NCBI GenBank assembly: GCA_025057975.1
Contig: JANWUV010000004.1
Coordinates: 124,001-188,000 of the forward strand
Direction: 5' to 3'
Source: Chloracidobacterium sp.
GTDB lineage: Bacteria > Acidobacteriota > Blastocatellia > Chloracidobacteriales > Chloracidobacteriaceae
Length of the DNA stretch: 64,000 nt
Each line of letters begins with the position of its first letter. Position 1 is the stretch's first letter. The notes beneath the pieces are model-generated. The model was not told the origin of the DNA and did not search any database. It worked only from the letters and a program-made list of their open reading frames with translations. Made by a program: the position numbers and the translations under genes. Below, piece by piece: positions 1-64,000 of the stretch.

Positions 1-228
1 CTTGCCACGCCCATCTACCGGCCCAACATCCACCAGCATCACCCGATCCTCACGCTGATTCATCACCTCCGTCAGCGCCATCAAAAGCAATACACGCTCC
101 GTCGGCGATAAGTCACAGCGAAAGACCGAATACTGTACCGCATCGCCAAAGCCGCGCATCACTCGATAAACCTGCCGCCATCGTTTTTGGTCGGCGATAT
201 CATAGCAGACGATGTAACGATTGCGCAT
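1..228 (-). CDS. cas2: CRISPR-associated endoribonuclease Cas2 (partial, 3' end beyond window)
   Basis: Cas2 is the small structural partner of Cas1 in the spacer-integration complex. Reading the minus strand from an ATG at 228 gives 76 codons before the window edge. The start MRNRYIVCYDIADQKRW has the beta-strand and Asp (D10) typical of Cas2, and VQYSVFRCDLS is the usual second strand. The start lies 24 bases after the cas4-cas1 stop, as expected for the last gene of a type I-G operon. The C-terminus is missing because the window ends, not because the gene is broken. Confidence in the family is high. Confidence 0.93.
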   Translation of the reverse strand, partial: MRNRYIVCYDIADQKRWRQVYRVMRGFGDAVQYSVFRCDLSPTERVLLLMALTEVMNQREDRVMLVDVGPVDGRGK

Positions 229-252
229 CAGCCCCTCTCTTTCCCGCCTTTA

Positions 253-2001
253 TCAGCGCGTTACAAATGGGATATAGCGCGGGATTTCACCCATGATCGC
301 GCGCGCCAAAAGTCGAGCCTGAATTTCAAACACCCGACGATAACTAACCTGATAGCCAAAGACCGGATGCGTCACCAACTGATCAAGACGGCGCTCAAAA
401 GCCTCGATAAACGTTTTGCGTCCATTCGGTTTCAGTGCAAAAGCCCCACCACGCTCAATAAAATCTGAAGGGCTAATCTCACCGTTGTTAATGACCGTAA
501 TCACAACCGAGTCCGCCACCAACGGGCGAAACTCCTCCATCAAATCAAGCGCCAAAGCCGGACGCCCATAGCGCGGCTGATGGTAAAATCCCAGATAAGG
601 ATCAAAACCAACGCCAAGCATCGCCACCAGCATTTCCTTAACCAACAAACTGTATGCAAACGAAAGCAAAGCATTGACCGGGTCCTTCGGCGGACGACGA
701 TTGCGCCCCGTAAAATCAAACGGCGGGGTGTCCTCCGGCGGCAGCTTGAACATGGTCGGAAAATGCTCGAAGTAAGTCCGCGCCGCACTCCCCTCAACCC
801 CTAAAAGCGACGCGAGCGCATCCGAACGTTCAGCCGCCGCGCGCAACGCCGCTAACTGCGCCAATACTTCCGACGAAAGCCCACGCCCGTTACGCCGCAG
901 CAACAAACGGCTGTTGCGAATCTTGCCGCCGACAAAATCCTTCGCCAACCGCAGGCATACCGCCGGGTCAGCCGCCGCCTGAAACTGTCGGCGGCGCAAC
1001 TCAATGTTTTTGTGCGGCGGCGGCGCGGTGACCGCCTGCAACCATCCCCCGTAGCTCAAGTGCAATACCGGAATCTCACGGCTCGCCAACTCGCGCAGCG
1101 CCTGCGCCGAAATCTGGACGTTCCCAAACAAATTCACCTGATTGACTTCCAGCAGCCGTACGGCGTCCACCGTTTGCCCCTTGTCGCGGATTTCCAGTAC
1201 ATCACCCTTGAGACCCAGCGTATAACCCTGCCCCTGAACGTAAACCGCCTTGTTGTCGTCACGCGCAGGCATCAACCGCCGAACCTCGCGCAGCGAAGGC
1301 GCCGGCAACGCCTCCAGCGGCGGCGCAAGTTCCGGCGACGCTTCGGCGACAGGGGCTTGCCCACTCGCTTCCGCCTTCCGCAAATGGTTGATTTCATCCG
1401 GCAAACAAACGCCGACCAGCGAACAACGCGGACACTTGTTGGAGTGAACCAGCGGGGGCGGCGCGACGCCCGACGCCGCCAACGCCCGCGCATCCGCCAA
1501 CAGTCGCCGCGTCCGCGCCTCCAACTCCGGCGTAAACTCAACCCGGACGCGCGTTTTGTCCGCCGCGTAGTAAATCACGCCGTAACTCGAAGCGTAGCCG
1601 TTGGCGCGCAGCAAAAGCCCCTGCAAACACACCTGAATGCGCTCCGGCTCCCATGCGCCTTCCGGCAAGTCCGGGGCCGCGCCCCGTTTGTAATCCACCG
1701 GCACAAGTTGCCCGTCGTCGCTTTCCAACACGTCAATGACCGCCAGCGCGCCAAGCTCCTCCGAGCCGACTTCCACCGAACGCGCATGAATCGCCGTCTC
1801 CGACGTGACGGCTTCGGCGGCGGGTACGCGCCCGCCTGCATCGTCAACCCGCCGATGGACATATCGCCCCTCGACGACATCCAAATTCTCCGCCCACTCG
1901 CGCTGGACATACTCAAGGTAAAACAAGCGCGGACAATAGACGTACTCGTTGAGCATGCGCGCCGGAAGCAACTCCGGCGACGACGTGACGGCGTTGGGCA
2001 T
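253..2001 (-). CDS. cas4-cas1: Cas4-Cas1 fusion, CRISPR spacer acquisition
   Basis: A 582-residue fusion of the Cas4 nuclease and the Cas1 integrase, which trim and insert new spacers. The start at 2001 (MPNAVTSSPELLPARM) is preceded by GGAGA; the open frame runs further upstream but that part looks non-coding. Cas4 covers about residues 1-230: the first cysteine is in YVYCPRLFYLEY (C23), the RecB-type motif is VPVDYKRG, and the cysteine cluster is HSNKCPRCSLVGVC. Cas1 covers about 245-582 with metal ligands E403 (VEGSAARTYF), H474 (LGFYHQPRYG) and the acidic pair in LMEEFRP (489-490). All catalytic residues are present. Such fusions are characteristic of type I-G (I-U) loci. Confidence 0.96.
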   Translation of the reverse strand: MPNAVTSSPELLPARMLNEYVYCPRLFYLEYVQREWAENLDVVEGRYVHRRVDDAGGRVPAAEAVTSETAIHARSVEVGSEELGALAVIDVLESDDGQLVPVDYKRGAAPDLPEGAWEPERIQVCLQGLLLRANGYASSYGVIYYAADKTRVRVEFTPELEARTRRLLADARALAASGVAPPPLVHSNKCPRCSLVGVCLPDEINHLRKAEASGQAPVAEASPELAPPLEALPAPSLREVRRLMPARDDNKAVYVQGQGYTLGLKGDVLEIRDKGQTVDAVRLLEVNQVNLFGNVQISAQALRELASREIPVLHLSYGGWLQAVTAPPPHKNIELRRRQFQAAADPAVCLRLAKDFVGGKIRNSRLLLRRNGRGLSSEVLAQLAALRAAAERSDALASLLGVEGSAARTYFEHFPTMFKLPPEDTPPFDFTGRNRRPPKDPVNALLSFAYSLLVKEMLVAMLGVGFDPYLGFYHQPRYGRPALALDLMEEFRPLVADSVVITVINNGEISPSDFIERGGAFALKPNGRKTFIEAFERRLDQLVTHPVFGYQVSYRRVFEIQARLLARAIMGEIPRYIPFVTR

Positions 2002-2183
2002 AAGTATTCTCCGTCTGTCTGTACAGAACACTGCCACGCCTTCCGGCGCAGCGCGTGGCGTCAAGCCGCTGCGCCGGGAAGCGGTGGAACGCCGCCGCGC
2101 GCCAAACACTTGACGCGCCTCGACGTAAGAAGCATTCCCATATCTCGAACGGAAAGGCGCGCACCGCGCGGCTTCCGTCGCCC

Positions 2184-3104
2184 CTACGCAACCTTGCGCG
2201 CGGGCGTGAAGTTGGGCGTTTTCCCGACCAAAATGCGCCGGACGCGATAGACCGCCACAATCCCCATTCGGCGCAGCCGTCGCCGGTCGCCGTTCTCAAT
2301 CGGATCGTCCTGCAACGGCGCGAGCGCCAGCAGTGACGGCAACAAGTCGGGCGGGACAAACGGCTCCCACAGCGGCCACGTCCAGCGCGTGTCGTTTGCG
2401 CCGAAGCCGGTGAACCCCAACGTTTTGAGCTTGCCGCCGACCGGCCACGCCGTAAACCACGCGAACGCCTCCAACGCCAGCCGATTGGCGCCGAGCATGC
2501 CGCCGCGCTTCTTGCGCTCCGGGTCGCCCGACGGCTTGCTCCACTGGTAGGCATGACGGCGATCCTCCGACGGATCGAGATGTAACGACTGATTGTCCAG
2601 CGGGTCGGCATAGTCCCACGGTTTGAAAAGCGTTCGGCGCAAGTGCTCGCGCTGCGTCCGCTCCAGAATGGATTTGATGTTGCCAAGGTGATAGTCGCGG
2701 CGCGTCGTCTGAAGCTGACTGGTCGCGTCGGCCCCAACCAGATTGCTTGCGATGGCGGCGAGAAAATCCGCGTCGCGCCGCCGGCTCGCCGTCGCCTCGC
2801 GCCGCACGGCGGCGAAATCTAGGCCGCCCACCGCCTTCAGTTCCTCGTAAAGCCGCGCCGGATGGTCGGGAAGGTTTTTCACAAGCGCCGCCTCCAGCGC
2901 ATCCAAAATGACTTGCTGATTCAACGGCCGCCCGCTGCGTAGTTTGGCCACCCAGCCGCCGTCGTCCGCCGTCCAAGCCAACCCAAGGTCGGGCGTTTCC
3001 GGTCGGTCGCGCAACACGCGCGCCAAACCCAGCGTCGCCAAAAAGCCCAGCGGCGTCGTGCCGTCCAAACCGCGCAACACAAGCTCGTGATAGGTCTGCG
3101 TCAT
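2184..3104 (-). CDS. Short Cas8-like subunit of the type I-G system (candidate)
   Basis: A 306-residue protein between cas3 and cas4-cas1, with GGGAG just upstream of its ATG. The N-terminus LVLRGLDGTTPLGFLATLGL is the kind of small-residue/Pro-Leu opening I associate with Csx17/Cas8-type or Cas3-extension proteins of type I-G loci. The rest is rich in Trp and Arg and shows no nuclease motif. By position it should be the effector subunit not covered by Csb1 (Cas7) and Csb2 (Cas5-Cas6), so it may act in PAM or target recognition. It is much shorter than the roughly 700-residue Csx17 that I know from other type I-G loci. Membership in the cas operon is clear; the exact subfamily is not. Confidence 0.7.
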   Translation of the reverse strand: MTQTYHELVLRGLDGTTPLGFLATLGLARVLRDRPETPDLGLAWTADDGGWVAKLRSGRPLNQQVILDALEAALVKNLPDHPARLYEELKAVGGLDFAAVRREATASRRRDADFLAAIASNLVGADATSQLQTTRRDYHLGNIKSILERTQREHLRRTLFKPWDYADPLDNQSLHLDPSEDRRHAYQWSKPSGDPERKKRGGMLGANRLALEAFAWFTAWPVGGKLKTLGFTGFGANDTRWTWPLWEPFVPPDLLPSLLALAPLQDDPIENGDRRRLRRMGIVAVYRVRRILVGKTPNFTPARKVA

Positions 3105-3147
3105 GATGTTGGCTCCCGGAAAGCGGATTCAGCCCGCGGATCATTTT

Positions 3148-6100
3148 TCATTCACTGAGTAGTCCGCGCTCTTCGTCGGCGCTCGCCTGCTGGTCGGCCA
3201 GCCGCAGGACGGCCTCCAGATACGCTGCGCCCCACCATCCGTAACGCCGCTGCATCCGCCAAAAACGCGCCCCAACGCCCGAATCCAATCGGTGGGGCGG
3301 CGACTTTTCACGCCATGCCGTCGTCAGCGACGCCGTATAAGTCCTCCCCAACAACGCCGCCGTCAGCGTTACGTCCGGCGCGGCAACGTCCGCCACAACC
3401 GGCGCGAAGGGTCGCCCCCGCCCGTGATGTGCGCCGACAAGGTATAGGATGAGGTCAAGCTCGTCGGCGTCAAACGGCCGACCTTTGGGATCGGTTATCG
3501 AATCCCCCACGGCTTCCAGCATTTGTACCGACAACATCTCGTGCCGAAAGCCGCTCGGCAGTCCGGCCCGCTCACGCGCTTGCCGGCGCGCGGCCGGCGT
3601 CAGCGGAAGCGCGTCGGATTTAGCCAGCAAGGTCGTCGGCGTCGCGCCCAGCAACCACGCCTCCGTCCGGTCGGCGCGGCGCAGCAACGCTTGAAATCGC
3701 TCGTCGGCCTTGCCCCAATCGTGTCCCTCCGCCGCCGCAAGCCAGACCTCTTCCCGAATCGTCAGCGGCAGCGCTCGCGCCGTCCGCTGAATTTCATCGC
3801 GGACATGCCGACTGTGCGCCGCCAGCGTCACCGGCGCGTCGCTCGCCAAAAACGAACGCTCATCCTCACCGTCGTCCGCCAGCAGCGTCGCCCACTCCAC
3901 CGCCGTCCCCAGCCGCTTTCGCGTCACAAGGACGTACCCCAGCCCGTCCGGGTAGGGCGCGCGGATGATCCCCAGCGTCGGATCAGCCAGCCGCCTGAGA
4001 TTCGCCGTCAGCAACGAACATTCCGCCGGTCGCTGCGGCGCCGCCTGCGGCAAGCCGGACTCAAGTTCATCCGCCACGGCGCGCAGCGCCGTACGCCAAT
4101 CCTCAAGGTTGAGCGTCGCTTCAGGGTCGGCGATGCGTTCAAACAGCGCCGTCAGCGTGGGCGACGGCGGCCAGCCGGCGGTCAAACTCGGGTGAAGCCG
4201 CACGACGGCGCGATCGCGGGCTTGGACGGCCGCCGGTTCCGCGACATCGCGCGGCGCGTTGGCCGGTACGTGGCCCAGCGCGTCCCAGCCGCCCGCGCCG
4301 ACCGGCAACACCAGCGTATCGCCGGGTCGCAGGTCGTCAGCCGAAGTCAATACGGCGTTGTCTTCCAGTCCGCGCCAGAGCAACCCGCGTCGGGCTTCCA
4401 ACACCGGCGGCGCTTTCTCCGCGGGTTTCGCATCGGCCGCCTCTTCCCCGCCGCCCAGCAGGTCGCCGCTGACATCCTTTGACCGATCATCGCCCGTCAG
4501 CCACCGCCGAAGACGTGACAACGGGACGGTCATACACTCGGCGGCTGTCGGCGGTAGTAGGGAAACCACCTCGCTCCATGTATCAAGCGAAAAGGCGTCA
4601 AGGTCAGCCCGCCAGCACACCTGTACGTCAGGCTCGCCGGGCTGCGGCCCGTGCAGCAACAGCGCTACTTGAGGATCAAGCGCCGGACGCGGGCTGGTTT
4701 GACACAGCAGGTCAAGGTGCGCTGGGAGCAACGCCGCCGCTTCGCGTCGCGCCGTCGGGCCCAGACAGTCGGACGGCAGGCATCCCGCTTCGCCATGACG
4801 CGCAAGAAGCGCGTCAAAAGCGTCAACCCCGAAATCCACCTCGCCCGCCACGGCAACCTGCTGTAACCACGCCCAAGTTTTCGGCAGGGCGTCGCCGTAG
4901 ATTGGATCGGGCTTTTTCGGCTCGACAGCCTTTTCATCCATCAGGATGACCGCCTGCGCGCGAATGGGACGCCCACGCCGGTTAAGTCGCCCGAAGCGTT
5001 GCCGCAAGGCGTCCAAGGCGGCGCATTCTGTGATGAGCGCGTCAAAATCATAATCCGCGCCGACCTCAAGGCACTGCGTCGAGACGACAAAGCTCAAAGC
5101 CGCGCTGCGGTCGGGACGGTCGGGACCAACCAGCGCCGCCAACCGCGCCTGTTGTGCGTCACGGTCGTACGGGCGCATCGCGCCGATGACGAGTTCAACC
5201 ACCGCGTCGGGAAACGCCTTGCGGAGGGCCTCCTCAACCGCGCGCGCTGTGGCCACCCGATTGACAATGACGCCAATCGCCGCCGACGCCGGCGGAGCGG
5301 CGGCGTACAAGGGCAGGTCGGCGTCCTGACGGAACATTTCGAGCAACGCCTTGGCTTCCGCGACAACGGCCTTCGGCATGTCGGCGACCAGCTTGAGCTT
5401 CGCCGGCTTGGCGGCCGTCAGCGCGCGATGCAAACGCGGCGCAGCGCGGTCTGCGGCGTCAAGGCTGAAGCGACGACTGCCGACGCCCTCCGGCGGCGTG
5501 GCCGTCATTGGCACAACCTGCAACGGGGGTACGCCAATTGCCTGCTCCGCCCAGCGCGTCGGGTCAAGGTAGTCGCGGACGGCGGCGAGCGTTTGGAGAA
5601 ACGGCCGGCTCATGTGCGCTTCATCCAGCAAGACAAGGCTGTCGTAGGCGGCCAGTCCGGCCTGAATCGGCGCAGCTGTGTCCGAGACGCCGTAGCCGCG
5701 AAATAGCAGCCGCGAGCCGAACTGGTCAACCGTCGTACACACCACGAGCGGGTGCGTCGCGGAACGCGCCCAACGGTTATCGCGATAAAGACCGCCGCGT
5801 AGTTCCAGAACATCCAGCGGCGGCGCGCTCTCCGGCCGCAGCGTGGACAGCGTGCGCAAAGCGGCGGCCACCCGCGCCAACGTCGGATGCTGCGCCGGGC
5901 GGCGTTCGGCTTCCAGCAATCGCTCCGCCAGACGCAATGCGCGCTGGTAGGCGGCGTCCACAATGACGCGCCGGTTGACGCAGAAGAAGACGCGGCGCGG
6001 CGCCGTTCGCTCCGCCGGCGGCAGCGCCGCCTGACAGGCGAGCGCAAAGACCGCAATGTCAAGCGTCGCCGTTTTCCCCGCGCCGGTCGGCACGTCAATC

Positions 6101-6222
6101 ACCTCCGGCCACGTTCCGGCGACAACCTGCGCCGCCAGCCGACTCTGCCACGGATAGGGCGGTACGCCATGCGCTTCCTGAAAAAACGTCTCAAAGTCAT
6201 TCAGCGTCACAAGCGAGTCCAT
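3148..6222 (-). CDS. cas3: Cas3 helicase-nuclease, helicase-HD order (type I-G)
   Basis: A 1024-residue Cas3, the helicase/nuclease that degrades DNA bound by Cascade. The start at 6222 (MDSLVTLNDFETFF) follows GGGAGG. The helicase is N-terminal: Walker A DVPTGAGKT (43-51), DEAH box LLDEAH (about 198-203), and motif VI QRFGRLNRRG. The HD nuclease is C-terminal: GHDWGK (833-838), RHE (about 893) and GAHHGRG (about 931). The helicase-then-HD order is the reverse of classical Cas3 and is usual in type I-G. All motifs look intact, so the enzyme is probably active. A dispersed GC-rich repeat separates it from csb2 upstream. Confidence 0.95.
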   Translation of the reverse strand: MDSLVTLNDFETFFQEAHGVPPYPWQSRLAAQVVAGTWPEVIDVPTGAGKTATLDIAVFALACQAALPPAERTAPRRVFFCVNRRVIVDAAYQRALRLAERLLEAERRPAQHPTLARVAAALRTLSTLRPESAPPLDVLELRGGLYRDNRWARSATHPLVVCTTVDQFGSRLLFRGYGVSDTAAPIQAGLAAYDSLVLLDEAHMSRPFLQTLAAVRDYLDPTRWAEQAIGVPPLQVVPMTATPPEGVGSRRFSLDAADRAAPRLHRALTAAKPAKLKLVADMPKAVVAEAKALLEMFRQDADLPLYAAAPPASAAIGVIVNRVATARAVEEALRKAFPDAVVELVIGAMRPYDRDAQQARLAALVGPDRPDRSAALSFVVSTQCLEVGADYDFDALITECAALDALRQRFGRLNRRGRPIRAQAVILMDEKAVEPKKPDPIYGDALPKTWAWLQQVAVAGEVDFGVDAFDALLARHGEAGCLPSDCLGPTARREAAALLPAHLDLLCQTSPRPALDPQVALLLHGPQPGEPDVQVCWRADLDAFSLDTWSEVVSLLPPTAAECMTVPLSRLRRWLTGDDRSKDVSGDLLGGGEEAADAKPAEKAPPVLEARRGLLWRGLEDNAVLTSADDLRPGDTLVLPVGAGGWDALGHVPANAPRDVAEPAAVQARDRAVVRLHPSLTAGWPPSPTLTALFERIADPEATLNLEDWRTALRAVADELESGLPQAAPQRPAECSLLTANLRRLADPTLGIIRAPYPDGLGYVLVTRKRLGTAVEWATLLADDGEDERSFLASDAPVTLAAHSRHVRDEIQRTARALPLTIREEVWLAAAEGHDWGKADERFQALLRRADRTEAWLLGATPTTLLAKSDALPLTPAARRQARERAGLPSGFRHEMLSVQMLEAVGDSITDPKGRPFDADELDLILYLVGAHHGRGRPFAPVVADVAAPDVTLTAALLGRTYTASLTTAWREKSPPHRLDSGVGARFWRMQRRYGWWGAAYLEAVLRLADQQASADEERGLLSE

Positions 6223-6235
6223 GCTTCCTCCCTTC

Positions 6236-6280
6236 CCAACCGCAGAAGACACGGAGAGCACGCAGAGGCGCTTTCTCATC
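6236..6280 (+). repeat. Dispersed CCGCAGA...CGCAGAGGCG element between csb2 and cas3
   Basis: The sequence AACCGCAGAAGACACGGAGA followed by GCACGCAGAGGCG recurs with variation at 7876-7915 (inverted), 9664-9698 and, more weakly, 20318-20347 (inverted). It sits in intergenic DNA and touches the csb2 stop. It does not form an obvious hairpin. It looks like a short dispersed genomic repeat rather than a gene. Confidence 0.55.
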
Positions 6281-7847
6281 TTTGGAGCGGCTTGAACAAG
6301 CCATAGCCCATAAACCGTCCCGCGCCGAGCAGAACGGGGCCGACGACCGGCCCGGCGAAGCGCAGGAAGACATGAAGCTGTGGCTTCGGGGCGTTCGCGC
6401 CTTTGGCGAAGTAGGGCGGAAAGCCGTCGCCGAGTCGCGCCTGCGTTGTCGGCGCGTTCGGTTGGCCGCGCAATGGACGGGCCTTGGCGACGGCGCGCGG
6501 CGTCCCGCGCTGCCAACTGGTTGCGCCAAAGTCAATCTCGACCGGTTCGGGCAGTCCGGCGTGGCGACAAGCTTCAAAGATCAGTGCGCCGACTTCCATT
6601 TCCCACGCCGCCCGCTCCTTGACCAAGTGCGCCTTGGGAAAACGATCCAGCACAACGGGCGTGACGCTCGCCCACGTTGTCGCGCCGCGCGGCGCGGCCG
6701 TCCACGTCTCTGGGCGGAGCGTGGCGCGGGCGTCGTCCCAAGCACGTTTGCGTAGCGTCCAGACGCCAAGCCGGCCCAGCTTGAGGGCGACCTCAGCCGG
6801 CTGCCCTTCCGCGTCAACAAGCACCGGCGCCAGCGCCCGACCGCGTTCGCGGCGCGGCACATCCGGTGGAAAGGCCAACGCTACTCCTAGCAGACGACCG
6901 TCGGCGTGTTCGCGTCCGACAAACGGCAGCGGCAGCAGAGCGATGTGGCGGCGTCCGTTGGTCAGCGGTTTCCCGTCAGGGTCATGGCCGCTCAGCCACG
7001 CCGGAGGCGGCTGTGGACAACGGCTCAGAAGCGTCGCCCGGAGCGCCTGTGTGACCATCAGTGCGGCCGTCACCGGCAGGGCGGGGCCGTCAGTTTGCGC
7101 GAGCACGAGCACATCCTGGTCGAAAGCCTCGGTCTTCTCCGGCGGCGACATGCCTACGGCGGCGCGTTGCACAACGTAATCGGTCGCTAGTCCAACGGTG
7201 GGACGGCGGCCGGCCTGAAACGTGTCGCGCAAACGGTCAAGCGAGGGGCCGTTGCGGATGCGGCGGAGTCGGCCGTCGGCCAAGCCAGACGGCGCAGGAC
7301 GCCCATCAGCGTCATCGGGCTCTGGCAGCCAGCACACAAAGCCGTCTGCGAGATGCGGCGGCGCGGTTGGCGTCCACATCTGGACAAGTGACGCCGAATG
7401 CCCTAGCCGCGTCACCTTGGCGCAGAGCCGCGCCAGCGCGTCAGCGTAAATGGCGCTCTTTGGCGCTTCGGGCCAGTGGAGAAAACACGGCGCGTCACCA
7501 ACCCAGACCGTCGGGAAGACGCGCGGCTGCTTGCTGCGCGCCAGCGGGACAGATTGAAGCAGCGCCGTGCCCTCCACCCGGTCGTTGATTGGTACGTAGG
7601 CGGTCGTCACTCGTCGGCGGCCGCCTGCGTCGGCAGGCAGCCAGAGCTGTGGATCGGGGAGCGTCGTCAGCCACTCCAGCGCCGCGCCTTCCTGCGGGTC
7701 TTCGCCAGTCTCAAAAAAAGCCGCCGCCAGCGCCAACCAAACGCGCGCCGGGTGTGGCGGCCACTCAGCCGCCTCACGGTTTGCCGCGTCGGTCGCCCGC
7801 GCGTAGCCGGTCAAGTAACGCCAAGCGATGGTGAACGTTTCTGTCAT
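6276..7847 (-). CDS. csb2: Type I-G Cascade subunit Csb2 (Cas5-Cas6-like)
   Basis: A 523-residue protein of the GSU0054/Csb2 family, understood as a Cas5-Cas6 fusion that processes crRNA and holds the 5' handle. The opening TIAWRYLTGYARATDAANRE and the following EWPPHPARVWLALAAAFFE match the family pattern of an early strand followed by a PPxPxRxxxAL helix. PTTQARLGDGFPPYFAKGA and the C-terminal GPVLLGAGRFMGYGLFKPL resemble the glycine-rich loop seen in Cas6-type RAMPs. The gene lies 94 bases downstream of csb1 and 53 bases upstream of cas3, in one transcription unit. Because it is the only Cas6-like protein seen, it is the candidate crRNA endonuclease for the local system. Confidence 0.9.
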   Translation of the reverse strand: MTETFTIAWRYLTGYARATDAANREAAEWPPHPARVWLALAAAFFETGEDPQEGAALEWLTTLPDPQLWLPADAGGRRRVTTAYVPINDRVEGTALLQSVPLARSKQPRVFPTVWVGDAPCFLHWPEAPKSAIYADALARLCAKVTRLGHSASLVQMWTPTAPPHLADGFVCWLPEPDDADGRPAPSGLADGRLRRIRNGPSLDRLRDTFQAGRRPTVGLATDYVVQRAAVGMSPPEKTEAFDQDVLVLAQTDGPALPVTAALMVTQALRATLLSRCPQPPPAWLSGHDPDGKPLTNGRRHIALLPLPFVGREHADGRLLGVALAFPPDVPRRERGRALAPVLVDAEGQPAEVALKLGRLGVWTLRKRAWDDARATLRPETWTAAPRGATTWASVTPVVLDRFPKAHLVKERAAWEMEVGALIFEACRHAGLPEPVEIDFGATSWQRGTPRAVAKARPLRGQPNAPTTQARLGDGFPPYFAKGANAPKPQLHVFLRFAGPVVGPVLLGAGRFMGYGLFKPLQR

Positions 7848-7875
7848 GACGACTCATCTCCCAACGAGAGAATGG

Positions 7876-7915
7876 CTCTGTGTTCTGCGCGTCCTCCGCG
7901 TCCTCTGCGGTTGGG
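7876..7915 (-). repeat. Dispersed CCGCAGAGGACGC element between csb1 and csb2
   Basis: On the minus strand this reads CCCAACCGCAGAGGACGCGG followed by AGGACGCGCAGAACACAGAG. It is the clearest copy of the element also found at 6236-6280 and 9664-9698. Three copies flank or punctuate the cas operon. Confidence 0.55.
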
Positions 7916-7941
7916 CGGATTTCCTCACTTCTTCCCGTACT

Positions 7942-9243
7942 TCATTCTTCCTGCTTGGCATCCGTCTGGCTCTGCGCCAACCACTGGCTGTTGACGACCA
8001 GCTTGACGAGTTCCGTCGTCGGTCGCAGTTGAAGCGGTTGCTCAAGCCATGGCAGCCCCAACCGCTTGGCCTCGGCGACGGCTTCGCTGAAAAGCGCCAC
8101 GGCTGTGTCGGCGTCAAGCGTTAGGTCGCGCTCAACCTCGCCGGGCTTGCCGAGCAATTCCCAGCGCAGCGGCTCGGTCGGCCAGAGCAAACAACGCGAG
8201 CGCAAATCAAGGCCGGCATCGTCCGCCAAAACAGCCGCGCACAGCCCCAGCGCGGTCAGAACCGTCCGGGCGGCGGCGTCAACCTGCGCGTCATGGCGGC
8301 CGTTGACTGGAAAGCGCAAGCGCCGCAGAGCGGGCAGCGACAAGACGATGGTTTGTTCGGCGAAGTCAATCGTCACGCCGCCGCCAAGGTATTCGCCGTT
8401 CCGGTCGCGTGTTGAGATCGTCGGCGTAACGTTGCCGTGATTGGCTTCCGACGGTCGCCCATCCTCGCCCAGCGTGACAGGTTTACCCTTTTCTTTGACA
8501 GCCTGCGCCGGGTCGAGCGTCCAGCCGGGAGCGACTTCCTGCGCTGCGCGGTAGAGCGGCCCTGCCTTGAGCTGAATCCCAAGCGGATCAATCCGGCTGC
8601 TCGTTTTCGCGCCCAGCACAGCGTTGACGCCGACAATTTCGCTGACCAACGCCCGTTCAAACTTCGCCCCCAAGCCACCCTTCGGCCCGGTCGAATCCCA
8701 CATGCCGAACAGCAGCGCCGTCGGGCACAGCTCAAACAACGGCGTCGCATTGTGGGCGGAAGCTTCGCGCAGCCGCTTGCCGTAGGTGGATTCTCGCTTG
8801 ACATTGGCGCTGCGAAACGGCTTGCCGTCTTCGGCGACAACGCTGTCACGGAGAATGGCGTCCACGACGCGATGCGGCGTTTGCAACGAGGTAATCTTGC
8901 CGATGGGTTCAAGCAGGCGCAGGGGTTCGGGTTGGTCGTCGCCGGGGAAGTACGGTGTGAAGTCCACCTCGATGACCGGCAGGACAAGGCGTCCAGCGTC
9001 GAAGGCTTGCTGGAGCGCCTCCTCCATGCGATTCGCCTGCGATTGGACGGAATCCATCAAGACGCACCGGACGGGGGCGGGGTAGTCGGGCAGGCGGCGT
9101 TCTTCAAGCGCGTACAGCCCGCCTTCGTAGGTCGGCGGAAACACTTTCGTACCAGGGCCGCCGGCGGGTTGCAGTTTGAGGCGGCAACGGAAAGCGGTGG
9201 CGTAGTTGACAGCGTGCCGGAGCTTTTCAAGTGTGATGGTCAT
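7942..9243 (-). CDS. csb1: Type I-G Cas7 backbone subunit Csb1
   Basis: A 433-residue Csb1 (GSU0053 family, Cas7), the subunit that polymerises along crRNA in the type I-G Cascade. The start at 9243 (MTITLEKLRHAVNYATAF) has TTGAGGT upstream; an upstream in-frame extension is less likely. Family features include the PAGGPGTKVFPPTYEGG region, RCVLMDSVQSQANRMEEAL, and ELCPTALLFGMWDSTGPKGG followed by ARFERALVSEIVG-like sequence, which is typical of Csb1. It is the first gene of the cas operon in this window. The operon promoter should lie in 9244-9708. Confidence 0.93.
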   Translation of the reverse strand: MTITLEKLRHAVNYATAFRCRLKLQPAGGPGTKVFPPTYEGGLYALEERRLPDYPAPVRCVLMDSVQSQANRMEEALQQAFDAGRLVLPVIEVDFTPYFPGDDQPEPLRLLEPIGKITSLQTPHRVVDAILRDSVVAEDGKPFRSANVKRESTYGKRLREASAHNATPLFELCPTALLFGMWDSTGPKGGLGAKFERALVSEIVGVNAVLGAKTSSRIDPLGIQLKAGPLYRAAQEVAPGWTLDPAQAVKEKGKPVTLGEDGRPSEANHGNVTPTISTRDRNGEYLGGGVTIDFAEQTIVLSLPALRRLRFPVNGRHDAQVDAAARTVLTALGLCAAVLADDAGLDLRSRCLLWPTEPLRWELLGKPGEVERDLTLDADTAVALFSEAVAEAKRLGLPWLEQPLQLRPTTELVKLVVNSQWLAQSQTDAKQEE

Positions 9244-9708
9244 AGCAAAGACCTCAAGAGCAATAATGGAATGGCGCGCTGCGGCGCATCTCAAATAAAA
9301 ACGCAGCGTTTGCCAAACGATGTCGGCGCACGCACTCCGAATGAAACATCAAGTTGAAGGTGGGAGAGCGTACGGCAAGCTTGCCGCTATGTTTTTGCGT
9401 CAGAGGCGGCGCGGCCGCCATCTGGAAAAGTCGCCTGCGCGTTTTCCACAAGAAACCGGGTGCCACTTCGCCATGGAACAGTATTTCGAGACTGCGCGGG
9501 CGTCTTCGCCTACAGAGATAAGGCGAGTGCAGGTTGGTGGAACTGCGCTACAGTCTGGATTGTGGCTCTCGTCAGCATCCGAGTTGTGAAGGAATGCTTG
9601 ACCTCATAAAACGACCTGCAGAGAAAGGCTTACATGCTCAAGCCGACCCAGGCTGGAGTTATTGCCGCAAAGGAGGCAGAGCGCGCAGAGGCGTTTCCCT
9701 CGTCCTTA
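9244..9708. other. Non-coding region upstream of the cas operon
   Basis: No convincing gene. It holds the presumed cas operon promoter (not identified), a copy of the CGCAGAGG repeat at 9664-9698, and a short imperfect duplicate (about 9583-9606) of the 3' end of cobO. That duplicate shares GTTGTGAAGG-ATG-TTGACCTC with 9747-9770. Confidence 0.5.
9664..9698 (+). repeat. Dispersed GCCGCAAAGGAGGC...CGCAGAGGCG element
   Basis: The sequence GCCGCAAAGGAGGCAGAGCG followed by CGCAGAGGCGTTTCC is a diverged copy of the elements at 6236 and 7876, in the same orientation as the first. Confidence 0.45.
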
Positions 9709-10305
9709 TCAAAATTCTATCCCCACCTGCGCCACAACGCGCCGCGTTGTGAAGGGATGTTTGACCTCGCGCATTTCCGTCACCAAGTCGGCGAACTCGA
9801 TAATCTCCGGCGGCGCGTCCCGTCCCGTCAGAATGACGTGCATGTGCGCCGGACGATTTTTGATGGCCTCAATGACTTCTTCGGTCGTCAGCCAGCCGAA
9901 GTTGAAGGCGTAGGTGATCTCATCCAGCGCCACAATGTCGTAGTCCGGCGACTGAAGCTTGGTCAGACAAACCTCCCATGCGCGGCGAGCTGTCTGGCGG
10001 TCCTGCTCCGGGTTGTTGGTGTCCCACGTAAAGCCGTCGCCGAGCGGGAGAATCTCAAAGCCGAGCTTCTGGGCGCTCTGGATTTCGCCGTAAATGCCAA
10101 AGCGCGGGTCTTTGGTCGTCTTGATGAATTGCAGCATGACGACCTTGAAACCGTGGGCGACGGCGCGCATGAGCGTCCCCAAAGCGGCGGTGGTTTTGCC
10201 CTTGCCGTGGCCGGTGTTGACGATGACCAGCGGCGTACGCTTGCGCTTGGCGGCGCGCGGAGCAAGGTCGTTCACGGAAGGCTGGGACTGTGGTGCGTCG
10301 GTCAT
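9709..10305 (-). CDS. cobO: Corrinoid adenosyltransferase CobO/BtuR
   Basis: A 198-residue ATP:corrinoid adenosyltransferase that makes the adenosyl form of cobalamin precursors. The P-loop is [19 protein letters not shown], followed by the family motifs VVMLQFIK and [13 protein letters not shown], and [20 protein letters not shown] near the C-terminus. The start at 10305 overlaps the stop of the upstream thioesterase as ATGA, which suggests translational coupling. B12 is needed by two other products in this window, MetH and BchE. Length and motifs are normal. Confidence 0.94.
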
Positions 10306-10715
10306 ACAGTGGCGCAATCCGGGGCGGTGGATTCGGGAAAAATGGGGGTCGGGCGGCCGTCGTCGCTCATCGCCACGTAAATCACATCGGCTTCTGTCAC
10401 CCGAACGACGCGGTTCGGCTCATTCATTCGTTCGGCGTCCACCGTCACACGCACGGTGATAGATGTGCGCCCAATCTTTTCGACACGGGCATAGAAACTC
10501 ACCGTATCGCCGACGTACACCGGCGCGACAAACACAACTTCGCGCATGGCGACCGTTACATAGCGATGAACGGCGACGCGCCGGGCTTCAATCGCGCCGG
10601 CCAAGTCAATGTAGCTCAGGATGACGCCTCCGAAAATCGTCCCCAGCGCGTTGGTGTCGCGTGGGAGCATCGTCGTCCGAATGGCGGGTGTCGCCGCAGA
10701 CGGTGATTCAGTCAT
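10302..10715 (-). CDS. Acyl-CoA thioesterase, hotdog fold
   Basis: A 137-residue hotdog-fold thioesterase of the YciA/BACH type, which hydrolyses acyl-CoA. The core [20 protein letters not shown] carries the DTNxxGxxFGG signature with the active-site region, and [20 protein letters not shown] is the conserved substrate-binding strand. An upstream ATG at 10760 would add 15 residues; I prefer 10715, but neither start has a strong ribosome binding site. The 3' end overlaps cobO by four bases. Confidence 0.88.
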
Positions 10716-10811
10716 AGGGCGATAGGTGCGATGGGGACGAGTGTGGAGGATAGCCATCACGCTAGGGCATTCGTTGCAAGCCGGTCAATAGTTCGTTAGC
10801 ATCCGCCGCCT

Positions 10812-12119
10812 ATGCGCTCCCTTCGTGCACTGCTCGCCGTCTGGGTGACGGGACTAACGTTGGGTCTGTGGCCGCTGGCGCTTGGGCAAGATCGCTACGT
10901 AGCCGACCTGACGAGTCCCGACCGCCAAACGCGCCGCCGCGCCGCCGCCGCACTGGGCAACCGCCGCTTGCAAGCGGCCGTACCGGCGCTGCTGGCGACA
11001 CTCAAAGACGATTTGGACGCGGGCGTGCGTGCCGCAGCGGCTGTGGCGCTCGGCAAAATCAAAGCCCCGGAGGCGATTCCGCCGCTGGTGAACGCGCTGC
11101 GTGAACCGGACGCTGACGTACGCCGCGCCGCTCTGCGCGCGCTTCTGATGTTTTACATCGAGGATGACATCGAGTTTGTGTTCGCCCGCCGGCGCGGCCT
11201 TAGCCGCTTCAATCCATTTCTCGAAACGGACGAGCCGACCACGGTGCTTGCTGGAACGGTCGTCGCGCCAGAAGTCCTGCAGGCCCTTGCCGACACCATG
11301 CGCGACGACGCCAATCCTGACAACCGCCGCGCGGCCGTCCGGGCGCTAGGCGTCTTGCGCGCGGATGCGATGGCGTCAGCAATGGTCGAGGCGCTGGGCG
11401 ACCCGGCGTTGCGTATGGATATTTTCCGTGTCTTCGTCAAGCTGGGGCGGCCGGAGTACGGCATTCATATTCTGCCGTATCTCAACGACCGGGACGCCGA
11501 CGTGCGGCGGCAGGCGATTGACGCGGTCGGCCGCTTGCGTACGCGCGAGGCCGTGACCCCTTTGATGGCACGCTACCGTGCAGCGCGACCAGGCGACGAT
11601 CAGCAGACTGTCATCCTAGCTGCGCTGGCGCGGATTGGCGATCCGGCGAGCGAAACCATCTTCAGCGAAAACCTCAACCAGCGCAGCCCCGAACGTCGCC
11701 GTTTTGCGGCCGAGGGTCTGGGGCGCTGTGGCGCGACCGCTTATGTGGATCGTCTGCTGAACGACCGCCTGACGGAAAAAAACGAGTCGGTGCGACTGGC
11801 GCAGGCGTTTGCCCTGTACCGATTGGGGCGGACGGATTTTTTACAGGAGGTCGTCGGTCAACTTGATTCGCTGCGCCACGGCGCACAGGCGGAGTCCTAT
11901 CTGTATTCACTGACGCGCAGCGCCGATTTGCATCCGTACCTGCGCAGCGCCGGGGTGCGCGGAATAGAGCGGATGATGCGTGCGATGGAGCGGATTGGAA
12001 CGCGCGACGATCTGCCGGTTTTACAGCCGCTGCTGCGCAGCAGTGACCGGCGGATCGCCAATGCCGCCAATCGCGCCATCCGGCAAATTGAGGCGCGCGC
12101 CGGCGTGGCGCGGGATTAG
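10812..12119 (+). CDS. Exported HEAT-repeat protein
   Basis: A 435-residue protein with a signal peptide (LLAVWVTGLTLGLWPLALGQ, cleavage near residue 26) followed by tandem HEAT/PBS-lyase-like repeats. Repeats with the pattern (D)xxVRxxAAxALGxI/L occur at about residues 35-125, 170-260 and 270-360, for example VRAAAAVALGKIKAPEAIPP. Such proteins are scaffolds and no catalytic residue is evident. It is transcribed alone, divergent from the thioesterase. The binding partner is unknown. Confidence 0.85.
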   Translation: MRSLRALLAVWVTGLTLGLWPLALGQDRYVADLTSPDRQTRRRAAAALGNRRLQAAVPALLATLKDDLDAGVRAAAAVALGKIKAPEAIPPLVNALREPDADVRRAALRALLMFYIEDDIEFVFARRRGLSRFNPFLETDEPTTVLAGTVVAPEVLQALADTMRDDANPDNRRAAVRALGVLRADAMASAMVEALGDPALRMDIFRVFVKLGRPEYGIHILPYLNDRDADVRRQAIDAVGRLRTREAVTPLMARYRAARPGDDQQTVILAALARIGDPASETIFSENLNQRSPERRRFAAEGLGRCGATAYVDRLLNDRLTEKNESVRLAQAFALYRLGRTDFLQEVVGQLDSLRHGAQAESYLYSLTRSADLHPYLRSAGVRGIERMMRAMERIGTRDDLPVLQPLLRSSDRRIANAANRAIRQIEARAGVARD

Positions 12120-12221
12120 CAAACATGTGGAAAGAAGGACGAATGGTTGAGATTGCAGGTGCAACCGACTTCAGCTATAAACGCCGACTTTTGAAGCCGG
12201 GTAAAAGCGAGGTGACTGGGT

Positions 12222-12458
12222 ATGGCGAAAGTTTGTCAAGTAACCGGGAAGCGCCCCATGTCGGGCAACCATGTTTCGCACGCCAACAACCGTACGAAGC
12301 GCCGTTTCCTACCAAACCTGCAGCGTCAGCGGTTCTGGGTGCCGAGTGAGAATCGGTGGGTGCGGCTGCGTCTGTCGGCGCGGGCTATCAAGACCATCAA
12401 TCGGTATGGCATCGAGTACGTCCTGAAGCGGATGCGCGCCGAAGGGAAAAAAATCTGA
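12222..12458 (+). CDS. rpmB: 50S ribosomal protein L28
   Basis: A 78-residue L28 of the large ribosomal subunit. [20 protein letters not shown] is diagnostic, followed by the basic [13 protein letters not shown] and [15 protein letters not shown]. CxxTGKxP is present with one N-terminal cysteine, so this is not a four-cysteine zinc form. GAGGTGAC lies upstream of the ATG. It is followed by a strong intrinsic terminator at 12528-12557. Confidence 0.98.
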
Positions 12459-12527
12459 CCAAAACGTCTGTTGGCAAACCCAGAGGCCGCCGCATTTGTC
12501 GTTTGCGGCGCGCAACTTTGACTTTGA

Positions 12528-12557
12528 GAGGACGGCGTATCGCCGTCCTCAAGTTTT
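12528..12557 (+). terminator. Rho-independent terminator after rpmB
   Basis: A perfect 10-bp stem GAGGACGGCG / CGCCGTCCTC with loop TAT, followed by AAGTTTTTT. The stem core AGGACGGC is shared with the terminator at 20146-20177. Confidence 0.9.
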
Positions 12558-12727
12558 TTCGGAAGTTGGTCTTCCGACAATCCACTAACCTTGGCGTGTT
12601 TGCGGAGGATCGCCGTTCAGGCGACCAAACAGCGCCAGTCACGGCGCTCGAAGCCGGTTGTGTCGGGGACGGCAGTTGGGCTATGTAGGGCGGAAGTAAC
12701 CTTCGCGGGACAAGGGGGACGACCGGC

Positions 12728-13519
12728 ATGGCCTATGAAGCTATCATTGTCGAAATCAAAGGGGCGATTGCGCGGGTGACGCTCAACCGCCCAGATACGC
12801 TCAACGCCATAAACCAGGCTATGATCAACGAGCTGACCACGGCATTCACTGAACTGGCGACGAACAGCGACGTGCGCGCCGTGGTTGTCACCGGGGCCGG
12901 CCGGGCGTTCTCATCCGGCGGCGACATTCGCGGCATGCTGGCCGCCGGGGCGGACGCAACGGCCGACACGGTACGGGCGATGATTGAGCGCGTCAATCAG
13001 ATGGTGTTGGCGCTGTATGAACTACCCCAGCCGGTTATTGCGGCCGTCAACGGCCCGGCGCATGGGTTAGGGATGAACTTGGCGTTAGCGGCCGACTACC
13101 GTATTGCAGCGATGAGCGCCAGTTTTTCGCAGGCGTTTATCAAGATTGGGCTGGTGCCTGACGGCGGCGGCACGTTTCTGTTGCCACGGATTGTGGGCTG
13201 GGCGTGCGCGGCGGATCTAATGCTGACAGGACGCACTGTTCCGGCCGGCGAGGCTAAAACCATCGGGCTGGTACACCAAACTGTCGCCGACGCCGAATTC
13301 ATCAACGCAGTCCAACTTTGCGCCCAACAGTTCGCCGCCGCGCCGACGCAAGCCATTGCGCGAACCAAAGCCCTCCTCCGCAGCAGTCAAACGGCCGACT
13401 TAGCGACGCAACTTAACGCGGAGTGTGAGCATCAGGCCGCCTGCGCCGCGACGGCTGACTTTCGCGAAGGTGTCACGGCGTTTCTTGAGAAGCGCCCACC
13501 GGTGTTTACCGGACGTTGA
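12728..13519 (+). CDS. Enoyl-CoA hydratase/isomerase (crotonase family)
   Basis: A 263-residue crotonase that probably hydrates or isomerises an acyl-CoA double bond. Oxyanion-hole segments are GAGRAFSSGGDIRGM and AVNGPAHGLGMNLALAADYR. The Glu positions used by classical hydratases read as FIKIGLVPDGGGTFLLPR, where the second acid is Asp, a pattern seen in PaaG/PaaB-type isomerases. A GGGGGA ribosome binding site precedes the ATG. The substrate cannot be told from sequence. The gene is monocistronic in this context. Confidence 0.92.
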   Translation: MAYEAIIVEIKGAIARVTLNRPDTLNAINQAMINELTTAFTELATNSDVRAVVVTGAGRAFSSGGDIRGMLAAGADATADTVRAMIERVNQMVLALYELPQPVIAAVNGPAHGLGMNLALAADYRIAAMSASFSQAFIKIGLVPDGGGTFLLPRIVGWACAADLMLTGRTVPAGEAKTIGLVHQTVADAEFINAVQLCAQQFAAAPTQAIARTKALLRSSQTADLATQLNAECEHQAACAATADFREGVTAFLEKRPPVFTGR

Positions 13520-13546
13520 TGTTCTGAAAAACCGGGTGTAGTGCGT

Positions 13547-14155
13547 ATGACCGTTGTGCCGCTCCGGAACGGCAGCCCGCCTGTGGCGCTTCACGAGCGC
13601 GCCGAGGCGAACCTGCGCTTCATCCGTGAAACTATGGAGCGGGCTGCGCTGTTTACGGCTGTGCCAGGCTGGGGTATGGCGGTCGTTGGCCTGACGGCAT
13701 GCGCGGCGGCCGCGGCTGCCGCCGCCCAACCAACGCTCCGGCGGTGGCTGCTCGTCTGGATAGGCGAAGCCATCCTGGCGCTCACGATTGGCTCTGCTGC
13801 GATGTGGCGCAAGGCGCGGCGGCAGGATCATTCGCTCGCTTCGGCGGCGGCGCGGCGGTTTTTCTTCGCCTTCGTTCCGCCGCTGGCGGTCGGCGGCTTG
13901 CTGTCCATCGTGCTGGTTCAGCACGGCGCATACGATGTCTTGCCCGGTATGTGGTTGTTACTCTACGGTACGGGAGTCATGGCCGGCGGTGCGTTCTCGG
14001 TGCGCGTCGTCCCGCTACTGGGATTGGCGTTTCTCCTGCTGGGTGGCGTGACGCTGTTTCTCCCCCTTCCGCTGGCGAACTGGGCGATGGCGCTTGGGTT
14101 TGGGGCGCTTCACTTTGGTTTTGGGCTAGTGATTGCTCGAAAGTATGGCGGCTAA
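13547..14155 (+). CDS. Integral membrane protein of unknown function
   Basis: A protein of about 202 residues with five or so hydrophobic segments: GMAVVGLTACAAAAAAAA, WLLVWIGEAILALTIGSAAM, FVPPLAVGGLLSIVLV, MWLLLYGTGVMAGGAFSV and LLGLAFLLLGGVTLFLPLPL. I do not recognise a named family. It overlaps the following winged-helix regulator gene, and this regulator-plus-membrane-protein pairing is a recurrent arrangement, so the two probably act together. A GTG six bases upstream is an alternative start. Confidence 0.75.
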   Translation: MTVVPLRNGSPPVALHERAEANLRFIRETMERAALFTAVPGWGMAVVGLTACAAAAAAAAQPTLRRWLLVWIGEAILALTIGSAAMWRKARRQDHSLASAAARRFFFAFVPPLAVGGLLSIVLVQHGAYDVLPGMWLLLYGTGVMAGGAFSVRVVPLLGLAFLLLGGVTLFLPLPLANWAMALGFGALHFGFGLVIARKYGG

Positions 14156-14531
14156 ACGCAAACCAAATAAGTCGGAGGTTTTGTCCGCGACGCCGAAGGT
14201 GGTGGTGTCGGCCACTAAGGTTGCGTCGGAAAGCGTGGATAAGCTCATTCACGAGCCGGTGCGGCTGGGGGTGCTGTGTGCATTGGCCGGTGTTGAGCGG
14301 TTGTCCTTTGTCGAGCTCAAACGACTGCTTTCCACCACCGACGGTAACCTGAGCGTCCACCTGCGCCGCCTAGAAGAAGCCGCCTACTTGACCTGCGAAA
14401 AGCGGTTTCGCGGACGAACGCCACATACAACCTACCAACTTACAGACGCTGGGCGGGCGGCGCTGGAAGCCTACGTCAACCACATGGAAGCGCTTGTCCG
14501 GCATGCCAACCGTGTCTTCAAGGTGCGGTAA
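14145..14531 (+). CDS. Winged-helix transcriptional regulator
   Basis: A 128-residue DNA-binding protein. After a basic N-terminal tail, HEPVRLGVLCALAGVERLSF begins a winged helix with recognition segment STTDGNLSVHLRRLEEAAYL and wing KRFRGRTPHTTYQLTDAGRA. This is the PadR/MarR-like HTH_27 pattern found in small regulators. The start overlaps the end of the membrane protein gene in another frame, so the two are co-transcribed and the regulator may control that pair. Confidence 0.87.
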   Translation: MAAKRKPNKSEVLSATPKVVVSATKVASESVDKLIHEPVRLGVLCALAGVERLSFVELKRLLSTTDGNLSVHLRRLEEAAYLTCEKRFRGRTPHTTYQLTDAGRAALEAYVNHMEALVRHANRVFKVR

Positions 14532-14633
14532 GCGGTCTTTGAATCGCCTCGGAAGACGAACCCTCTGATTTACTGAGGCCGCCTGAAAAACGGACGCTAC
14601 GCTGACGACAAACACCGCGCCAGCGCGAGAGCA

Positions 14634-15611
14634 CTAGGCGCCTTCGCAGCAAGCGCGCAGACGCGGTGCGGTTTCTTCGGGAATCGTGTCATTGATGAAC
14701 GCGCCGGCTCCGCTTTCACTCCCCGCCAAGTACTTGAGCTTGTTCGCCGTCCGGTGCGGGGGCAAAAACTCAATGTGAAAGCGAACGTAAGGGTACGCGC
14801 CGCCGTCGGTCGGCCGCTGGTGCAGCGCCATAATGTACGGCAGCGAAAAGCCGAACAGCCGGTCGTAGCCGACCAGCAGCGTCTTCAGAATCTCCGCCAG
14901 CCGCCACCGCTCGCGCGCGTCGAAGTCCGTCAGCGCCGCGACATGTCGTTTCGGAACGACCAGCGTCTCGTACGGATAGCGCGCAAAAAACGGGACGAAG
15001 ACGACAAAGGCCTCGTTTTCGCAGACTATGCGCCGGCCGTCGCGCTGTTCTTCGGCCAGTACGTCGCCCAGCAGGTCGCGTCCGGTCGCGTTCCAGTGCT
15101 GTTCCGCCTGCGCCAGCTTGCGCGCAATGCGCGGCGGAATGAACGGATAGGCGTAGATTTGACCGTGCGGGTGATGCAGCGTCACGCCAATGGCTTCGCC
15201 CTTGTTCTCGAAAATATAGACGTACGCCACATCGTCCCGTGCGCCAAGTTCGGCGAAGCGGTCGCTCCAGACAAGGATGAGCCGCCGAATGCGCTCGACG
15301 CTTTCCTCAGCCAGCGTCGTTGTATGCCGGTCGGTATAAACCACAACTTCACAAACGCCCTGCGCCGGACGGACGGGGTAAAGCGCGCAACCGTCAACGG
15401 CCGGCGGCGGCGGCGACGCCTGCAAGCTCGGAAAGCGATTTTCAAACACAACGATGTCGAAGGCGGGCGTCGGAATCTCGGTTTCAAACGCGCCCGGTCG
15501 CGTCGGACACAGCGGGCAGTAATCGGCCGGCGGCAAGAAGGTGCGTTCCTGGCGGTGCGTCGCTGTAATCGTCCATTCACCCAGCAGCGGGTTCCACCGA
15601 AGTTCCGACAT
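14634..15611 (-). CDS. galT: Galactose-1-phosphate uridylyltransferase
   Basis: A 325-residue GalT of the Leloir pathway, exchanging UMP between UDP-glucose and galactose-1-phosphate. The start at 15611 (MSELRWNPLLGEWTI) is the conserved N-terminus. The zinc motif is CPLCP, VFENRFPSL follows, and the active-site motif is LHHPHGQIYAYPF with the nucleophilic histidine of HPH. It is the last gene of a minus-strand operon with a sugar/solute symporter and two small proteins; its start lies inside the preceding small ORF (35-base overlap). Confidence 0.95.
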   Translation of the reverse strand: MSELRWNPLLGEWTITATHRQERTFLPPADYCPLCPTRPGAFETEIPTPAFDIVVFENRFPSLQASPPPPAVDGCALYPVRPAQGVCEVVVYTDRHTTTLAEESVERIRRLILVWSDRFAELGARDDVAYVYIFENKGEAIGVTLHHPHGQIYAYPFIPPRIARKLAQAEQHWNATGRDLLGDVLAEEQRDGRRIVCENEAFVVFVPFFARYPYETLVVPKRHVAALTDFDARERWRLAEILKTLLVGYDRLFGFSLPYIMALHQRPTDGGAYPYVRFHIEFLPPHRTANKLKYLAGSESGAGAFINDTIPEETAPRLRACCEGA

Positions 15612-15759
15612 GACGCGCAGACTCACCCGGCGGTGACGCAGGCGGTTGGTTCGCGTCCGCCGGTTCAAAATCGTAAAATATCAGCCGCCGGCCGTCGGGT
15701 TTGGTCACGACGCGCCGGGTCAGCGTTGGCTCCGGCGGGACGGACGACAGTGAACTCAT
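15577..15759 (-). CDS. Small protein between symporter and galT
   Basis: A 60-residue ORF whose ATG overlaps the stop of the upstream 70-residue membrane protein (ATGA), which argues that it is translated. The core RRVVTKPDGRRLIFYDFEPA looks like a short beta hairpin; the C-terminal half is Pro/Ala-rich. It runs 35 bases into galT. The family is not recognised. Position suggests a role linked to galactose use or simply coupling of translation. Confidence 0.6.
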   Translation of the reverse strand: MSSLSSVPPEPTLTRRVVTKPDGRRLIFYDFEPADANQPPASPPGESARHVGTSVEPAAG

Positions 15760-15968
15760 GGCTTTTTGAGCAACGCCGGGGCAAGCAGCGCGCCGCCAAA
15801 CAGCATCATCGCCAGGCCCCACCAGAGGTTGATGTTAATCCCCAGCGACTTGTCGTAGAAGCCGGGGACGCCGTTTGTCATCCAGCCGTAGCCGACCAGC
15901 GCCAGCCCCATCAGCACGAACATCACGCCGATGGGGATGCGCACGTCAAGACCAATGCCGCTGCTCAT
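15756..15968 (-). CDS. Small two-helix membrane protein
   Basis: A 70-residue protein with two hydrophobic segments, IPIGVMFVLMGLALVGYGWM and LWWGLAMMLFGGALLAPALL, joined by a loop NGVPGFYDKSLGINI. It begins 20 bases after the symporter stop and overlaps the next small ORF. It may be an accessory subunit of the transporter, comparable to small partners of other symporters, but no family was recognised. Confidence 0.7.
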   Translation of the reverse strand: MSSGIGLDVRIPIGVMFVLMGLALVGYGWMTNGVPGFYDKSLGININLWWGLAMMLFGGALLAPALLKKP

Positions 15969-15987
15969 GCGATTGCCTCTTTCCGCG

Positions 15988-17760
15988 TCAGAAAAAGATC
16001 AGGTTGAGGAGCAGGGTCGCCGCCAGCACGCCGACGGCGAGCGTCGCAGGGCGTCGCCAGAAGCCGACATCTTCCGTCGGTTTCGGCGTCAAGGCATAGA
16101 CGAGTCCGACGAGTTCTTCATCGGGACGCGGCCGCGTCGCCAAGCTGATGGCGATGGTGACGACGAAGCACACCGTCCAAGCGACGATGGCCGTCCAGAA
16201 GGATTGCGCCAACTCGCTGCGGTACAGTGGCAGCAAAACGCCCAGAAAACCGCCTTTGACGCCGACGACGGCGCCTTCCGGCAGGGAGACGCCGTGGTGG
16301 AGGGCGGCGGCGAGCGTCCCGGCGACCAACCCCCAGAACGCTCCGTGGCCCGTCGCGCGCTTCCAGAACATACCGAGTAAAAACGTCGCAAACAGCGGCG
16401 CGTTGACAAAGGCGAAGACAAGCTGGAGAACGTCCATGATGTTGTTGAAGGCGGCAGCGACGTAGGCTGTCGCCACCGAGAGCGCAATCCCGCCGACCGT
16501 CGCCGCGCGTCCCATCCACAGGTAGTGCGCGTCGCTCGCGTCGCGCTTGAAGTAGCTCTGATAAATGTCGTACGTCCAGACCGTGTTGAACGCCGTCACG
16601 TTCCCCGCCATTCCCGACATAAACGACGCCAGCAGAGCGGTTAGCCCCAAGCCGAGCATTCCCGGAGGCAAGTAGTGCGCTAGCATCGCCGGCGTCGCCA
16701 AGTCATAGTCAATAACAGCCCGCCCGTTTGTATCGCGGACAACCTCGCCCGCATCGTTCATCTTCGGCGGGACGATGCCGACGCTTGCCGCCGCAACCGC
16801 CGTTGGCGCGACGGCGCGGCGCGGCTCGACGGTCAGCGCCAGCATGCCGGGCAGGATGACCAGAAAGGGAAACAGCATTTTGGGAATGGCGGCGATGAGC
16901 GGCGTTCGGCGCGCGGCCGTCATGGAGTCCGCCGCCATCGCGCGCTGGACAACGAGGAAATCCGTACACCAGTAACCGAACGACAGCACGAAGCCCAATC
17001 CCATCGCCAGCCCAAACCACTCGACGCCGACTGGATTGCGCGTCGCGTCACCCATAAACGCCCACGACTGTGTGTAGGCTGTCGGCGCGTAGCCCTGCGC
17101 GACCGAGTGCGTCATGAGCCGCGCCTGAAGGCCCGTCCAGCCGCCAACGTCTTTCAATCCAAGCAGCGCCAGCGGCAGAAAGCCGAAGACGATGAGGAAA
17201 AACTGCAAAACCTCGTTGTAGATGGCGCTCGTCAGCCCGCCGAGGAAAATGTAGGCCAGCACGATGCCGGCCGCGACCAGCATACTGGCGTCTTCGTCCC
17301 AGCCGAGCAGCAGCTTGAAGAGTTTGCCCATGGCGTAAAGCGATACGCCGGACGAAAACACCGTCATGACGGCGAACGAAACCGCGTTGAGCGCGCGCGT
17401 CTTTTCGTCGAAGCGCAGCTTGAGGTATTCCGGTACGGAGCGCGCCCGCGAGCCGTAGTAGAACGGCATCATGAAAACGCCGACGAAGACCATCGCCGGA
17501 ATTGCGCCGATCCAGTAGAAGTGGCTGGTGGCGATGCCGTACTTCGCGCCCGACGCGCCCATGCCGATGACTTCCTGCGCGCCCAGATTGGCTGAAATGA
17601 AGGCCAGACCGGCCACCCAGGCGGGAATGGCGCGGCCTGAAAGAAAGTAGTCGGTGCTCGAACGCATGAAGCGTTTGAGCGCCACGCCGATGCCAATCAC
17701 GAAGGCGAAGTAAATCGCCATCAGAACGTAATCAATCCACGCCAGTCGAACGTCAGTCAT
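15988..17760 (-). CDS. Sodium:solute symporter (SSS family), likely galactose
   Basis: A 590-residue membrane transporter with about 13-14 hydrophobic helices. SSS landmarks are STDYFLSGRAIPAWVAGLAF, FISANLGAQEVIGMGASGAKYG near the N-terminus, and the signature-type segment ALLASFMSGMAGNVTAFNTV. The start at 17760 (MTDVRLAWIDYVLMAIYFAF) fits the first helix. It heads an operon ending in galT, so a sodium-coupled sugar, probably galactose or glucose, is the likely substrate; the substrate is an inference from context. Confidence 0.9.
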   Translation of the reverse strand: MTDVRLAWIDYVLMAIYFAFVIGIGVALKRFMRSSTDYFLSGRAIPAWVAGLAFISANLGAQEVIGMGASGAKYGIATSHFYWIGAIPAMVFVGVFMMPFYYGSRARSVPEYLKLRFDEKTRALNAVSFAVMTVFSSGVSLYAMGKLFKLLLGWDEDASMLVAAGIVLAYIFLGGLTSAIYNEVLQFFLIVFGFLPLALLGLKDVGGWTGLQARLMTHSVAQGYAPTAYTQSWAFMGDATRNPVGVEWFGLAMGLGFVLSFGYWCTDFLVVQRAMAADSMTAARRTPLIAAIPKMLFPFLVILPGMLALTVEPRRAVAPTAVAAASVGIVPPKMNDAGEVVRDTNGRAVIDYDLATPAMLAHYLPPGMLGLGLTALLASFMSGMAGNVTAFNTVWTYDIYQSYFKRDASDAHYLWMGRAATVGGIALSVATAYVAAAFNNIMDVLQLVFAFVNAPLFATFLLGMFWKRATGHGAFWGLVAGTLAAALHHGVSLPEGAVVGVKGGFLGVLLPLYRSELAQSFWTAIVAWTVCFVVTIAISLATRPRPDEELVGLVYALTPKPTEDVGFWRRPATLAVGVLAATLLLNLIFF

Positions 17761-17954
17761 GCATCGTGTCGCGCGCGTCGGACTCAGAGCGGCGCGCGCT
17801 TGTTCAGTGAAAGCCGAGAGTGAGCTTGCTGGAAGCCGCACGTTAGCGGATTCAACTCACACGGCCAACGTCATTTTCGTTGTGAGGCGGACGGCGGACG
17901 CGGTAAGCTGGCCGACTGCCGCGACATTTCCCAGCAACAAGGACGGTTCACGAC

Positions 17955-18716
17955 GTGGTACTGGATTTGTTTCGTCTCGACGGCAAGGTGGCGCTGGTGA
18001 CGGGGGCGCTTTCCGAAATCGGTACGGCGATTGCACTGGCGCTGGCCGAAGCCGGCGCGGACGTGGCGTGTCATAGCTCGGCGCGCGCGCCGGAGGCGTT
18101 ATGCGAGCAGATTCGCGCGATGGGGCGGCGGGCGTTGGCGGTGACGGGCGACCTCTACGACCGCGCCTTCCATGGCCACATCGTAGCGACCACCATGGCG
18201 CACTTTGGGCGGATAGATATTTTGGTCAACAACGCCAGTACGATTCGGCGCGGCGCGGCCGTTGAACTCAGCGACGAGGACTGGGATTTCATTCTGGACA
18301 TCAATCTGACGACGGTGTTTCGTCTGTCGCAAATGGTGGCGCGGGACATGCTGGCGCGGGGGTCGGGCAAGATCATCAACATCGCTTCACTGCTGGCGTT
18401 TCAGGGCGGCTGGCAGGCGCCGGCGTTCGCTGCGTCAAAGGGCGGCGTCGTCCAGTTGACGAAGTCGTTGGCCAACGAGTGGGCGGCGCGCGGCGTGAAC
18501 GTCAACGCCATTTCGCCGGGCTACTTTGAGGTGGAGAGCACCCGTCCGTTGCGGGAAGACCCGGTGCGGTATCGCCAGATTACGGAGCGCATTCCGGCCG
18601 ACCGCTGGGGACGGCCGTCCGATTTGGCGGGTGCGGCGGTGTATTTGGCGTCGGCGGCGAGCGATTATGTACACGGCCACGTGCTGGTGGTGGACGGCGG
18701 CTGGATGGGTCGGTAG
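17955..18716 (+). CDS. SDR-family protein (KduD-like) lacking the catalytic tyrosine
   Basis: A 253-residue short-chain dehydrogenase/reductase with GTG start, resembling 2-deoxy-D-gluconate 3-dehydrogenase. The cofactor loop is TGALSEIG, the strand is DILVNNAS, and serine is in IINIASLLAFQGG. The usual YxxxK is FAASK here (codon TTC), so the catalytic Tyr is replaced by Phe. The glycine loop (normally TGxxxGIG) and NNAG are also altered. The fold is clear, but oxidoreductase activity is doubtful. It is divergent from the galactose operon, 194 bases away, so a sugar-related role is possible. Confidence 0.85.
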   Translation: MVLDLFRLDGKVALVTGALSEIGTAIALALAEAGADVACHSSARAPEALCEQIRAMGRRALAVTGDLYDRAFHGHIVATTMAHFGRIDILVNNASTIRRGAAVELSDEDWDFILDINLTTVFRLSQMVARDMLARGSGKIINIASLLAFQGGWQAPAFAASKGGVVQLTKSLANEWAARGVNVNAISPGYFEVESTRPLREDPVRYRQITERIPADRWGRPSDLAGAAVYLASAASDYVHGHVLVVDGGWMGR

Positions 18717-18855
18717 CGCGCTGTCAACTTGGGACAGGCGGCGCAGCGCTGTCCTACAAAGTTACCCAGTACGTCCCAGATAGGTTGGGCCATGAGTAGG
18801 GCGGCTTGCTGCACTCCGATAGCGGGCTGCCGCCCCCCTTGCTCGGCAAGTTACG

Positions 18856-20046
18856 CTAACGCTCACCAGTCAGCGCCAAGTCATCGCGGTGGATGACTTC
18901 GTCGTGAGCGCGGAAACCTAACCGCTGCGCGATTTCCGACGACTTTAGTCCGCGAATTGCCTCAATCTCGCTCGCGCTGTAGCTTGACAGCCCACGGGCA
19001 AATTCGCGTCCCTGCTCGTCCCGACACGCGACGACATCCCCAGCCGCGAACTTTCCCTCGACACGAACAATCCCCGACGGCAACACACTCTTCCCCTGCG
19101 TCACCACAGCCCGCACCGCGCCTGCATCCAAAGTCAGTGCTCCCTGCGGACGCAGCGCGGCGATCCACCGCTTGCGCCCGCCAAGTGCGGCGGCAGCCGG
19201 CGCAAACAGTGTCCCTACGTCGTCACCAGCAAGAACCCGCCGGAGAACATCAGGTGTACGACCGTTGACGATGACCGTCGTCACGCCAAAGCGCGCCGCT
19301 GTCTGGGCGGCAGTCAGCTTGGATTGCATTCCACCCGTCCCAAACACGCTTGTCCCCGACGACGCTAGCGCCAGCGTCGCCGCGTCCACTTCCGGGACGA
19401 AAGATAGTCGTCGCGCATCCGGGTGGCGTTTTGGATCGCGGTCAAAAAGGCCGTCCACATCCGACAGCAGCACCAGCAGGTCGGCGTCCACGATGTTCGC
19501 CACCAGCGCGCTCAAAAAGTCGTTGTCGCCAAACTTAATCTCCGCCGTCGCCACCGTGTCGTTTTCATTGATGATTGGGACGATGCCCAGCGCCAGTAGG
19601 GTGCGCAGGGTGTGACGGGCATTGAGAAACCGTTCGCGGTCGCGCGCGTCGTCGTAAGTCAAAAGCACTTGCGCCACCGGTGTCGGCGCAAACGCCTGCT
19701 CGTAGTAGCGCATCAGCAGCGGTTGTCCAATCGCCGCCGCCGCCTGCTTGAAGGACAAATCCTTGCCGAGCGGGAGGCGGCGCGCTTGCAGTTGGGTCAT
19801 CCCGCAAGCGACCGCGCCGGACGACACCAGAACCAGTGTTCGGCCGGCGTCCCGAGCGGCGGCGCACTGCTCGACCAGCTGGCGGAGGACAGGTTCGACA
19901 AGACCGGTTTTGGGTTCGACGAGAACGTTGCTGCCGACTTTGACAACGATGCGCCGGACAGCGGTCAACTGCACGCGGGCGGCGTGGGCCGCATCGGCGG
20001 CAGTTTTTCGACAGGTCGCTTCCGAGGAACAATCCATAGGCGTCAT
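18856..20046 (-). CDS. proB: Glutamate 5-kinase
   Basis: A 396-residue ProB, first enzyme of proline synthesis, phosphorylating glutamate. The amino-acid-kinase domain shows VVKVGSNVL, LVSSGAVACGM, PIINENDTV, FGDNDFLSALVANIV and LLSDVDGLFDRDP. GTGGMQSKLTAAQTA is the conserved nucleotide-binding loop. A C-terminal PUA domain spans about 295-385. A second ATG nine bases in is an alternative start. No proA lies next to it. Confidence 0.95.
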   Translation of the reverse strand: MTPMDCSSEATCRKTAADAAHAARVQLTAVRRIVVKVGSNVLVEPKTGLVEPVLRQLVEQCAAARDAGRTLVLVSSGAVACGMTQLQARRLPLGKDLSFKQAAAAIGQPLLMRYYEQAFAPTPVAQVLLTYDDARDRERFLNARHTLRTLLALGIVPIINENDTVATAEIKFGDNDFLSALVANIVDADLLVLLSDVDGLFDRDPKRHPDARRLSFVPEVDAATLALASSGTSVFGTGGMQSKLTAAQTAARFGVTTVIVNGRTPDVLRRVLAGDDVGTLFAPAAAALGGRKRWIAALRPQGALTLDAGAVRAVVTQGKSVLPSGIVRVEGKFAAGDVVACRDEQGREFARGLSSYSASEIEAIRGLKSSEIAQRLGFRAHDEVIHRDDLALTGER

Positions 20047-20438
20047 CTAAAGCCCAGCTTACGGTACGCTAAGTTTACCTTGCGGAGAACTCGAATCCGA
20101 AGCCGTACCGGGTTTGTCGGCGCATCAGCCGTCCACGGCGAGCCAACAAAGAAAGAGGACGGCTGTAGAGCCGTCCTTGATTTATGAGCAAGCCGGGCAA
20201 CCGCCATCGGGCTGCCCAGTTCATCCAGCGGCGGCGGGCGAGGGTCAGTCGCCGAAAAGTCGCGCAATCCCGCCGCGCGCCATTTTGTTCACTTGTGTAA
20301 ACCGTCCACCGAGCACTCAAGTCCTCCGTCTCCTCTGTCGCCTTTTGTTTGCTTGTCAATGGAGACGTCTTCAGGTGCAGTCGCACGCCTCGCGCCAACC
20401 GCGGGGCAAAACCCGTGCCGCTGTCAAAGGTAGTCCGC
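20047..20438. other. Intergenic region proB-coaE
   Basis: No gene is supported. It holds a minus-strand terminator at 20146-20177 and a diverged inverted copy of the CGGAGGAC repeat at 20318-20347. Confidence 0.6.
20146..20177 (-). terminator. Terminator downstream of coaE
   Basis: A 9-bp stem AGGACGGCT / AGCCGTCCT with loop GTAG. On the minus strand the stem is followed by CTTTCTTTG. It lies 260 bases beyond the coaE stop, which is far, so assignment to coaE is tentative. Confidence 0.6.
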
Positions 20439-21047
20439 CTATCGCTCTGCCCGCGCGCGCAGTTCGGCGTAGAGGGCGAGGACCTGCCGTCGCGTTGGCT
20501 CAAACCCTTCTGACGTATCAATCTCAAAATCGGCGTAGCGCCGTTTTTCGTCTGACGACATTTGCGCGGCGATACGGCGTTCGGCTTCTTCGCGCGACAG
20601 CGCATTGCGCGCCATCAACCGTGCAAGTTGAATATCAGGCCGACACCACACAACCACTACTACGTCAAAGCGCCGGTAGCCGCCAGACTCAATGAGCAGC
20701 GCCGCGTCTACAACAGCGATGCCGTGGGGATCGCGCGCCTCGACTTCACGCAACAGCCGATCTTGCTCGGCATGGACGCGCGGGTGGACAATTGCATTGA
20801 GGCGCGCGCGCGCCTCCGCATCCGCAAAAACAAGGCTGCCGAGCCGTGCACGGTCGAGCGTCCCGTCGGGCGCCAGAACGGACTGGCCGAACGCGGCGAC
20901 AATCTCCGCCAGCGCTGAAGTGCCGGGCTGAACGACGGCGCGCGCGATTTTGTCAGCGTCGAAAACATGGCAGCCAAGCTCGGCCAGAACTGACGATACA
21001 AATGACTTACCGACAGCAATACCGCCCGTCAACCCAACACGAAGCAT
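20439..21047 (-). CDS. coaE: Dephospho-CoA kinase
   Basis: A 202-residue CoaE, last step of coenzyme A synthesis. The P-loop is GLTGGIAVGKSFVSSVL, then HVFDADKIARAVVQPG, the lid-region HPRVHAEQD and AALLIESGGYRRFD, all typical. Length is normal and motifs are intact. It appears monocistronic. Confidence 0.95.
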   Translation of the reverse strand: MLRVGLTGGIAVGKSFVSSVLAELGCHVFDADKIARAVVQPGTSALAEIVAAFGQSVLAPDGTLDRARLGSLVFADAEARARLNAIVHPRVHAEQDRLLREVEARDPHGIAVVDAALLIESGGYRRFDVVVVVWCRPDIQLARLMARNALSREEAERRIAAQMSSDEKRRYADFEIDTSEGFEPTRRQVLALYAELRARAER

Positions 21048-21346
21048 GTTGCTTTCCTAGCTTCGGCGATGCGCCGCCTGTTTTTGGATTGAAGTCGCAC
21101 TGCCCGCTGTGCAGGCTGTCTGCGATCCGAGTTTATAGCGCGCAGAGCCATCGCCTCTTGGGAAACAGCTGGATGCGTTATGCCTACAGGCTAGCCCTGA
21201 GTTGATGCTGGCATCAGGACGCCTTAGACCTTATGTAGCGCCGCTGGCGTCTGCCTCGTCGTGGCGGTGCTGGTTGGCCAAGGCCCTCGCTCTGTGCGCC
21301 TCCGCGAGACTTGAGCAGGGTCAAGCAGGTAGAGGTGGACTTATCC
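21048..21346. other. Intergenic region, nothing recognised
   Basis: About 300 bases between coaE and a hypothetical gene. No gene, repeat or clear terminator was seen. Confidence 0.5.
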
Positions 21347-21742
21347 TCAACCGGCGGCGAGAAGTTCATCAAGGCTGCGACGGATACGGTAGTAGTCCTC
21401 CAGCAGCCGATTGACGCTGACCACGAAGGGAATCTGCGCGGCGGCGGCCTCTTCAATGCGGGCTTCAAGCGCGGCGGCTTCTGGGGTGTTAGGCGGCGTC
21501 TGTTCCTCTAAGGCCATCAATTCGTATACGTTTTCACCGCGTGGGTGGTGATGGTAGCAGTGTGTCACAAAAGCCAACGTCAAGCCGTCTACAATCTGGT
21601 GCAAAAGATCGGCGTCCGCCGTGGCGAAGTCGTTGAACAAAAACGAGTCAGAAGCCACACCAAGGGCGCGCGCCAGTTCGTGGATGCGATGAACCAGCGT
21701 TGCTTCGAGTGCAACTGGCGACGGCGCCCCGGCGTTAGTCAT
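21347..21742 (-). CDS. Hypothetical protein, coupled to the upstream gene
   Basis: A 131-residue, mostly helical acidic protein. Notable stretches are HRIHELARALGVASDSFLF, FVTHCYHHHPRGENVYELMA and IEEAAAAQIPFVVSVNRLLE. Its ATG overlaps the stop of the preceding gene (ATGA). It has no signal peptide or membrane segment. Given its size, acidity and location near a secretion-rod-like gene, a chaperone-like role is possible, but this is speculation. Confidence 0.65.
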   Translation of the reverse strand: MTNAGAPSPVALEATLVHRIHELARALGVASDSFLFNDFATADADLLHQIVDGLTLAFVTHCYHHHPRGENVYELMALEEQTPPNTPEAAALEARIEEAAAAQIPFVVSVNRLLEDYYRIRRSLDELLAAG

Positions 21743-22161
21743 GGCGTGTTGGTGTCAATCATGAGCTTTTCAGACATGGCAAACAGCAACTTCTGGCGGG
21801 CGCTTACGCCATTGCGACGCGACGCCTGCCAGAGCGCAACGGCTTGTGAGTACTGCTCCTGAATCTGAGGCGTATGGCCCTCGTGGGCGAGTTGCTCACC
21901 TAGTGTCCGAATTTGACGCAATGCGCGTTCTTGCTCCTGTCGTGCGTGGATCAATAACCGCATTTGAGTTGCCAAGTAGGCTTCTAATTCGGCCGGTGAC
22001 TGAGGCACAACAGCCGACTCATAAACCTCGTCAGCGTACTGTGGCAGTCCGTTGCTCTGATTTGCCTGCCCTCCACGTTTACCTTTGGCATTCTTAGCGA
22101 CGTTGCTGTGCTGGTTGCCGTTGTGGTTGCCACCTCTGCGTGATTTGCGGTGTTGCTTCAT
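21739..22161 (-). CDS. Hypothetical protein with basic N-terminus and helical C-terminus
   Basis: A 140-residue protein starting MKQHRKSRRGGNHNGNQ. Residues 1-45 are basic, Asn/Gly-rich and probably disordered; residues 60-140 are helical and charged (LEAYLATQMRLLIHARQEQE, then RALRQIRTLGEQLAHEG), with coiled-coil character. An upstream in-frame ATG at 22233 would add 24 residues. It is co-transcribed with the following gene and lies 200 bases downstream of the rod-like gene. No family recognised. Confidence 0.65.
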   Translation of the reverse strand: MKQHRKSRRGGNHNGNQHSNVAKNAKGKRGGQANQSNGLPQYADEVYESAVVPQSPAELEAYLATQMRLLIHARQEQERALRQIRTLGEQLAHEGHTPQIQEQYSQAVALWQASRRNGVSARQKLLFAMSEKLMIDTNTP

Positions 22162-22365
22162 CGGCACAATGCCCTTCGTGTCGAATGTGTGGTGGGGTTG
22201 ATAAGCGTGTAACGCGGCGTATGCGCGCGACACAGCTTTCCATCAAAACCGGCTCGGGACAGCGCCAGTCGCAGCCGAACGAACAAGCCCGGCTGCGACC
22301 GATTGTAATGGTTTCAAGTCCCCTGTCAACTTACCGACTGGTCGGGCGGACGCAGCCGGCTGGCG

Positions 22366-22887
22366 CTACAGATTAGTTTGGAGAATGGTTTTGATGCCGC
22401 TGGTGACTTGATCCACGACCTTGCTCAAAATCTCGATGTTCTGCGTAAGCTGATACATACGCGCCTGCAACGCCAGCAGCTCACCCTTCGACAGTTCGTG
22501 GTCGGAGTTGAGCATCGCCTCAATCTGCTTCCATTGATCTTCCACCTGAGAAAACCGCGCTAGGATGTCCGCCGGGCGTTGGTTGGGCGACATCCCGTGA
22601 ATGCCGTCCCGGAGGGCGGAAAGACGAAGCCGCACATCGTCGAACTGTAAACCGAAGTCCCCTGCATTGGGGTCAGTGTAACGCTTGATGAGGTCGGCGC
22701 GGAGCTGTTCAAGCGTGACGCCAGAAACGCCGCTGCCCTGCTGCAAAATGTTGACCGGTTGCTCCGCCATTTGCTGCAGCACCGACTCAAACGACCTACC
22801 GCCTGCCCCAACCTGTGAGCCGGTCGGCTGGTGTGGTGTGCTGGTTGAAGGAACACCGGCGGAAACGCCGCCAATCTGTCCGCTCAT
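22366..22887 (-). CDS. Type III secretion inner-rod-like protein (YscI/HrpB type, candidate)
   Basis: A 173-residue protein with a disordered Gly/Ser/Pro-rich N-terminus and a helical C-terminus. The last 45 residues, KGELLALQARMYQLTQNIEI then LSKVVDQVTSGIKTILQTNL, resemble the end of YscI/HrpB inner-rod proteins: a LLxLQxxxYxxxxxxE helix followed by SKVVxxxTxGxKTxLQT. Such proteins form the periplasmic rod of type III secretion systems. No other secretion subunit was identified in the window, although a peptidoglycan hydrolase follows upstream and a lytic transglycosylase and sigma factor lie 6 kb away. Family assignment is moderate. Confidence 0.55.
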   Translation of the reverse strand: MSGQIGGVSAGVPSTSTPHQPTGSQVGAGGRSFESVLQQMAEQPVNILQQGSGVSGVTLEQLRADLIKRYTDPNAGDFGLQFDDVRLRLSALRDGIHGMSPNQRPADILARFSQVEDQWKQIEAMLNSDHELSKGELLALQARMYQLTQNIEILSKVVDQVTSGIKTILQTNL

Positions 22888-22937
22888 CGTTGCTGATCCT
22901 TTCGTTGTTGTGGCCTCAAGCCAAGGCTTTTTGGCGC

Positions 22938-24854
22938 TTAGCCGACTGTGACCAAAACGTACTGAAATCGCTGTTGATCGCCAAGTGAGTCCCAGAACCG
23001 GTTGAACTCGCTTTGCGGCATGGTCTGGCAGCCGGCCGAGTACGGATTGTTCACCCCGCCGCGATGGAAGTACATCGTTCTGCCTTCAAAGCTGTGCCGA
23101 TTGCGGTCGCGTTCGTCAAAGCGGCCGTCATGGTTGGTGTCACGCACGACGGGGCGGCTTGTCGTCGGCATGAGGATGTTGTTGCCGTCGGGTTGGGTCG
23201 GGCCGAAGTCAGGGCCGGCGTTGGCGCGCATGTATTCGTGCGTCCCGTCCACCAAGCGCCCCAAATCCAGTCGGCCGTCACCGTTGCTGTCCACGCCCAT
23301 CCGCTGGCGTGTCCGACCTGACCAGCCGTCTTCATACTGGCTACCCGGCTCGGTATTGGCGCGCAGTTCCGTTACTTGGAACTGCCCATTAGGTAGCTTG
23401 CGCAAAGTGACAATTCGGTCGTCGTATGCTCCTTGGCCGTTGTTGGTGCGGGTGTTGGTTTCCGTCCGCAGTCCGAGGATGACCACTCGGCCGGCGGCTA
23501 AGTCGGCCTTGGCTTTGTCCGAACCAAACCGCTGAACATAGTCGGCGTACAAAGCAAACTTCTGGGCGTTGGTCATCCCTTCCGTCCTTGGCAGACCTGT
23601 TCTAGGCGCGGCTGGCACTCCGGGAAGCGTCGGCTGCATTGGCGTCGGAGCATCGCCGCCGCTGGGGATCATAATCCGCTGTCCTGGATAGATGCGATTC
23701 GGGTCGGTGATGCTTGGGTTGGCGCGCTGAAGCGCCGATACGGTTGTGCCGTATTGCCGGGCGATGCCGGACAGCGTGTCGCCAATGCGGACGCGGTGTT
23801 CGCGCATGCCAGCCATCGGCGGGTTGGATGGCCCCGGCGTCGGCTGTGTTGGGGCGGCGGCACCGTTACGGGCGATGGCGTCAAAGCGTGTTAGGTCATA
23901 CTGCCGCATGATGCGGTGCAGGAGCTGTGTGTAGTTCGGGTCGGTCGCGTATCCGGCCTTGTGAATTTCCGCCGCAAATCGCCATGGGTCGTTGGTATGC
24001 CGCATCGCCGTAGCGTAACGCGGGTTGCGAATGAAGAACTGTGCGTGGTCAGCGAAGGATTCCGCCGCCGAGTTGTATTTGCGGAATTGCGCGTTGACGT
24101 AGACTTCACGGCCATTGATGACTTCGCGCGTCCGCATAGTGACCGAGCCGGCCGGCCCTACCCCCTTGATGCCGAAGTAGTTGTTTGCCTGCCGCGTCAG
24201 CGCGGAGCGTCCCCAGCCGCTTTCTAGAATCGCTTGAGCAATAGTGACAGAGGCTGGAACGCCAGTTGCCCGCTGGCTGCGTATGGCGTCAGCGGCGATG
24301 GAGTCAATAAAGGCGTTGCCGGTGCGCGGAATCGAGCCGACCGGGGTCGTAGCGTCAACGCGCGGCGGCGTCGGGCGCGACGGCGCAGGCTGGCGTGTGA
24401 CGGGTGACTGCGCCGGAGGCGGCGTCGGCCGCGTCGGCGTCGCCGCCGGGGGCGGCGTAGTTGTCGTCCGGCGGCTGGGAATGTTGATCACCTGGCCCGG
24501 AAAGATGAGGTCGGGGTTCCGAATCTGAAGATTGGCTTTGACCAAACGCGACAACTCAATGCCCTTGCGAGCGGCGATGTCGGAAAGCGTGTCGCCGCTG
24601 CGCACGACGTACCGGCTGTTGCCCTGATTGGGCGCTGTTGCGTTGCGCGTCGTAGGAATGGTCAGCGTCTGCCCAGCGTAGATCAGATCGGGATTTTTGA
24701 TCTGCCGGTTAGCGCGCATGAGCGCGTCCACGGTCGTGCCGTATCGCTGCGCAATGCCGGAGAGGGTTTCGCCCCGCCGAATGAGGTGCTGCGAACTGGT
24801 CGTGACGTTTGAAGGGGGAGCAGGTGTCCGTGTGACGCCGTTTATCCGCGCCAT
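22938..24854 (-). CDS. LysM / glucosaminidase protein with L,D-transpeptidase-like C-terminus
   Basis: A 638-residue cell-wall protein with an unusual layout. LysM 1 (about 22-68, RRGETLSGIAQRYGTTVDAL), LysM 2 (about 81-126), a FlgJ-like glucosaminidase (about 178-325, IAQAILESGWGRSALTRQAN and NYFGIKGVGPAGSV), LysM 3 (about 350-395), then a C-terminal domain ending MYFHRGGVNNPYSAGCQTMP. The His...SAGCQ pattern resembles the L,D-transpeptidase (YkuD) active site. Pro-rich linkers separate the domains. No classical signal peptide is visible, so export may use another route. It precedes the rod-like gene and may open peptidoglycan for an envelope-spanning machine. Confidence 0.85.
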   Translation of the reverse strand: MARINGVTRTPAPPSNVTTSSQHLIRRGETLSGIAQRYGTTVDALMRANRQIKNPDLIYAGQTLTIPTTRNATAPNQGNSRYVVRSGDTLSDIAARKGIELSRLVKANLQIRNPDLIFPGQVINIPSRRTTTTPPPAATPTRPTPPPAQSPVTRQPAPSRPTPPRVDATTPVGSIPRTGNAFIDSIAADAIRSQRATGVPASVTIAQAILESGWGRSALTRQANNYFGIKGVGPAGSVTMRTREVINGREVYVNAQFRKYNSAAESFADHAQFFIRNPRYATAMRHTNDPWRFAAEIHKAGYATDPNYTQLLHRIMRQYDLTRFDAIARNGAAAPTQPTPGPSNPPMAGMREHRVRIGDTLSGIARQYGTTVSALQRANPSITDPNRIYPGQRIMIPSGGDAPTPMQPTLPGVPAAPRTGLPRTEGMTNAQKFALYADYVQRFGSDKAKADLAAGRVVILGLRTETNTRTNNGQGAYDDRIVTLRKLPNGQFQVTELRANTEPGSQYEDGWSGRTRQRMGVDSNGDGRLDLGRLVDGTHEYMRANAGPDFGPTQPDGNNILMPTTSRPVVRDTNHDGRFDERDRNRHSFEGRTMYFHRGGVNNPYSAGCQTMPQSEFNRFWDSLGDQQRFQYVLVTVG

Positions 24855-24985
24855 AGTCGATTCTCCATTCCGCCGGAAACGGGAAAGATTTCGGCTCTTC
24901 GGCCTTCGCCTTTGTTATCGGCGGCGCGGAACCGATGTTGCGTGTTTTCCTGCGGATTTTGGAGCGGCTTCTCTGGAAAACGATT

Positions 24986-25492
24986 TCAGGCTGGCCCCGA
25001 CCCGACGACGCCGATGCGCCGCAGCCAGAGGGCGAAGGGGCCGGCCTGCTTACCGGCGATCATCAAGCCAAGCGTGACGATCGCAGCCGGCTGAAGAGGC
25101 GGCGCAGGAACAACGCGCCCGCGAAATGTCGGGACGAAATCCGCCGCGCTGAACGTGTACTGTACCCAGTCAGCGGTCGGGGGCGAAAAGGTCGCTTGGT
25201 AGGCGACGCCGTCAAAGGCAGTGTCCGTCCGCGCTGTGAGCTTGTAGGTTTTGCCGTCACCCCAGCATTCGATGACCAACACCGCATCCACCGGAAGTCG
25301 TTGTGGAAGCGGCCGCGACCGCACCGATGCGAACCCCCCGTTGTTGGCGAGGGAAACAACGCCTTCAAAGACGGCTGCGCCATCGCCGGTCGGGCGCAGC
25401 CGCCCGACCGAACATCCGCCCATTACGCCGTCGCCAATCGGGAACCACTCGGCGACGCTTTCCGGCCGAGTGAAGTCAAAGAGCGTCGTCAT
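24986..25492 (-). CDS. CIA30-family protein
   Basis: A 168-residue protein of the CIA30 (NDUFAF1) jelly-roll family, related to a mitochondrial complex I assembly factor. The opening LFDFTRPESVAEWFPIGDGV with MGGCSVG, FEGVVSLANNGGFASVRSRP, and QYTFSAADFVPTFRGR are the family landmarks. In bacteria its role is unclear. The start overlaps the stop of the DUF6702 gene by four bases. Confidence 0.88.
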   Translation of the reverse strand: MTTLFDFTRPESVAEWFPIGDGVMGGCSVGRLRPTGDGAAVFEGVVSLANNGGFASVRSRPLPQRLPVDAVLVIECWGDGKTYKLTARTDTAFDGVAYQATFSPPTADWVQYTFSAADFVPTFRGRVVPAPPLQPAAIVTLGLMIAGKQAGPFALWLRRIGVVGSGPA

Positions 25493-26004
25493 GAGAGCGG
25501 GATCAGCGGCTTGAAGATGTTTTCACCAGGACGGAACAAGATGTCGTGGCGTTTGCCCCGGTGATCTTTGCTGGAGACGTTGTTTTTCTGATCGCGGAAC
25601 AACTCAAAAAAGATGGTCACCAGCGCTTCAACATCGGTGAGGCCGGCTGGGGCGGGCGCTTCGACATAGATCCATGTCATATCCACCCGTTGCTCCATGC
25701 CGACCCAGAGGAGGCGCAGAGCGTCACCCGTCATGCGACGGAGTTTGAACCGCTCCCGCACGTAGTCACCCACCAACTCGGCAATGTTAGGCGTCCGGTC
25801 AAGTTCAATGCGCCGTCGCGCCTTGCGGCTAAGGGCGCTTTCAAGGTCGTCGCTGAAGACGCGCAACAAGACCTCAAGAGAGCCGCTATTCGCGTTGTAC
25901 TCAATCGTCGTGAAGCTGGCGTGAAATTTATGCACAGCCGCCGCCGACATGCCAGCGACAGCCGCCAGCCACAGGGTGGAAAGAAATGTGCGACGTGAGA
26001 CCAT
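25489..26004 (-). CDS. DUF6702-family exported protein
   Basis: A 171-residue protein with an N-terminal signal (RRTFLSTLWLAAVAGMSAAA) that has Tat-like twin arginines. The mature start HKFHASFTTIEYNANSGSLE followed by VLLRVFSDDLESALS is the DUF6702 pattern. The start at 26004 is preferred to a TTG at 26040. It overlaps the CIA30 gene by four bases, so they form an operon. Function unknown. Confidence 0.82.
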   Translation of the reverse strand: MVSRRTFLSTLWLAAVAGMSAAAVHKFHASFTTIEYNANSGSLEVLLRVFSDDLESALSRKARRRIELDRTPNIAELVGDYVRERFKLRRMTGDALRLLWVGMEQRVDMTWIYVEAPAPAGLTDVEALVTIFFELFRDQKNNVSSKDHRGKRHDILFRPGENIFKPLIPLS

Positions 26005-26277
26005 GGACGCCAAGTTTCTAAGAGTTTTTCCGGGGAACAAGTTTTTCTAAGTGGCGCGCGGGTTGTCCAGGATAAAACGCCAAGACGGACTACAAAACCG
26101 GAACCCAACGTTACCGTACACCGCCACAAACGGCGTTGAGCTAATGTTTGGTGTTGTCGGCGGTAGGTGATACAAAGCCGGTGAAGACACGAAAGCTTTC
26201 GCCGAAGTCATAACGTTTCCCCGCCGACGGTACACAAGCCTACGCCGTCAAACCAAACCGAAATCACTCACCACGCC

Positions 26278-27351
26278 ATGACCACCGCCATCCTTGACGC
26301 TCCACGCCCACCGCGCCCCGGCGAGATGCTCGACGCCGGCGCGCTGTTTACTTGTCTAAAAGATCGTCTGCCCGACTTGACCGCTCCCCTCGTCATCGAA
26401 CAGTTCCCGGCCGGGCATTCCAATCTAACGTACGCTATAACGAGCGGTGACCGTGAGTACGTTTTGCGGCGACCGCCGTTTGGCGCGGAGCACATCAAGG
26501 CCGGACACGACATGTACCGTGAGTTTCGCGTTTTGTCAGGCTTATATCCGGTCTATGGGCGTGTTCCGCGCCCAGTGTGCTATGTCCCAGCAGAGGCGTC
26601 ACCTTTCGGCGCGTCATTTTACGTGATGGAACGGGTGCGTGGCGTCATTCTGCGAAGCCAGCCGCCGGAGGGTCTGGCGCTGGACGCCGACGTCATGCGC
26701 CGACTTTCAATCAACTTCATTGACAACCTCGCCCACCTTCATGCAGTGGATGTCGAAGCGGCCGGGCTAACCGGCCTCTACCGTGGCGCAGGGTATGTTC
26801 GGCGGCAGGTCGAGGGTTGGGTCAAACGCTACCGTGCCGCACAAACTGACGACCTGCCGGCCGTTGAAAGCGTCATTGCTTGGGTGACGGCACACATCCC
26901 CGAAGACAGCGCCGCAACGCTTATTCACAACGATTATAAGTACGACAACGTGATGCTTGACCCAACTGACATCACGCAACTGCGTGCTGTCCTTGACTGG
27001 GAAATGGCGACGGTGGGCGACCCGCTGACGGACGTGGCGACGACGCTGGCTTACTGGGTGGAGCCGGACGACCCACCGGAGGTTCACGCGATGAGCTTTG
27101 GATTGACGGCGCTACCCGGCAACTTGACGCGGGCGGAACTACTGGCGCGCTACGCCGAAGTCAGTGGACGCGATCTGCGCGAGATGCGCTGGCACCAGAC
27201 GTTCGCATATTTCAAGGTCGCCGTCATCGTCCAGCAGATCTACTTTCGCTATGTCAAAGGATTTACACAGGACGAGCGTTTCGCCCGCATGGGTGAGATG
27301 ACACGCTTGTTCGCTGAGCTGGCCCGGCAGACCGCCGGTTGCGGACGGTAA
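26278..27351 (+). CDS. Aminoglycoside phosphotransferase-fold kinase (ACAD10-like)
   Basis: A 357-residue small-molecule kinase of the APH/choline kinase fold. The N-lobe has FPAGHSNLTYAITSGDREYV then LRRPP; the catalytic loop is LIHNDYKYDNVMLD and the metal motif VLDWEMATVGDPLTD. This is the branch often encoded near acyl-CoA dehydrogenases, related to ACAD10/11, which phosphorylate hydroxyacyl-CoA. The N-terminus FxxGHSNLTY and length fit that branch. Here it stands alone, so the substrate is unproven. Confidence 0.88.
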   Translation: MTTAILDAPRPPRPGEMLDAGALFTCLKDRLPDLTAPLVIEQFPAGHSNLTYAITSGDREYVLRRPPFGAEHIKAGHDMYREFRVLSGLYPVYGRVPRPVCYVPAEASPFGASFYVMERVRGVILRSQPPEGLALDADVMRRLSINFIDNLAHLHAVDVEAAGLTGLYRGAGYVRRQVEGWVKRYRAAQTDDLPAVESVIAWVTAHIPEDSAATLIHNDYKYDNVMLDPTDITQLRAVLDWEMATVGDPLTDVATTLAYWVEPDDPPEVHAMSFGLTALPGNLTRAELLARYAEVSGRDLREMRWHQTFAYFKVAVIVQQIYFRYVKGFTQDERFARMGEMTRLFAELARQTAGCGR

Positions 27352-27834
27352 AGCCGACGAGGGCGTTCATCGTCGACAACCGCAGCTGGCCCGAGCAAGG
27401 CCACCGTAAGAGGTCACTGTGAAGCTGCCTGTACTGGCTCTGGGTGCTTACGTGGTTCACGCGGGTCCGTACGTCCGGCGCGCAGGGTGAAGAGGAACGG
27501 CCGGCGATTCGGGCCGACAACAACGGCGCGGTGACACAACTCGCCTAGTCGCCCGAAGGGGGATTATCTGGCGACGTGTTGTTGACAAGTGAGGGGGCGG
27601 TTGTCTGCTCTAGCCAGATGGCAGCTGCTTTTCGTGAAGCCAAGCAAACCAGTTGCTTCCCGGCGCAAAGTTTTTGTTCTCGCGGCGTTGCCTTGCACTT
27701 CAACCGACCTCGCCGGCTGCCTACACCAAACCGAGCGACGGCGCCCCTGCTACGTGCGACGACGAGGGAGCAGATGAAAAAGGCTAGCGCAATGCCGGAC
27801 GCCGCTTCATGTCGGCGCGCCGCTGCGTTGTCTG
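27352..27834. other. Intergenic region, nothing recognised
   Basis: About 480 bases with only short overlapping ORFs and no convincing gene, RNA or repeat. Confidence 0.5.
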
Positions 27835-28242
27835 CTACGGTGTAGCGCTTTTCTTGCGTGTGGCGACCCAGGTCCCGGCATAGCCGGAAATGTCAAACTC
27901 GCCCTTCATCGTTTCGCCTTCCAGCTTGCCTTTAAACTCAAAGTCCATCCCTTGGTAGTTTCCCTTTAGGATGACGTTGCCTTCTTCATCCACCGTAATG
28001 CCTGTGATGGACACGCCGATCTGGTCTTTCGATTCACACGCAAGCTTGCCTTCAGCATCGCGTGTCACCTTCAACTCAACCGGAAAAATCCCTGCGCCGG
28101 TCACGGTGATTTCCATGTCATATTCGCCTTCGACGGCCGGAAGTTTTTTCGGCTCGTCGAGCAACCGCGCTGTGGTCGCCGTTTGCAGCAGCGCCAGTAC
28201 CGCCCACAAACACAGGGCATAACGCACCCAAGCGTTTCGCAT
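27835..28242 (-). CDS. Exported beta-rich hypothetical protein
   Basis: A 135-residue secreted protein. Signal peptide: VRYALCLWAVLALLQTATTA. The mature part is a run of alternating strands: EGEYDMEITVTGAGIFPVEL, LACESKDQIGVSITGITVD, GNVILKGNYQGMDFEFKGKL and MKGEFDISGYAGTWVATRK. The pattern is a small beta-barrel that repeats synthesised strands, similar to proteins that report mean effects of a compound (lipocalin-like), but no named family is certain. Upstream in-frame ATG at 28266 is an alternative start. Confidence 0.75.
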   Translation of the reverse strand: MRNAWVRYALCLWAVLALLQTATTARLLDEPKKLPAVEGEYDMEITVTGAGIFPVELKVTRDAEGKLACESKDQIGVSITGITVDEEGNVILKGNYQGMDFEFKGKLEGETMKGEFDISGYAGTWVATRKKSATP

Positions 28243-28451
28243 GTTGGTTTTACTCCTCTCAGACATATGCAGTTGTTGGGCTAAGAAAGCCGCGACAGGC
28301 TACCATGAGGCAGCCGCCGCGTCGCGTATGTCTCGTCACGGAGTCTACAAACGGGGACGGCGCAACATTCCGTGCCTTCAACCGATAACCAAGGATAGGG
28401 TGCATCTAGCTCGCGGTGCGCCCCAGAAGTTCATGACGACGGGATCAGCGC

Positions 28452-29540
28452 ATGGCCAACGATCAGACCATTCAACGTACTGACCCGACACGGATTCGAC
28501 CGGATGCGCTCCTGAGGCAGCCTGCAACAAGCCGTTCGGTCGGTAAGACAGCCTTTGAGACGCGCCTTGAGCAGGCGTTGGGAAGCGACCCGCAGACGCA
28601 GCGCCGAACCCGTGAGGAACTCAAGACCATCGTCATGGCGGTGCAGGCGGGCTTTACCGATCCGTGGCAACTGACCGATTTGATTTTTCAAGCCCGCCAC
28701 CCCGACTTGATTGGGGCTGACCTATCCCAGTCGCCTGAACTCCTCGACGAATGGAACGACATCAGCGCCCACCTTGTCCAACCGACGCTCAATGAACTAG
28801 CGGCGCTTCAGACTCAGTGGTCGGCGTCAACCTCTGGTCAGACCAAACAGCCGGCGCACAGGCCAGACGGCGATGCTTCCCCGCGCGTGACCGGCAAGGA
28901 CAAAATGGCCGCCAGTGAGCTTGACCCGATTATTGAGCAGGCGGCGGCGCTCTGCCCGGGACTCCCGCCGCAACTGCTCAAGAGTTTGTTAGTGCAAGAG
29001 TCGGGACTGCGAACGGATGTTGTCAACCAGTACGGCTACGCTGGGATTGCGCAGATTGGTCGCCGTGAAGCGCGAGAGCTGGGCCTTTCGGTCGGCGTCC
29101 CCGGAACGGAAAGCGACGAACGACTCAATCCGAGTTTGGCGATTCCAGCGGCGGCGCGGCTTCTGCATGTCAAGGCGCAACGCTTGGCGGAAACAGCGTT
29201 TGCACGGTACGGCACGCCGCAGGGAACAGAGTACTGGAAGTTCGTTATGGGCGCTTACAATGGCGGTGAAGGGACGATTACCGTTGCGATGGGGCATGCT
29301 TACCGTGTCGGTTTGGCCCGCGCCCGCGAAGAAGGGCTATCAGGGCCGGAGGCCGTCGCCTTCGCCCGCGAGTGGGCCACCAAGTGGGAAAACCTCTCGC
29401 TGGGTGGCGAAGACGCGCCGTTGGCGTTGGCCGCCGCGCGGTACTTTCCTAAACTGGCCGCCCAGAAGTTTGTCGAGATTCGGAACTACCCGGAACAGAT
29501 TGTCGCTCGTGTCGTGCGCCGCCGTACCGCCGCCGGGTGA
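28452..29540 (+). CDS. Lytic transglycosylase, SLT domain
   Basis: A 362-residue protein. The N-terminal half (1-150) is helical and of unknown family. The C-terminal half holds an SLT-type fold: LVQESGLRTDVVNQYGYAGI with the catalytic Glu in QES, AQIGRREARELGL, and KFVMGAYNGGEGTI. Lytic transglycosylases cut peptidoglycan glycan strands and open the wall for secretion machines. No signal peptide is seen. It is followed after 36 bases by a sigma factor gene. Confidence 0.85.
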   Translation: MANDQTIQRTDPTRIRPDALLRQPATSRSVGKTAFETRLEQALGSDPQTQRRTREELKTIVMAVQAGFTDPWQLTDLIFQARHPDLIGADLSQSPELLDEWNDISAHLVQPTLNELAALQTQWSASTSGQTKQPAHRPDGDASPRVTGKDKMAASELDPIIEQAAALCPGLPPQLLKSLLVQESGLRTDVVNQYGYAGIAQIGRREARELGLSVGVPGTESDERLNPSLAIPAAARLLHVKAQRLAETAFARYGTPQGTEYWKFVMGAYNGGEGTITVAMGHAYRVGLARAREEGLSGPEAVAFAREWATKWENLSLGGEDAPLALAAARYFPKLAAQKFVEIRNYPEQIVARVVRRRTAAG

Positions 29541-29576
29541 CGGCTCCGGCTTCTCCGTACGGTGGCGCGAAACGAC

Positions 29577-30299
29577 ATGAGCGGAACGCAGCCATCCTTC
29601 CCAAACGTCAACCGCGACGCCCTCATTGAGCAGCACCTGCACTATGTGCGAACCATCGCCTACGACATTGTGCGCAAGCTGCCGCCCAGCGTCGAACTTG
29701 ACGAACTCATTGCTTATGGCAACTTGGGGCTGGTGCGCGCGGCGGAGAAATACAACCCAGCGCGCGGCGTCTCGTTCATAACCTTCGCCCACTACTACAT
29801 CAAAGGCGCGATTTGGGATGAAGTGCGCAAAATGGCGAACTTCGCCCGCATAGACGGTGGACGCGCGCGCGCCGAAGCCAACGCAACGGACTTTCTCCAT
29901 GCTTTGGCGGAAGAAGATACAGGGACGCCGACGCCGGGCGCCACCTTGGACGACGACATCGCCGAGGCTCGGGCGCAACTGGAAAGCCTCATTCCGATTT
30001 ACCTACTGTCGCTTGACCACGAAGCCCTCGCAATTGCGGACGACAACAGCTTGGACTTTGCGCGTGCGCTGGAACGCGATGACCTCATTGGTCGGATGAT
30101 GCGGCTGGTCGCGCAGCTTCCCGACGAGGATCGGGCGACGATTGAGGCGCTCTACTTCAAAGGGCAGAGCGCGGCCGACTACGCGGCGGAGTTGGGGCTG
30201 TCGCGCTCGTGGGGGTCGCGCCTACACGCCCGCGCCATCAAGCGATTGCGCGAAGCGATGAAACGCGAGGGTCTGCTCAACACCGAAGAAGTGAATTGA
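29577..30299 (+). CDS. Sigma-70 family RNA polymerase sigma factor (FliA-like)
   Basis: A protein of about 240 residues. Region 2 is IEQHLHYVRTIAYDIVRKLP, YGNLGLVRAAEKYNPARGVS and FITFAHYYIKGAIWDEVRKM; region 4 is LPDEDRATIEALYFKGQSAA then ELGLSRSWGSRLHARAIKRL. The layout is close to the sigma-28/FliA and SigF group. Between them is an acidic linker. It may direct the transglycosylase and nearby envelope genes. A GTG at 29562 is an alternative start. Confidence 0.9.
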   Translation: MSGTQPSFPNVNRDALIEQHLHYVRTIAYDIVRKLPPSVELDELIAYGNLGLVRAAEKYNPARGVSFITFAHYYIKGAIWDEVRKMANFARIDGGRARAEANATDFLHALAEEDTGTPTPGATLDDDIAEARAQLESLIPIYLLSLDHEALAIADDNSLDFARALERDDLIGRMMRLVAQLPDEDRATIEALYFKGQSAADYAAELGLSRSWGSRLHARAIKRLREAMKREGLLNTEEVN

Positions 30300-30337
30300 A
30301 AAGCGCGATTGATGAGGAAAGCGGGCTAGGGGAGTGC

Positions 30338-30711
30338 TAGGGCATACCACACGCCTTTGGCTTTCTGGCGTTGGCGCTGGGTGCTTGGGTGTTGCTGACG
30401 GCGAAGAGAACGGCGCTATCTGGGCTACGCCTACGTGGCGAGCATGTTGGCTCTCAACCTGACGGCGCTGATGGTTTACTGGGTGTTCAAAGCGTTCGCC
30501 CTTTCAGGTATGGCCGTTACCAGCTTGGCGACGCTGGTCGCCGGCGTTGCGCCGCCGTCCTCAAAGCGCCCGCGCCTGGATTGGCTGGTGCTGCACTATG
30601 AAGTTTATGAGCTGGTTATACGTGGAGTTGCTGGCGGCGACAGCCGCCGAGGTGGCCGTGAGAATGCCCTTTATCCGCGGCTTCAGGTGGGCTTCGGAGT
30701 AGCGACCTTTG
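30338..30711 (+). pseudogene. Decayed DUF2306 membrane protein
   Basis: Pieces of one membrane protein occur in different frames: GFLALALGAWVLLTAKRTA (about 30357-30415), GYAYVASMLALNLTALMVYW through VAPPSSKRPRLDWLVLHYE (about 30420-30602), then MSWLYVELLAATAAEVAVRM ending at a stop at 30709-30711. Joined, they match the DUF2306 order (helix, HRxxGYxYVxxM, HYxxMSWxYVxLxAAxxAEVxVR). At least two frameshifts are needed and the 5' end looks truncated. Confidence 0.7.
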
Positions 30712-31124
30712 TTTCCTCGGCAACAGTCATCGCAGTCGGCGCATGAGTCGTCTATTCGCAGCGCGCAACAACGCTGACGCAAACAGCCGCCGGTCGTTAG
30801 CACGAAGATAACCCGCCGCCGTCAGGAGCCTGTTGTTTGGCTCGGCAGCTCTGGCTCGATGTGAAACCGCTTGGCCGCGCCCTGCGGCGTGAACTCCCAC
30901 TCCGGCAAGTGCTTTCTAGATTGGGCGACGATTTTCATCCTCGCTAGCGTTGCGCCCCAAGGGCTGCCCAAAGTGCGCCGTGATTCCCCCTGCTAGGCGG
31001 CCGACGACGAAGAGTTCACCCGTCGTCGTCAAACTGGAGCGTCACCTATGCTGGTGTAACATTGCAATCAAACGTTTCCGGCTGAAAGATGAACTGAGGT
31101 ATTCGACATCGCCGCCTTCTACGT
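30712..31124. other. Probably decayed sequence upstream of NDH-2
   Basis: No intact gene of normal size. A minus-strand ORF of 38 codons (30822-30938, MKIVAQSRKHLPEWEFTPQG) may be real or a remnant. Another short minus-strand stretch (LFVVGRLAGGITAHFGQPLG, near 30960-31020) is open but lacks a start. Together with the DUF2306 pseudogene this marks a degenerating segment. Confidence 0.4.
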
Positions 31125-32450
31125 CTATGCCGCGCGGCTGGATTGCGCCTGTGCGGCTGCCTGACGAACGGCGTCCAATGCACGTTCGCCGGTCGCCAGT
31201 AAGCTCTGGGCGATGGCGTTGACCCACGTACCGCCCACGCGCACTTTCAGCCCAACGGTCGGCAGCTTTGTCAGGTAGACGGCGCGGCGCAGCGCTGCGC
31301 CGAGCGTCCCGCCGATGCACATTCCAAAAATGTCCGCGCCGGCCTCGCCAATGCCAAGCGTCAGCATTTCCCCAAGGCCGATGTAGATGTACGGCAGCTT
31401 GGCCCAACCCTCAATGTCGGCACGGATGTTCCACGCAGCAATCTCCGACTGTCGGACGGCGACCTGCGCCGTCGCCGGAAGTCCCTTACCGTCCTCTGTC
31501 GGGAAATGCGTTGCGTCACCAAGGGCATAGACGCCGGGCCGGCCGGGAACTTCCAGCTGATGCGTGACGCACACACGGCCCTGTGAGTCCTTTTCAACCG
31601 GCAGATTCGTCATCAAAGGATGCATCTCAATACCGCCCGTCCACGTGACAGTCGCCGCCGCCACTTGCTTGAGCGTTCCCTGTTTGTCGCAGCGGATTTC
31701 AACCCCCTCCGGCGTGACTTTAGTCACACCCCAATCCAGCACCAGATTGACGCCGCGCCGCCGGAGCGCATCCAGCGCAATCGGCTCCAGCCGGTGCGCT
31801 ACACCGCGCAAAATCCGCTCGTTGCGGTCAATCAAGTGGATTTCCATTTCCTTGCGGTCGAGTCCGCGCGCCTGCGCCTGCGCGTCAAGGTAGTCGGCTA
31901 ACTTGCAGCTCACTTCCACGCCGCACGTCCCAGCGCCGACGACAAGGAAGTTCAACAACGCCTTCCGGGCCTTGGGATCGCTCGTCTGCTTGGCACGATC
32001 AAGCACCTGCGCAATGTGTTGCTTGTAGGCCTGGACATGGCTCAGGTCATAAAAGGGTTGCGAATACTTCTCTGCACCAGGTACTTGCCGGAAGTTGGGA
32101 CGCCCGCCCAACGCCAGCACCAGATAGTCGTACCGGTGCGTTTTGTCGGCGACCTGCACCTGCCGCTTGTCAAGATCAATCCGCTCAATGTTGCCCTGCA
32201 CGAACGTCACCGGCCGGTTGCCGAGAATGTCGCGGTACAGTGGCGCAATCTCCCAAACCTCGACCTCCCCCGTTAGGATTTCGTAGGCCATGGGCGTGAA
32301 CAAAAACCGATCATTCCGATCTACAAGCGTGATGCGGACAGGGCGCGTCCATGGGTAGTTAGAGAGTTGGAAAGCCGTATTGAGACCGGCGAACCCGCCG
32401 CCCAAAACCAGAATGTCAACCGGCGATGACGTCGTGTGAGGCGCGTTCAT
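31125..32450 (-). CDS. ndh: Type II NADH dehydrogenase (NDH-2)
   Basis: A 441-residue single-subunit NADH:quinone oxidoreductase that passes electrons without proton pumping. The FAD-binding start is DILVLGGGFAGLNTAFQL, followed by FLFTPMAYEILTGEVEVWEI. The NADH site is FLVVGAGTCGVEVSCKLADY, and the second FAD motif is GVYALGDATHFPTEDGKGLP. The C-terminal amphipathic region (YIYIGLGEMLTLGIGEAGAD) probably anchors it at the membrane. Complete and normal length. Non-proton-pumping NDH-2 is plausible in a phototroph for redox balance. Confidence 0.94.
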   Translation of the reverse strand: MNAPHTTSSPVDILVLGGGFAGLNTAFQLSNYPWTRPVRITLVDRNDRFLFTPMAYEILTGEVEVWEIAPLYRDILGNRPVTFVQGNIERIDLDKRQVQVADKTHRYDYLVLALGGRPNFRQVPGAEKYSQPFYDLSHVQAYKQHIAQVLDRAKQTSDPKARKALLNFLVVGAGTCGVEVSCKLADYLDAQAQARGLDRKEMEIHLIDRNERILRGVAHRLEPIALDALRRRGVNLVLDWGVTKVTPEGVEIRCDKQGTLKQVAAATVTWTGGIEMHPLMTNLPVEKDSQGRVCVTHQLEVPGRPGVYALGDATHFPTEDGKGLPATAQVAVRQSEIAAWNIRADIEGWAKLPYIYIGLGEMLTLGIGEAGADIFGMCIGGTLGAALRRAVYLTKLPTVGLKVRVGGTWVNAIAQSLLATGERALDAVRQAAAQAQSSRAA

Positions 32451-32581
32451 AGGAGAAACATTCCGTGTCGGGAAAGTGGCTGGAGGACGGCGGCATCCTA
32501 TCCCACACGGGCGTTGCTTGAGAATGACAAACCAGCGGCATGACGGCGCTCAGCGCCGGACGATGAAAGCTGAGACCCTTG

Positions 32582-33344
32582 TCAAGAAGCGATTTCCGAT
32601 TCGACGATGCGCGTGATCCGGCTCATCAGCACCGCATTGTCCAGCGTCTGTTGCCCGGAGAAGGTAAAGGCCGTGCGCGGGCCGGCCAGAATGACTGCGA
32701 GCGCAGCTTGTCCCTCGGCGACGACTTCTCCCTTGATGTCCTCAAGCACAGCTTCAGTGGACCGGCCTGCCTCAAACGACACTCGCCCGACCGCACCGTC
32801 CTGCATAATGACGGAAAGCAAGCCGCTCAGGGCGTGCGTGCAGATCAAATCCAAAGCCTGCTCAAAGGAAACCTGACCGAGATGGTTGGGATTGACTTCA
32901 AGGCTTTCCTCCACCAGCGGTGATCGGCGATTGGTCAGTAGGCGATTGATGCGATACACCAGTTCGTCAAGGCTGAAAGGCTTGCCCAAAAAGTCATCCG
33001 CTCCGGCCGATAGTCCCTCCAAACGGGCTTCAATGTCCTGACGGGCGCTTAGGAAGAGGAAGGGGATGCCGGCCGTGCGCGGATCGAGTCGGACAGTCCG
33101 GCATAGCTCAATCCCGTCCATGTTTCGGCATGGCAATGTCGCAAACGATCACCTCGGTGGTCGTTACGGCAAGCCGTCTCAGCGCCTCACAACCGTCGGC
33201 GGCCGAAAACACCTCGTATCCTTTCGACCGCAACGCATGGGTAATCGCCTGACGAACAAAACGATCATCCTCGACGATGAGGATGTTGCCCTTTGAAGGT
33301 GGAACTGATTCGGGAGTCATCGTTTCTGCGTGGGATGCCGACAT
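32582..33344 (-). pseudogene. Response regulator with REC and PATAN/DUF4388 domains, single-base frameshift
   Basis: Two frames join into one protein. The first part, ILIVEDDRFVRQAITHALRS to VIVCDIAMPK, holds the REC acidic pair and phospho-acceptor Asp. The second continues MDGIELCRTVRLDPRTAGIP, then DDFLGKPFSLDELVYRINRL with the conserved Lys, and a DUF4388-like domain to residue ~250. The break is at 33123-33125 where the coding strand reads CCGAAACATGG; removing one A restores MPNMDGIEL. It is either a one-base frameshift or a homopolymer sequencing error. It is divergent from a large histidine kinase, likely its partner. Confidence 0.85.
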
Positions 33345-33570
33345 ACGCGCTTACTACTCACCTGGAGTGCTTTCCAAGCATATTTCCCAAAATCGCCGAC
33401 CACCACAGTCGGTTTTGCCTTCGCGGCTTGGGGTATGCGACTTGACTTGCTTCCTATGCAACGCGCAAAGTGACCGCAAGAGTCACGATGAAACGCCCGT
33501 CGCCCTTCAACAACCGCGTTTGGCGGAACGTCAAGTTCCCCAAACTGTAGCGTTCAAGTACGGTGTCGCC

Positions 33571-36500
33571 ATGGCCGCCGCTTTGCCGAAGGCGGAGAGT
33601 CACTGTCTTCAACGTTTGTGTCTGCGCACATATAACACGCCGGCTACGTACAGTCTCCTGCTCCTTACATTGGGTCTGTGGTGGTTTTTGTCTCCGGCGT
33701 CGGCGCAGTCGTCGGCTTCGACCGTTCGAGGAGGCTTCGCCGGAAACCATGCTTCCGGGAAGCCGCCGACCCTTCTGAGCATTGCGCAGCCGGCGACGCG
33801 CAGCTACACCGATCAAGACGGCCTGCCCCAGAATTCCATTCAAGCGTTGGCGCGTGATCAGCAGGGACGTTTGTGGGCGGCGACGCAGGACGGCGCCGCC
33901 TATTTCGACGGCCGAAGCTGGACGGCCGTCCCATTACCGCGCGCCCTCGGCTCGAACTCCGTCACGGCGCTGGCGGTCGCCGGGGAGAGCGTATGGTTTG
34001 GGACGCCGAACGGCTTGTGCCGTTATGACGTTGCCGCGCATCCGGCGCAGCAGTGGCGGATGTACACGCTTGGCGGCGAGCGCGCCAACACCATCACGTG
34101 TTTGTTGAGTGTGGTGGAAGGCGTCGCCAGCGGCCTCTGGGTCGGCACGCACGACGGCTTGTTCCGATTTCGGGAAGAGCGGTGGGAACGTCCAGCATTT
34201 GCCGCCGCCCTTGAAGGCCGAGTGGTGCGATGTATGGCCGTCACCGGTGGGACGCGGCTGTGGGTCGGTACGCAGGAGCATGGGCTATGGTGTTGCCGGT
34301 TTGGTTCCGATCGCTGGGACCGTTTAACGACCGCCGAAGGCTTACCCGCTAACAACGTCGCCTGCCTTGCCGAAGCTCGAACAGCCGACGGCGTTTGGGT
34401 CGGAACATTACAGGGACCGGCGCTTGTCGTCGGCTTACGTTCGCAACCCATCACCGATGCGCCGGCGGCGTTGGCTCAGGCGACCATCAACACGATGCTT
34501 GAAGCGGAAGCCGTGGACGGCGCACCAATGCTCTGGATCGGCACAAATCAGGGCTTGTACTGGCGGTACGCCGGCGAGTGGCGACGGCTCGCTGCACCGT
34601 ACGACCTACCGACCGACATTGTCCGCGCGCTCTTCGTCAGTCAGCCGCGCAGCGGCGGAGTGTGGATTGGTCAGGGCGGCGGCGGCGTGACGTACCTACA
34701 CTACGGTGGGTGGTGGTCGCTCGCAGCCGCAAGCGGGTTGCCGTCCAATATGGCTTGGTGCGCCGAAGTCTGGCGGGAAGCCGACGGGACGGAGACGCTT
34801 TGGGCCGGGACGCTCGCTGGCCTCGCCCGCTGGCGACGCGGAGAATGGATGCAACTCGGTCAGGAACATGACTTTCCGGCCAATGATGTCCGAACCCTGT
34901 TGACGACCAAGCAGGGTGGGCGCCGGACGTTGTGGGTCGGCACGGCGCAAAGCGGACTTTGGCGATTGACAGATGAACCAGCTCCGCGCGCCGTCCAAGT
35001 GAAGACGCTCCCTCTGGACGCTCATATTCACTGCCTTCACCGCCCACAGGCCGCTGCCGAGTCGGGCTGCCTGTATGTGGGTTCGGATCGCGGCTTGAGG
35101 GCGGTTCGGATAGATACGCAGGAAAGCGCGTCGCTCGGCTTGGATGAAGCCGTTTACACGATTGCTGAAACAACCAGCCCCGACGGCAGCCACCGGCTTT
35201 GGGCTGGCCTCGATCACGGCGTGGCCTACCGGGTCGGCCAAGAATGGAAACGTTTTGAGTTTGGTCTGAGCGGTCGTCCGATGGTCAACGCCCTTCACGC
35301 TACGACGGACGCCGCTGGAAAACCGCGCCTCTGGTGCGGCTTGCAGGGCGGTGGGTTGGTGTGTGTGGCTCCCGACGACCCGCCGCGCATCCTAGAACAA
35401 ATCAACACCCGCACGACGCCGGCGCTCCCCAACGATGTGGTCTATCACCTGTTTGAGGATGGCCGCCGACGACTTTGGGCGACGACCAATCGGGGGGTGG
35501 TCTGTTTGGCGTTGGACGCCGTGCCGGAACACGCCGAGCGCACCTTGACGACCTTCACCTCGGAGGACGGCCTGCCCAGCAATGAATGCAACTTCGGCCG
35601 CGCCGGTTGCGACGCCCAAGGGCGCGCTTGGGTTGGAACGGTAAGAGGGTTGGCGGTGTTGGACACTCGTTATGATTGGCCCGACGACCCACCGGGTGAG
35701 CTTCTAGTGGAAATGCTCACGCTGGACGACCCGTCGCCGGTGGGGCGACGTGCGCCGGCGTTCCCGCACACCTTGCGCGACCTGGCTTTTCGTTACCGGC
35801 TGCCTGTCCTGCGACGCGGCGGCGAAGTGACGTACCAGACCCAGTTGCTTCCCTATGACCGGGAGCCAACGGATTGGACAACCCGCGCACGCCGTGATTG
35901 CTCAAACCTCGCCCCCGGCCGTTATCTGTTCAAGGTTTGGGCGCGCGACGCACAGGGGCGGATGGCTGGACCTGTCACGCTCAGCTTCACCATCCAAGCT
36001 GCGCCGTGGCGACAGGCTTGGGCGTACTGGCTCTACGCCTTGGCGCTTGGCGGCTTTGGGTATGCTTTGTATGACTTTCGCATTCGTCAAATCCGGCGCA
36101 ATCAGGAGGCGCGAATCACCGCCTTGCGGCGGTTGCTCGACAGTACGCGCGTCATCAACTCGACGCTCGATGTTGGCGAGGTGTTGCGGAAAATCGTGTC
36201 CGAGAGCGCCGCTCTTGTACACGGCGAACCCGGCGGCATTGGGTTGGTTGAAAACGGCGTTCTCGTGATGCGGCATGTTTGGAACGGGCAAGCATGGGAG
36301 GACGCCGAGGTGCGTTTTCCGGCCGGCAAAGGCGTCGCTGGCAGCGTCGCCGCCACCGGCCGGCCGCGCATCGTCAATGACGTTCGGGACTGTCCCGACA
36401 TCCTCTACCCCGAACTGCTGGAAACTTACGGAGTACACGGCATTATGGATTTACCTATTCGTAATCGGGACGGCGTGACCATCGGCGTTTTGGACATTCG

Positions 36501-37443
36501 GCGGCCGCCCGGCCGTAAGCCGTTTACAGAACAGGACTGCGAGTTGGTGGAAGGGTTGACGCACCAAGCTGCCGTCGCCATAGAAAACGCTGCCATGACG
36601 CGCCAACTCCGTGAGACTGCCGAAACGGCGGAGCGGCTCTACCGGCGTGAGCAAGAGGTAGTAGCGCGGTTGCAGGAGCTGGATGTGATGAAAAACAACT
36701 TCCTCGCCGTGACCTCCCATGAGATGCGGACGCCGCTGACGGTCATCAAAGGGTATATCGAGGCATTGTCTCTTGGGACGTTTGACCCACCAACCGAACG
36801 CCAGCAGTCGGCGTTGATGACCTGCCTGAGAACTACCGACCGTCTAGCGCGAATTGTCGAGGACATCTTCGAGGTACTCAAGATTCAGGAAGGCTATCTT
36901 GAACTCAACCGCGCCGTAGTGAATGTTGAAGAACTGCTCCGCGACATTTTGCAGGAAGTCAGCGTCTTCACCGCCAAGCGCGGGCAGCGTCTGACCTTGA
37001 CGGTCAGCGGCGATGTGCGCATCGAGGGGGACGCCCACAAACTTAACCTGTCCTTGCTCAACGTCATCCAAAACGCCATCAAATTCACGCCCGACGGCGG
37101 CGAGATTTTCATTACGGCGACGGGCGATACGGAGTCCGTCACCGTCGAGGTCGTGGACACAGGAATTGGTATTGAAGCGCAGGACCTGCCTTACATTTTT
37201 GACCGGTTTTATACTGGACGCGATACCTCGCGGCACTCGTCCGGCCGGTTTGAGTTCAATACCCGTGGAACTGGCCTTGGCCTGACCATCGCCAAAAGCT
37301 ACATCACCGCTCATGGCGGCCTGATCGAAGCTGCTTCTGAGGGTCCCGGGCGGGGCAGCCGCTTTACCATCACTTTGCCGCGTGTTCCGGGAAGCGAAGC
37401 CGACACCCGAATTACGATGTCGATTGCCAAAATTGGGAGTTGA
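33571..37443 (+). CDS. Two-component sensor: Reg_prop propeller, GAF, histidine kinase
   Basis: A 1290-residue sensor kinase. After a signal/anchor (LLLLTLGLWWFLSPASAQSS), about 50-750 form a periplasmic double propeller of Reg_prop units (LWVGTHDGLFRF, GVWVGTLQG, LWIGTNQGLYW). A Y_Y_Y domain follows, then one membrane helix (AYWLYALALGGFGYALYDF), a GAF domain (ALVHGEPGGIGLVENGVLVM), HisKA with the phospho-His in AVTSHEMRTPLTVIKGY, and HATPase (LLNVIQNAIKFTPDGGEIF, GTGLGLTIAKSYI). No receiver domain. The start at 33571 was chosen because the upstream frame runs into the divergent regulator gene. Ligand unknown; two-component propeller proteins often sense polysaccharides. Confidence 0.9.
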   Translation: MAAALPKAESHCLQRLCLRTYNTPATYSLLLLTLGLWWFLSPASAQSSASTVRGGFAGNHASGKPPTLLSIAQPATRSYTDQDGLPQNSIQALARDQQGRLWAATQDGAAYFDGRSWTAVPLPRALGSNSVTALAVAGESVWFGTPNGLCRYDVAAHPAQQWRMYTLGGERANTITCLLSVVEGVASGLWVGTHDGLFRFREERWERPAFAAALEGRVVRCMAVTGGTRLWVGTQEHGLWCCRFGSDRWDRLTTAEGLPANNVACLAEARTADGVWVGTLQGPALVVGLRSQPITDAPAALAQATINTMLEAEAVDGAPMLWIGTNQGLYWRYAGEWRRLAAPYDLPTDIVRALFVSQPRSGGVWIGQGGGGVTYLHYGGWWSLAAASGLPSNMAWCAEVWREADGTETLWAGTLAGLARWRRGEWMQLGQEHDFPANDVRTLLTTKQGGRRTLWVGTAQSGLWRLTDEPAPRAVQVKTLPLDAHIHCLHRPQAAAESGCLYVGSDRGLRAVRIDTQESASLGLDEAVYTIAETTSPDGSHRLWAGLDHGVAYRVGQEWKRFEFGLSGRPMVNALHATTDAAGKPRLWCGLQGGGLVCVAPDDPPRILEQINTRTTPALPNDVVYHLFEDGRRRLWATTNRGVVCLALDAVPEHAERTLTTFTSEDGLPSNECNFGRAGCDAQGRAWVGTVRGLAVLDTRYDWPDDPPGELLVEMLTLDDPSPVGRRAPAFPHTLRDLAFRYRLPVLRRGGEVTYQTQLLPYDREPTDWTTRARRDCSNLAPGRYLFKVWARDAQGRMAGPVTLSFTIQAAPWRQAWAYWLYALALGGFGYALYDFRIRQIRRNQEARITALRRLLDSTRVINSTLDVGEVLRKIVSESAALVHGEPGGIGLVENGVLVMRHVWNGQAWEDAEVRFPAGKGVAGSVAATGRPRIVNDVRDCPDILYPELLETYGVHGIMDLPIRNRDGVTIGVLDIRRPPGRKPFTEQDCELVEGLTHQAAVAIENAAMTRQLRETAETAERLYRREQEVVARLQELDVMKNNFLAVTSHEMRTPLTVIKGYIEALSLGTFDPPTERQQSALMTCLRTTDRLARIVEDIFEVLKIQEGYLELNRAVVNVEELLRDILQEVSVFTAKRGQRLTLTVSGDVRIEGDAHKLNLSLLNVIQNAIKFTPDGGEIFITATGDTESVTVEVVDTGIGIEAQDLPYIFDRFYTGRDTSRHSSGRFEFNTRGTGLGLTIAKSYITAHGGLIEAASEGPGRGSRFTITLPRVPGSEADTRITMSIAKIGS

Positions 37444-37457
37444 TCGCCGCCCATCAA

Positions 37458-38144
37458 ATGTGTGGACGCTACACACTCGCCACGCCTCAACCCGAGCTGC
37501 TACGTCGCTTTGGTTTAGACAGCGCACGGATCGAAGTCCGCCCGCGCTACAACATCGCTCCGACCCAGTTGGTGGCGGTCGTCTTCAATGACGCGCCGCG
37601 AACCCTTGACGCTGCGCGCTGGGGATTGATCCCAGCGTGGCGAAAGGAACCAACCGGTCCACCGCTCATCAACGCGCGCGCCGAGACGCTGCGCCTTAAG
37701 CCGTCCTTTCGTGAAAGCTTTCGCCATCGTCGCTGCTGGGTGCTGTGCGACGGCTTTTATGAGTGGCGTAAAAACTCTGACGGTACGACAACCCCGTTTC
37801 GCGCCGTGCTGTCCACCGGCGGCCCGTTTGCGCTGGCCGGTTTGTGGGACGAGCGACCCGCCGCCGATGGGACACCGCAGCGTTCCTGTACAGTGGTCAC
37901 CACACAGGCTAATCCGCTGCTGGCCACCTTACACGAGCGCATGCCGGTCATTTTGACGCCCGCTGAGGAACGCGCTTGGCTTGAAGCGACCGACCTTGAC
38001 GCGCTTGAAAGACTGCTACGGCCCTATCCGGCCGAAGCGATGCGCGTGTACCCGGTGTCGCGCGCCGTCAACATCGTTGCCAATGACGATCCAACGCTCG
38101 TTGCGCCCATCGCGCTAGAGCCACATCAAACCGCCTTGTTTTGA
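37458..38144 (+). CDS. SRAP/HMCES-family abasic-site protein (YedK)
   Basis: A 228-residue SOS-response-associated peptidase domain protein, which crosslinks to abasic sites in single-stranded DNA. The start is set at MCGRYTLA because Cys2 must become the N-terminal residue after Met removal. Other key features: RPRYNIAPTQLV, WGLIPAWRKE, INARAETLRLKPSFR, RRCWVLCDGFYEWRK with the conserved Glu, and LHERMPVIL with the catalytic His. All active residues are present. It follows the kinase gene by only 14 bases but is likely independent in function. Confidence 0.94.
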   Translation: MCGRYTLATPQPELLRRFGLDSARIEVRPRYNIAPTQLVAVVFNDAPRTLDAARWGLIPAWRKEPTGPPLINARAETLRLKPSFRESFRHRRCWVLCDGFYEWRKNSDGTTTPFRAVLSTGGPFALAGLWDERPAADGTPQRSCTVVTTQANPLLATLHERMPVILTPAEERAWLEATDLDALERLLRPYPAEAMRVYPVSRAVNIVANDDPTLVAPIALEPHQTALF

Positions 38145-38258
38145 TCGAGTGACTGCTTGGCGAACGGCCGTTGACGCGCCTCCGGATGACGACGACGATA
38201 GCGAATGCCTTGCGCCTCGGCGCGTCAATCCTGCGTCAACTGGAAGGAAGTTAGTCCT

Positions 38259-39857
38259 ATGCTCCCAACTGCGGCTTCGTATTCGATTGCCTCGATCCTT
38301 GATCATCACGCCGTTCATCGTCCTCACCGGACGGCGGTTATCGCCGGGCCGACCCGTCTGACCTACGCCCAGCTGGCGGCCGCCGCCAATCAGATCGCCA
38401 ACGGCTTACGTGCGCGTGGGATTCAGCCTGGTGACCATGTAGCGTTGTCCTGTCCGAACCTTGCTTATTTCCCGATGGCGTTTTTCGGCATTTTGAAGGC
38501 GGGCGCGGTTGTCGTGCCGCTCAACGTTCTGCTCAAACCGCGTGAGATCGCCTATCACCTCAATGACTGTGACGCCAAGGCGCTGCTGTGCTTTGAGGGT
38601 ACGCCGGAGTTGCCTATGGCGCAGATGGCGCAAGCAGCGCTGCCGGAAGCGAAGCTCTGTGAAACCTTTGTCGTGATGCCGGCCAACCCGGCCGCACCGC
38701 CGGACCTGCCCGGTGCAATCACTTTGGCGGAACTCATGGCGAACCAGCCGCCGACGTGCGAACTCCCCCCGGTCAGTCCGTTCGACACCGCACTGATGCT
38801 TTACACGTCGGGGACAACCGGACAGCCAAAGGGCGCGGAGTTGACGCACTGGCAACTCATCCTGAACTTCATCCATGTCCGCGATTTGCTGTTGCCAATG
38901 ATGGACGTTCGGTTGGAGGCGGAGTTCAAAGTGCTTTCGACGGCACCGCTCTTTCACGCGACGGCGCTCATTGCGCAGTTCGGCGTCGTGATGTACGCCG
39001 GCGGCACGTCCGTGCTGCTGCCGCGTTTTGATCCCAAGCAAACCATCGAAATAATGATTCAGGAACGGATCAACTCGTGGGCCGCCGTTCCGACGATGTA
39101 CTGGGCGCTGCTCAACTACGCCAACGAGCACAACATTGACGTCTCGCCCATTGCCGAGACGTTGCAGGTCGCCAACGTCGGCGCGGCGCCAATGCCGGTG
39201 GAGTTGATGCGCGCTTTCAGTGAGAAGTTCAAGACGCGCGTGCTGGAAGGCTACGGGATGTCGGAAACCGGCGTGCTGTCCTACAACCAGCTTACGAAAC
39301 CGCCCAAGCCCGGTACGGTCGGCCAGCCGCTGATGGGCATTCAGATTCGGATTCACGATGAAAACGACCAACCTGTACCACCTGGTACGGTGGGGGAAAT
39401 CGTCGTCCGTGGACACTGTGTGATGAAGGGGTACTACAAGCGCCCGGAGGCGACGGCCGAAGCCATGCGCAACGGCTGGTTTCACACGGGCGATCTGGGC
39501 TTCATTGACGAAGACGGCTACCTGACAATTGTGGATCGCAAGAAGGACCTCATTATTCGCGGCGGCTATAACGTGTATCCCCGTGAGATTGAGGAGGTGA
39601 TGATGACGCATCCGGCGGTGTCGCTGGTGACGGTCATCGGCGTTCCGGACGAGCGATTGGGTGAGGAGGTCAAGGCGTACGTCGTCCGCAAGCCTGGCGC
39701 AACCATCACGGAAGACGAACTACGCGAATGGTGTCGGGAGCAGATGGCGGCGTACAAATATCCGCGTTTGATTGAGTTTCGCGACGAGTTGCCGATTGGG
39801 CCGACCGGCAAGGTGCTCAAACGGGCCCTCCGCGAAGCGCTCACGCAGCCAGCGTAG
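38259..39857 (+). CDS. Long-chain acyl-CoA synthetase (AMP-forming)
   Basis: A 532-residue ANL-superfamily ligase that activates a fatty acid to acyl-CoA. ATP motif: LMLYTSGTTGQPKGAELTH; then EGYGMSETGVLSYNQ, the hinge GWFHTGDLGFIDEDGYLTIV, DRKKDLIIRGGYNVYPREIE, and the C-terminal catalytic Lys in PIGPTGKVLKRALRE. GGAAGGAAG precedes the ATG at 38259; the open frame extends 18 codons upstream. Chain length of the substrate cannot be told. It ends at a strong hairpin shared with the convergent lipase gene. Confidence 0.93.
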   Translation: MLPTAASYSIASILDHHAVHRPHRTAVIAGPTRLTYAQLAAAANQIANGLRARGIQPGDHVALSCPNLAYFPMAFFGILKAGAVVVPLNVLLKPREIAYHLNDCDAKALLCFEGTPELPMAQMAQAALPEAKLCETFVVMPANPAAPPDLPGAITLAELMANQPPTCELPPVSPFDTALMLYTSGTTGQPKGAELTHWQLILNFIHVRDLLLPMMDVRLEAEFKVLSTAPLFHATALIAQFGVVMYAGGTSVLLPRFDPKQTIEIMIQERINSWAAVPTMYWALLNYANEHNIDVSPIAETLQVANVGAAPMPVELMRAFSEKFKTRVLEGYGMSETGVLSYNQLTKPPKPGTVGQPLMGIQIRIHDENDQPVPPGTVGEIVVRGHCVMKGYYKRPEATAEAMRNGWFHTGDLGFIDEDGYLTIVDRKKDLIIRGGYNVYPREIEEVMMTHPAVSLVTVIGVPDERLGEEVKAYVVRKPGATITEDELREWCREQMAAYKYPRLIEFRDELPIGPTGKVLKRALREALTQPA

Positions 39858-39871
39858 TGCGCTTTCCGATT

Positions 39872-39902
39872 GGCGTGCGGCGGCGGCCCTGCGCCGCACG
39901 CC
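39872..39902. terminator. Hairpin between convergent ligase and lipase genes
   Basis: An 11-bp perfect stem GGCGTGCGGCG / CGCCGCACGCC around a 9-base loop, without a T-tract. It probably terminates or protects both transcripts. Confidence 0.5.
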
Positions 39903-39946
39903 ACGGGCAGGTAGCCTTGTCTGTCACCTCGTTTCGGAAACCACAC

Positions 39947-40966
39947 CTAGTTTGTTGTGTGAAACTTGACCATGCGCAGCTGCCAGTAGCCGGTCAAATC
40001 CTTGCAGCCGAAATGACCGTACGGCGCGGATGAAAAACTGCGCTCGCCGGTCTGTCCCGGAATCCGGCAGGTGTTGCGCCCGTAAACTAGACAACCGTAG
40101 CCGACGACCTCATCCACGCTTGACCAGATTGAGTAACGGTAGGCTCCCTCATAGCCGACGCTGGAGTTGAGTTCAGTCAGGAACGCCGAAACGCCGTAGG
40201 GGCCGAAGCCGCCCAGCAAGTAGCCCGGATAAAAGCCGTTGGTGTTGCTGCAGGTCGGCGTCGTCGGTCCCGACAGGTAACAGCTCGCCAACCCCTGGTT
40301 GCCGCCGGCGATGCCGACAAACGTGTCCACGATGGAAGTCAGGCTTGGCCCAAGGTTGTAGTTTCCGCCGGCCAGCGCGTCGGACGCCGGGCCGCCTTTA
40401 ATCGCCTTGCGCGCCAGGGTCACCCCCATCGAGTGAGCGATGATATCCACTTTGGCCGCGCCGGTGTAATCCTTGACCGCCTGAATAAAGGCACGTAAGC
40501 GGGTAAGATATTCACGCGAATGATACTGCTGCGAGGCGAGCAGAGCGTTGGCCGGCCCCCAAGTCGTGGCGTACAACTCGCTAGGTTTGTACCCCTGCGA
40601 AAGAAAATACTGAATCGAGGCGTTCCAGCCGCTTTGTCCCGGCACGCCCGTCCCAACCGCCTTGTCGGAGTTGCCGTGAATGAAAATGACCGGCTGATTG
40701 ACAACCGTATCGGCGTCGTTTTGCTTCCCACCATAACTGCCACCGTTCAAGTCGGTGCGAGCAAAGTCAAAGCCACCGTAGCCGTTGGCAACCAGCCAGT
40801 TGCGGAAGTGCGGTGTCAGTCCCGCCGTGGAAACTTGCGCGACGGCCGGGGCCGCCGCGGCTGTGCCCTTAGCGGCAACTGGCGAATTCGGCGCTCCCAG
40901 AACCACACAGAAGCAGAGAAGGAAACCTGCCGCCATGAGGCAGCGCTGAAGCGACACAAAATGCAT
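39947..40966 (-). CDS. Secreted lipase (class 2 / alpha-beta hydrolase)
   Basis: A 339-residue secreted hydrolase. Signal peptide: [20 protein letters not shown]. The oxyanion strand is [15 protein letters not shown] and the nucleophile elbow is [15 protein letters not shown] with the serine in AHSMG. The class 2 lipase layout includes the late His ([10 protein letters not shown]) and several cysteines ([24 protein letters not shown]) that may form disulphides. It most resembles bacterial lipases that act on triacylglycerols or esters outside the cell. Confidence 0.88.
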
Positions 40967-41371
40967 GGCTTACTCACTTGCCAAACGATGAACAACGTCC
41001 GCAAATCAGGGAGAACTAGGCGCGACGGCCGCTTGCGTGATGTGGTGAGTGTATCCAGCTAGGTCTTTGGCGACAATAGGATGCAGGCGTTGTCTAGATG
41101 GCTGTTCACCGTGCGCCGACTGAAAAAGGCGTCGCCTCTTTGTGACGCATCCTTGTGAACGGTGAAGCTCCTGTTTTGGGTGGGTCGGCTCGCCGAACCA
41201 GTGGGTGGTTTTCAGGCAGCACGTCAGCCACTTATCTGGTTCTCCATAAGAGGTAGCGGCTCAAATTTTTGAGGCGTTTATTGTCCCATGCGCCTCGTGT
41301 GAGCTTCCCGTAACGACTCTGTGATAAGCTGCCGCTAACAAAAACAGGTCAAAGAACGTAGGGCCTTGAGC
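40967..41371. other. Divergent intergenic region
   Basis: About 400 bases between the divergent lipase and the TPR-REC gene; both promoters should lie here but no convincing -35/-10 pair was found. No gene seen. Confidence 0.5.
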
Positions 41372-42871
41372 ATGGGTTTGTTTGAAAAGGTTCGCTCAAT
41401 GCGTGAGCAAGTCGTTGGGCTGATTACGGACATCCGCCAGCGACATGACATTGACGAACTCGAACGCAAGCTGGCGGCCGCGCCGGAAGACACCTTCCTG
41501 ATGCAACAGCTCAGCGACGCCTATCAGCACGCCGGTCAGGGGCGACGCGCTGTGGAGCTGCTGTGTCGGGCTGGGGAAATTTACCGCAGGCAGGGCAATG
41601 TTGAGACAGCTTTGGCCTATTTCCGCCGCGCCGAGCGGCTGGCTTCCAGTGACGAACGCCTACGCTTGCTGCGCTTGATGACTGAACTGCTGATTCAACT
41701 GGGGCGGTACGCCGACGCCTTTGAGCGGGTACACCAAGTTGTTGAAATCTTACTAGCTCATGGCGAGCTGTCGGCGGCGCGCGGCTACGTGGAAGGCCTG
41801 CCGAAGCTGGGCGAAAATGACGCCAAGTACCGCAAAGAACTCATTGATCTGGTTAACATCAACCGGCGGGACTGGACGCAGGGCGCGCGTGGGACTTGGT
41901 TGGATGAATCCGGCGAGCGTTCGTTCGGCCCGGAACACCGTGAACAGTTTCCGGACCAGACCATTTTAGTGGTGGACGATGAGCCGGGCACATGCGAAGT
42001 GCTGACACTCTGCCTACGCCGGTTGGGGTGTACGGTCGTGACAGCCGCCGACGGTGAGCAGGCCCAGGAGATCGCCCTCCGACACCAGCCCTCCCTAATT
42101 ATTTGCGACCTATTGATGCCACGTATGGATGGACGGCAGTTTTTTGATTGGACGCGCCGCCACCCGGCCTTGCGTGAAGTGCCGTTCGTCTGCTTATCTT
42201 CGCGTGGTCAACAGGAAGAGCGTCTCGCTGCCTTTGAGCGCGGCGTCGAGGATTACTGGGTCAAACCGTTCAGCGCCGCCGAAATCACCTTCCGGGTCAA
42301 AAACCTGCTTCGGCGGTTGCACCCGAACGCCGATTTTCGAGGCAAACTGCAAGAGGTTTCCTTTCCGGAGATTTTGCAGATTATCGAAACTGGCCGCAAA
42401 ACCGGCGTACTCAAAGTGTCGTCAGATGGGCGTGAGGCGACCTTTTATATCCGCGATGGCTGGATTTTGGACGCTGAACTGGAAGCCTATCAAGGCGAAC
42501 GGGTGGCCTACGCGGTGATTCGGTGGTTGCGGGGGGAGTTCTCGTTTCGGAGCATCCCGGTTGAGCGCGCGGCGCGGATTACGCTCTCCACTCAGCAACT
42601 CTTGCTCGAAGCTGTCCGCCGGTATGATGAAGCCCAATCCTTGCTGGAATCCGAGCCTGACCTTGACCGCCCCTACGTTGTGAGTGAATCCTTCACGCAG
42701 CTGGTGGCGCCGGACGACTTCGCGGCGGAAATCAGTTTTCTCAAGTCGCTGTTTGACGGACGGCGTTCCTTTCGGGAATGCCTGCGCGCCCTAGAGGATG
42801 ATCTGGAGTCCATGGTGATGGTGGTGGAACTGCGCCGCGAAGGCTTGCTTGTTCCTGCGCCGACGCCGTAA
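41372..42871 (+). CDS. TPR - receiver - PATAN/DUF4388 regulator
   Basis: A 499-residue signalling protein. Residues about 35-165 are TPR-like helices (DTFLMQQLSDAYQHAGQGRR, VETALAYFRRAERLASSDER). A receiver domain follows (about 195-315): TILVVDDEPGTCEVLTLCLR with the acidic pair, LIICDLLMPRMDG with the phospho-Asp, and VEDYWVKPFSAAEI with the Lys. The C-terminal half has a PATAN/DUF4388 domain (LQEVSFPEILQIIETGRKTG). It shares its C-terminal type with the frameshifted regulator at 32582-33344. PATAN domains are typical of gliding or pilus regulators. A TTG six bases upstream is an alternative start. Confidence 0.88.
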   Translation: MGLFEKVRSMREQVVGLITDIRQRHDIDELERKLAAAPEDTFLMQQLSDAYQHAGQGRRAVELLCRAGEIYRRQGNVETALAYFRRAERLASSDERLRLLRLMTELLIQLGRYADAFERVHQVVEILLAHGELSAARGYVEGLPKLGENDAKYRKELIDLVNINRRDWTQGARGTWLDESGERSFGPEHREQFPDQTILVVDDEPGTCEVLTLCLRRLGCTVVTAADGEQAQEIALRHQPSLIICDLLMPRMDGRQFFDWTRRHPALREVPFVCLSSRGQQEERLAAFERGVEDYWVKPFSAAEITFRVKNLLRRLHPNADFRGKLQEVSFPEILQIIETGRKTGVLKVSSDGREATFYIRDGWILDAELEAYQGERVAYAVIRWLRGEFSFRSIPVERAARITLSTQQLLLEAVRRYDEAQSLLESEPDLDRPYVVSESFTQLVAPDDFAAEISFLKSLFDGRRSFRECLRALEDDLESMVMVVELRREGLLVPAPTP

Positions 42872-43063
42872 GCGGTATGGCGCACTTCGGCGTCCATAAG
42901 GTGCACGAAGCCGGATTGCCGGGCTAGGTAGGGTCACCGAGTGCGCCTGTGTGCGTCGAGCCTGCGGGTGAAAACAGCCTGCGCAGGGTGCTGCAAACCA
43001 TGGTATCGTCGCACGAAGCTAGATTCATCCCACAAACGCCTTCTTACGGAGAATCATTATTTC

Positions 43064-43816
43064 GTGCGCAAGCAAGTTCACCGTTGGTTTAGTCCGCACC
43101 TTGGCAAGGAAATGCCAATTGCTGTGTATGGCCACTATGGCAAGCCGCTCTTGATGTTCCCGACGGCGGCGGCCGATTTCGAAGAGTATGAACGCTTTCT
43201 GATGATTGACGTGTTGCGGCCCTACATTGACGCCGGCATCGTCAAAATCTACACCATCAACAGCATCAATCGTGAAAGCTGGATGAACGAACATATCCAC
43301 CCGGCGCAGCGGGCGGCGCGCCAGACGGCCTACAGCAACTACATTACCTACGAGGTTTGTCCTTTCATTCGGAGTGACTGCGGCGGTTCACCCATCAAGA
43401 TCGCCGCCACCGGCGCTAGCTTTGGCGCTTATCACGCCGCCAACTCCGTATTTCGCAACCCCGGCAGCTTCGATACGCTGATTGCCATGTCGGGTTCGTA
43501 TGACATCCGTCCGTGGTGCGACGGCTTTCACAATGACGACGTGTACTTCAACAACCCGGTTGAGTATCTCCAGAACTTAAACGACGACTACTTCCTGCCG
43601 CTGCTGCGCTACCACACCGACATTCATATCATTTCAGGGCAGGGTGCTTACGAGGCCCCAGAGCGGTCGCGCGAGCTGTCACGGATTCTGCACAGTCGCG
43701 GCATCCCACACTCGCTCGACCTGTGGGGTTATGATGTCAATCACGACTGGCCGTGGTGGCGACGCATGCTTGATCTGTATGTGCCGCGTCTCTTCCATGC
43801 CTACGGCCCAAAATAG
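43064..43816 (+). CDS. Esterase, alpha/beta hydrolase (EsteraseD/PHB-depolymerase-like)
   Basis: A 250-residue putative esterase. A GTG start with GGAGA upstream is preferred, giving VRKQVHRWFSPHLGKEMPIA; an upstream ATG would add 41 poorly-coding residues. The fold shows GHYGKPLLMFPTAAADFEEY, the nucleophile IAATGASFGAYHAANS (Ser in GASFG), and a late His in YDVNHDWPWWRRML. It lacks a signal peptide. Similar proteins are annotated as esterases of unknown substrate. Stands alone between a signalling gene and the nuclease-fold gene. Confidence 0.86.
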   Translation: MRKQVHRWFSPHLGKEMPIAVYGHYGKPLLMFPTAAADFEEYERFLMIDVLRPYIDAGIVKIYTINSINRESWMNEHIHPAQRAARQTAYSNYITYEVCPFIRSDCGGSPIKIAATGASFGAYHAANSVFRNPGSFDTLIAMSGSYDIRPWCDGFHNDDVYFNNPVEYLQNLNDDYFLPLLRYHTDIHIISGQGAYEAPERSRELSRILHSRGIPHSLDLWGYDVNHDWPWWRRMLDLYVPRLFHAYGPK

Positions 43817-43894
43817 TCTTTACCGGGTCGCCGTCGTCACTGGGCGCAACGCCGGGCGGCCGCGACCCAAGCCTTTCGAACAAGGATTTGCGTT

Positions 43895-45274
43895 ATGCTG
43901 AAGTGCTGGGTGCGAAAACAAAATCGGTGGGTGTTGTCCGCGTTGCTGATTGGAGGCTTGGCGGCGGTCCCGGCCCCTGAGTTGGCGGCGGCGCAGGTGG
44001 CGACCGGGATTTCAACCAAGATCACAACCATCAAACGGGCGCTGACTGGCGACACCGTGGTTTTGCAGGATGGGACGATTGTACGCCTGATCGGCATCCT
44101 TGCTCCACCTTCCGGGCCGGCGGCGGAGCAAGCGCGTGAACGGGTGCGTCAACTCATTCTGGGGAAGACGGTCGAAGTCTGGCTCGAAAATCAAAACCAA
44201 GGCATCGGACACCGCGACAAGTACGGACGGCAGTTGTCGTACATTTATCTCTTGCCGTCGCGCAAGCTCCTCAACGCAGAAATTCTGCGCAACGGTGACG
44301 CCTACTTCTTTAGCCAGCACTTCATAGACGTACGGACAAAAAACCTCCTGCTGGCGGCCGAGTATCAGGCCCGTCAGGCCAAGCTTGGCGTCTGGGCGCA
44401 GGCGACCGAATCGCCGGAACTGATCGCCAAACGTGAAGGACGTGTGTACGAAGAGCCGGCTTTTGTCCCCCCAGAGGATGTAGAGGAAACGCTGGACAGC
44501 GCGACTGGCGGCGGCGCAGGGGAGACCGGACAGAATTCGCCGTCAGAAACCATGATGACCGGCGGGCTTGCCCCAGCGCCGCGCTCCGGCGCAACTGCGC
44601 CGCCGCTGGACGCGAAGACCACCTACGGCAACATTCGCGTTGAAAGCTGTGCGGTGTTGGATGTCCCGACCTTGGGACAAGTCGCTTTGATCGGCGTTCA
44701 AAACAGTACGGGTAGAGCCGGCGAGGCGGCCCGATTGGAAACCGTCAAGTTGGTGCAGGGCAAGCGCCTGCGCTTTGAATACGATCCAGCGAACGCCTAC
44801 CGTGACCACCGCGACCGGGACGGGCGGTTGCTGGTGTATGCCTTTCTACCGGACGGCGCGCTGCTGAACTTGCAAATTGTGGCGCGCGGCATTGCCGACG
44901 TGGATATTGACTATGACTACAAGCACAAGATGGAAATGTTGACGGCGCGCGACAATGCGCGCCTCAAGGAGCTTGGCCCGCGCTGGCGCAACGACATCCC
45001 CCGGACGGTGTCGTTGGAGCGAATTCGCATCTCTATGGTGCGGCTGGTGCAGGAACAGTTCGGACGCGCCGGCGCGCGGATTGAACTGGTCGGTGACAGC
45101 CAGGACATCCTGCGCATTTCTCATGATCTGATTGATCAGCCGAGCGCGGAGCAGTTGTATCGTGCGTTGGCGGTCAGCGAAGGCGGCAACTTGCCGTTGC
45201 TGCGCAGCAGCGGCATTCGGGAAATCCAGTTCACCGACGCCAAGGCGACCAAGATTTTTCGGTTTCCGCTGTGA
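43895..45274 (+). CDS. Secreted protein with two nuclease-fold (SNase-like) domains, probably non-catalytic
   Basis: A 459-residue exported protein. After a signal peptide (VLSALLIGGLAAVPAPELAA), a thermonuclease-like domain spans about 40-165: TGDTVVLQDGTIVRLIGILA, KTVEVWLENQ and RDKYGRQLSYIYL. A second, weaker copy spans about 240-370, with LIGVQNSTG and DRDGRLLVYAFLPDG. In active SNases the strand reads GIDAPE; here it is GILAPP and GVQNST, so the metal Asp and catalytic Glu are lost. Thus a binding or structural role is likely. Downstream is a Ser/Thr kinase gene. Confidence 0.82.
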   Translation: MLKCWVRKQNRWVLSALLIGGLAAVPAPELAAAQVATGISTKITTIKRALTGDTVVLQDGTIVRLIGILAPPSGPAAEQARERVRQLILGKTVEVWLENQNQGIGHRDKYGRQLSYIYLLPSRKLLNAEILRNGDAYFFSQHFIDVRTKNLLLAAEYQARQAKLGVWAQATESPELIAKREGRVYEEPAFVPPEDVEETLDSATGGGAGETGQNSPSETMMTGGLAPAPRSGATAPPLDAKTTYGNIRVESCAVLDVPTLGQVALIGVQNSTGRAGEAARLETVKLVQGKRLRFEYDPANAYRDHRDRDGRLLVYAFLPDGALLNLQIVARGIADVDIDYDYKHKMEMLTARDNARLKELGPRWRNDIPRTVSLERIRISMVRLVQEQFGRAGARIELVGDSQDILRISHDLIDQPSAEQLYRALAVSEGGNLPLLRSSGIREIQFTDAKATKIFRFPL

Positions 45275-45328
45275 CGCTTTGTAGCCGGGCGCGCGCCGGA
45301 GACGCCGCCGCCCGCCCTTTTTCGAGGG

Positions 45329-47161
45329 ATGTCAATGTCGGATGGTCGCCGTCAGAACCTGCCTGACCCGTACCGCTTGGTCGGGACGGTCATCAACGGC
45401 AAGTACCGGCTGGATGCGGTGCTGGGCATCGGCGGTATGGGGATTGTCTATCTGGCGCAGCACATTGGCATCAACCGCAGTTTGGCCGTCAAAGTGCTCA
45501 AACCCGATGTAGCGGCGGCCGATCCGTCCGTTGCGGAAGCCTTTCACCGCGAGGCCAAAATTTCCGGCGGCTTGTCGCACCCCAACATCATCTCCGTGAC
45601 CGACGCTGACACCTTACCCGACGGTACGCCGTTTATGGTCATGGAGTTGCTGGAATGTCCAACGCTCGAAGACGAGCTTCGGCAGGGTAAGCGGTTTTCC
45701 CTTGACCGAATTGAGCGCCTGCTGAGCCAAATTTGCGACGCGCTGCACTACGCGCACCAAGCAGGGTTGGTGCACCGCGATCTCAAGCCAGCCAACATTG
45801 CTTTAGTTGGGGCGGGGCAAGCCCACGAGCAAGTCAAAATTCTCGACTTCGGCATTGCCAAATCGTTGGGCGAAGGTGTCGGCAAGGTCAGTCAGGCGAT
45901 CGGGACGCCGCTTTATGCGTCGCCGGAGCAGTTCATTCAGGGCGGCGATATTGACGCCCGCGCCGACCTGTACAGTTTGGCTGTCATCTTGTATCGCCTG
46001 CTGACCGGTGTTCTACCTTTCCAGGGGAAAACCATTGGTGAAATCGTGTCGCTCCACCTGACCGCTCCGCCGCCGCCGCTGCGCAGCCACGCGCCCCATC
46101 TGAGCGAGTCCCTGGAGGCGTTTGTTCTCGGGGCCCTCGCCAAACAACCCGCTGGGCGGCCAGCGACGGCGCTGGAGTTCTTGGCAGGTTTTCGCGCCGC
46201 GCGTCGCGGCGTGATGGAAGCCAGCGTCCCGTTGGCCGGCGGCGCAACTGACCTCCTCGCTGGTGTGATTGAGGGGCCTACTGTGCCGCCAAGTGTCCCG
46301 ATTACCGCACAACCGGCGACGCCCTCGCCGGGAAGCGCCACCAGTGAAGTAACGGCGGCTCGCATTTCACCGACCCAGCCGCCAGCGTTGCCGCCGACAT
46401 TGCCTGCATCCGGCCCGCCACGACCGCCGACGGCCTCCACAACGCTAACGTTGGATTCGGCAGGTCGGCCGCCGTCTGCGGCAGCCAGCGGAGCGCCGCC
46501 GGATTCGTCTGCGCTGTTTCGGACAGGCATCCCGGTATGGGCTGCTGCCTTAATCGCAGTGCTGGCGGTTGGTCTCCTGCTGTTTGTCGGGATATACGTT
46601 GTTAGGCGCACATCAGCTGGGTCATCGTCTGGGGTATCCGAGCTGCAAGGGGAACGCCTTGAGACCAAGGCGGGAAACACTGGCGGGCAGCCTTCTGTCC
46701 CAGCCGCCTTTCGGGAGCGGTTTGACCAGGTTTCACAAGATGTTCATCAGGCAATGATGCCGGTCGGCGGTGAGGGGCAGGACAAGTTGCTGCGCGACCT
46801 GATAAATCTCAATCCAGCGATGATCGAAGCGCACCGGCGGGAAATTGAGGCGGCCGAAGGTCAGGTTGCGCAGGCAGCGGAAAAGTGGCGAGTGACCACG
46901 CCGCCGGCGTCGTGTTCAGCCAAACACCGTGTGCTGTTGGAGCGGTATCAGCAACTTCGGGATGCTTTGCACAACTATGGCGTATCCGTACGCAACTTGG
47001 GCAACGCTTTTGCGCGGACGGACTTTGATATGTCGCAGGCGCGGGAGCGTTTCGCCGAATCGGAACGCAACGACGTAGCGCGCGACCGGAGTGTGCTGGA
47101 CGCAGCCTGGCGTAGCGCTCGTCAGGCGGAAACCGACATGCGTGATTGTATCGGATACTGA
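45329..47161 (+). CDS. Transmembrane Ser/Thr protein kinase (PknB-like)
   Basis: A 610-residue Hanks-type kinase. Gly loop GIGGMGIVYLAQH, Lys in LAVKVLKPD, catalytic loop LVHRDLKPANIAL, DFGIAKSLG, then TPLYASPEQFIQGGDIDARA. The kinase domain ends near 290; a Pro/Ala/Thr-rich linker (320-400) leads to one membrane helix (AALIAVLAVGLLLFVGIYVV) at about 410. The remaining 180 residues lie outside the cytoplasm and are helical (QRVSQDVHQAMMPVGGEG-like region), with two cysteines (CSAKHR, MRDCIGY). No PASTA domain. Two ATGs near the start are both usable. Confidence 0.92.
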   Translation: MSMSDGRRQNLPDPYRLVGTVINGKYRLDAVLGIGGMGIVYLAQHIGINRSLAVKVLKPDVAAADPSVAEAFHREAKISGGLSHPNIISVTDADTLPDGTPFMVMELLECPTLEDELRQGKRFSLDRIERLLSQICDALHYAHQAGLVHRDLKPANIALVGAGQAHEQVKILDFGIAKSLGEGVGKVSQAIGTPLYASPEQFIQGGDIDARADLYSLAVILYRLLTGVLPFQGKTIGEIVSLHLTAPPPPLRSHAPHLSESLEAFVLGALAKQPAGRPATALEFLAGFRAARRGVMEASVPLAGGATDLLAGVIEGPTVPPSVPITAQPATPSPGSATSEVTAARISPTQPPALPPTLPASGPPRPPTASTTLTLDSAGRPPSAAASGAPPDSSALFRTGIPVWAAALIAVLAVGLLLFVGIYVVRRTSAGSSSGVSELQGERLETKAGNTGGQPSVPAAFRERFDQVSQDVHQAMMPVGGEGQDKLLRDLINLNPAMIEAHRREIEAAEGQVAQAAEKWRVTTPPASCSAKHRVLLERYQQLRDALHNYGVSVRNLGNAFARTDFDMSQARERFAESERNDVARDRSVLDAAWRSARQAETDMRDCIGY

Positions 47162-47294
47162 GGCCGGGACTATCCAGCCCAGCCTGCGGCGGGAAGGTCC
47201 TTGTTTCGGCCCGACGCGCCAAGTATCGTGCCGTTGGCTCGTGCCAACGTACCACACACGGATTGCTGAATCGTCTTGAAGAGGTTGCTCGACT

Positions 47295-47762
47295 ATGGAA
47301 GACAACGCGCTTACCGCGCCGCCGACGGACGACCAGTCGTTTGCCGGCTTTCCACGTGAAGAGTTGCTGGCGTTTGTACGCGGTGTGGCCAACATCATCG
47401 CGGCGGATGGCAAGGTGACCGACGAGGAGCGTGTCATGCTCTATGGGCTTATCCGCCAGACAGGGCTTTCAATTCTTGACGAGGATGTTAAGGCCGCCGT
47501 TGAAGCCGAGCTGGCCGGTCCATCGCCCATCGAGAAGGTCATTATGCCGGTCACAAACCCCTTGCTTCGCCGCGCCTTGTACCAAACTTGCGTCGAAGTC
47601 GCCGTCGCGGACGGCCACTTGGCCGATGAAGAACGCTTAAAGCTGGTTGAAATCGCCGGGTTGTTCGGTCTCAACAAGGACGCCGCGCGTGATTTCATTC
47701 AGTGGACGTTAGACAGTATTGCGATTGAGCGACGCGGCGCTGAGATCATTTCCAAGCTCTAA
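47295..47762 (+). CDS. TerB-family tellurite resistance / DjlA-like protein
   Basis: A 155-residue all-helical TerB-fold protein. Two metal-loop motifs are visible: IIAADGKVTDEERVMLYGLI and VAVADGHLADEERLKLVEIA, both ADGxxxxEE. These loops bind divalent cations in TerB. Bacterial TerB-like proteins may link to envelope stress; the function here is unknown. It follows the kinase gene by 130 bases and ends at a strong terminator. Confidence 0.85.
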   Translation: MEDNALTAPPTDDQSFAGFPREELLAFVRGVANIIAADGKVTDEERVMLYGLIRQTGLSILDEDVKAAVEAELAGPSPIEKVIMPVTNPLLRRALYQTCVEVAVADGHLADEERLKLVEIAGLFGLNKDAARDFIQWTLDSIAIERRGAEIISKL

Positions 47763-47787
47763 GCGTATGTTGCGGCTCAAAGGCATT

Positions 47788-47820
47788 AGCGCCAAGCGGT
47801 CGTCGCTTGGCGCTGCTTTT
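47788..47820 (+). terminator. Terminator between terB-like gene and erpA
   Basis: An 11-bp perfect stem AGCGCCAAGCG / CGCTTGGCGCT with loop GTCGT, followed by GCTTTTG. It may serve both the plus-strand terB-like gene and the convergent erpA. Confidence 0.85.
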
Positions 47821-47850
47821 GTTCGCCTCTGCGCTTGATGATCTCGCTGT

Positions 47851-48186
47851 TTAGACTGTGAACGATGCGCCGCACCCGCAGGTCCCAGTCGCCGACGGGT
47901 TCTTGAAAGTGAAGCCGGAGCCCATCACGCTTGATACGTAATCAATCTCGACGCCCTCCAAGTACTGTCCGCTGAATGGATCAACGAACAGGCGGATGCC
48001 GCCGTTTTCCTCACGTACGATAATTTCGTCGTCCTCGCGCGGCGCGTCCTCAACGTCTAGCCCGTACTGAAAGCCGGAGCAGCCGCCCGGCATCACCCGC
48101 ACGCGCAGTCCGCCTTCTGCGCCGATTCCCTCAGAAGCCATGAATTTTTTGACTTCTTCAACCGCCTTTGGCGTCAGATAAATCAT
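47851..48186 (-). CDS. erpA: Iron-sulfur cluster insertion protein (ErpA/IscA type)
   Basis: A 111-residue A-type carrier that delivers iron-sulfur clusters to apoproteins. MIYLTPKAVEEVKKFMASEG begins the fold; the three cysteines are in MPGGCSGFQYGLDVEDAP and TGTCGCGASFTV. The start at 48186 has GAGGCATGC upstream. Length and ligands are normal. ErpA versus IscA cannot be separated with certainty. Clients in this window would include the radical SAM enzymes HemN and BchE. Confidence 0.93.
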   Translation of the reverse strand: MIYLTPKAVEEVKKFMASEGIGAEGGLRVRVMPGGCSGFQYGLDVEDAPREDDEIIVREENGGIRLFVDPFSGQYLEGVEIDYVSSVMGSGFTFKNPSATGTCGCGASFTV

Positions 48187-48548
48187 GACCGCATGCCTCG
48201 TTTCTAAGCTTGAGATTTGCGACGTTAATGAGTCTTTACTCAACTGAAACAAGCCGTGTCAATGAGCGCTTCCGACGCTGCGAAACCGAACAGCCTTGGA
48301 CACGCTTCGGGCGTCTGTTTTCCGTGGGTTGTCATCCCTGCCGCCAAGGTTACGCCATCGCTTCAAAACGGGCTTAATCACGGCGGCAGGCGCGCTTCCC
48401 ACTGGACACACATGTGACTAGCAGCGGTTGTCGGGCGACAACAACCTGGGTTCGAACGTCACTGTCGCCCGCTCCTGCCCGGTTCAATCTAGTTTCCAAG
48501 GTTTTGAACAAGACTCCCGTCCGCTGCTGGCGTGGGTATAGGCGTGTA
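48187..48548. other. Intergenic region with alternative stem-loops
   Basis: No gene. At 48428-48471 two exclusive pairings are possible: GTTGTCG with CGACAAC (48428-48443), or GGGCGAC (48434-48440) with GTCGCCC (48465-48471). Between them is GGGTTCGAAC, which resembles a tRNA T-loop, but no tRNA could be folded. Confidence 0.4.
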
Positions 48549-48836
48549 CTACGACTTCGAGGTAAGCACGATGCGCTTCGGCTCCTCGCTAGCGGCGCTC
48601 TTGGCGGGCGGTGTCGAACCCTCAGTCGTCGCAGGCGTGCCTGACAGCCCGGCTATGATGCCGCGCATGGCAGAGACCGGCAACGCCGTTAGTTCGCCAA
48701 TGGCGTCAAGACCCTTAAACGGTAGGGCCGGAATGAACTTGAGCACCGAGAGCGTCGTCTCCACACCGATTTGGTGCAGGTGGAAGATTTTCTCCGATAG
48801 GGGCAGGTTTGAAAAATTGCTTTCGAGCGAACTCAT
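48549..48836 (-). CDS. Small hypothetical protein
   Basis: A 95-residue ORF with GGAGAAG upstream of the ATG. Residues 1-60 (LPLSEKIFHLHQIGVETTLS, VLKFIPALPFKGLDAIGELT) are helical and mildly hydrophobic; the last 30 are Ser/Thr/Pro-rich. No family recognised. The good ribosome binding site favours a real gene. Confidence 0.6.
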   Translation of the reverse strand: MSSLESNFSNLPLSEKIFHLHQIGVETTLSVLKFIPALPFKGLDAIGELTALPVSAMRGIIAGLSGTPATTEGSTPPAKSAASEEPKRIVLTSKS

Positions 48837-48962
48837 GGAAGCTTCTCCGTAACGCAAGGGGATTTAGGGTGTGGCTGAGACAACGATACACGATTGAACG
48901 GCGGCGTGCATACGCTTTCTCATCAGCGGCCTCATCAGCGGCTTCGGAGGAGCGCCTCCAGA

Positions 48963-49157
48963 CTATGGCAGGTAGCCGCCGCGTCGCCCGCTGAGCCGCC
49001 GCTCTTGCTCCTGCTTGCCGACCATCCAGAACAGTGGCCATATCAGTCCAGCCAAGGCCGCCGCCGCCGGATTGGCCCGCATTTTGAGAGCCTGAACAAA
49101 CGTGTAAACGCCAACGCCAAGGTACACCAAAAGCAGGAAAATAATCAGCCAGTACAT
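48963..49157 (-). CDS. Small membrane protein
   Basis: A 64-residue protein: one strong helix (MYWLIIFLLLVYLGVGVYTF), a second weaker one (NPAAAALAGLIWPLFWMVG) and a basic tail (QERRLSGRRGGYLP). The frame extends 33 codons upstream but without a clear ribosome binding site. Function unknown. Confidence 0.6.
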   Translation of the reverse strand: MYWLIIFLLLVYLGVGVYTFVQALKMRANPAAAALAGLIWPLFWMVGKQEQERRLSGRRGGYLP

Positions 49158-49388
49158 GCGCGCGCTCCCAGTCAGGCTCGGCGGCGCCGAGCCGTTTAGC
49201 GTAGGGGACACTGGCGCAGCATACCACAAACCACCTGTATGTCGGCTTACGCCCATGCGTCGGCTTCGTAGTTCGGATATGGGCGTAGGGAACGCCTTTT
49301 AGCGTTTGTGGCAGCATTGACCCCATCAGTAGTCATCCTCTATCTATATGAAGGCCGGCCAGCGTCGGCTCGACCGGTTGAGGGGGAC

Positions 49389-49715
49389 ATGCCTCACAAC
49401 CCTCCGTCCCCGTCTTTGAGTATGGCTCACCATTGTCGTTACGACTTCCCCCCGGAAAAGTGCTTCGATATGGGGTGTGAGCACTTTTACACCCAAGTGC
49501 AGGCGCGCTTTGAGCTGATTTCCGACCTCTTACTGAGGCTTCCGGCGACGGAAGCGGTGCTCTATGCTGAGTTAAGCCGCGAACTGGAAACCTGCCTGCA
49601 GACACTCCGGGACTTTCACGTTGTCTTTCCTAATTGTAGCGCCTCGGACTGTCTGGCGGAGACGGCGGAAGTACAAACCTCAAATCGTGCTGCACCTTCC
49701 CTAATGATGGAGTAA
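49389..49715 (+). CDS. Small cysteine-containing hypothetical protein
   Basis: A 108-residue ORF with GAGGGGG before the ATG. Cysteines occur in AHHCRYDFPPEKCFDMGCEH near the start and in FPNCSASDC later, so metal binding is possible. The middle (FELISDLLLRLPATEAVLYA) is helical. It ends two bases before the flavodoxin gene, so the two are probably co-transcribed. Confidence 0.6.
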   Translation: MPHNPPSPSLSMAHHCRYDFPPEKCFDMGCEHFYTQVQARFELISDLLLRLPATEAVLYAELSRELETCLQTLRDFHVVFPNCSASDCLAETAEVQTSNRAAPSLMME

Positions 49716-49717
49716 GT

Positions 49718-50272
49718 ATGACAACGGTTGCGATTGTTTACCACAGCGGCTATGGGCACACGGCGGCGCAAGCTGAGGCGGTGTTGCGGGGCGTGCAAAG
49801 TGTACCAGAGGTGACCGCCCATCTCATCCGTGTTGAGGACATCGAAAACCACTGGACGACGCTCGACGCCGCCGACGCGATTGTGTTTGGGTCGCCGACC
49901 TACATGGGTAGTGTTTCCGGGCCGTTCAAAAGCTTCATGGACGCTTCATCGCGGCGTTGGCTTCAACAGGCTTGGAGGGACAAGATTGCGGCCGGTTTTA
50001 CCAACTCCGGCAGTCTTAGTGGCGACAAACTCAACACCTTGGTTCAGTTGGCGATTTTCGCCGCGCAGCACGGCATGATCTGGGTTGGACAGGCCGAGTT
50101 ACCCAGCGGCCGCGCCGACGACGCCATCAACCGTATCGGTAGCATGCTAGGCGCGGCTGCCCAGTCGGATCACGGTAGTTCGCAGCCGTCTGCAGGCGAT
50201 CTGGCGACGGCGGAGAAGTTCGGCGCGCGCATAGCGCACGCCGCTCAGCGTTGGAAGCGCGGCGCAGCATAA
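49718..50272 (+). CDS. Flavodoxin-like NAD(P)H:quinone oxidoreductase (WrbA type)
   Basis: A 184-residue flavodoxin-fold protein. The FMN phosphate loop is IVYHSGYGHTAAQAEAVLRG, followed by IVFGSPTYMGSVSGPFKSFM and AAGFTNSGSLSGDKLNTL. It resembles WrbA-type quinone reductases that protect against oxidative stress. It precedes a superoxide dismutase gene by 22 bases, so the pair is a plausible oxidative-stress operon. Confidence 0.9.
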   Translation: MTTVAIVYHSGYGHTAAQAEAVLRGVQSVPEVTAHLIRVEDIENHWTTLDAADAIVFGSPTYMGSVSGPFKSFMDASSRRWLQQAWRDKIAAGFTNSGSLSGDKLNTLVQLAIFAAQHGMIWVGQAELPSGRADDAINRIGSMLGAAAQSDHGSSQPSAGDLATAEKFGARIAHAAQRWKRGAA

Positions 50273-50294
50273 CGCACGCGGGGAGAGGCTCTCG

Positions 50295-51035
50295 ATGACG
50301 GAATCTCGACGTAGTTTTTTGAAGGCGGCGGCGCTAACGACCACCGGATTCGCGTTGGGTAATGTTTTCGATACGGCGGCCGCGGGGGACAATGAGCGGG
50401 CGGCTGCCGGTCGGCTCACGGATGCCACCGGGCAGTACGCGCTGCCGCCCCTTCCCTACGACTACAAGGCGCTCGAACCTGTGATTGACGAAGCGACAGT
50501 GCGCTTACATCACGACGTACACCACAAAGCCTATGTGGATGGCGCAAACAAAGCGCTCACTCAGTTGGCGGCGGCGCGCGCCGACGGCGACTTCAACCTT
50601 GTCAAGCACTGGTCACGCGAGCTGGCCTTTCATGGTTCAGGGCATGTGCTGCACACCCTGTACTGGACAAGCCTGACGCCGAAACCTAGCGGCGGGCCGA
50701 AAGGCGACCTTGGCAAGGCGATCGCCAGCGACTTTGGTGACTTCGCCAAGCTTAGGGCGCACTTGACGAAGGCGACCATCGCCGTCGAAGCGTCGGGCTG
50801 GGGCGTCTTGGCCTACAACGTCTTAGAGCGGCGATTGGTGGTGTTGCAGGTTGAAAAGCATCAGGACCTGACGGTGTGGGGTGCGATTCCGTTGCTCGTC
50901 ATTGATGTTTGGGAGCATGCCTACTACCTGAAGTACCAGAGCAAGCGCGCCGACTACGTGACGGCTGTGTGGGACATTCTCGACTGGCAGGCGGCGGCGA
51001 TGCGTTTTGAAGCGGCCCGGGGGGCGGCTTCCTAG
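50295..51035 (+). CDS. sodB: Tat-exported Fe/Mn superoxide dismutase
   Basis: A 246-residue superoxide dismutase with an N-terminal Tat signal (TESRRSFLKAAALTTTGFAL). Metal ligands: first His in VRLHHDVHHKAYV, second in AFHGSGHVLHTLYW, then DVWEHAYYLKYQ with Asp and His. GSGH at the second-sphere position resembles Mn-type or cambialistic enzymes. Export means it guards the periplasm. The metal cannot be settled from sequence. A 45-residue leader is longer than in cytoplasmic SodB. Confidence 0.93.
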   Translation: MTESRRSFLKAAALTTTGFALGNVFDTAAAGDNERAAAGRLTDATGQYALPPLPYDYKALEPVIDEATVRLHHDVHHKAYVDGANKALTQLAAARADGDFNLVKHWSRELAFHGSGHVLHTLYWTSLTPKPSGGPKGDLGKAIASDFGDFAKLRAHLTKATIAVEASGWGVLAYNVLERRLVVLQVEKHQDLTVWGAIPLLVIDVWEHAYYLKYQSKRADYVTAVWDILDWQAAAMRFEAARGAAS

Positions 51036-51059
51036 CGCCCTTTTGGGGAGGGGAAACTA

Positions 51060-51087
51060 CCAGCGCCTCTTGCAGAGGCGGCGCTGG
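51060..51087. terminator. Hairpin between convergent sodB and metH
   Basis: An interrupted inverted repeat CCAGCGCCTCT-TGC-AGAGGC-GGCGCTGG with no T-tract. Position between convergent genes suggests a bidirectional terminator. Confidence 0.45.
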
Positions 51088-51113
51088 GCACTCCGAGGCC
51101 GGTGGCGTCCAGG

Positions 51114-54812
<3,699 letters not shown>

Positions 54813-54884
54813 TGGGAAAGGTGGCACTGGCGAGCGCACAAAGCAACCTTTAGGTTGAGTAAGTGAGCAGTCTAACGTTTTGCG

Positions 54885-54996
54885 TTGGTGGATGCTAGGA
54901 GGTTTGTCCCGAAAATGTACCGTATTTGCCGCCTTTTCCGGCCGGCGGCTAGCCGAATTGTTGGTGGATGCTAGGAGGTTTGTCCCGAAAATGTAC
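54885..54996. repeat. Two identical 36-base direct repeats, 40 bases apart
   Basis: The 36-base unit, beginning TTGGTGGATGCTAGGAGG and ending TCCCGAAAATGTAC, occurs at 54885-54920 and 54961-54996 with a 40-base interval. Unit length and interval match the CRISPR geometry of the neighbouring array, but the sequence is unrelated to that array's repeat. Confidence 0.85.
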
Positions 54997-55362
54997 GGTA
55001 GTGGGAAGGTGCGCCTACAGCTGAGGGGGAGTGAAGGGGAGTGGGGAATAGATGTGGCGGCGGAGACTTTGCGACATTGGCGGCCGTGCTTCCGCTGCCA
55101 GCGCTTGCTTGCAGCAACCAAAAACGCTTACTGTGCCGGACGCCAGCTGGCGGTAGGCGTACCTCCGCCTGCCAGCCAACCCGTTGGCTAACCCCGTCCA
55201 CGCCCCAAAAGGGGGTAGGTTAGCCAACTGGGGAAGTCCTTTCTTTGAAAAGAGTTAGCTTTTGGCGTGCCGGCGGCGGCTTGTGCCGTTGCCGGTCGTG
55301 CCGGTCGGGTTAGCCAAAAGGGGCTATTTGGCTATTGACAGCAAAGGGGTTACGAGTGCAGG
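54997..55362 (+). promoter_or_regulatory. Presumed CRISPR leader region
   Basis: The stretch left of the first repeat has no gene. The array polarity (repeat 3' end ATTGAAAC, degenerate repeat at the right) puts the leader here. It contains several short inverted repeats built from GTTAGCCAA/TTGGCTAAC-like words (55185-55235 and 55309-55335) and a TTGACA at 55335-55340, but no convincing -10 box was found. Confidence 0.5.
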
Positions 55363-58300
55363 CTCTGGATTGAAGACGCGCTTACAAGCGGATTGAAACT
55401 CGGCCGCGCCGGACGGCCGGAAGCAAGAGAGGAATCTGAGAATCTCTGGATTGAAGACGCGCTTACAAGCGGATTGAAACCTTGGCGGCGTCGCGCTTGG
55501 CGCGACCTACCCCTTTTTTTCCTCTGGATTGAAGACGCGCTTACAAGCGGATTGAAACGGCCGGAGTTACTAAAGCGTACCAATACATCCCCGGGTTAGC
55601 TCTGGATTGAAGACGCGCTTACAAGCGGATTGAAACTTGCGCGCACAAGCGTTGTGCGCGCTTCCTTGCGCGCGAAACTCTGGATTGAAGACGCGCTTAC
55701 AAGCGGATTGAAACCTCTTTGGAAGCCGCGCGACGCCGAGCGGCGTCGGCGGCCTCCTCTGGATTGAAGACGCGCTTACAAGCGGATTGAAACAAAGCTT
55801 GGTCCCCTACTTCGAGCTTTACTTGTGCTCGGTCTCTGGATTGAAGACGCGCTTACAAGCGGATTGAAACTTCTAGCGCGCCGTGACGGTAGGCGCGAAG
55901 TACTAACTGCTCTGGATTGAAGACGCGCTTACAAGCGGATTGAAACTACAGCCCCGGGTTTGGTATAACCGCGGAATTGAGAATGTACTCTGGATTGAAG
56001 ACGCGCTTACAAGCGGATTGAAACTCGTCGTAAGCGAACGGCGCTTCAATTTCCGCTCCAATCCCCTCTGGATTGAAGACGCGCTTACAAGCGGATTGAA
56101 ACTCCGGGTCCGGTGAGGACCGCGGAGTTTAGAATGTATTTCACCACTCTGGATTGAAGACGCGCTTACAAGCGGATTGAAACAAGGACTCATCCCCAGG
56201 CTGGAGATGGACCTGAATACGGTCAACTCTGGATTGAAGACGCGCTTACAAGCGGATTGAAACGAGAGAAGCTCCGCCGTCGCTTGGTGTCCGACGGCGG
56301 AAATGCTCTGGATTGAAGACGCGCTTACAAGCGGATTGAAACCTGATAGCCTCGGCGAGTGAAGCGCGTTGAATCGCCGAGGCAACTCTGGATTGAAGAC
56401 GCGCTTACAAGCGGATTGAAACACAGCCCGAATTCAAGGTCTTCGAGCTGGGGCTGGATTTCTCCTCTGGATTGAAGACGCGCTTACAAGCGGATTGAAA
56501 CAGGGCTTGGTCGTTGATCTCTAGGGTCACTTGAACCCTATTAACTCTGGATTGAAGACGCGCTTACAAGCGGATTGAAACGTGATTAGCGTGTACTGAA
56601 ATACTCCGGGTCCAGTGATGACTCTGGATTGAAGACGCGCTTACAAGCGGATTGAAACTACCGCTGCGTTTAATAGATACCGCATCTCTGCCTCTCCACT
56701 CTGGATTGAAGACGCGCTTACAAGCGGATTGAAACGACTTCAATCTGCAGACTAAAGCTTGGTCCCCTACTTCGAGCTCTCTGGATTGAAGACGCGCTTA
56801 CAAGCGGATTGAAACCCCTAAAAGGGCGGACAACAAATCCGCCGTCGGTTGCTCTGGATTGAAGACGCGCTTACAAGCGGATTGAAACTACTTATTGCTT
56901 GACTTGAAAATCGTCTTGCTCTCCAGCGCACGCTCTGGATTGAAGACGCGCTTACAAGCGGATTGAAACAGGGTTATTTACTTTTTGAAGAGGGTCTTGC
57001 CCTCCAACACGCCTCTGGATTGAAGACGCGCTTACAAGCGGATTGAAACGTAAGTGGCTTGTACTGATAAGGACCCGGAAAGACCTCTGAAACTCTGGAT
57101 TGAAGACGCGCTTACAAGCGGATTGAAACAACAAATCCGCCGTCGGTTGGTGTCCGATGGCGGAAATATACTCTGGATTGAAGACGCGCTTACAAGCGGA
57201 TTGAAACGCTTCAGCCCAGGCACAGGCCTGGGCCGGTGTAATGAGTTCCTCTGGATTGAAGACGCGCTTACAAGCGGATTGAAACCAAAGTCTTTTAACT
57301 CCATAACCCTCCGTATTTACCGCCCTACTCTGGATTGAAGACGCGCTTACAAGCGGATTGAAACTATTCTAGGCGAGTGAGAATGCCGAACTCGAGGTCC
57401 CCGAGTTCTCTGGATTGAAGACGCGCTTACAAGCGGATTGAAACGTCGGAGAGAAGCTCCGCCGTCGGCTTGTGCCCGATGGCCGAGCTCTGGATTGAAG
57501 ACGCGCTTACAAGCGGATTGAAACATGAACCTGTATGCGGTTTACTTCAACTCTCCGACCCAGCAGCTCTGGATTGAAGACGCGCTTACAAGCGGATTGA
57601 AACTCAAAACCTCCGTCTTCATACTTGCCTCCAATGAAAACCGCTCTGGATTGAAGACGCGCTTACAAGCGGATTGAAACCAAAATAACCCTGGATTTGG
57701 TATGACTGCTGCGTTTAATAGGTCTCTGGATTGAAGACGCGCTTACAAGCGGATTGAAACCCGCGCGTTGGCGCGGCCTCTGTGTTTACCCTATCCCGGC
57801 GCTCTGGATTGAAGACGCGCTTACAAGCGGATTGAAACAACACGGCGTAGTCGGCGCTAAAGTCAAAGGTAAGCTTATGCTCTGGATTGAAGACGCGCTT
57901 ACAAGCGGATTGAAACCAGTGCCTGGTCGCCGACCTCTAGACTGATTTGTATTCTGTTGCCTCTGGATTGAAGACGCGCTTACAAGCGGATTGAAACGCT
58001 ACTCGTACGTGACCTTGCATCCCTGTTGACGGATCTCTGGATTGAAGACGCGCTTACAAGCGGATTGAAACGTGTTCCCGGCGATTATTGTTAGTTTCTT
58101 CATAAGCACCTCCTCTCTGGATTGAAGACGCGCTTACAAGCGGATTGAAACCTACGCTTGCCTGCCGACAAGGAACGACACGAAACAGTAACCACTCTGG
58201 ATTGAAGACGCGCTTACAAGCGGATTGAAACGGGCCTGGTCCCCGACATTAAGGGTCACTTGGACCCGGTTTACCTCTGGATTGAAGACGCGCTTACAAG

Positions 58301-61021
58301 CGGATTGAAACGAGTTCTTGCTTGAACTGGTACGTGTTCCCGGAGATTACCGCTCTGGATTGAAGACGCGCTTACAAGCGGATTGAAACCCGACATTAAG
58401 GGTCACTTGGACCCTATTAACTTCAACTTCCCCTCTGGATTGAAGACGCGCTTACAAGCGGATTGAAACGTCAAAATGCCCAGCTCAAGGTCTTCGAGCT
58501 GGGGAACCACTTCTCTGGATTGAAGACGCGCTTACAAGCGGATTGAAACGCAGTGCCTGGTCGCCGACCTCTAGGGTTACTTGAACCCGGTTTCTCTGGA
58601 TTGAAGACGCGCTTACAAGCGGATTGAAACGAAACCGGCGGCCGTACGTCCTGTTGGACGCCGGCCGCCGGCTCTGGATTGAAGACGCGCTTACAAGCGG
58701 ATTGAAACGTCATGATACCGAACTCGAGATCCTCGAGTTCGGGAGTCAACTCCTCTGGATTGAAGACGCGCTTACAAGCGGATTGAAACGGTAGGGGTTA
58801 TGACTCGCCTATTCTAGGCGAGTCATGATACCGCTCTGGATTGAAGACGCGCTTACAAGCGGATTGAAACATTTTACTTCGGCGCGCGTTACCCGCGCGT
58901 CGAAGAAGCCGGCTCTGGATTGAAGACGCGCTTACAAGCGGATTGAAACGAACACTCCGGGTCCAGTGAGGACCGCGGAGTTCAAAATGCTCTGGATTGA
59001 AGACGCGCTTACAAGCGGATTGAAACCAGCACAGCTAGGCGTTAGTGTTAAGACATTTTGCTGTTGCAATCTCTGGATTGAAGACGCGCTTACAAGCGGA
59101 TTGAAACCATCCTCTCAAACTCGACAGGTTCGCCGTCATACAAACAACCCCTCTGGATTGAAGACGCGCTTACAAGCGGATTGAAACGCAGGCGGTTGAC
59201 TTCGACTGTCCGCCCTAGAAGGGCGGACTCTGGATTGAAGACGCGCTTACAAGCGGATTGAAACGTTAAGTTCTCGGCCGCGCCGGACGGCCGGAAGGAA
59301 GTGAGCTCTGGATTGAAGACGCGCTTACAAGCGGATTGAAACCTGTATTCTTCGGTTTTTCCTAAAACCCGAACCTTGTCCGGGTCCTCTGGATTGAAGA
59401 CGCGCTTACAAGCGGATTGAAACCTGTTGACCTCAACGGGTTTGCCGAAGAGGTCGGCCAACCTCTGGATTGAAGACGCGCTTACAAGCGGATTGAAACC
59501 GCCCTAACGGGCTTTGAAGCGCGCACTGAAGCGCCCGTTCCTCTGGATTGAAGACGCGCTTACAAGCGGATTGAAACGCCGCGTACGCGGCTGGCGTTGC
59601 GTGCAACACAATGTCCGACGCTCTGGATTGAAGACGCGCTTACAAGCGGATTGAAACTTTATTTCCTAAAAATTGTTCGTCCTTCTAGCGCCCGAAGCGC
59701 CTCTGGATTGAAGACGCGCTTACAAGCGGATTGAAACAAGCGTCCGTCCTTCTAGCGCCCGAAGCGCTAGAAGGAGCAGTCTGGATTGAAGACGCGCTTA
59801 CAAGCGGATTGAAACTTTTCGGCCGCGCCGGGCGCGCTCTTGCGGTGAAGCCAATGCCCTTCAAGCCTGACCCTCTGGATTGAAGACGCGCTTACAAGCG
59901 GATTGAAACTTTTCGGCCGCGCCGGACGGCCGGAAGGAAGCGAGAACTCTGGATTGAAGACGCGCTTACAAGCGGATTGAAACGGCTGGTAAACGTAAGG
60001 GCCGGGGAAAACTGTGGAGATTAATAAACTCTGGATTGAAGACGCGCTTACAAGCGGATTGAAACACCCGCCTATTCTAGGCGGGTAAGGAGGCCAAACT
60101 CCAAGTCCTCTGGATTGAAGACGCGCTTACAAGCGGATTGAAACTCACCTTGCCGCCGCCACTCAAGCGGCGCAAGTTCTCCTTGGCTCTGGATTGAAGA
60201 CGCGCTTACAAGCGGATTGAAACCTTCCTTTCGCGCCGTCACATGTGTGACTAGCCGCGCGAACTCTCTGGATTGAAGACGCGCTTACAAGCGGATTGAA
60301 ACGACCTCAACCCCGGCCGCCGGCCGGGTCTTAAGTCTGGCGACGACTCTGGATTGAAGACGCGCTTACAAGCGGATTGAAACTCAAAGTCGTTTCGTCA
60401 ATCGTCCAAACCTTGCGCCCGGCATCCTCTGGATTGAAGACGCGCTTACAAGCGGATTGAAACGCTGAAGTTCCACCGCTGTCCGGTTCACTGGGACCGG
60501 GCAGCTCTGGATTGAAGACGCGCTTACAAGCGGATTGAAACGGTTGTGCATTTCCCTAAGAGAGGTTATCGAACTCGCAAGAGTCTGGATTGAAGACGCG
60601 CTTACAAGCGGATTGAAACCATTGCTTGCACCTCCTCGCGTTAGATGATTCCATTCTACTCAACTCTGGATTGAAGACGCGCTTACAAGCGGATTGAAAC
60701 GGTAGTGGCGCTTCTGTCGGGATCGCGAAAGAAGCTGGTCGTCCTCTGGATTGAAGACGCGCTTACAAGCGGATTGAAACCCGGCAGCCGGCTTGTCGCA
60801 TCTCGTGGATCAACCGAGAGAAACTCTGGATTGAAGACGCGCTTACAAGCGGATTGAAACTAGGGGCGGGAGTTATTTACTTTTTGAACAAGGTCCTGCT
60901 CTCCACTCTGGATTGAAGACGCGCTTACAAGCGGATTGAAACTCGTTCGTTGTTCGGTTTTGAACGGTTGCCAGTTGAGTTTGACTCTGGATTGAAGACG
61001 CGCTTACAAGCGGATTGAAAC
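55363..61021 (+). CRISPR. Large CRISPR array: 72 near-identical repeats, 71 spacers
   Basis: By hand count there are 72 copies of a 36-base repeat that begins TCTGGATTGAAGACG, has CGCTT-AC-AAGCG as a small hairpin in the centre and ends GCGGATTGAAAC. A C precedes nearly all copies (37-base form); G replaces it at 59779 and 60583. GGATTGAA occurs twice within each repeat. Spacers are about 36-46 bases, with outliers of 57 (59816-59872) and 37 (59910-59946). The repeat is unusually uniform across 5.6 kb. The ATTGAAAC 3' end and the degenerate terminal repeat place the leader left, so transcription is plus. No cas gene adjoins it; the nearest are about 46 kb away. About half the spacers come from one gene family (see findings). 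Confidence 0.99.
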
Positions 61022-61026
61022 CTAGC

Positions 61027-61057
61027 AAAAAAAATGCCCAGCCCTACTGGGCTGGGC
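61027..61057 (-). terminator. Terminator of hemN inside the last CRISPR interval
   Basis: A 9-bp stem GCCCAGCCC / GGGCTGGGC with loop TACT (61036-61057), followed on the minus strand by a run of eight T (61027-61034). It lies between the last perfect repeat and the degenerate one and serves hemN. Confidence 0.92.
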
Positions 61058-61061
61058 GTGG

Positions 61062-61097
61062 CTTTAGTTGAAGCTGCACTTACAAGCAGATTAAAAC
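61062..61097 (+). CRISPR. Degenerate terminal CRISPR repeat
   Basis: 36 bases aligned end to end with the repeat, with about 10 mismatches; CTTACAAGC is retained and it ends AGATTAAAAC. It lies two bases from the hemN stop. Decay of the trailer-end repeat supports a leader on the left. Confidence 0.85.
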
Positions 61098-61099
61098 TT

Positions 61100-62455
61100 T
61101 TACAGCGTTTTGGAAAAAACTGGCTGCACAGCGTCGGCGTTGAGATAGGCGTCGAGCGTCATGCAGATGTTGCGGACAAAGGGACGCCCCAACGTCGTGA
61201 CCGTTAGCCGGTCGCCCTCAAAGCGAATTAGCCCGTCATCCTCCATCACCCGCAACGACGCCAAGCCGGCACGGAAATCTTCCTCAACCTCCGCCAACGG
61301 CAGCTCCATATTGCACATCAGCTGGTTGATCGCAGCGCGTCGCCGTTGGTCGTCTAGCGTCAGCCGATGGCCGCGCACAATCGGCAACTCGCCCTGGTCA
61401 AGCACTCGCTGGTAACGCCCTAGCTTGGCGTCATTCTGCGCGTAGTAGCCGGACAACTCACTGATGCCGCTCATCCCAAAGGCGATGAGGTTCGACGCCG
61501 GCCGTAGCGTGTAGCCCATAAAATTCCGGTGCAGACGCTTCTCACGAGCGGCGGCAGCTAATTCGTCGTCCGACCGCGCAAAATGATCCATCCCAACCCA
61601 AACGTAGTCGTCCGCCGTCAACCGTCGCTGGGCGTCGTCAAACATCGCAAAGCGCGTCATTACGTCGGGCAAATCCTCCGTCCGAATGTGACGTTGTTTC
61701 GGACGCAGCTTCGGCACATGCGCATAGTTGAAAATCGCCAGCCGGTCCGGCCGCATCGCCAAGACGGCGTCCACCGTCCGCTCAAACGTGGCGCGCGTTT
61801 GCAACGGCAACCCGTACACCAAGTCGAGGTTGATGCTTTCAAAGCCGACTTCCCGGCAGGCCGCAAAGACGCCCACCGTCAGCGCCTCCGGCTGGTGACG
61901 CCCGATCGCCCGCTGTACCTGCGGCGCAAAATCCTGTACGCCCAAACTGATGCGCCGAAACCCCAGCGACCGAATGTGCTTGAGTTGCGCCAATGAGGCG
62001 ACGCGCGGATCAATCTCGATGGACATGTCGCCGCTCCAATCAAGGTCAAACGCCGCCTCAATCGAACGCACCAGCCGCTCCATTTGACGCGGCGTCAGAA
62101 CATTCGGTGTCCCACCGCCCCAGTGCATCTGGACGACGCGCCGCCGCCCATCAAGCAACGCGGCAATCAAGGCAATTTCCCGCGCCACACGGTCAAGGTA
62201 GGCGTCCACCACCTCCGTCTTGCTCGTAACGGCGTTGTTGCAGCCACAGTACAGACACGCCATCGCACAAAATGGCAAGTGAACGTACAAACACAACTCG
62301 GCTGCGTCCGGCGCTGTCGCTAACTCCCGCAACGCCGCACGGTAGTCGTCCGCACCGAAGGTGTCGCTCCAAACCGGTACGGTCGGATAGCTCGTATAGC
62401 GCGGCCCCGGACGACTATATTTTTGCAGTAGGCGTTCGAGGTTCGGGGTCGTCAT
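61100..62455 (-). CDS. hemN: Oxygen-independent coproporphyrinogen III oxidase
   Basis: A 451-residue radical SAM enzyme that oxidises coproporphyrinogen III in haem and bacteriochlorophyll synthesis. The cluster motif is HLPFCAMACLYCGCNN (CxxxCxxC with the extra Cys of HemN). YTSYPTVPVW, GGGTPNVLTPRQM and LDLVYGLPLQT follow in normal order, and the HemN C-terminal domain (LMCNMELPLAEVEEDF) is present. The start at 62455 has AAGGAGG upstream and lies 41 bases inside bchE, so the two genes are translationally coupled. Its terminator lies within the end of the CRISPR array. Confidence 0.96.
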   Translation of the reverse strand: MTTPNLERLLQKYSRPGPRYTSYPTVPVWSDTFGADDYRAALRELATAPDAAELCLYVHLPFCAMACLYCGCNNAVTSKTEVVDAYLDRVAREIALIAALLDGRRRVVQMHWGGGTPNVLTPRQMERLVRSIEAAFDLDWSGDMSIEIDPRVASLAQLKHIRSLGFRRISLGVQDFAPQVQRAIGRHQPEALTVGVFAACREVGFESINLDLVYGLPLQTRATFERTVDAVLAMRPDRLAIFNYAHVPKLRPKQRHIRTEDLPDVMTRFAMFDDAQRRLTADDYVWVGMDHFARSDDELAAAAREKRLHRNFMGYTLRPASNLIAFGMSGISELSGYYAQNDAKLGRYQRVLDQGELPIVRGHRLTLDDQRRRAAINQLMCNMELPLAEVEEDFRAGLASLRVMEDDGLIRFEGDRLTVTTLGRPFVRNICMTLDAYLNADAVQPVFSKTL

Positions 62456-64000
62456 CGCTTGCCTCCTTCTTTCGACGCAGCGTGACCAACTGCGGGGACT
62501 CCGACGCAACTTTGGACGTGTCGAGATCACGTGGGCCGCCGCAGGCGACAATCCCGCCGATGTAGTCCACATCCGCACGCAGCGGCGAACCGGCGCTGTT
62601 GAGCGCCGCCAGTTGGTCGCGGCTCAGAATCCGTGATTCGTCGAAACCCAAATCAACCTCGATCCCCAATCCCTTCCGCTTGACGCGCCCAAGGTCATAG
62701 AACCGTTTGGTCGCCGTCATTTTCAGAAACGCCTTCAGACAGCCAAGCATATACTTGCGCTTGAAGGCGTCGCGGATGAAGGGATACTCCAGAAGAGCCT
62801 TCCGACTGTAGAACTTGCCGTACATCTTCAAGACGCTTTTGAGCACTTCTTCACGCTCCATCTCATCGGGCTGCAGGATGGGCGTCACGAAGTTGTAGCG
62901 GGAATAGTCGCGCACTTCGACGCGATCCTTGAGTTCCTCAAACAACTCCGAGAAGGGCCACGGCGTGTACATATTCCAGTTCGCCATGTCCGGGTTCCAG
63001 TCCAGCGCCAGTTCATAGGTTTCCTTGAGCGTTTCGGGCGTTTCGTTTTCCAGCCCCATAATGAACTGCGCTTCGGCTACCATCCCGTTGGCTTTGAGCA
63101 ACTGAATGGCGCGCTTGTTTTCCTGAATGGTGGTCTCTTTGCGGAAGCGGTTGAGATTCATCTGCGTGGCGGCTTCCGTGCCGAGCGAGACGTGAACCAA
63201 ACCCGCCCGGCGGTAGAGCGGCAGCAACTCGGCGTCGCGCAGAATGTCGGTCACGCGCGTGTTGATGCCCCAGTACACATTCAGCTTACGGGCGATGAGC
63301 GCCTCGCACAGCGCGACAAACTTTCTCTGGTTGATGGTCGGCTCCTCGTCCGCAAGGATGAAGAAGCCTACTTGGTGCTCTTTGACGAGGATTTCAATCT
63401 CATCTACAAACTTTTCCGGCGTCCGCGTCCGGTACTTGCGCCAGAACTTCCACTGTGAACAGAAGCGACAGGTGAACGGGCAGCCACGGGCGAAATTAGG
63501 CACGGCGACGCGCACGTTGAGCGGAATGTAGATGTACTGCCCCCAATCCAACACGCTCCAGTCGGGCGTTAGTGAATCCAAGTCGGCAATCGGCGGATGA
63601 GCCGGCGTGGCGACGACGTTGCCTTCGTCGTCGCGGAACGCAATGCCGCGAATAGTGTGACGGGTTCGGCGGTCATCGCCAGCCTCGATGGTGCGTAGCA
63701 GGTTGACGATGATTTCCTCGCCTTCGCCGCGTACGATGTAGTCAATCCACGGTGCTTCCGTCAGCACCTGACCATACATGAAGCTCGGATGAATGCCGCC
63801 AAGAATCGTGACGGCGGTGGGGTTGATGTCCTTGACCAACTTGAGGGTGTCTTGCGCCTTGTAAATCATCGGCGTAATCGCCGTCGCCATCACGATGTCG
63901 GGTTGGTTAGCGCGGATGATGTCGGCCAGCGCCGCGTCCGGCAGGTCGAGCGCCATGGCATCCACAAAGCGATAGTTCGTGTAACCGGCGTGCTTGAGCG
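62415..64000 (-). CDS. bchE: Anaerobic Mg-protoporphyrin IX monomethyl ester cyclase (partial, 5' end beyond window)
   Basis: The visible 528 codons are the C-terminal part of BchE, the B12-dependent radical SAM enzyme that forms ring E of (bacterio)chlorophyll without oxygen. The open frame continues past the window edge (LKHAGYTNYRFVDAM), so the true start is outside. The B12-binding part has ILGGIHPSFMYGQVL and APWIDYIVRGEGEEI; the cluster motif is GCPFTCRFCSQWKFWRKYR. The last 40 residues are charged and run over the hemN start. Presence of bchE indicates a phototroph able to make bacteriochlorophyll anaerobically. Confidence 0.95.
   Translation of the reverse strand, partial: LKHAGYTNYRFVDAMALDLPDAALADIIRANQPDIVMATAITPMIYKAQDTLKLVKDINPTAVTILGGIHPSFMYGQVLTEAPWIDYIVRGEGEEIIVNLLRTIEAGDDRRTRHTIRGIAFRDDEGNVVATPAHPPIADLDSLTPDWSVLDWGQYIYIPLNVRVAVPNFARGCPFTCRFCSQWKFWRKYRTRTPEKFVDEIEILVKEHQVGFFILADEEPTINQRKFVALCEALIARKLNVYWGINTRVTDILRDAELLPLYRRAGLVHVSLGTEAATQMNLNRFRKETTIQENKRAIQLLKANGMVAEAQFIMGLENETPETLKETYELALDWNPDMANWNMYTPWPFSELFEELKDRVEVRDYSRYNFVTPILQPDEMEREEVLKSVLKMYGKFYSRKALLEYPFIRDAFKRKYMLGCLKAFLKMTATKRFYDLGRVKRKGLGIEVDLGFDESRILSRDQLAALNSAGSPLRADVDYIGGIVACGGPRDLDTSKVASESPQLVTLRRKKEASDDDPEPRTPTAKI

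What the first reader, a model, noticed from the sequence alone, without database searches (positions are those of the whole stretch)
55794..60504. About half of the CRISPR spacers encode tiled fragments of one family: DUF1874 / AcrIII-1 ring nuclease
Reverse-complementing the spacers and reading one open frame gives overlapping pieces of a single small protein. In N-to-C order: EAEMRYLLNAAV (56659), VKYILNSAVLTGPG (56103), YILNSAVIPNPGLY (55947), VITGPGVFQYTLI (56582), ELITPAQACAWAE (57208), ISAVGHQATAELLS (56264), SAIGHKPTAELLSD (57445), ISAIGHQPTADLL (57130), QPTADLLSALLG (56816), SALLGRTVEVNRL (59188), LADLFGKPVEVNR (59424), GRRVEVNRIQVH (57525), EVEVNRVQVTLNVG (58390), NRVQVTLEVGDQAL (58550), NRIQISLEVGDQAL (57917), LEVGDQALVCRLK (56736), VARLKTRPAAGVEV (60303), PAAGVQQDVRPPVS (58631), VVPQLEDLELGILT (58470), LTPELEDLEFGIMT (58709), and DLEFGLLTRLE-stop (60066). 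I count about 35 of 71 spacers (about 30 strong). The SxxGHxxT segment, NRVxI/V and the small size match DUF1874 as I remember SIRV1 gp29 and STIV B116, where this His (H47) is the catalytic residue of AcrIII-1, which degrades cyclic tetra-adenylate. Targets therefore look like many variants of an anti-CRISPR gene. An array so concentrated on one anti-CRISPR gene is, to my knowledge, undescribed.
Basis: partly seen in the sequence, partly recalled or inferred. Interest (0 to 1): 0.97.

Follow-up and report, generated by a model that had tools for sequence, protein, structure and literature searches.

The report
CRISPR memory aimed at ring-nuclease genes
A bacterium devotes more than a third of the spacers in two CRISPR arrays to many versions of one small gene that looks like a viral off-switch for its own immune alarm, which would be a vivid natural record of an arms race focused on a single counter-weapon.

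Summary
In window array A, 31 of 71 spacers strictly (34 by eye) encode pieces of a DUF1874/PF08960 ring nuclease, all on the reverse strand. A second array with the same repeat and leader, 29 kb beyond the window, adds 24 of 77. Profiles built without spacers find none among 575 spacers of eight control arrays. The pieces come from many variants (median overlap identity 76%, changes mostly at third codon positions).

These are not arrays of the type I-G operon at window 253-9294, which has its own array, repeat and shorter spacers. Array B adjoins a Cas1 and a CARF gene; in a congener the matching array lies between a type III-B cmr operon and the matching Cas1. Best reading: type III-B memory, shaped by selection for antisense spacers against a small region whose main gene is the ring nuclease.

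Unexplained: the targets are unusually hairpin-rich, like or beyond ssRNA phage genomes, with compensatory changes. An RNA replicon carrying a ring nuclease is not excluded, though no CRISPR-linked reverse transcriptase was found. No protospacer was found, so virus, transcript polarity and function are inferred.

The parts
55364..61021 (+). CRISPR array A: 72 repeats TCTGGATTGAAGACGCGCTTACAAGCGGATTGAAAC (preceded by C in 70 of 72), 71 spacers of 37-58 nt (mostly 41-45, counting that C)
55059..55361 (+). leader side, 96.7% identical over 303 bp to the same side of array B
61064..61097 (+). degenerate repeat-like remnant beyond the leader-distal end
   Evidence: read by eye
55559..55600 (-). S03 DUF1874 piece PGMYWYALVTPA
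   Evidence: overlap with strong spacers
55794..55834 (-). S06 DRAQVKLEVGDQA
   Evidence: PSSM 21.6
55947..55988 (-). S08 YILNSAVIPNPGL
   Evidence: PSSM 16.8
56103..56147 (-). S10 VVKYILNSAVLTGPG
   Evidence: PSSM 23.7
56184..56227 (-). S11 VDRIQVHLQPGDES
   Evidence: PSSM 23.9
56264..56306 (-). S12 ISAVGHQATAELL (GH motif)
   Evidence: PSSM 36.1
56423..56465 (-). S14 QPQLEDLEFGL (C-terminal part)
   Evidence: overlap
56502..56545 (-). S15 VNRVQVTLEINDQA
   Evidence: PSSM 25.5
56582..56622 (-). S16 VITGPGVFQYTLI
   Evidence: overlap; PSSM 13.6
56659..56699 (-). S17 start region, GEAEMRYLLNAAV
   Evidence: PSSM 16.7
56736..56779 (-). S18 ELEVGDQALVCRLK
   Evidence: PSSM 26.4
56816..56852 (-). 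S19 QPTADLLSALLG
   Evidence: PSSM 21.2
57130..57171 (-). S23 YISAIGHQPTADL
   Evidence: PSSM 29.1
57208..57249 (-). S24 ELITPAQACAWAE
   Evidence: overlap
57365..57408 (-). S26 ELGDLEFGILTRLE
   Evidence: PSSM 19.9
57445..57488 (-). S27 SAIGHKPTAELLSD
   Evidence: PSSM 30.6
57525..57567 (-). S28 LLGRRVEVNRIQVH
   Evidence: PSSM 25.1
57681..57724 (-). S30 DLLNAAVIPNPGLF
   Evidence: PSSM 16.8
57917..57961 (-). S33 GNRIQISLEVGDQAL
   Evidence: PSSM 32.2
58232..58275 (-). S37 VNRVQVTLNVGDQA
   Evidence: PSSM 28.2
58390..58433 (-). S39 GEVEVNRVQVTLNV
   Evidence: PSSM 22.4
58470..58513 (-). S40 EVVPQLEDLELGIL
   Evidence: overlap
58550..58594 (-). S41 NRVQVTLEVGDQAL
   Evidence: PSSM 29.9
58709..58753 (-). 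S43 ELTPELEDLEFGIM, long palindrome; compensatory changes against S40
58790..58834 (-). S44 GIMTRLE-stop in a hairpin, plus downstream bases
58950..58990 (-). S46 ILNSAVLTGPGVF
   Evidence: PSSM 24.2
59188..59228 (-). S49 SALLGRTVEVNRL
   Evidence: PSSM 17.3
59424..59463 (-). S52 LADLFGKPVEVN
   Evidence: PSSM 17.2
60066..60108 (-). S60 DLEFGLLTRLE-stop
   Evidence: PSSM 23.2
60303..60347 (-). S63 VVARLKTRPAAGVEV
   Evidence: PSSM 20.2
60464..60505 (-). S65 CPVPVNRTAVELQ
   Evidence: PSSM 24.2
59658..59779 (-). S55 and S56 (with the repeat between them): pieces of a second repeatedly hit small ORF, read by eye as MFLFFLLVLALRALEGRT...FKK-stop and sampled mostly by array B

Best explanation
Arrays A and B are the stored memory of a type III-B (Cmr) CRISPR system that reads RNA. 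Over a long time the population met many related elements carrying a DUF1874 ring nuclease of the AcrIII-1/Crn2 family. Spacers can be taken from either strand and any place, but cells whose crRNA pairs with an early, strongly made transcript survive best. The ring-nuclease message is such a transcript, and silencing it also keeps the cA4 alarm from being cleared. Repeated rounds against ever new variants piled up tiled antisense spacers. Shown here: the family match, the two arrays, the single strand, many variants under coding constraint, no strict PAM in inferred flanks, the link of this repeat and Cas1 to type III-B in a congener, GGDD motifs in both Cas10 proteins. Inferred: array transcription direction, early expression, selection as the cause, cA4 cleavage by the target, and that the element is a virus.
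For: Family. One strand: at overlap score >= 11, 180 same-strand spacer pairs against 13 opposite and 0 in shuffles. Concentration: 100 of 148 spacers collapse into 16 clusters spanning 1257 nt; 51 of them lie in four DUF1874 clusters. Coding constraint among the 40 strong spacers: mismatches at codon positions 1/2/3 are 175/66/403; 303 synonymous against 161 non-synonymous codon differences; in the strict set 4 of 120 overlaps are identical. Type III: array C with another repeat and 33-40 nt spacers adjoins the I-G operon; array B lies between Cas1 and a Cas_NE0113 CARF gene; in G006 the matching array lies between a cmr operon and a Cas1 83% identical to that of array B, against 36% for the I-G Cas1. 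Cas10 GGDD in both loci. In flanks inferred from neighbouring variants the triplet expected for a TTN PAM (NAA on the sense side) occurs in 4 of 66. G006's type III array shows the same habit: 5 same-strand recurrent pairs of 231, 0 opposite. Thermus precedent: type III spacers complementary to early phage transcripts, no PAM, bias caused by selection (PMC7515739, passages and section 23).
Against: No protospacer was found, so early expression is assumed. Spacer T35 carries TTGACA-17-TACTAT, mostly upstream of where that promoter would start its RNA (by eye); an antisense crRNA there would be useless unless transcription reads in from upstream. The hairpin excess of the targets is not predicted by this reading. 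G006's type III array of 22 spacers has no DUF1874 hit, so the aim at this gene is not a general trait of the system. The flank test uses variants, not true protospacers, and shows a mild G preference at the second sense-side base (31 of 66). In the own genome the cmr operons lie on other contigs than A and B, and no leader match to G006 was listed.
Confidence: 0.6

Rival explanations
1. The targets are small structured RNA replicons or ssRNA phages that carry a ring nuclease against the RNA-reading type III system. Spacers come from one strand because the genome is RNA, and DUF1874 dominates because the replicon is only about 1-4 kb.
For: Spacers of A and B fold far better than shuffles: mean z -1.33 and -1.22, 30% below -2 in each, against -0.16 (array C) and -0.23 (463 spacers of six other arrays), -0.90 and -0.73 for MS2 and Qbeta, -0.08 to -0.34 for the dsDNA, ssDNA and dsRNA phages tested, +0.15 for the host's own DUF1874 gene. 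Double changes in DUF1874 stems keep a Watson-Crick pair in 65 of 136 cells, against 27/122, 28/93, 20/107, 25/104, 32/104, 12/62 in slid controls. Clusters sum to 1257 nt.
Against: The only reverse transcriptase found in the genome (PF00078) sits in what looks like a diversity-generating retroelement; Cas1 of array B matches Cas1 alone. A tight sigma70-like pattern occurs in T35 (1 seen, 0.055 expected; a looser one shows no excess), and T70 looks like an intrinsic terminator (by eye): both suggest DNA. Paired and unpaired bases differ little in mismatch rate, 0.23 and 0.25. G-U and A-C single changes in stems are equal, 111 and 106, and sense and antisense fold equally, which is also true of MS2 and Qbeta. 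No polymerase piece was recognised by eye. The absence of DNA matches has no weight: the I-G array also finds nothing in phages.
Confidence: 0.17
2. The targets are tiny DNA elements (small plasmid, satellite or ssDNA virus) of 1-2 kb in which DUF1874 is one of few genes, so even sampling gives the concentration.
For: 55 of 148 spacers in a gene of about 310 nt would fit even sampling of roughly 0.9 kb (my arithmetic); 16 clusters sum to 1257 nt; promoter-like T35.
Against: Even sampling does not give one strand; 48 spacers are singletons; density differs between clusters; phiX174 is not hairpin-rich.
Confidence: 0.13
3. The acquisition machinery favours hairpin-forming stretches, and the gene is hit because it forms hairpins.
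For: G006's type III array, with an 83% identical Cas1, has perfect stems of 7 bp or more in 3 of 22 spacers, against 2-4% in the other control arrays.
Against: Its mean z is only -0.50 (SE 0.28); the 14 oldest A/B spacers average -0.49; the stems in A/B targets show compensatory changes between variants, so they belong to the targets; hairpin preference does not give one strand.
Confidence: 0.07
4. The array belongs to the type I-G operon of the window and the strand bias comes from primed adaptation.
For: Same contig; Cas4-Cas1, Cas3, GSU0053, GSU0054 and Cas8g in the window.
Against: The I-G operon has its own array, repeat and spacer length; no TTN-type PAM (I-G PAM recalled); array B has another Cas1.
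Confidence: 0.03

Closest known systems
Type III spacer acquisition in Thermus thermophilus under phage phiFa (PMC7515739)
   Same: Almost all phage spacers complementary to transcripts, concentrated in a hot early region, no PAM, bias explained by selection (passages and section 23 seen)
   Different: Laboratory infection by one phage; here two natural arrays, many variants, one ring-nuclease gene dominating, hairpin-rich targets
AcrIII-1 / Crn2 ring nucleases (DUF1874, PF08960; AFV3-109, STIV B116, and 6scf, recalled as SIRV1 gp29)
   Same: Family match, size, SxxGH motif, start and stop of a protein of about 102 aa
   Different: Known only as spacer pieces here; no protospacer and no activity test; the chimera is 44% identical to the host's own copy
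RNA viruses and viroid-like RNAs matched by bacterial CRISPR spacers (PMC10847044, PMC13096302; passages seen)
   Same: Type III link in part of the reports; structured or RNA targets
   Different: Those reports stress RT-containing type III systems, and most Obelisk-matching spacers had no assigned type; no CRISPR-linked RT was found here and no RNA genome is known for these targets

Membership tests
DUF1874 / PF08960 ring nuclease (AcrIII-1, Crn2) | profile match | tested here: met
   chimera E 6.6e-18; independent profile, 38 of 148 spacers >= 2 bits against 0 of 575 controls
DUF1874 / PF08960 ring nuclease (AcrIII-1, Crn2) | conserved SxxGH segment with the catalytic His (role recalled) | tested here: met
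   S12, S23, S27, T19; aligned with AFV3-109 and STIV B116 through the chimera
DUF1874 / PF08960 ring nuclease (AcrIII-1, Crn2) | cleaves cA4 | not testable with these tools
   needs protein
DUF1874 / PF08960 ring nuclease (AcrIII-1, Crn2) | carried by a virus or plasmid (AcrIII-1 rather than cellular Crn2) | tested here: inconclusive
   no protospacer in phages, plasmids, or the few patterns scanned in IMG/VR and GTDB
Type III-B array | repeat and Cas1 linked to a cmr operon | tested here: met
   G006 locus L056 and array B; in the own genome the cmr operons lie on other contigs
Type III-B array | no PAM | tested here: inconclusive
   inferred flanks of 66 and 71 spacers show no strict motif, mild G at one position; indirect, from variants
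Type III-B array | crRNA antisense to transcripts | tested here: inconclusive
   antisense to coding strand in 40 of 40 strong hits; array transcription direction and target transcripts inferred
Type III-B array | crRNAs loaded in Cmr complex | not testable with these tools
   needs RNA work
Type I-G array | shares repeat and Cas1 with the I-G operon | tested here: not met
   array C has another repeat; Cas1 of array B 36% identical to the I-G one
RNA replicon / ssRNA phage as target | pervasive local RNA structure | tested here: met
RNA replicon / ssRNA phage as target | polymerase or Oblin gene among targets | not tested
   none noticed by eye in sense frames; no profile was run
RNA replicon / ssRNA phage as target | RT in the adaptation module | tested here: not met

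The most novel reading that the evidence does not exclude
The arrays record a whole family of structured RNA replicons (ssRNA phages or viroid-like RNAs) that carry their own ring nuclease as a shield against an RNA-reading CRISPR system, and were memorised without a CRISPR-linked reverse transcriptase.
Probability: 0.15. Interest if true: 0.97.

Novelty: new variant of a known kind. Interest (0 to 1): 0.82.

Why it matters
If right, natural type III memory converges on the very gene that would switch the alarm off, in dozens of variants. That makes testable whether type III immunity must silence an anti-CRISPR message early to work, and the spacers themselves become a probe for unseen elements of this genus. 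The hairpin-rich, compensating targets raise a second open question: do these elements fold their RNA to hide from crRNAs, or are they RNA genomes?

Tried and rejected
Rejected: membership in the type I-G system (own array and repeat). Rejected: RT-Cas1 acquisition by the one RT found, which sits with an Avd-like bundle and a formylglycine-enzyme-like gene, the layout of a diversity-generating retroelement (by eye). Led nowhere: searches for the targets. L021, L087, L088, L089 are only distant DUF1874 carriers; L096 is a chance match in another frame. Rfam at E <= 1 gave five weak matches, all below gathering scores. The absence of DNA matches is not evidence, because the I-G array also found nothing in phages. 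The strand-of-structure test had no power (MS2 and Qbeta also show no difference). A start-site test outside DUF1874 gave 9 sense against 1 antisense in A+B, but array C gave 5 against 0, so it does not separate the arrays. The A1 searches used conserved words biased by chimera pieces that I had re-used between rows.


Full report
Observation. Array A spans window 55364-61021: 72 exact repeats and 71 spacers. To avoid reading a family into short peptides, I built a profile and a PSSM from 14 DUF1874 proteins (four of the genus, three of same-class genomes, five viral, two plasmid), with no spacer among them, and scored six-frame translations of the spacers. HMM >= 2 bits: 21 of 71 in A, 17 of 77 in B, 0 of 575 in eight control arrays. 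PSSM >= 16: 24, 16 and 0. These 40 all lie on the reverse strand. With DNA-overlapping neighbours the strict set is 31 in A and 24 in B, 55 of 148; seven more fit only by eye.

A second array. A PF08960 search of the own genome gave one intact gene (G000:C15:41934-42236) and four weak hits, two in array A and two at C4:221062-222261. The latter is array B, 78 repeats and 77 spacers at C4:216811-222970 on the other strand, 29 kb beyond the window's end, with a leader side 96.7% identical to that of A over 303 bp. No spacer is shared or duplicated.

Many variants of one gene. Overlapping DUF1874 spacers are 76% identical at the median (pairs had to pass an overlap score); 4 of 120 overlaps are identical; six spacers at one place are mutually different. 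Between strong spacers, differences fall on codon positions 1, 2, 3 as 175, 66, 403, and 303 of 464 codon differences are synonymous. So real, functional, diverged genes were sampled. The nearest spacer matches the host's own gene at 29 of 44 bases, so the host copy is not an evident target. The chimera and the host protein are 44% identical. The chimera, typed from spacers, reaches PF08960 at E 6.6e-18 and, in the PDB, AFV3-109, STIV B116, 2x4i and 6scf, besides two CRISPR-associated proteins and one likely chance hit.

Not only DUF1874. In all, 100 of 148 spacers fall into 16 clusters summing to 1257 nt; 48 are singletons. Other clusters read as a tiny hydrophobic ORF (MFLFFLLVLALRALEGRT...), its end, a stretch with TTGACA-17-TACTAT leading to an ORF MELKDF..., and MKKLTIIAGNTYQFKQEL (reading by eye). 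At score >= 11, same-strand pairs number 180, opposite 13, shuffled 0. Within arrays, recurrent same-strand pairs number 40 of 2485 in A, 56 of 2926 in B and 5 of 231 in the G006 type III array, against 2 of 4005 in array C, 4 of 3321, 1 of 903, 4 of 2016, 6 of 4851, 2 of 1176 and 14 of 7875 in the other controls.

Which system. The window's cas operon is type I-G. It has its own array C at C4:117228-123740, with another repeat, 91 copies and 33-40 nt spacers. Array B lies between a Cas1 (with a Cas2-like ORF beside it, by eye) and a Cas_NE0113 CARF gene. In congener G006 a matching array of 22 spacers lies between a cmr operon (with a cas6-like gene, by eye) and a Cas1 83% identical to that of B. 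The own genome holds two cmr loci, on C2 and C15, whose Cas10 proteins both carry GGDD. Flanks inferred from neighbouring variants show no strict PAM; one position has a mild G preference. The genus is Chloracidobacterium by my recall of the contig lengths of G001, not by a call.

Mechanism. In Thermus, type III spacers under phage attack were nearly all complementary to transcripts, lay in an early hot region, showed no PAM, and the bias came from selection (PMC7515739, passages and section 23). The same process, repeated against many variants of an element whose early message encodes a ring nuclease, explains strand, missing PAM, concentration and variety. Viral AcrIII-1 was the commonest ring nuclease in a set of phage genomes (36 of 28,114) and rare in type III loci (7) (PMC12409355, passages).

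What does not fit. Targets fold far better than dinucleotide shuffles: mean z -1.33 (A) and -1.22 (B), 30% below -2; array C -0.16; 463 spacers of six other arrays -0.23; G006 type III -0.50; MS2 -0.90; Qbeta -0.73; phi6 L -0.34; phiX174 -0.29; P23-45 -0.21; RM378 -0.08; own window -0.07; host DUF1874 gene +0.15. The 14 oldest A/B spacers average only -0.49. Double changes in DUF1874 stems keep a Watson-Crick pair in 65 of 136 cells against 27/122, 28/93, 20/107, 25/104, 32/104 and 12/62 in slid controls; cells are not independent, single changes break more pairs than they keep (371 against 130), and paired bases are hardly more conserved than unpaired ones, 0.23 against 0.25 mismatches. On balance this points to selected structure in the targets. 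It could mark RNA genomes, or messages folded to escape crRNAs. Against RNA genomes: no CRISPR-linked reverse transcriptase found, a promoter-like T35, equal G-U and A-C changes. I leave this open.

Novelty. Searches for DUF1874 with spacers (4 of 4 papers listed), for DUF1874 or AcrIII-1 with ring nucleases (20 of 25 listed), and for spacers against one gene, early genes or acr genes (15 of 88 and 15 of 15 listed) showed nothing like this; for most papers I saw only the listing. These searches cover open papers only.

Noticed in passing
G000:C15:41934-42236 (L001), and G001, G004, G005, G006: A chromosomal DUF1874 gene is present in 5 of 7 genomes of the genus, in the own genome about 17 kb from a cmr locus; a likely cellular ring nuclease (Crn2-like).
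   Followed up: partly
G000:C18:60505-61143 (L083): The only PF00078 reverse transcriptase found in the seven genus genomes; beside it an Avd-like helical bundle and a formylglycine-enzyme-like gene, as in a diversity-generating retroelement (by eye).
   Followed up: partly
L056:15098-16833 (G006): The congener's type III array also hits a few small loci again and again on one strand (e.g. spacers 7/17/18, 6/8, 10/12), but not DUF1874.
   Followed up: partly
L008 and window arrays, spacers T07 T12 T61 T58 T72 S25: A GGCGG(C/T)AAA motif seems to precede the ribosome site of three different small ORFs among the targets, as if they share an intercistronic element.
   Followed up: no
window 59816-59873: Spacer S57 is 58 nt long, outside the 37-46 nt of the other spacers of array A.
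   Followed up: no
G000:C23:8792-9433 (L086) and G006:C2:537172-537807: A weak, roughly 306-aa Cas1-like gene, distinct from the three strong Cas1 hits in the own genome.
   Followed up: no
L008 array B, spacer T70 (G000:C4:217403-217448): A long hairpin followed by TTTTT, like an intrinsic terminator, which would suggest a DNA target for this old spacer.
   Followed up: no
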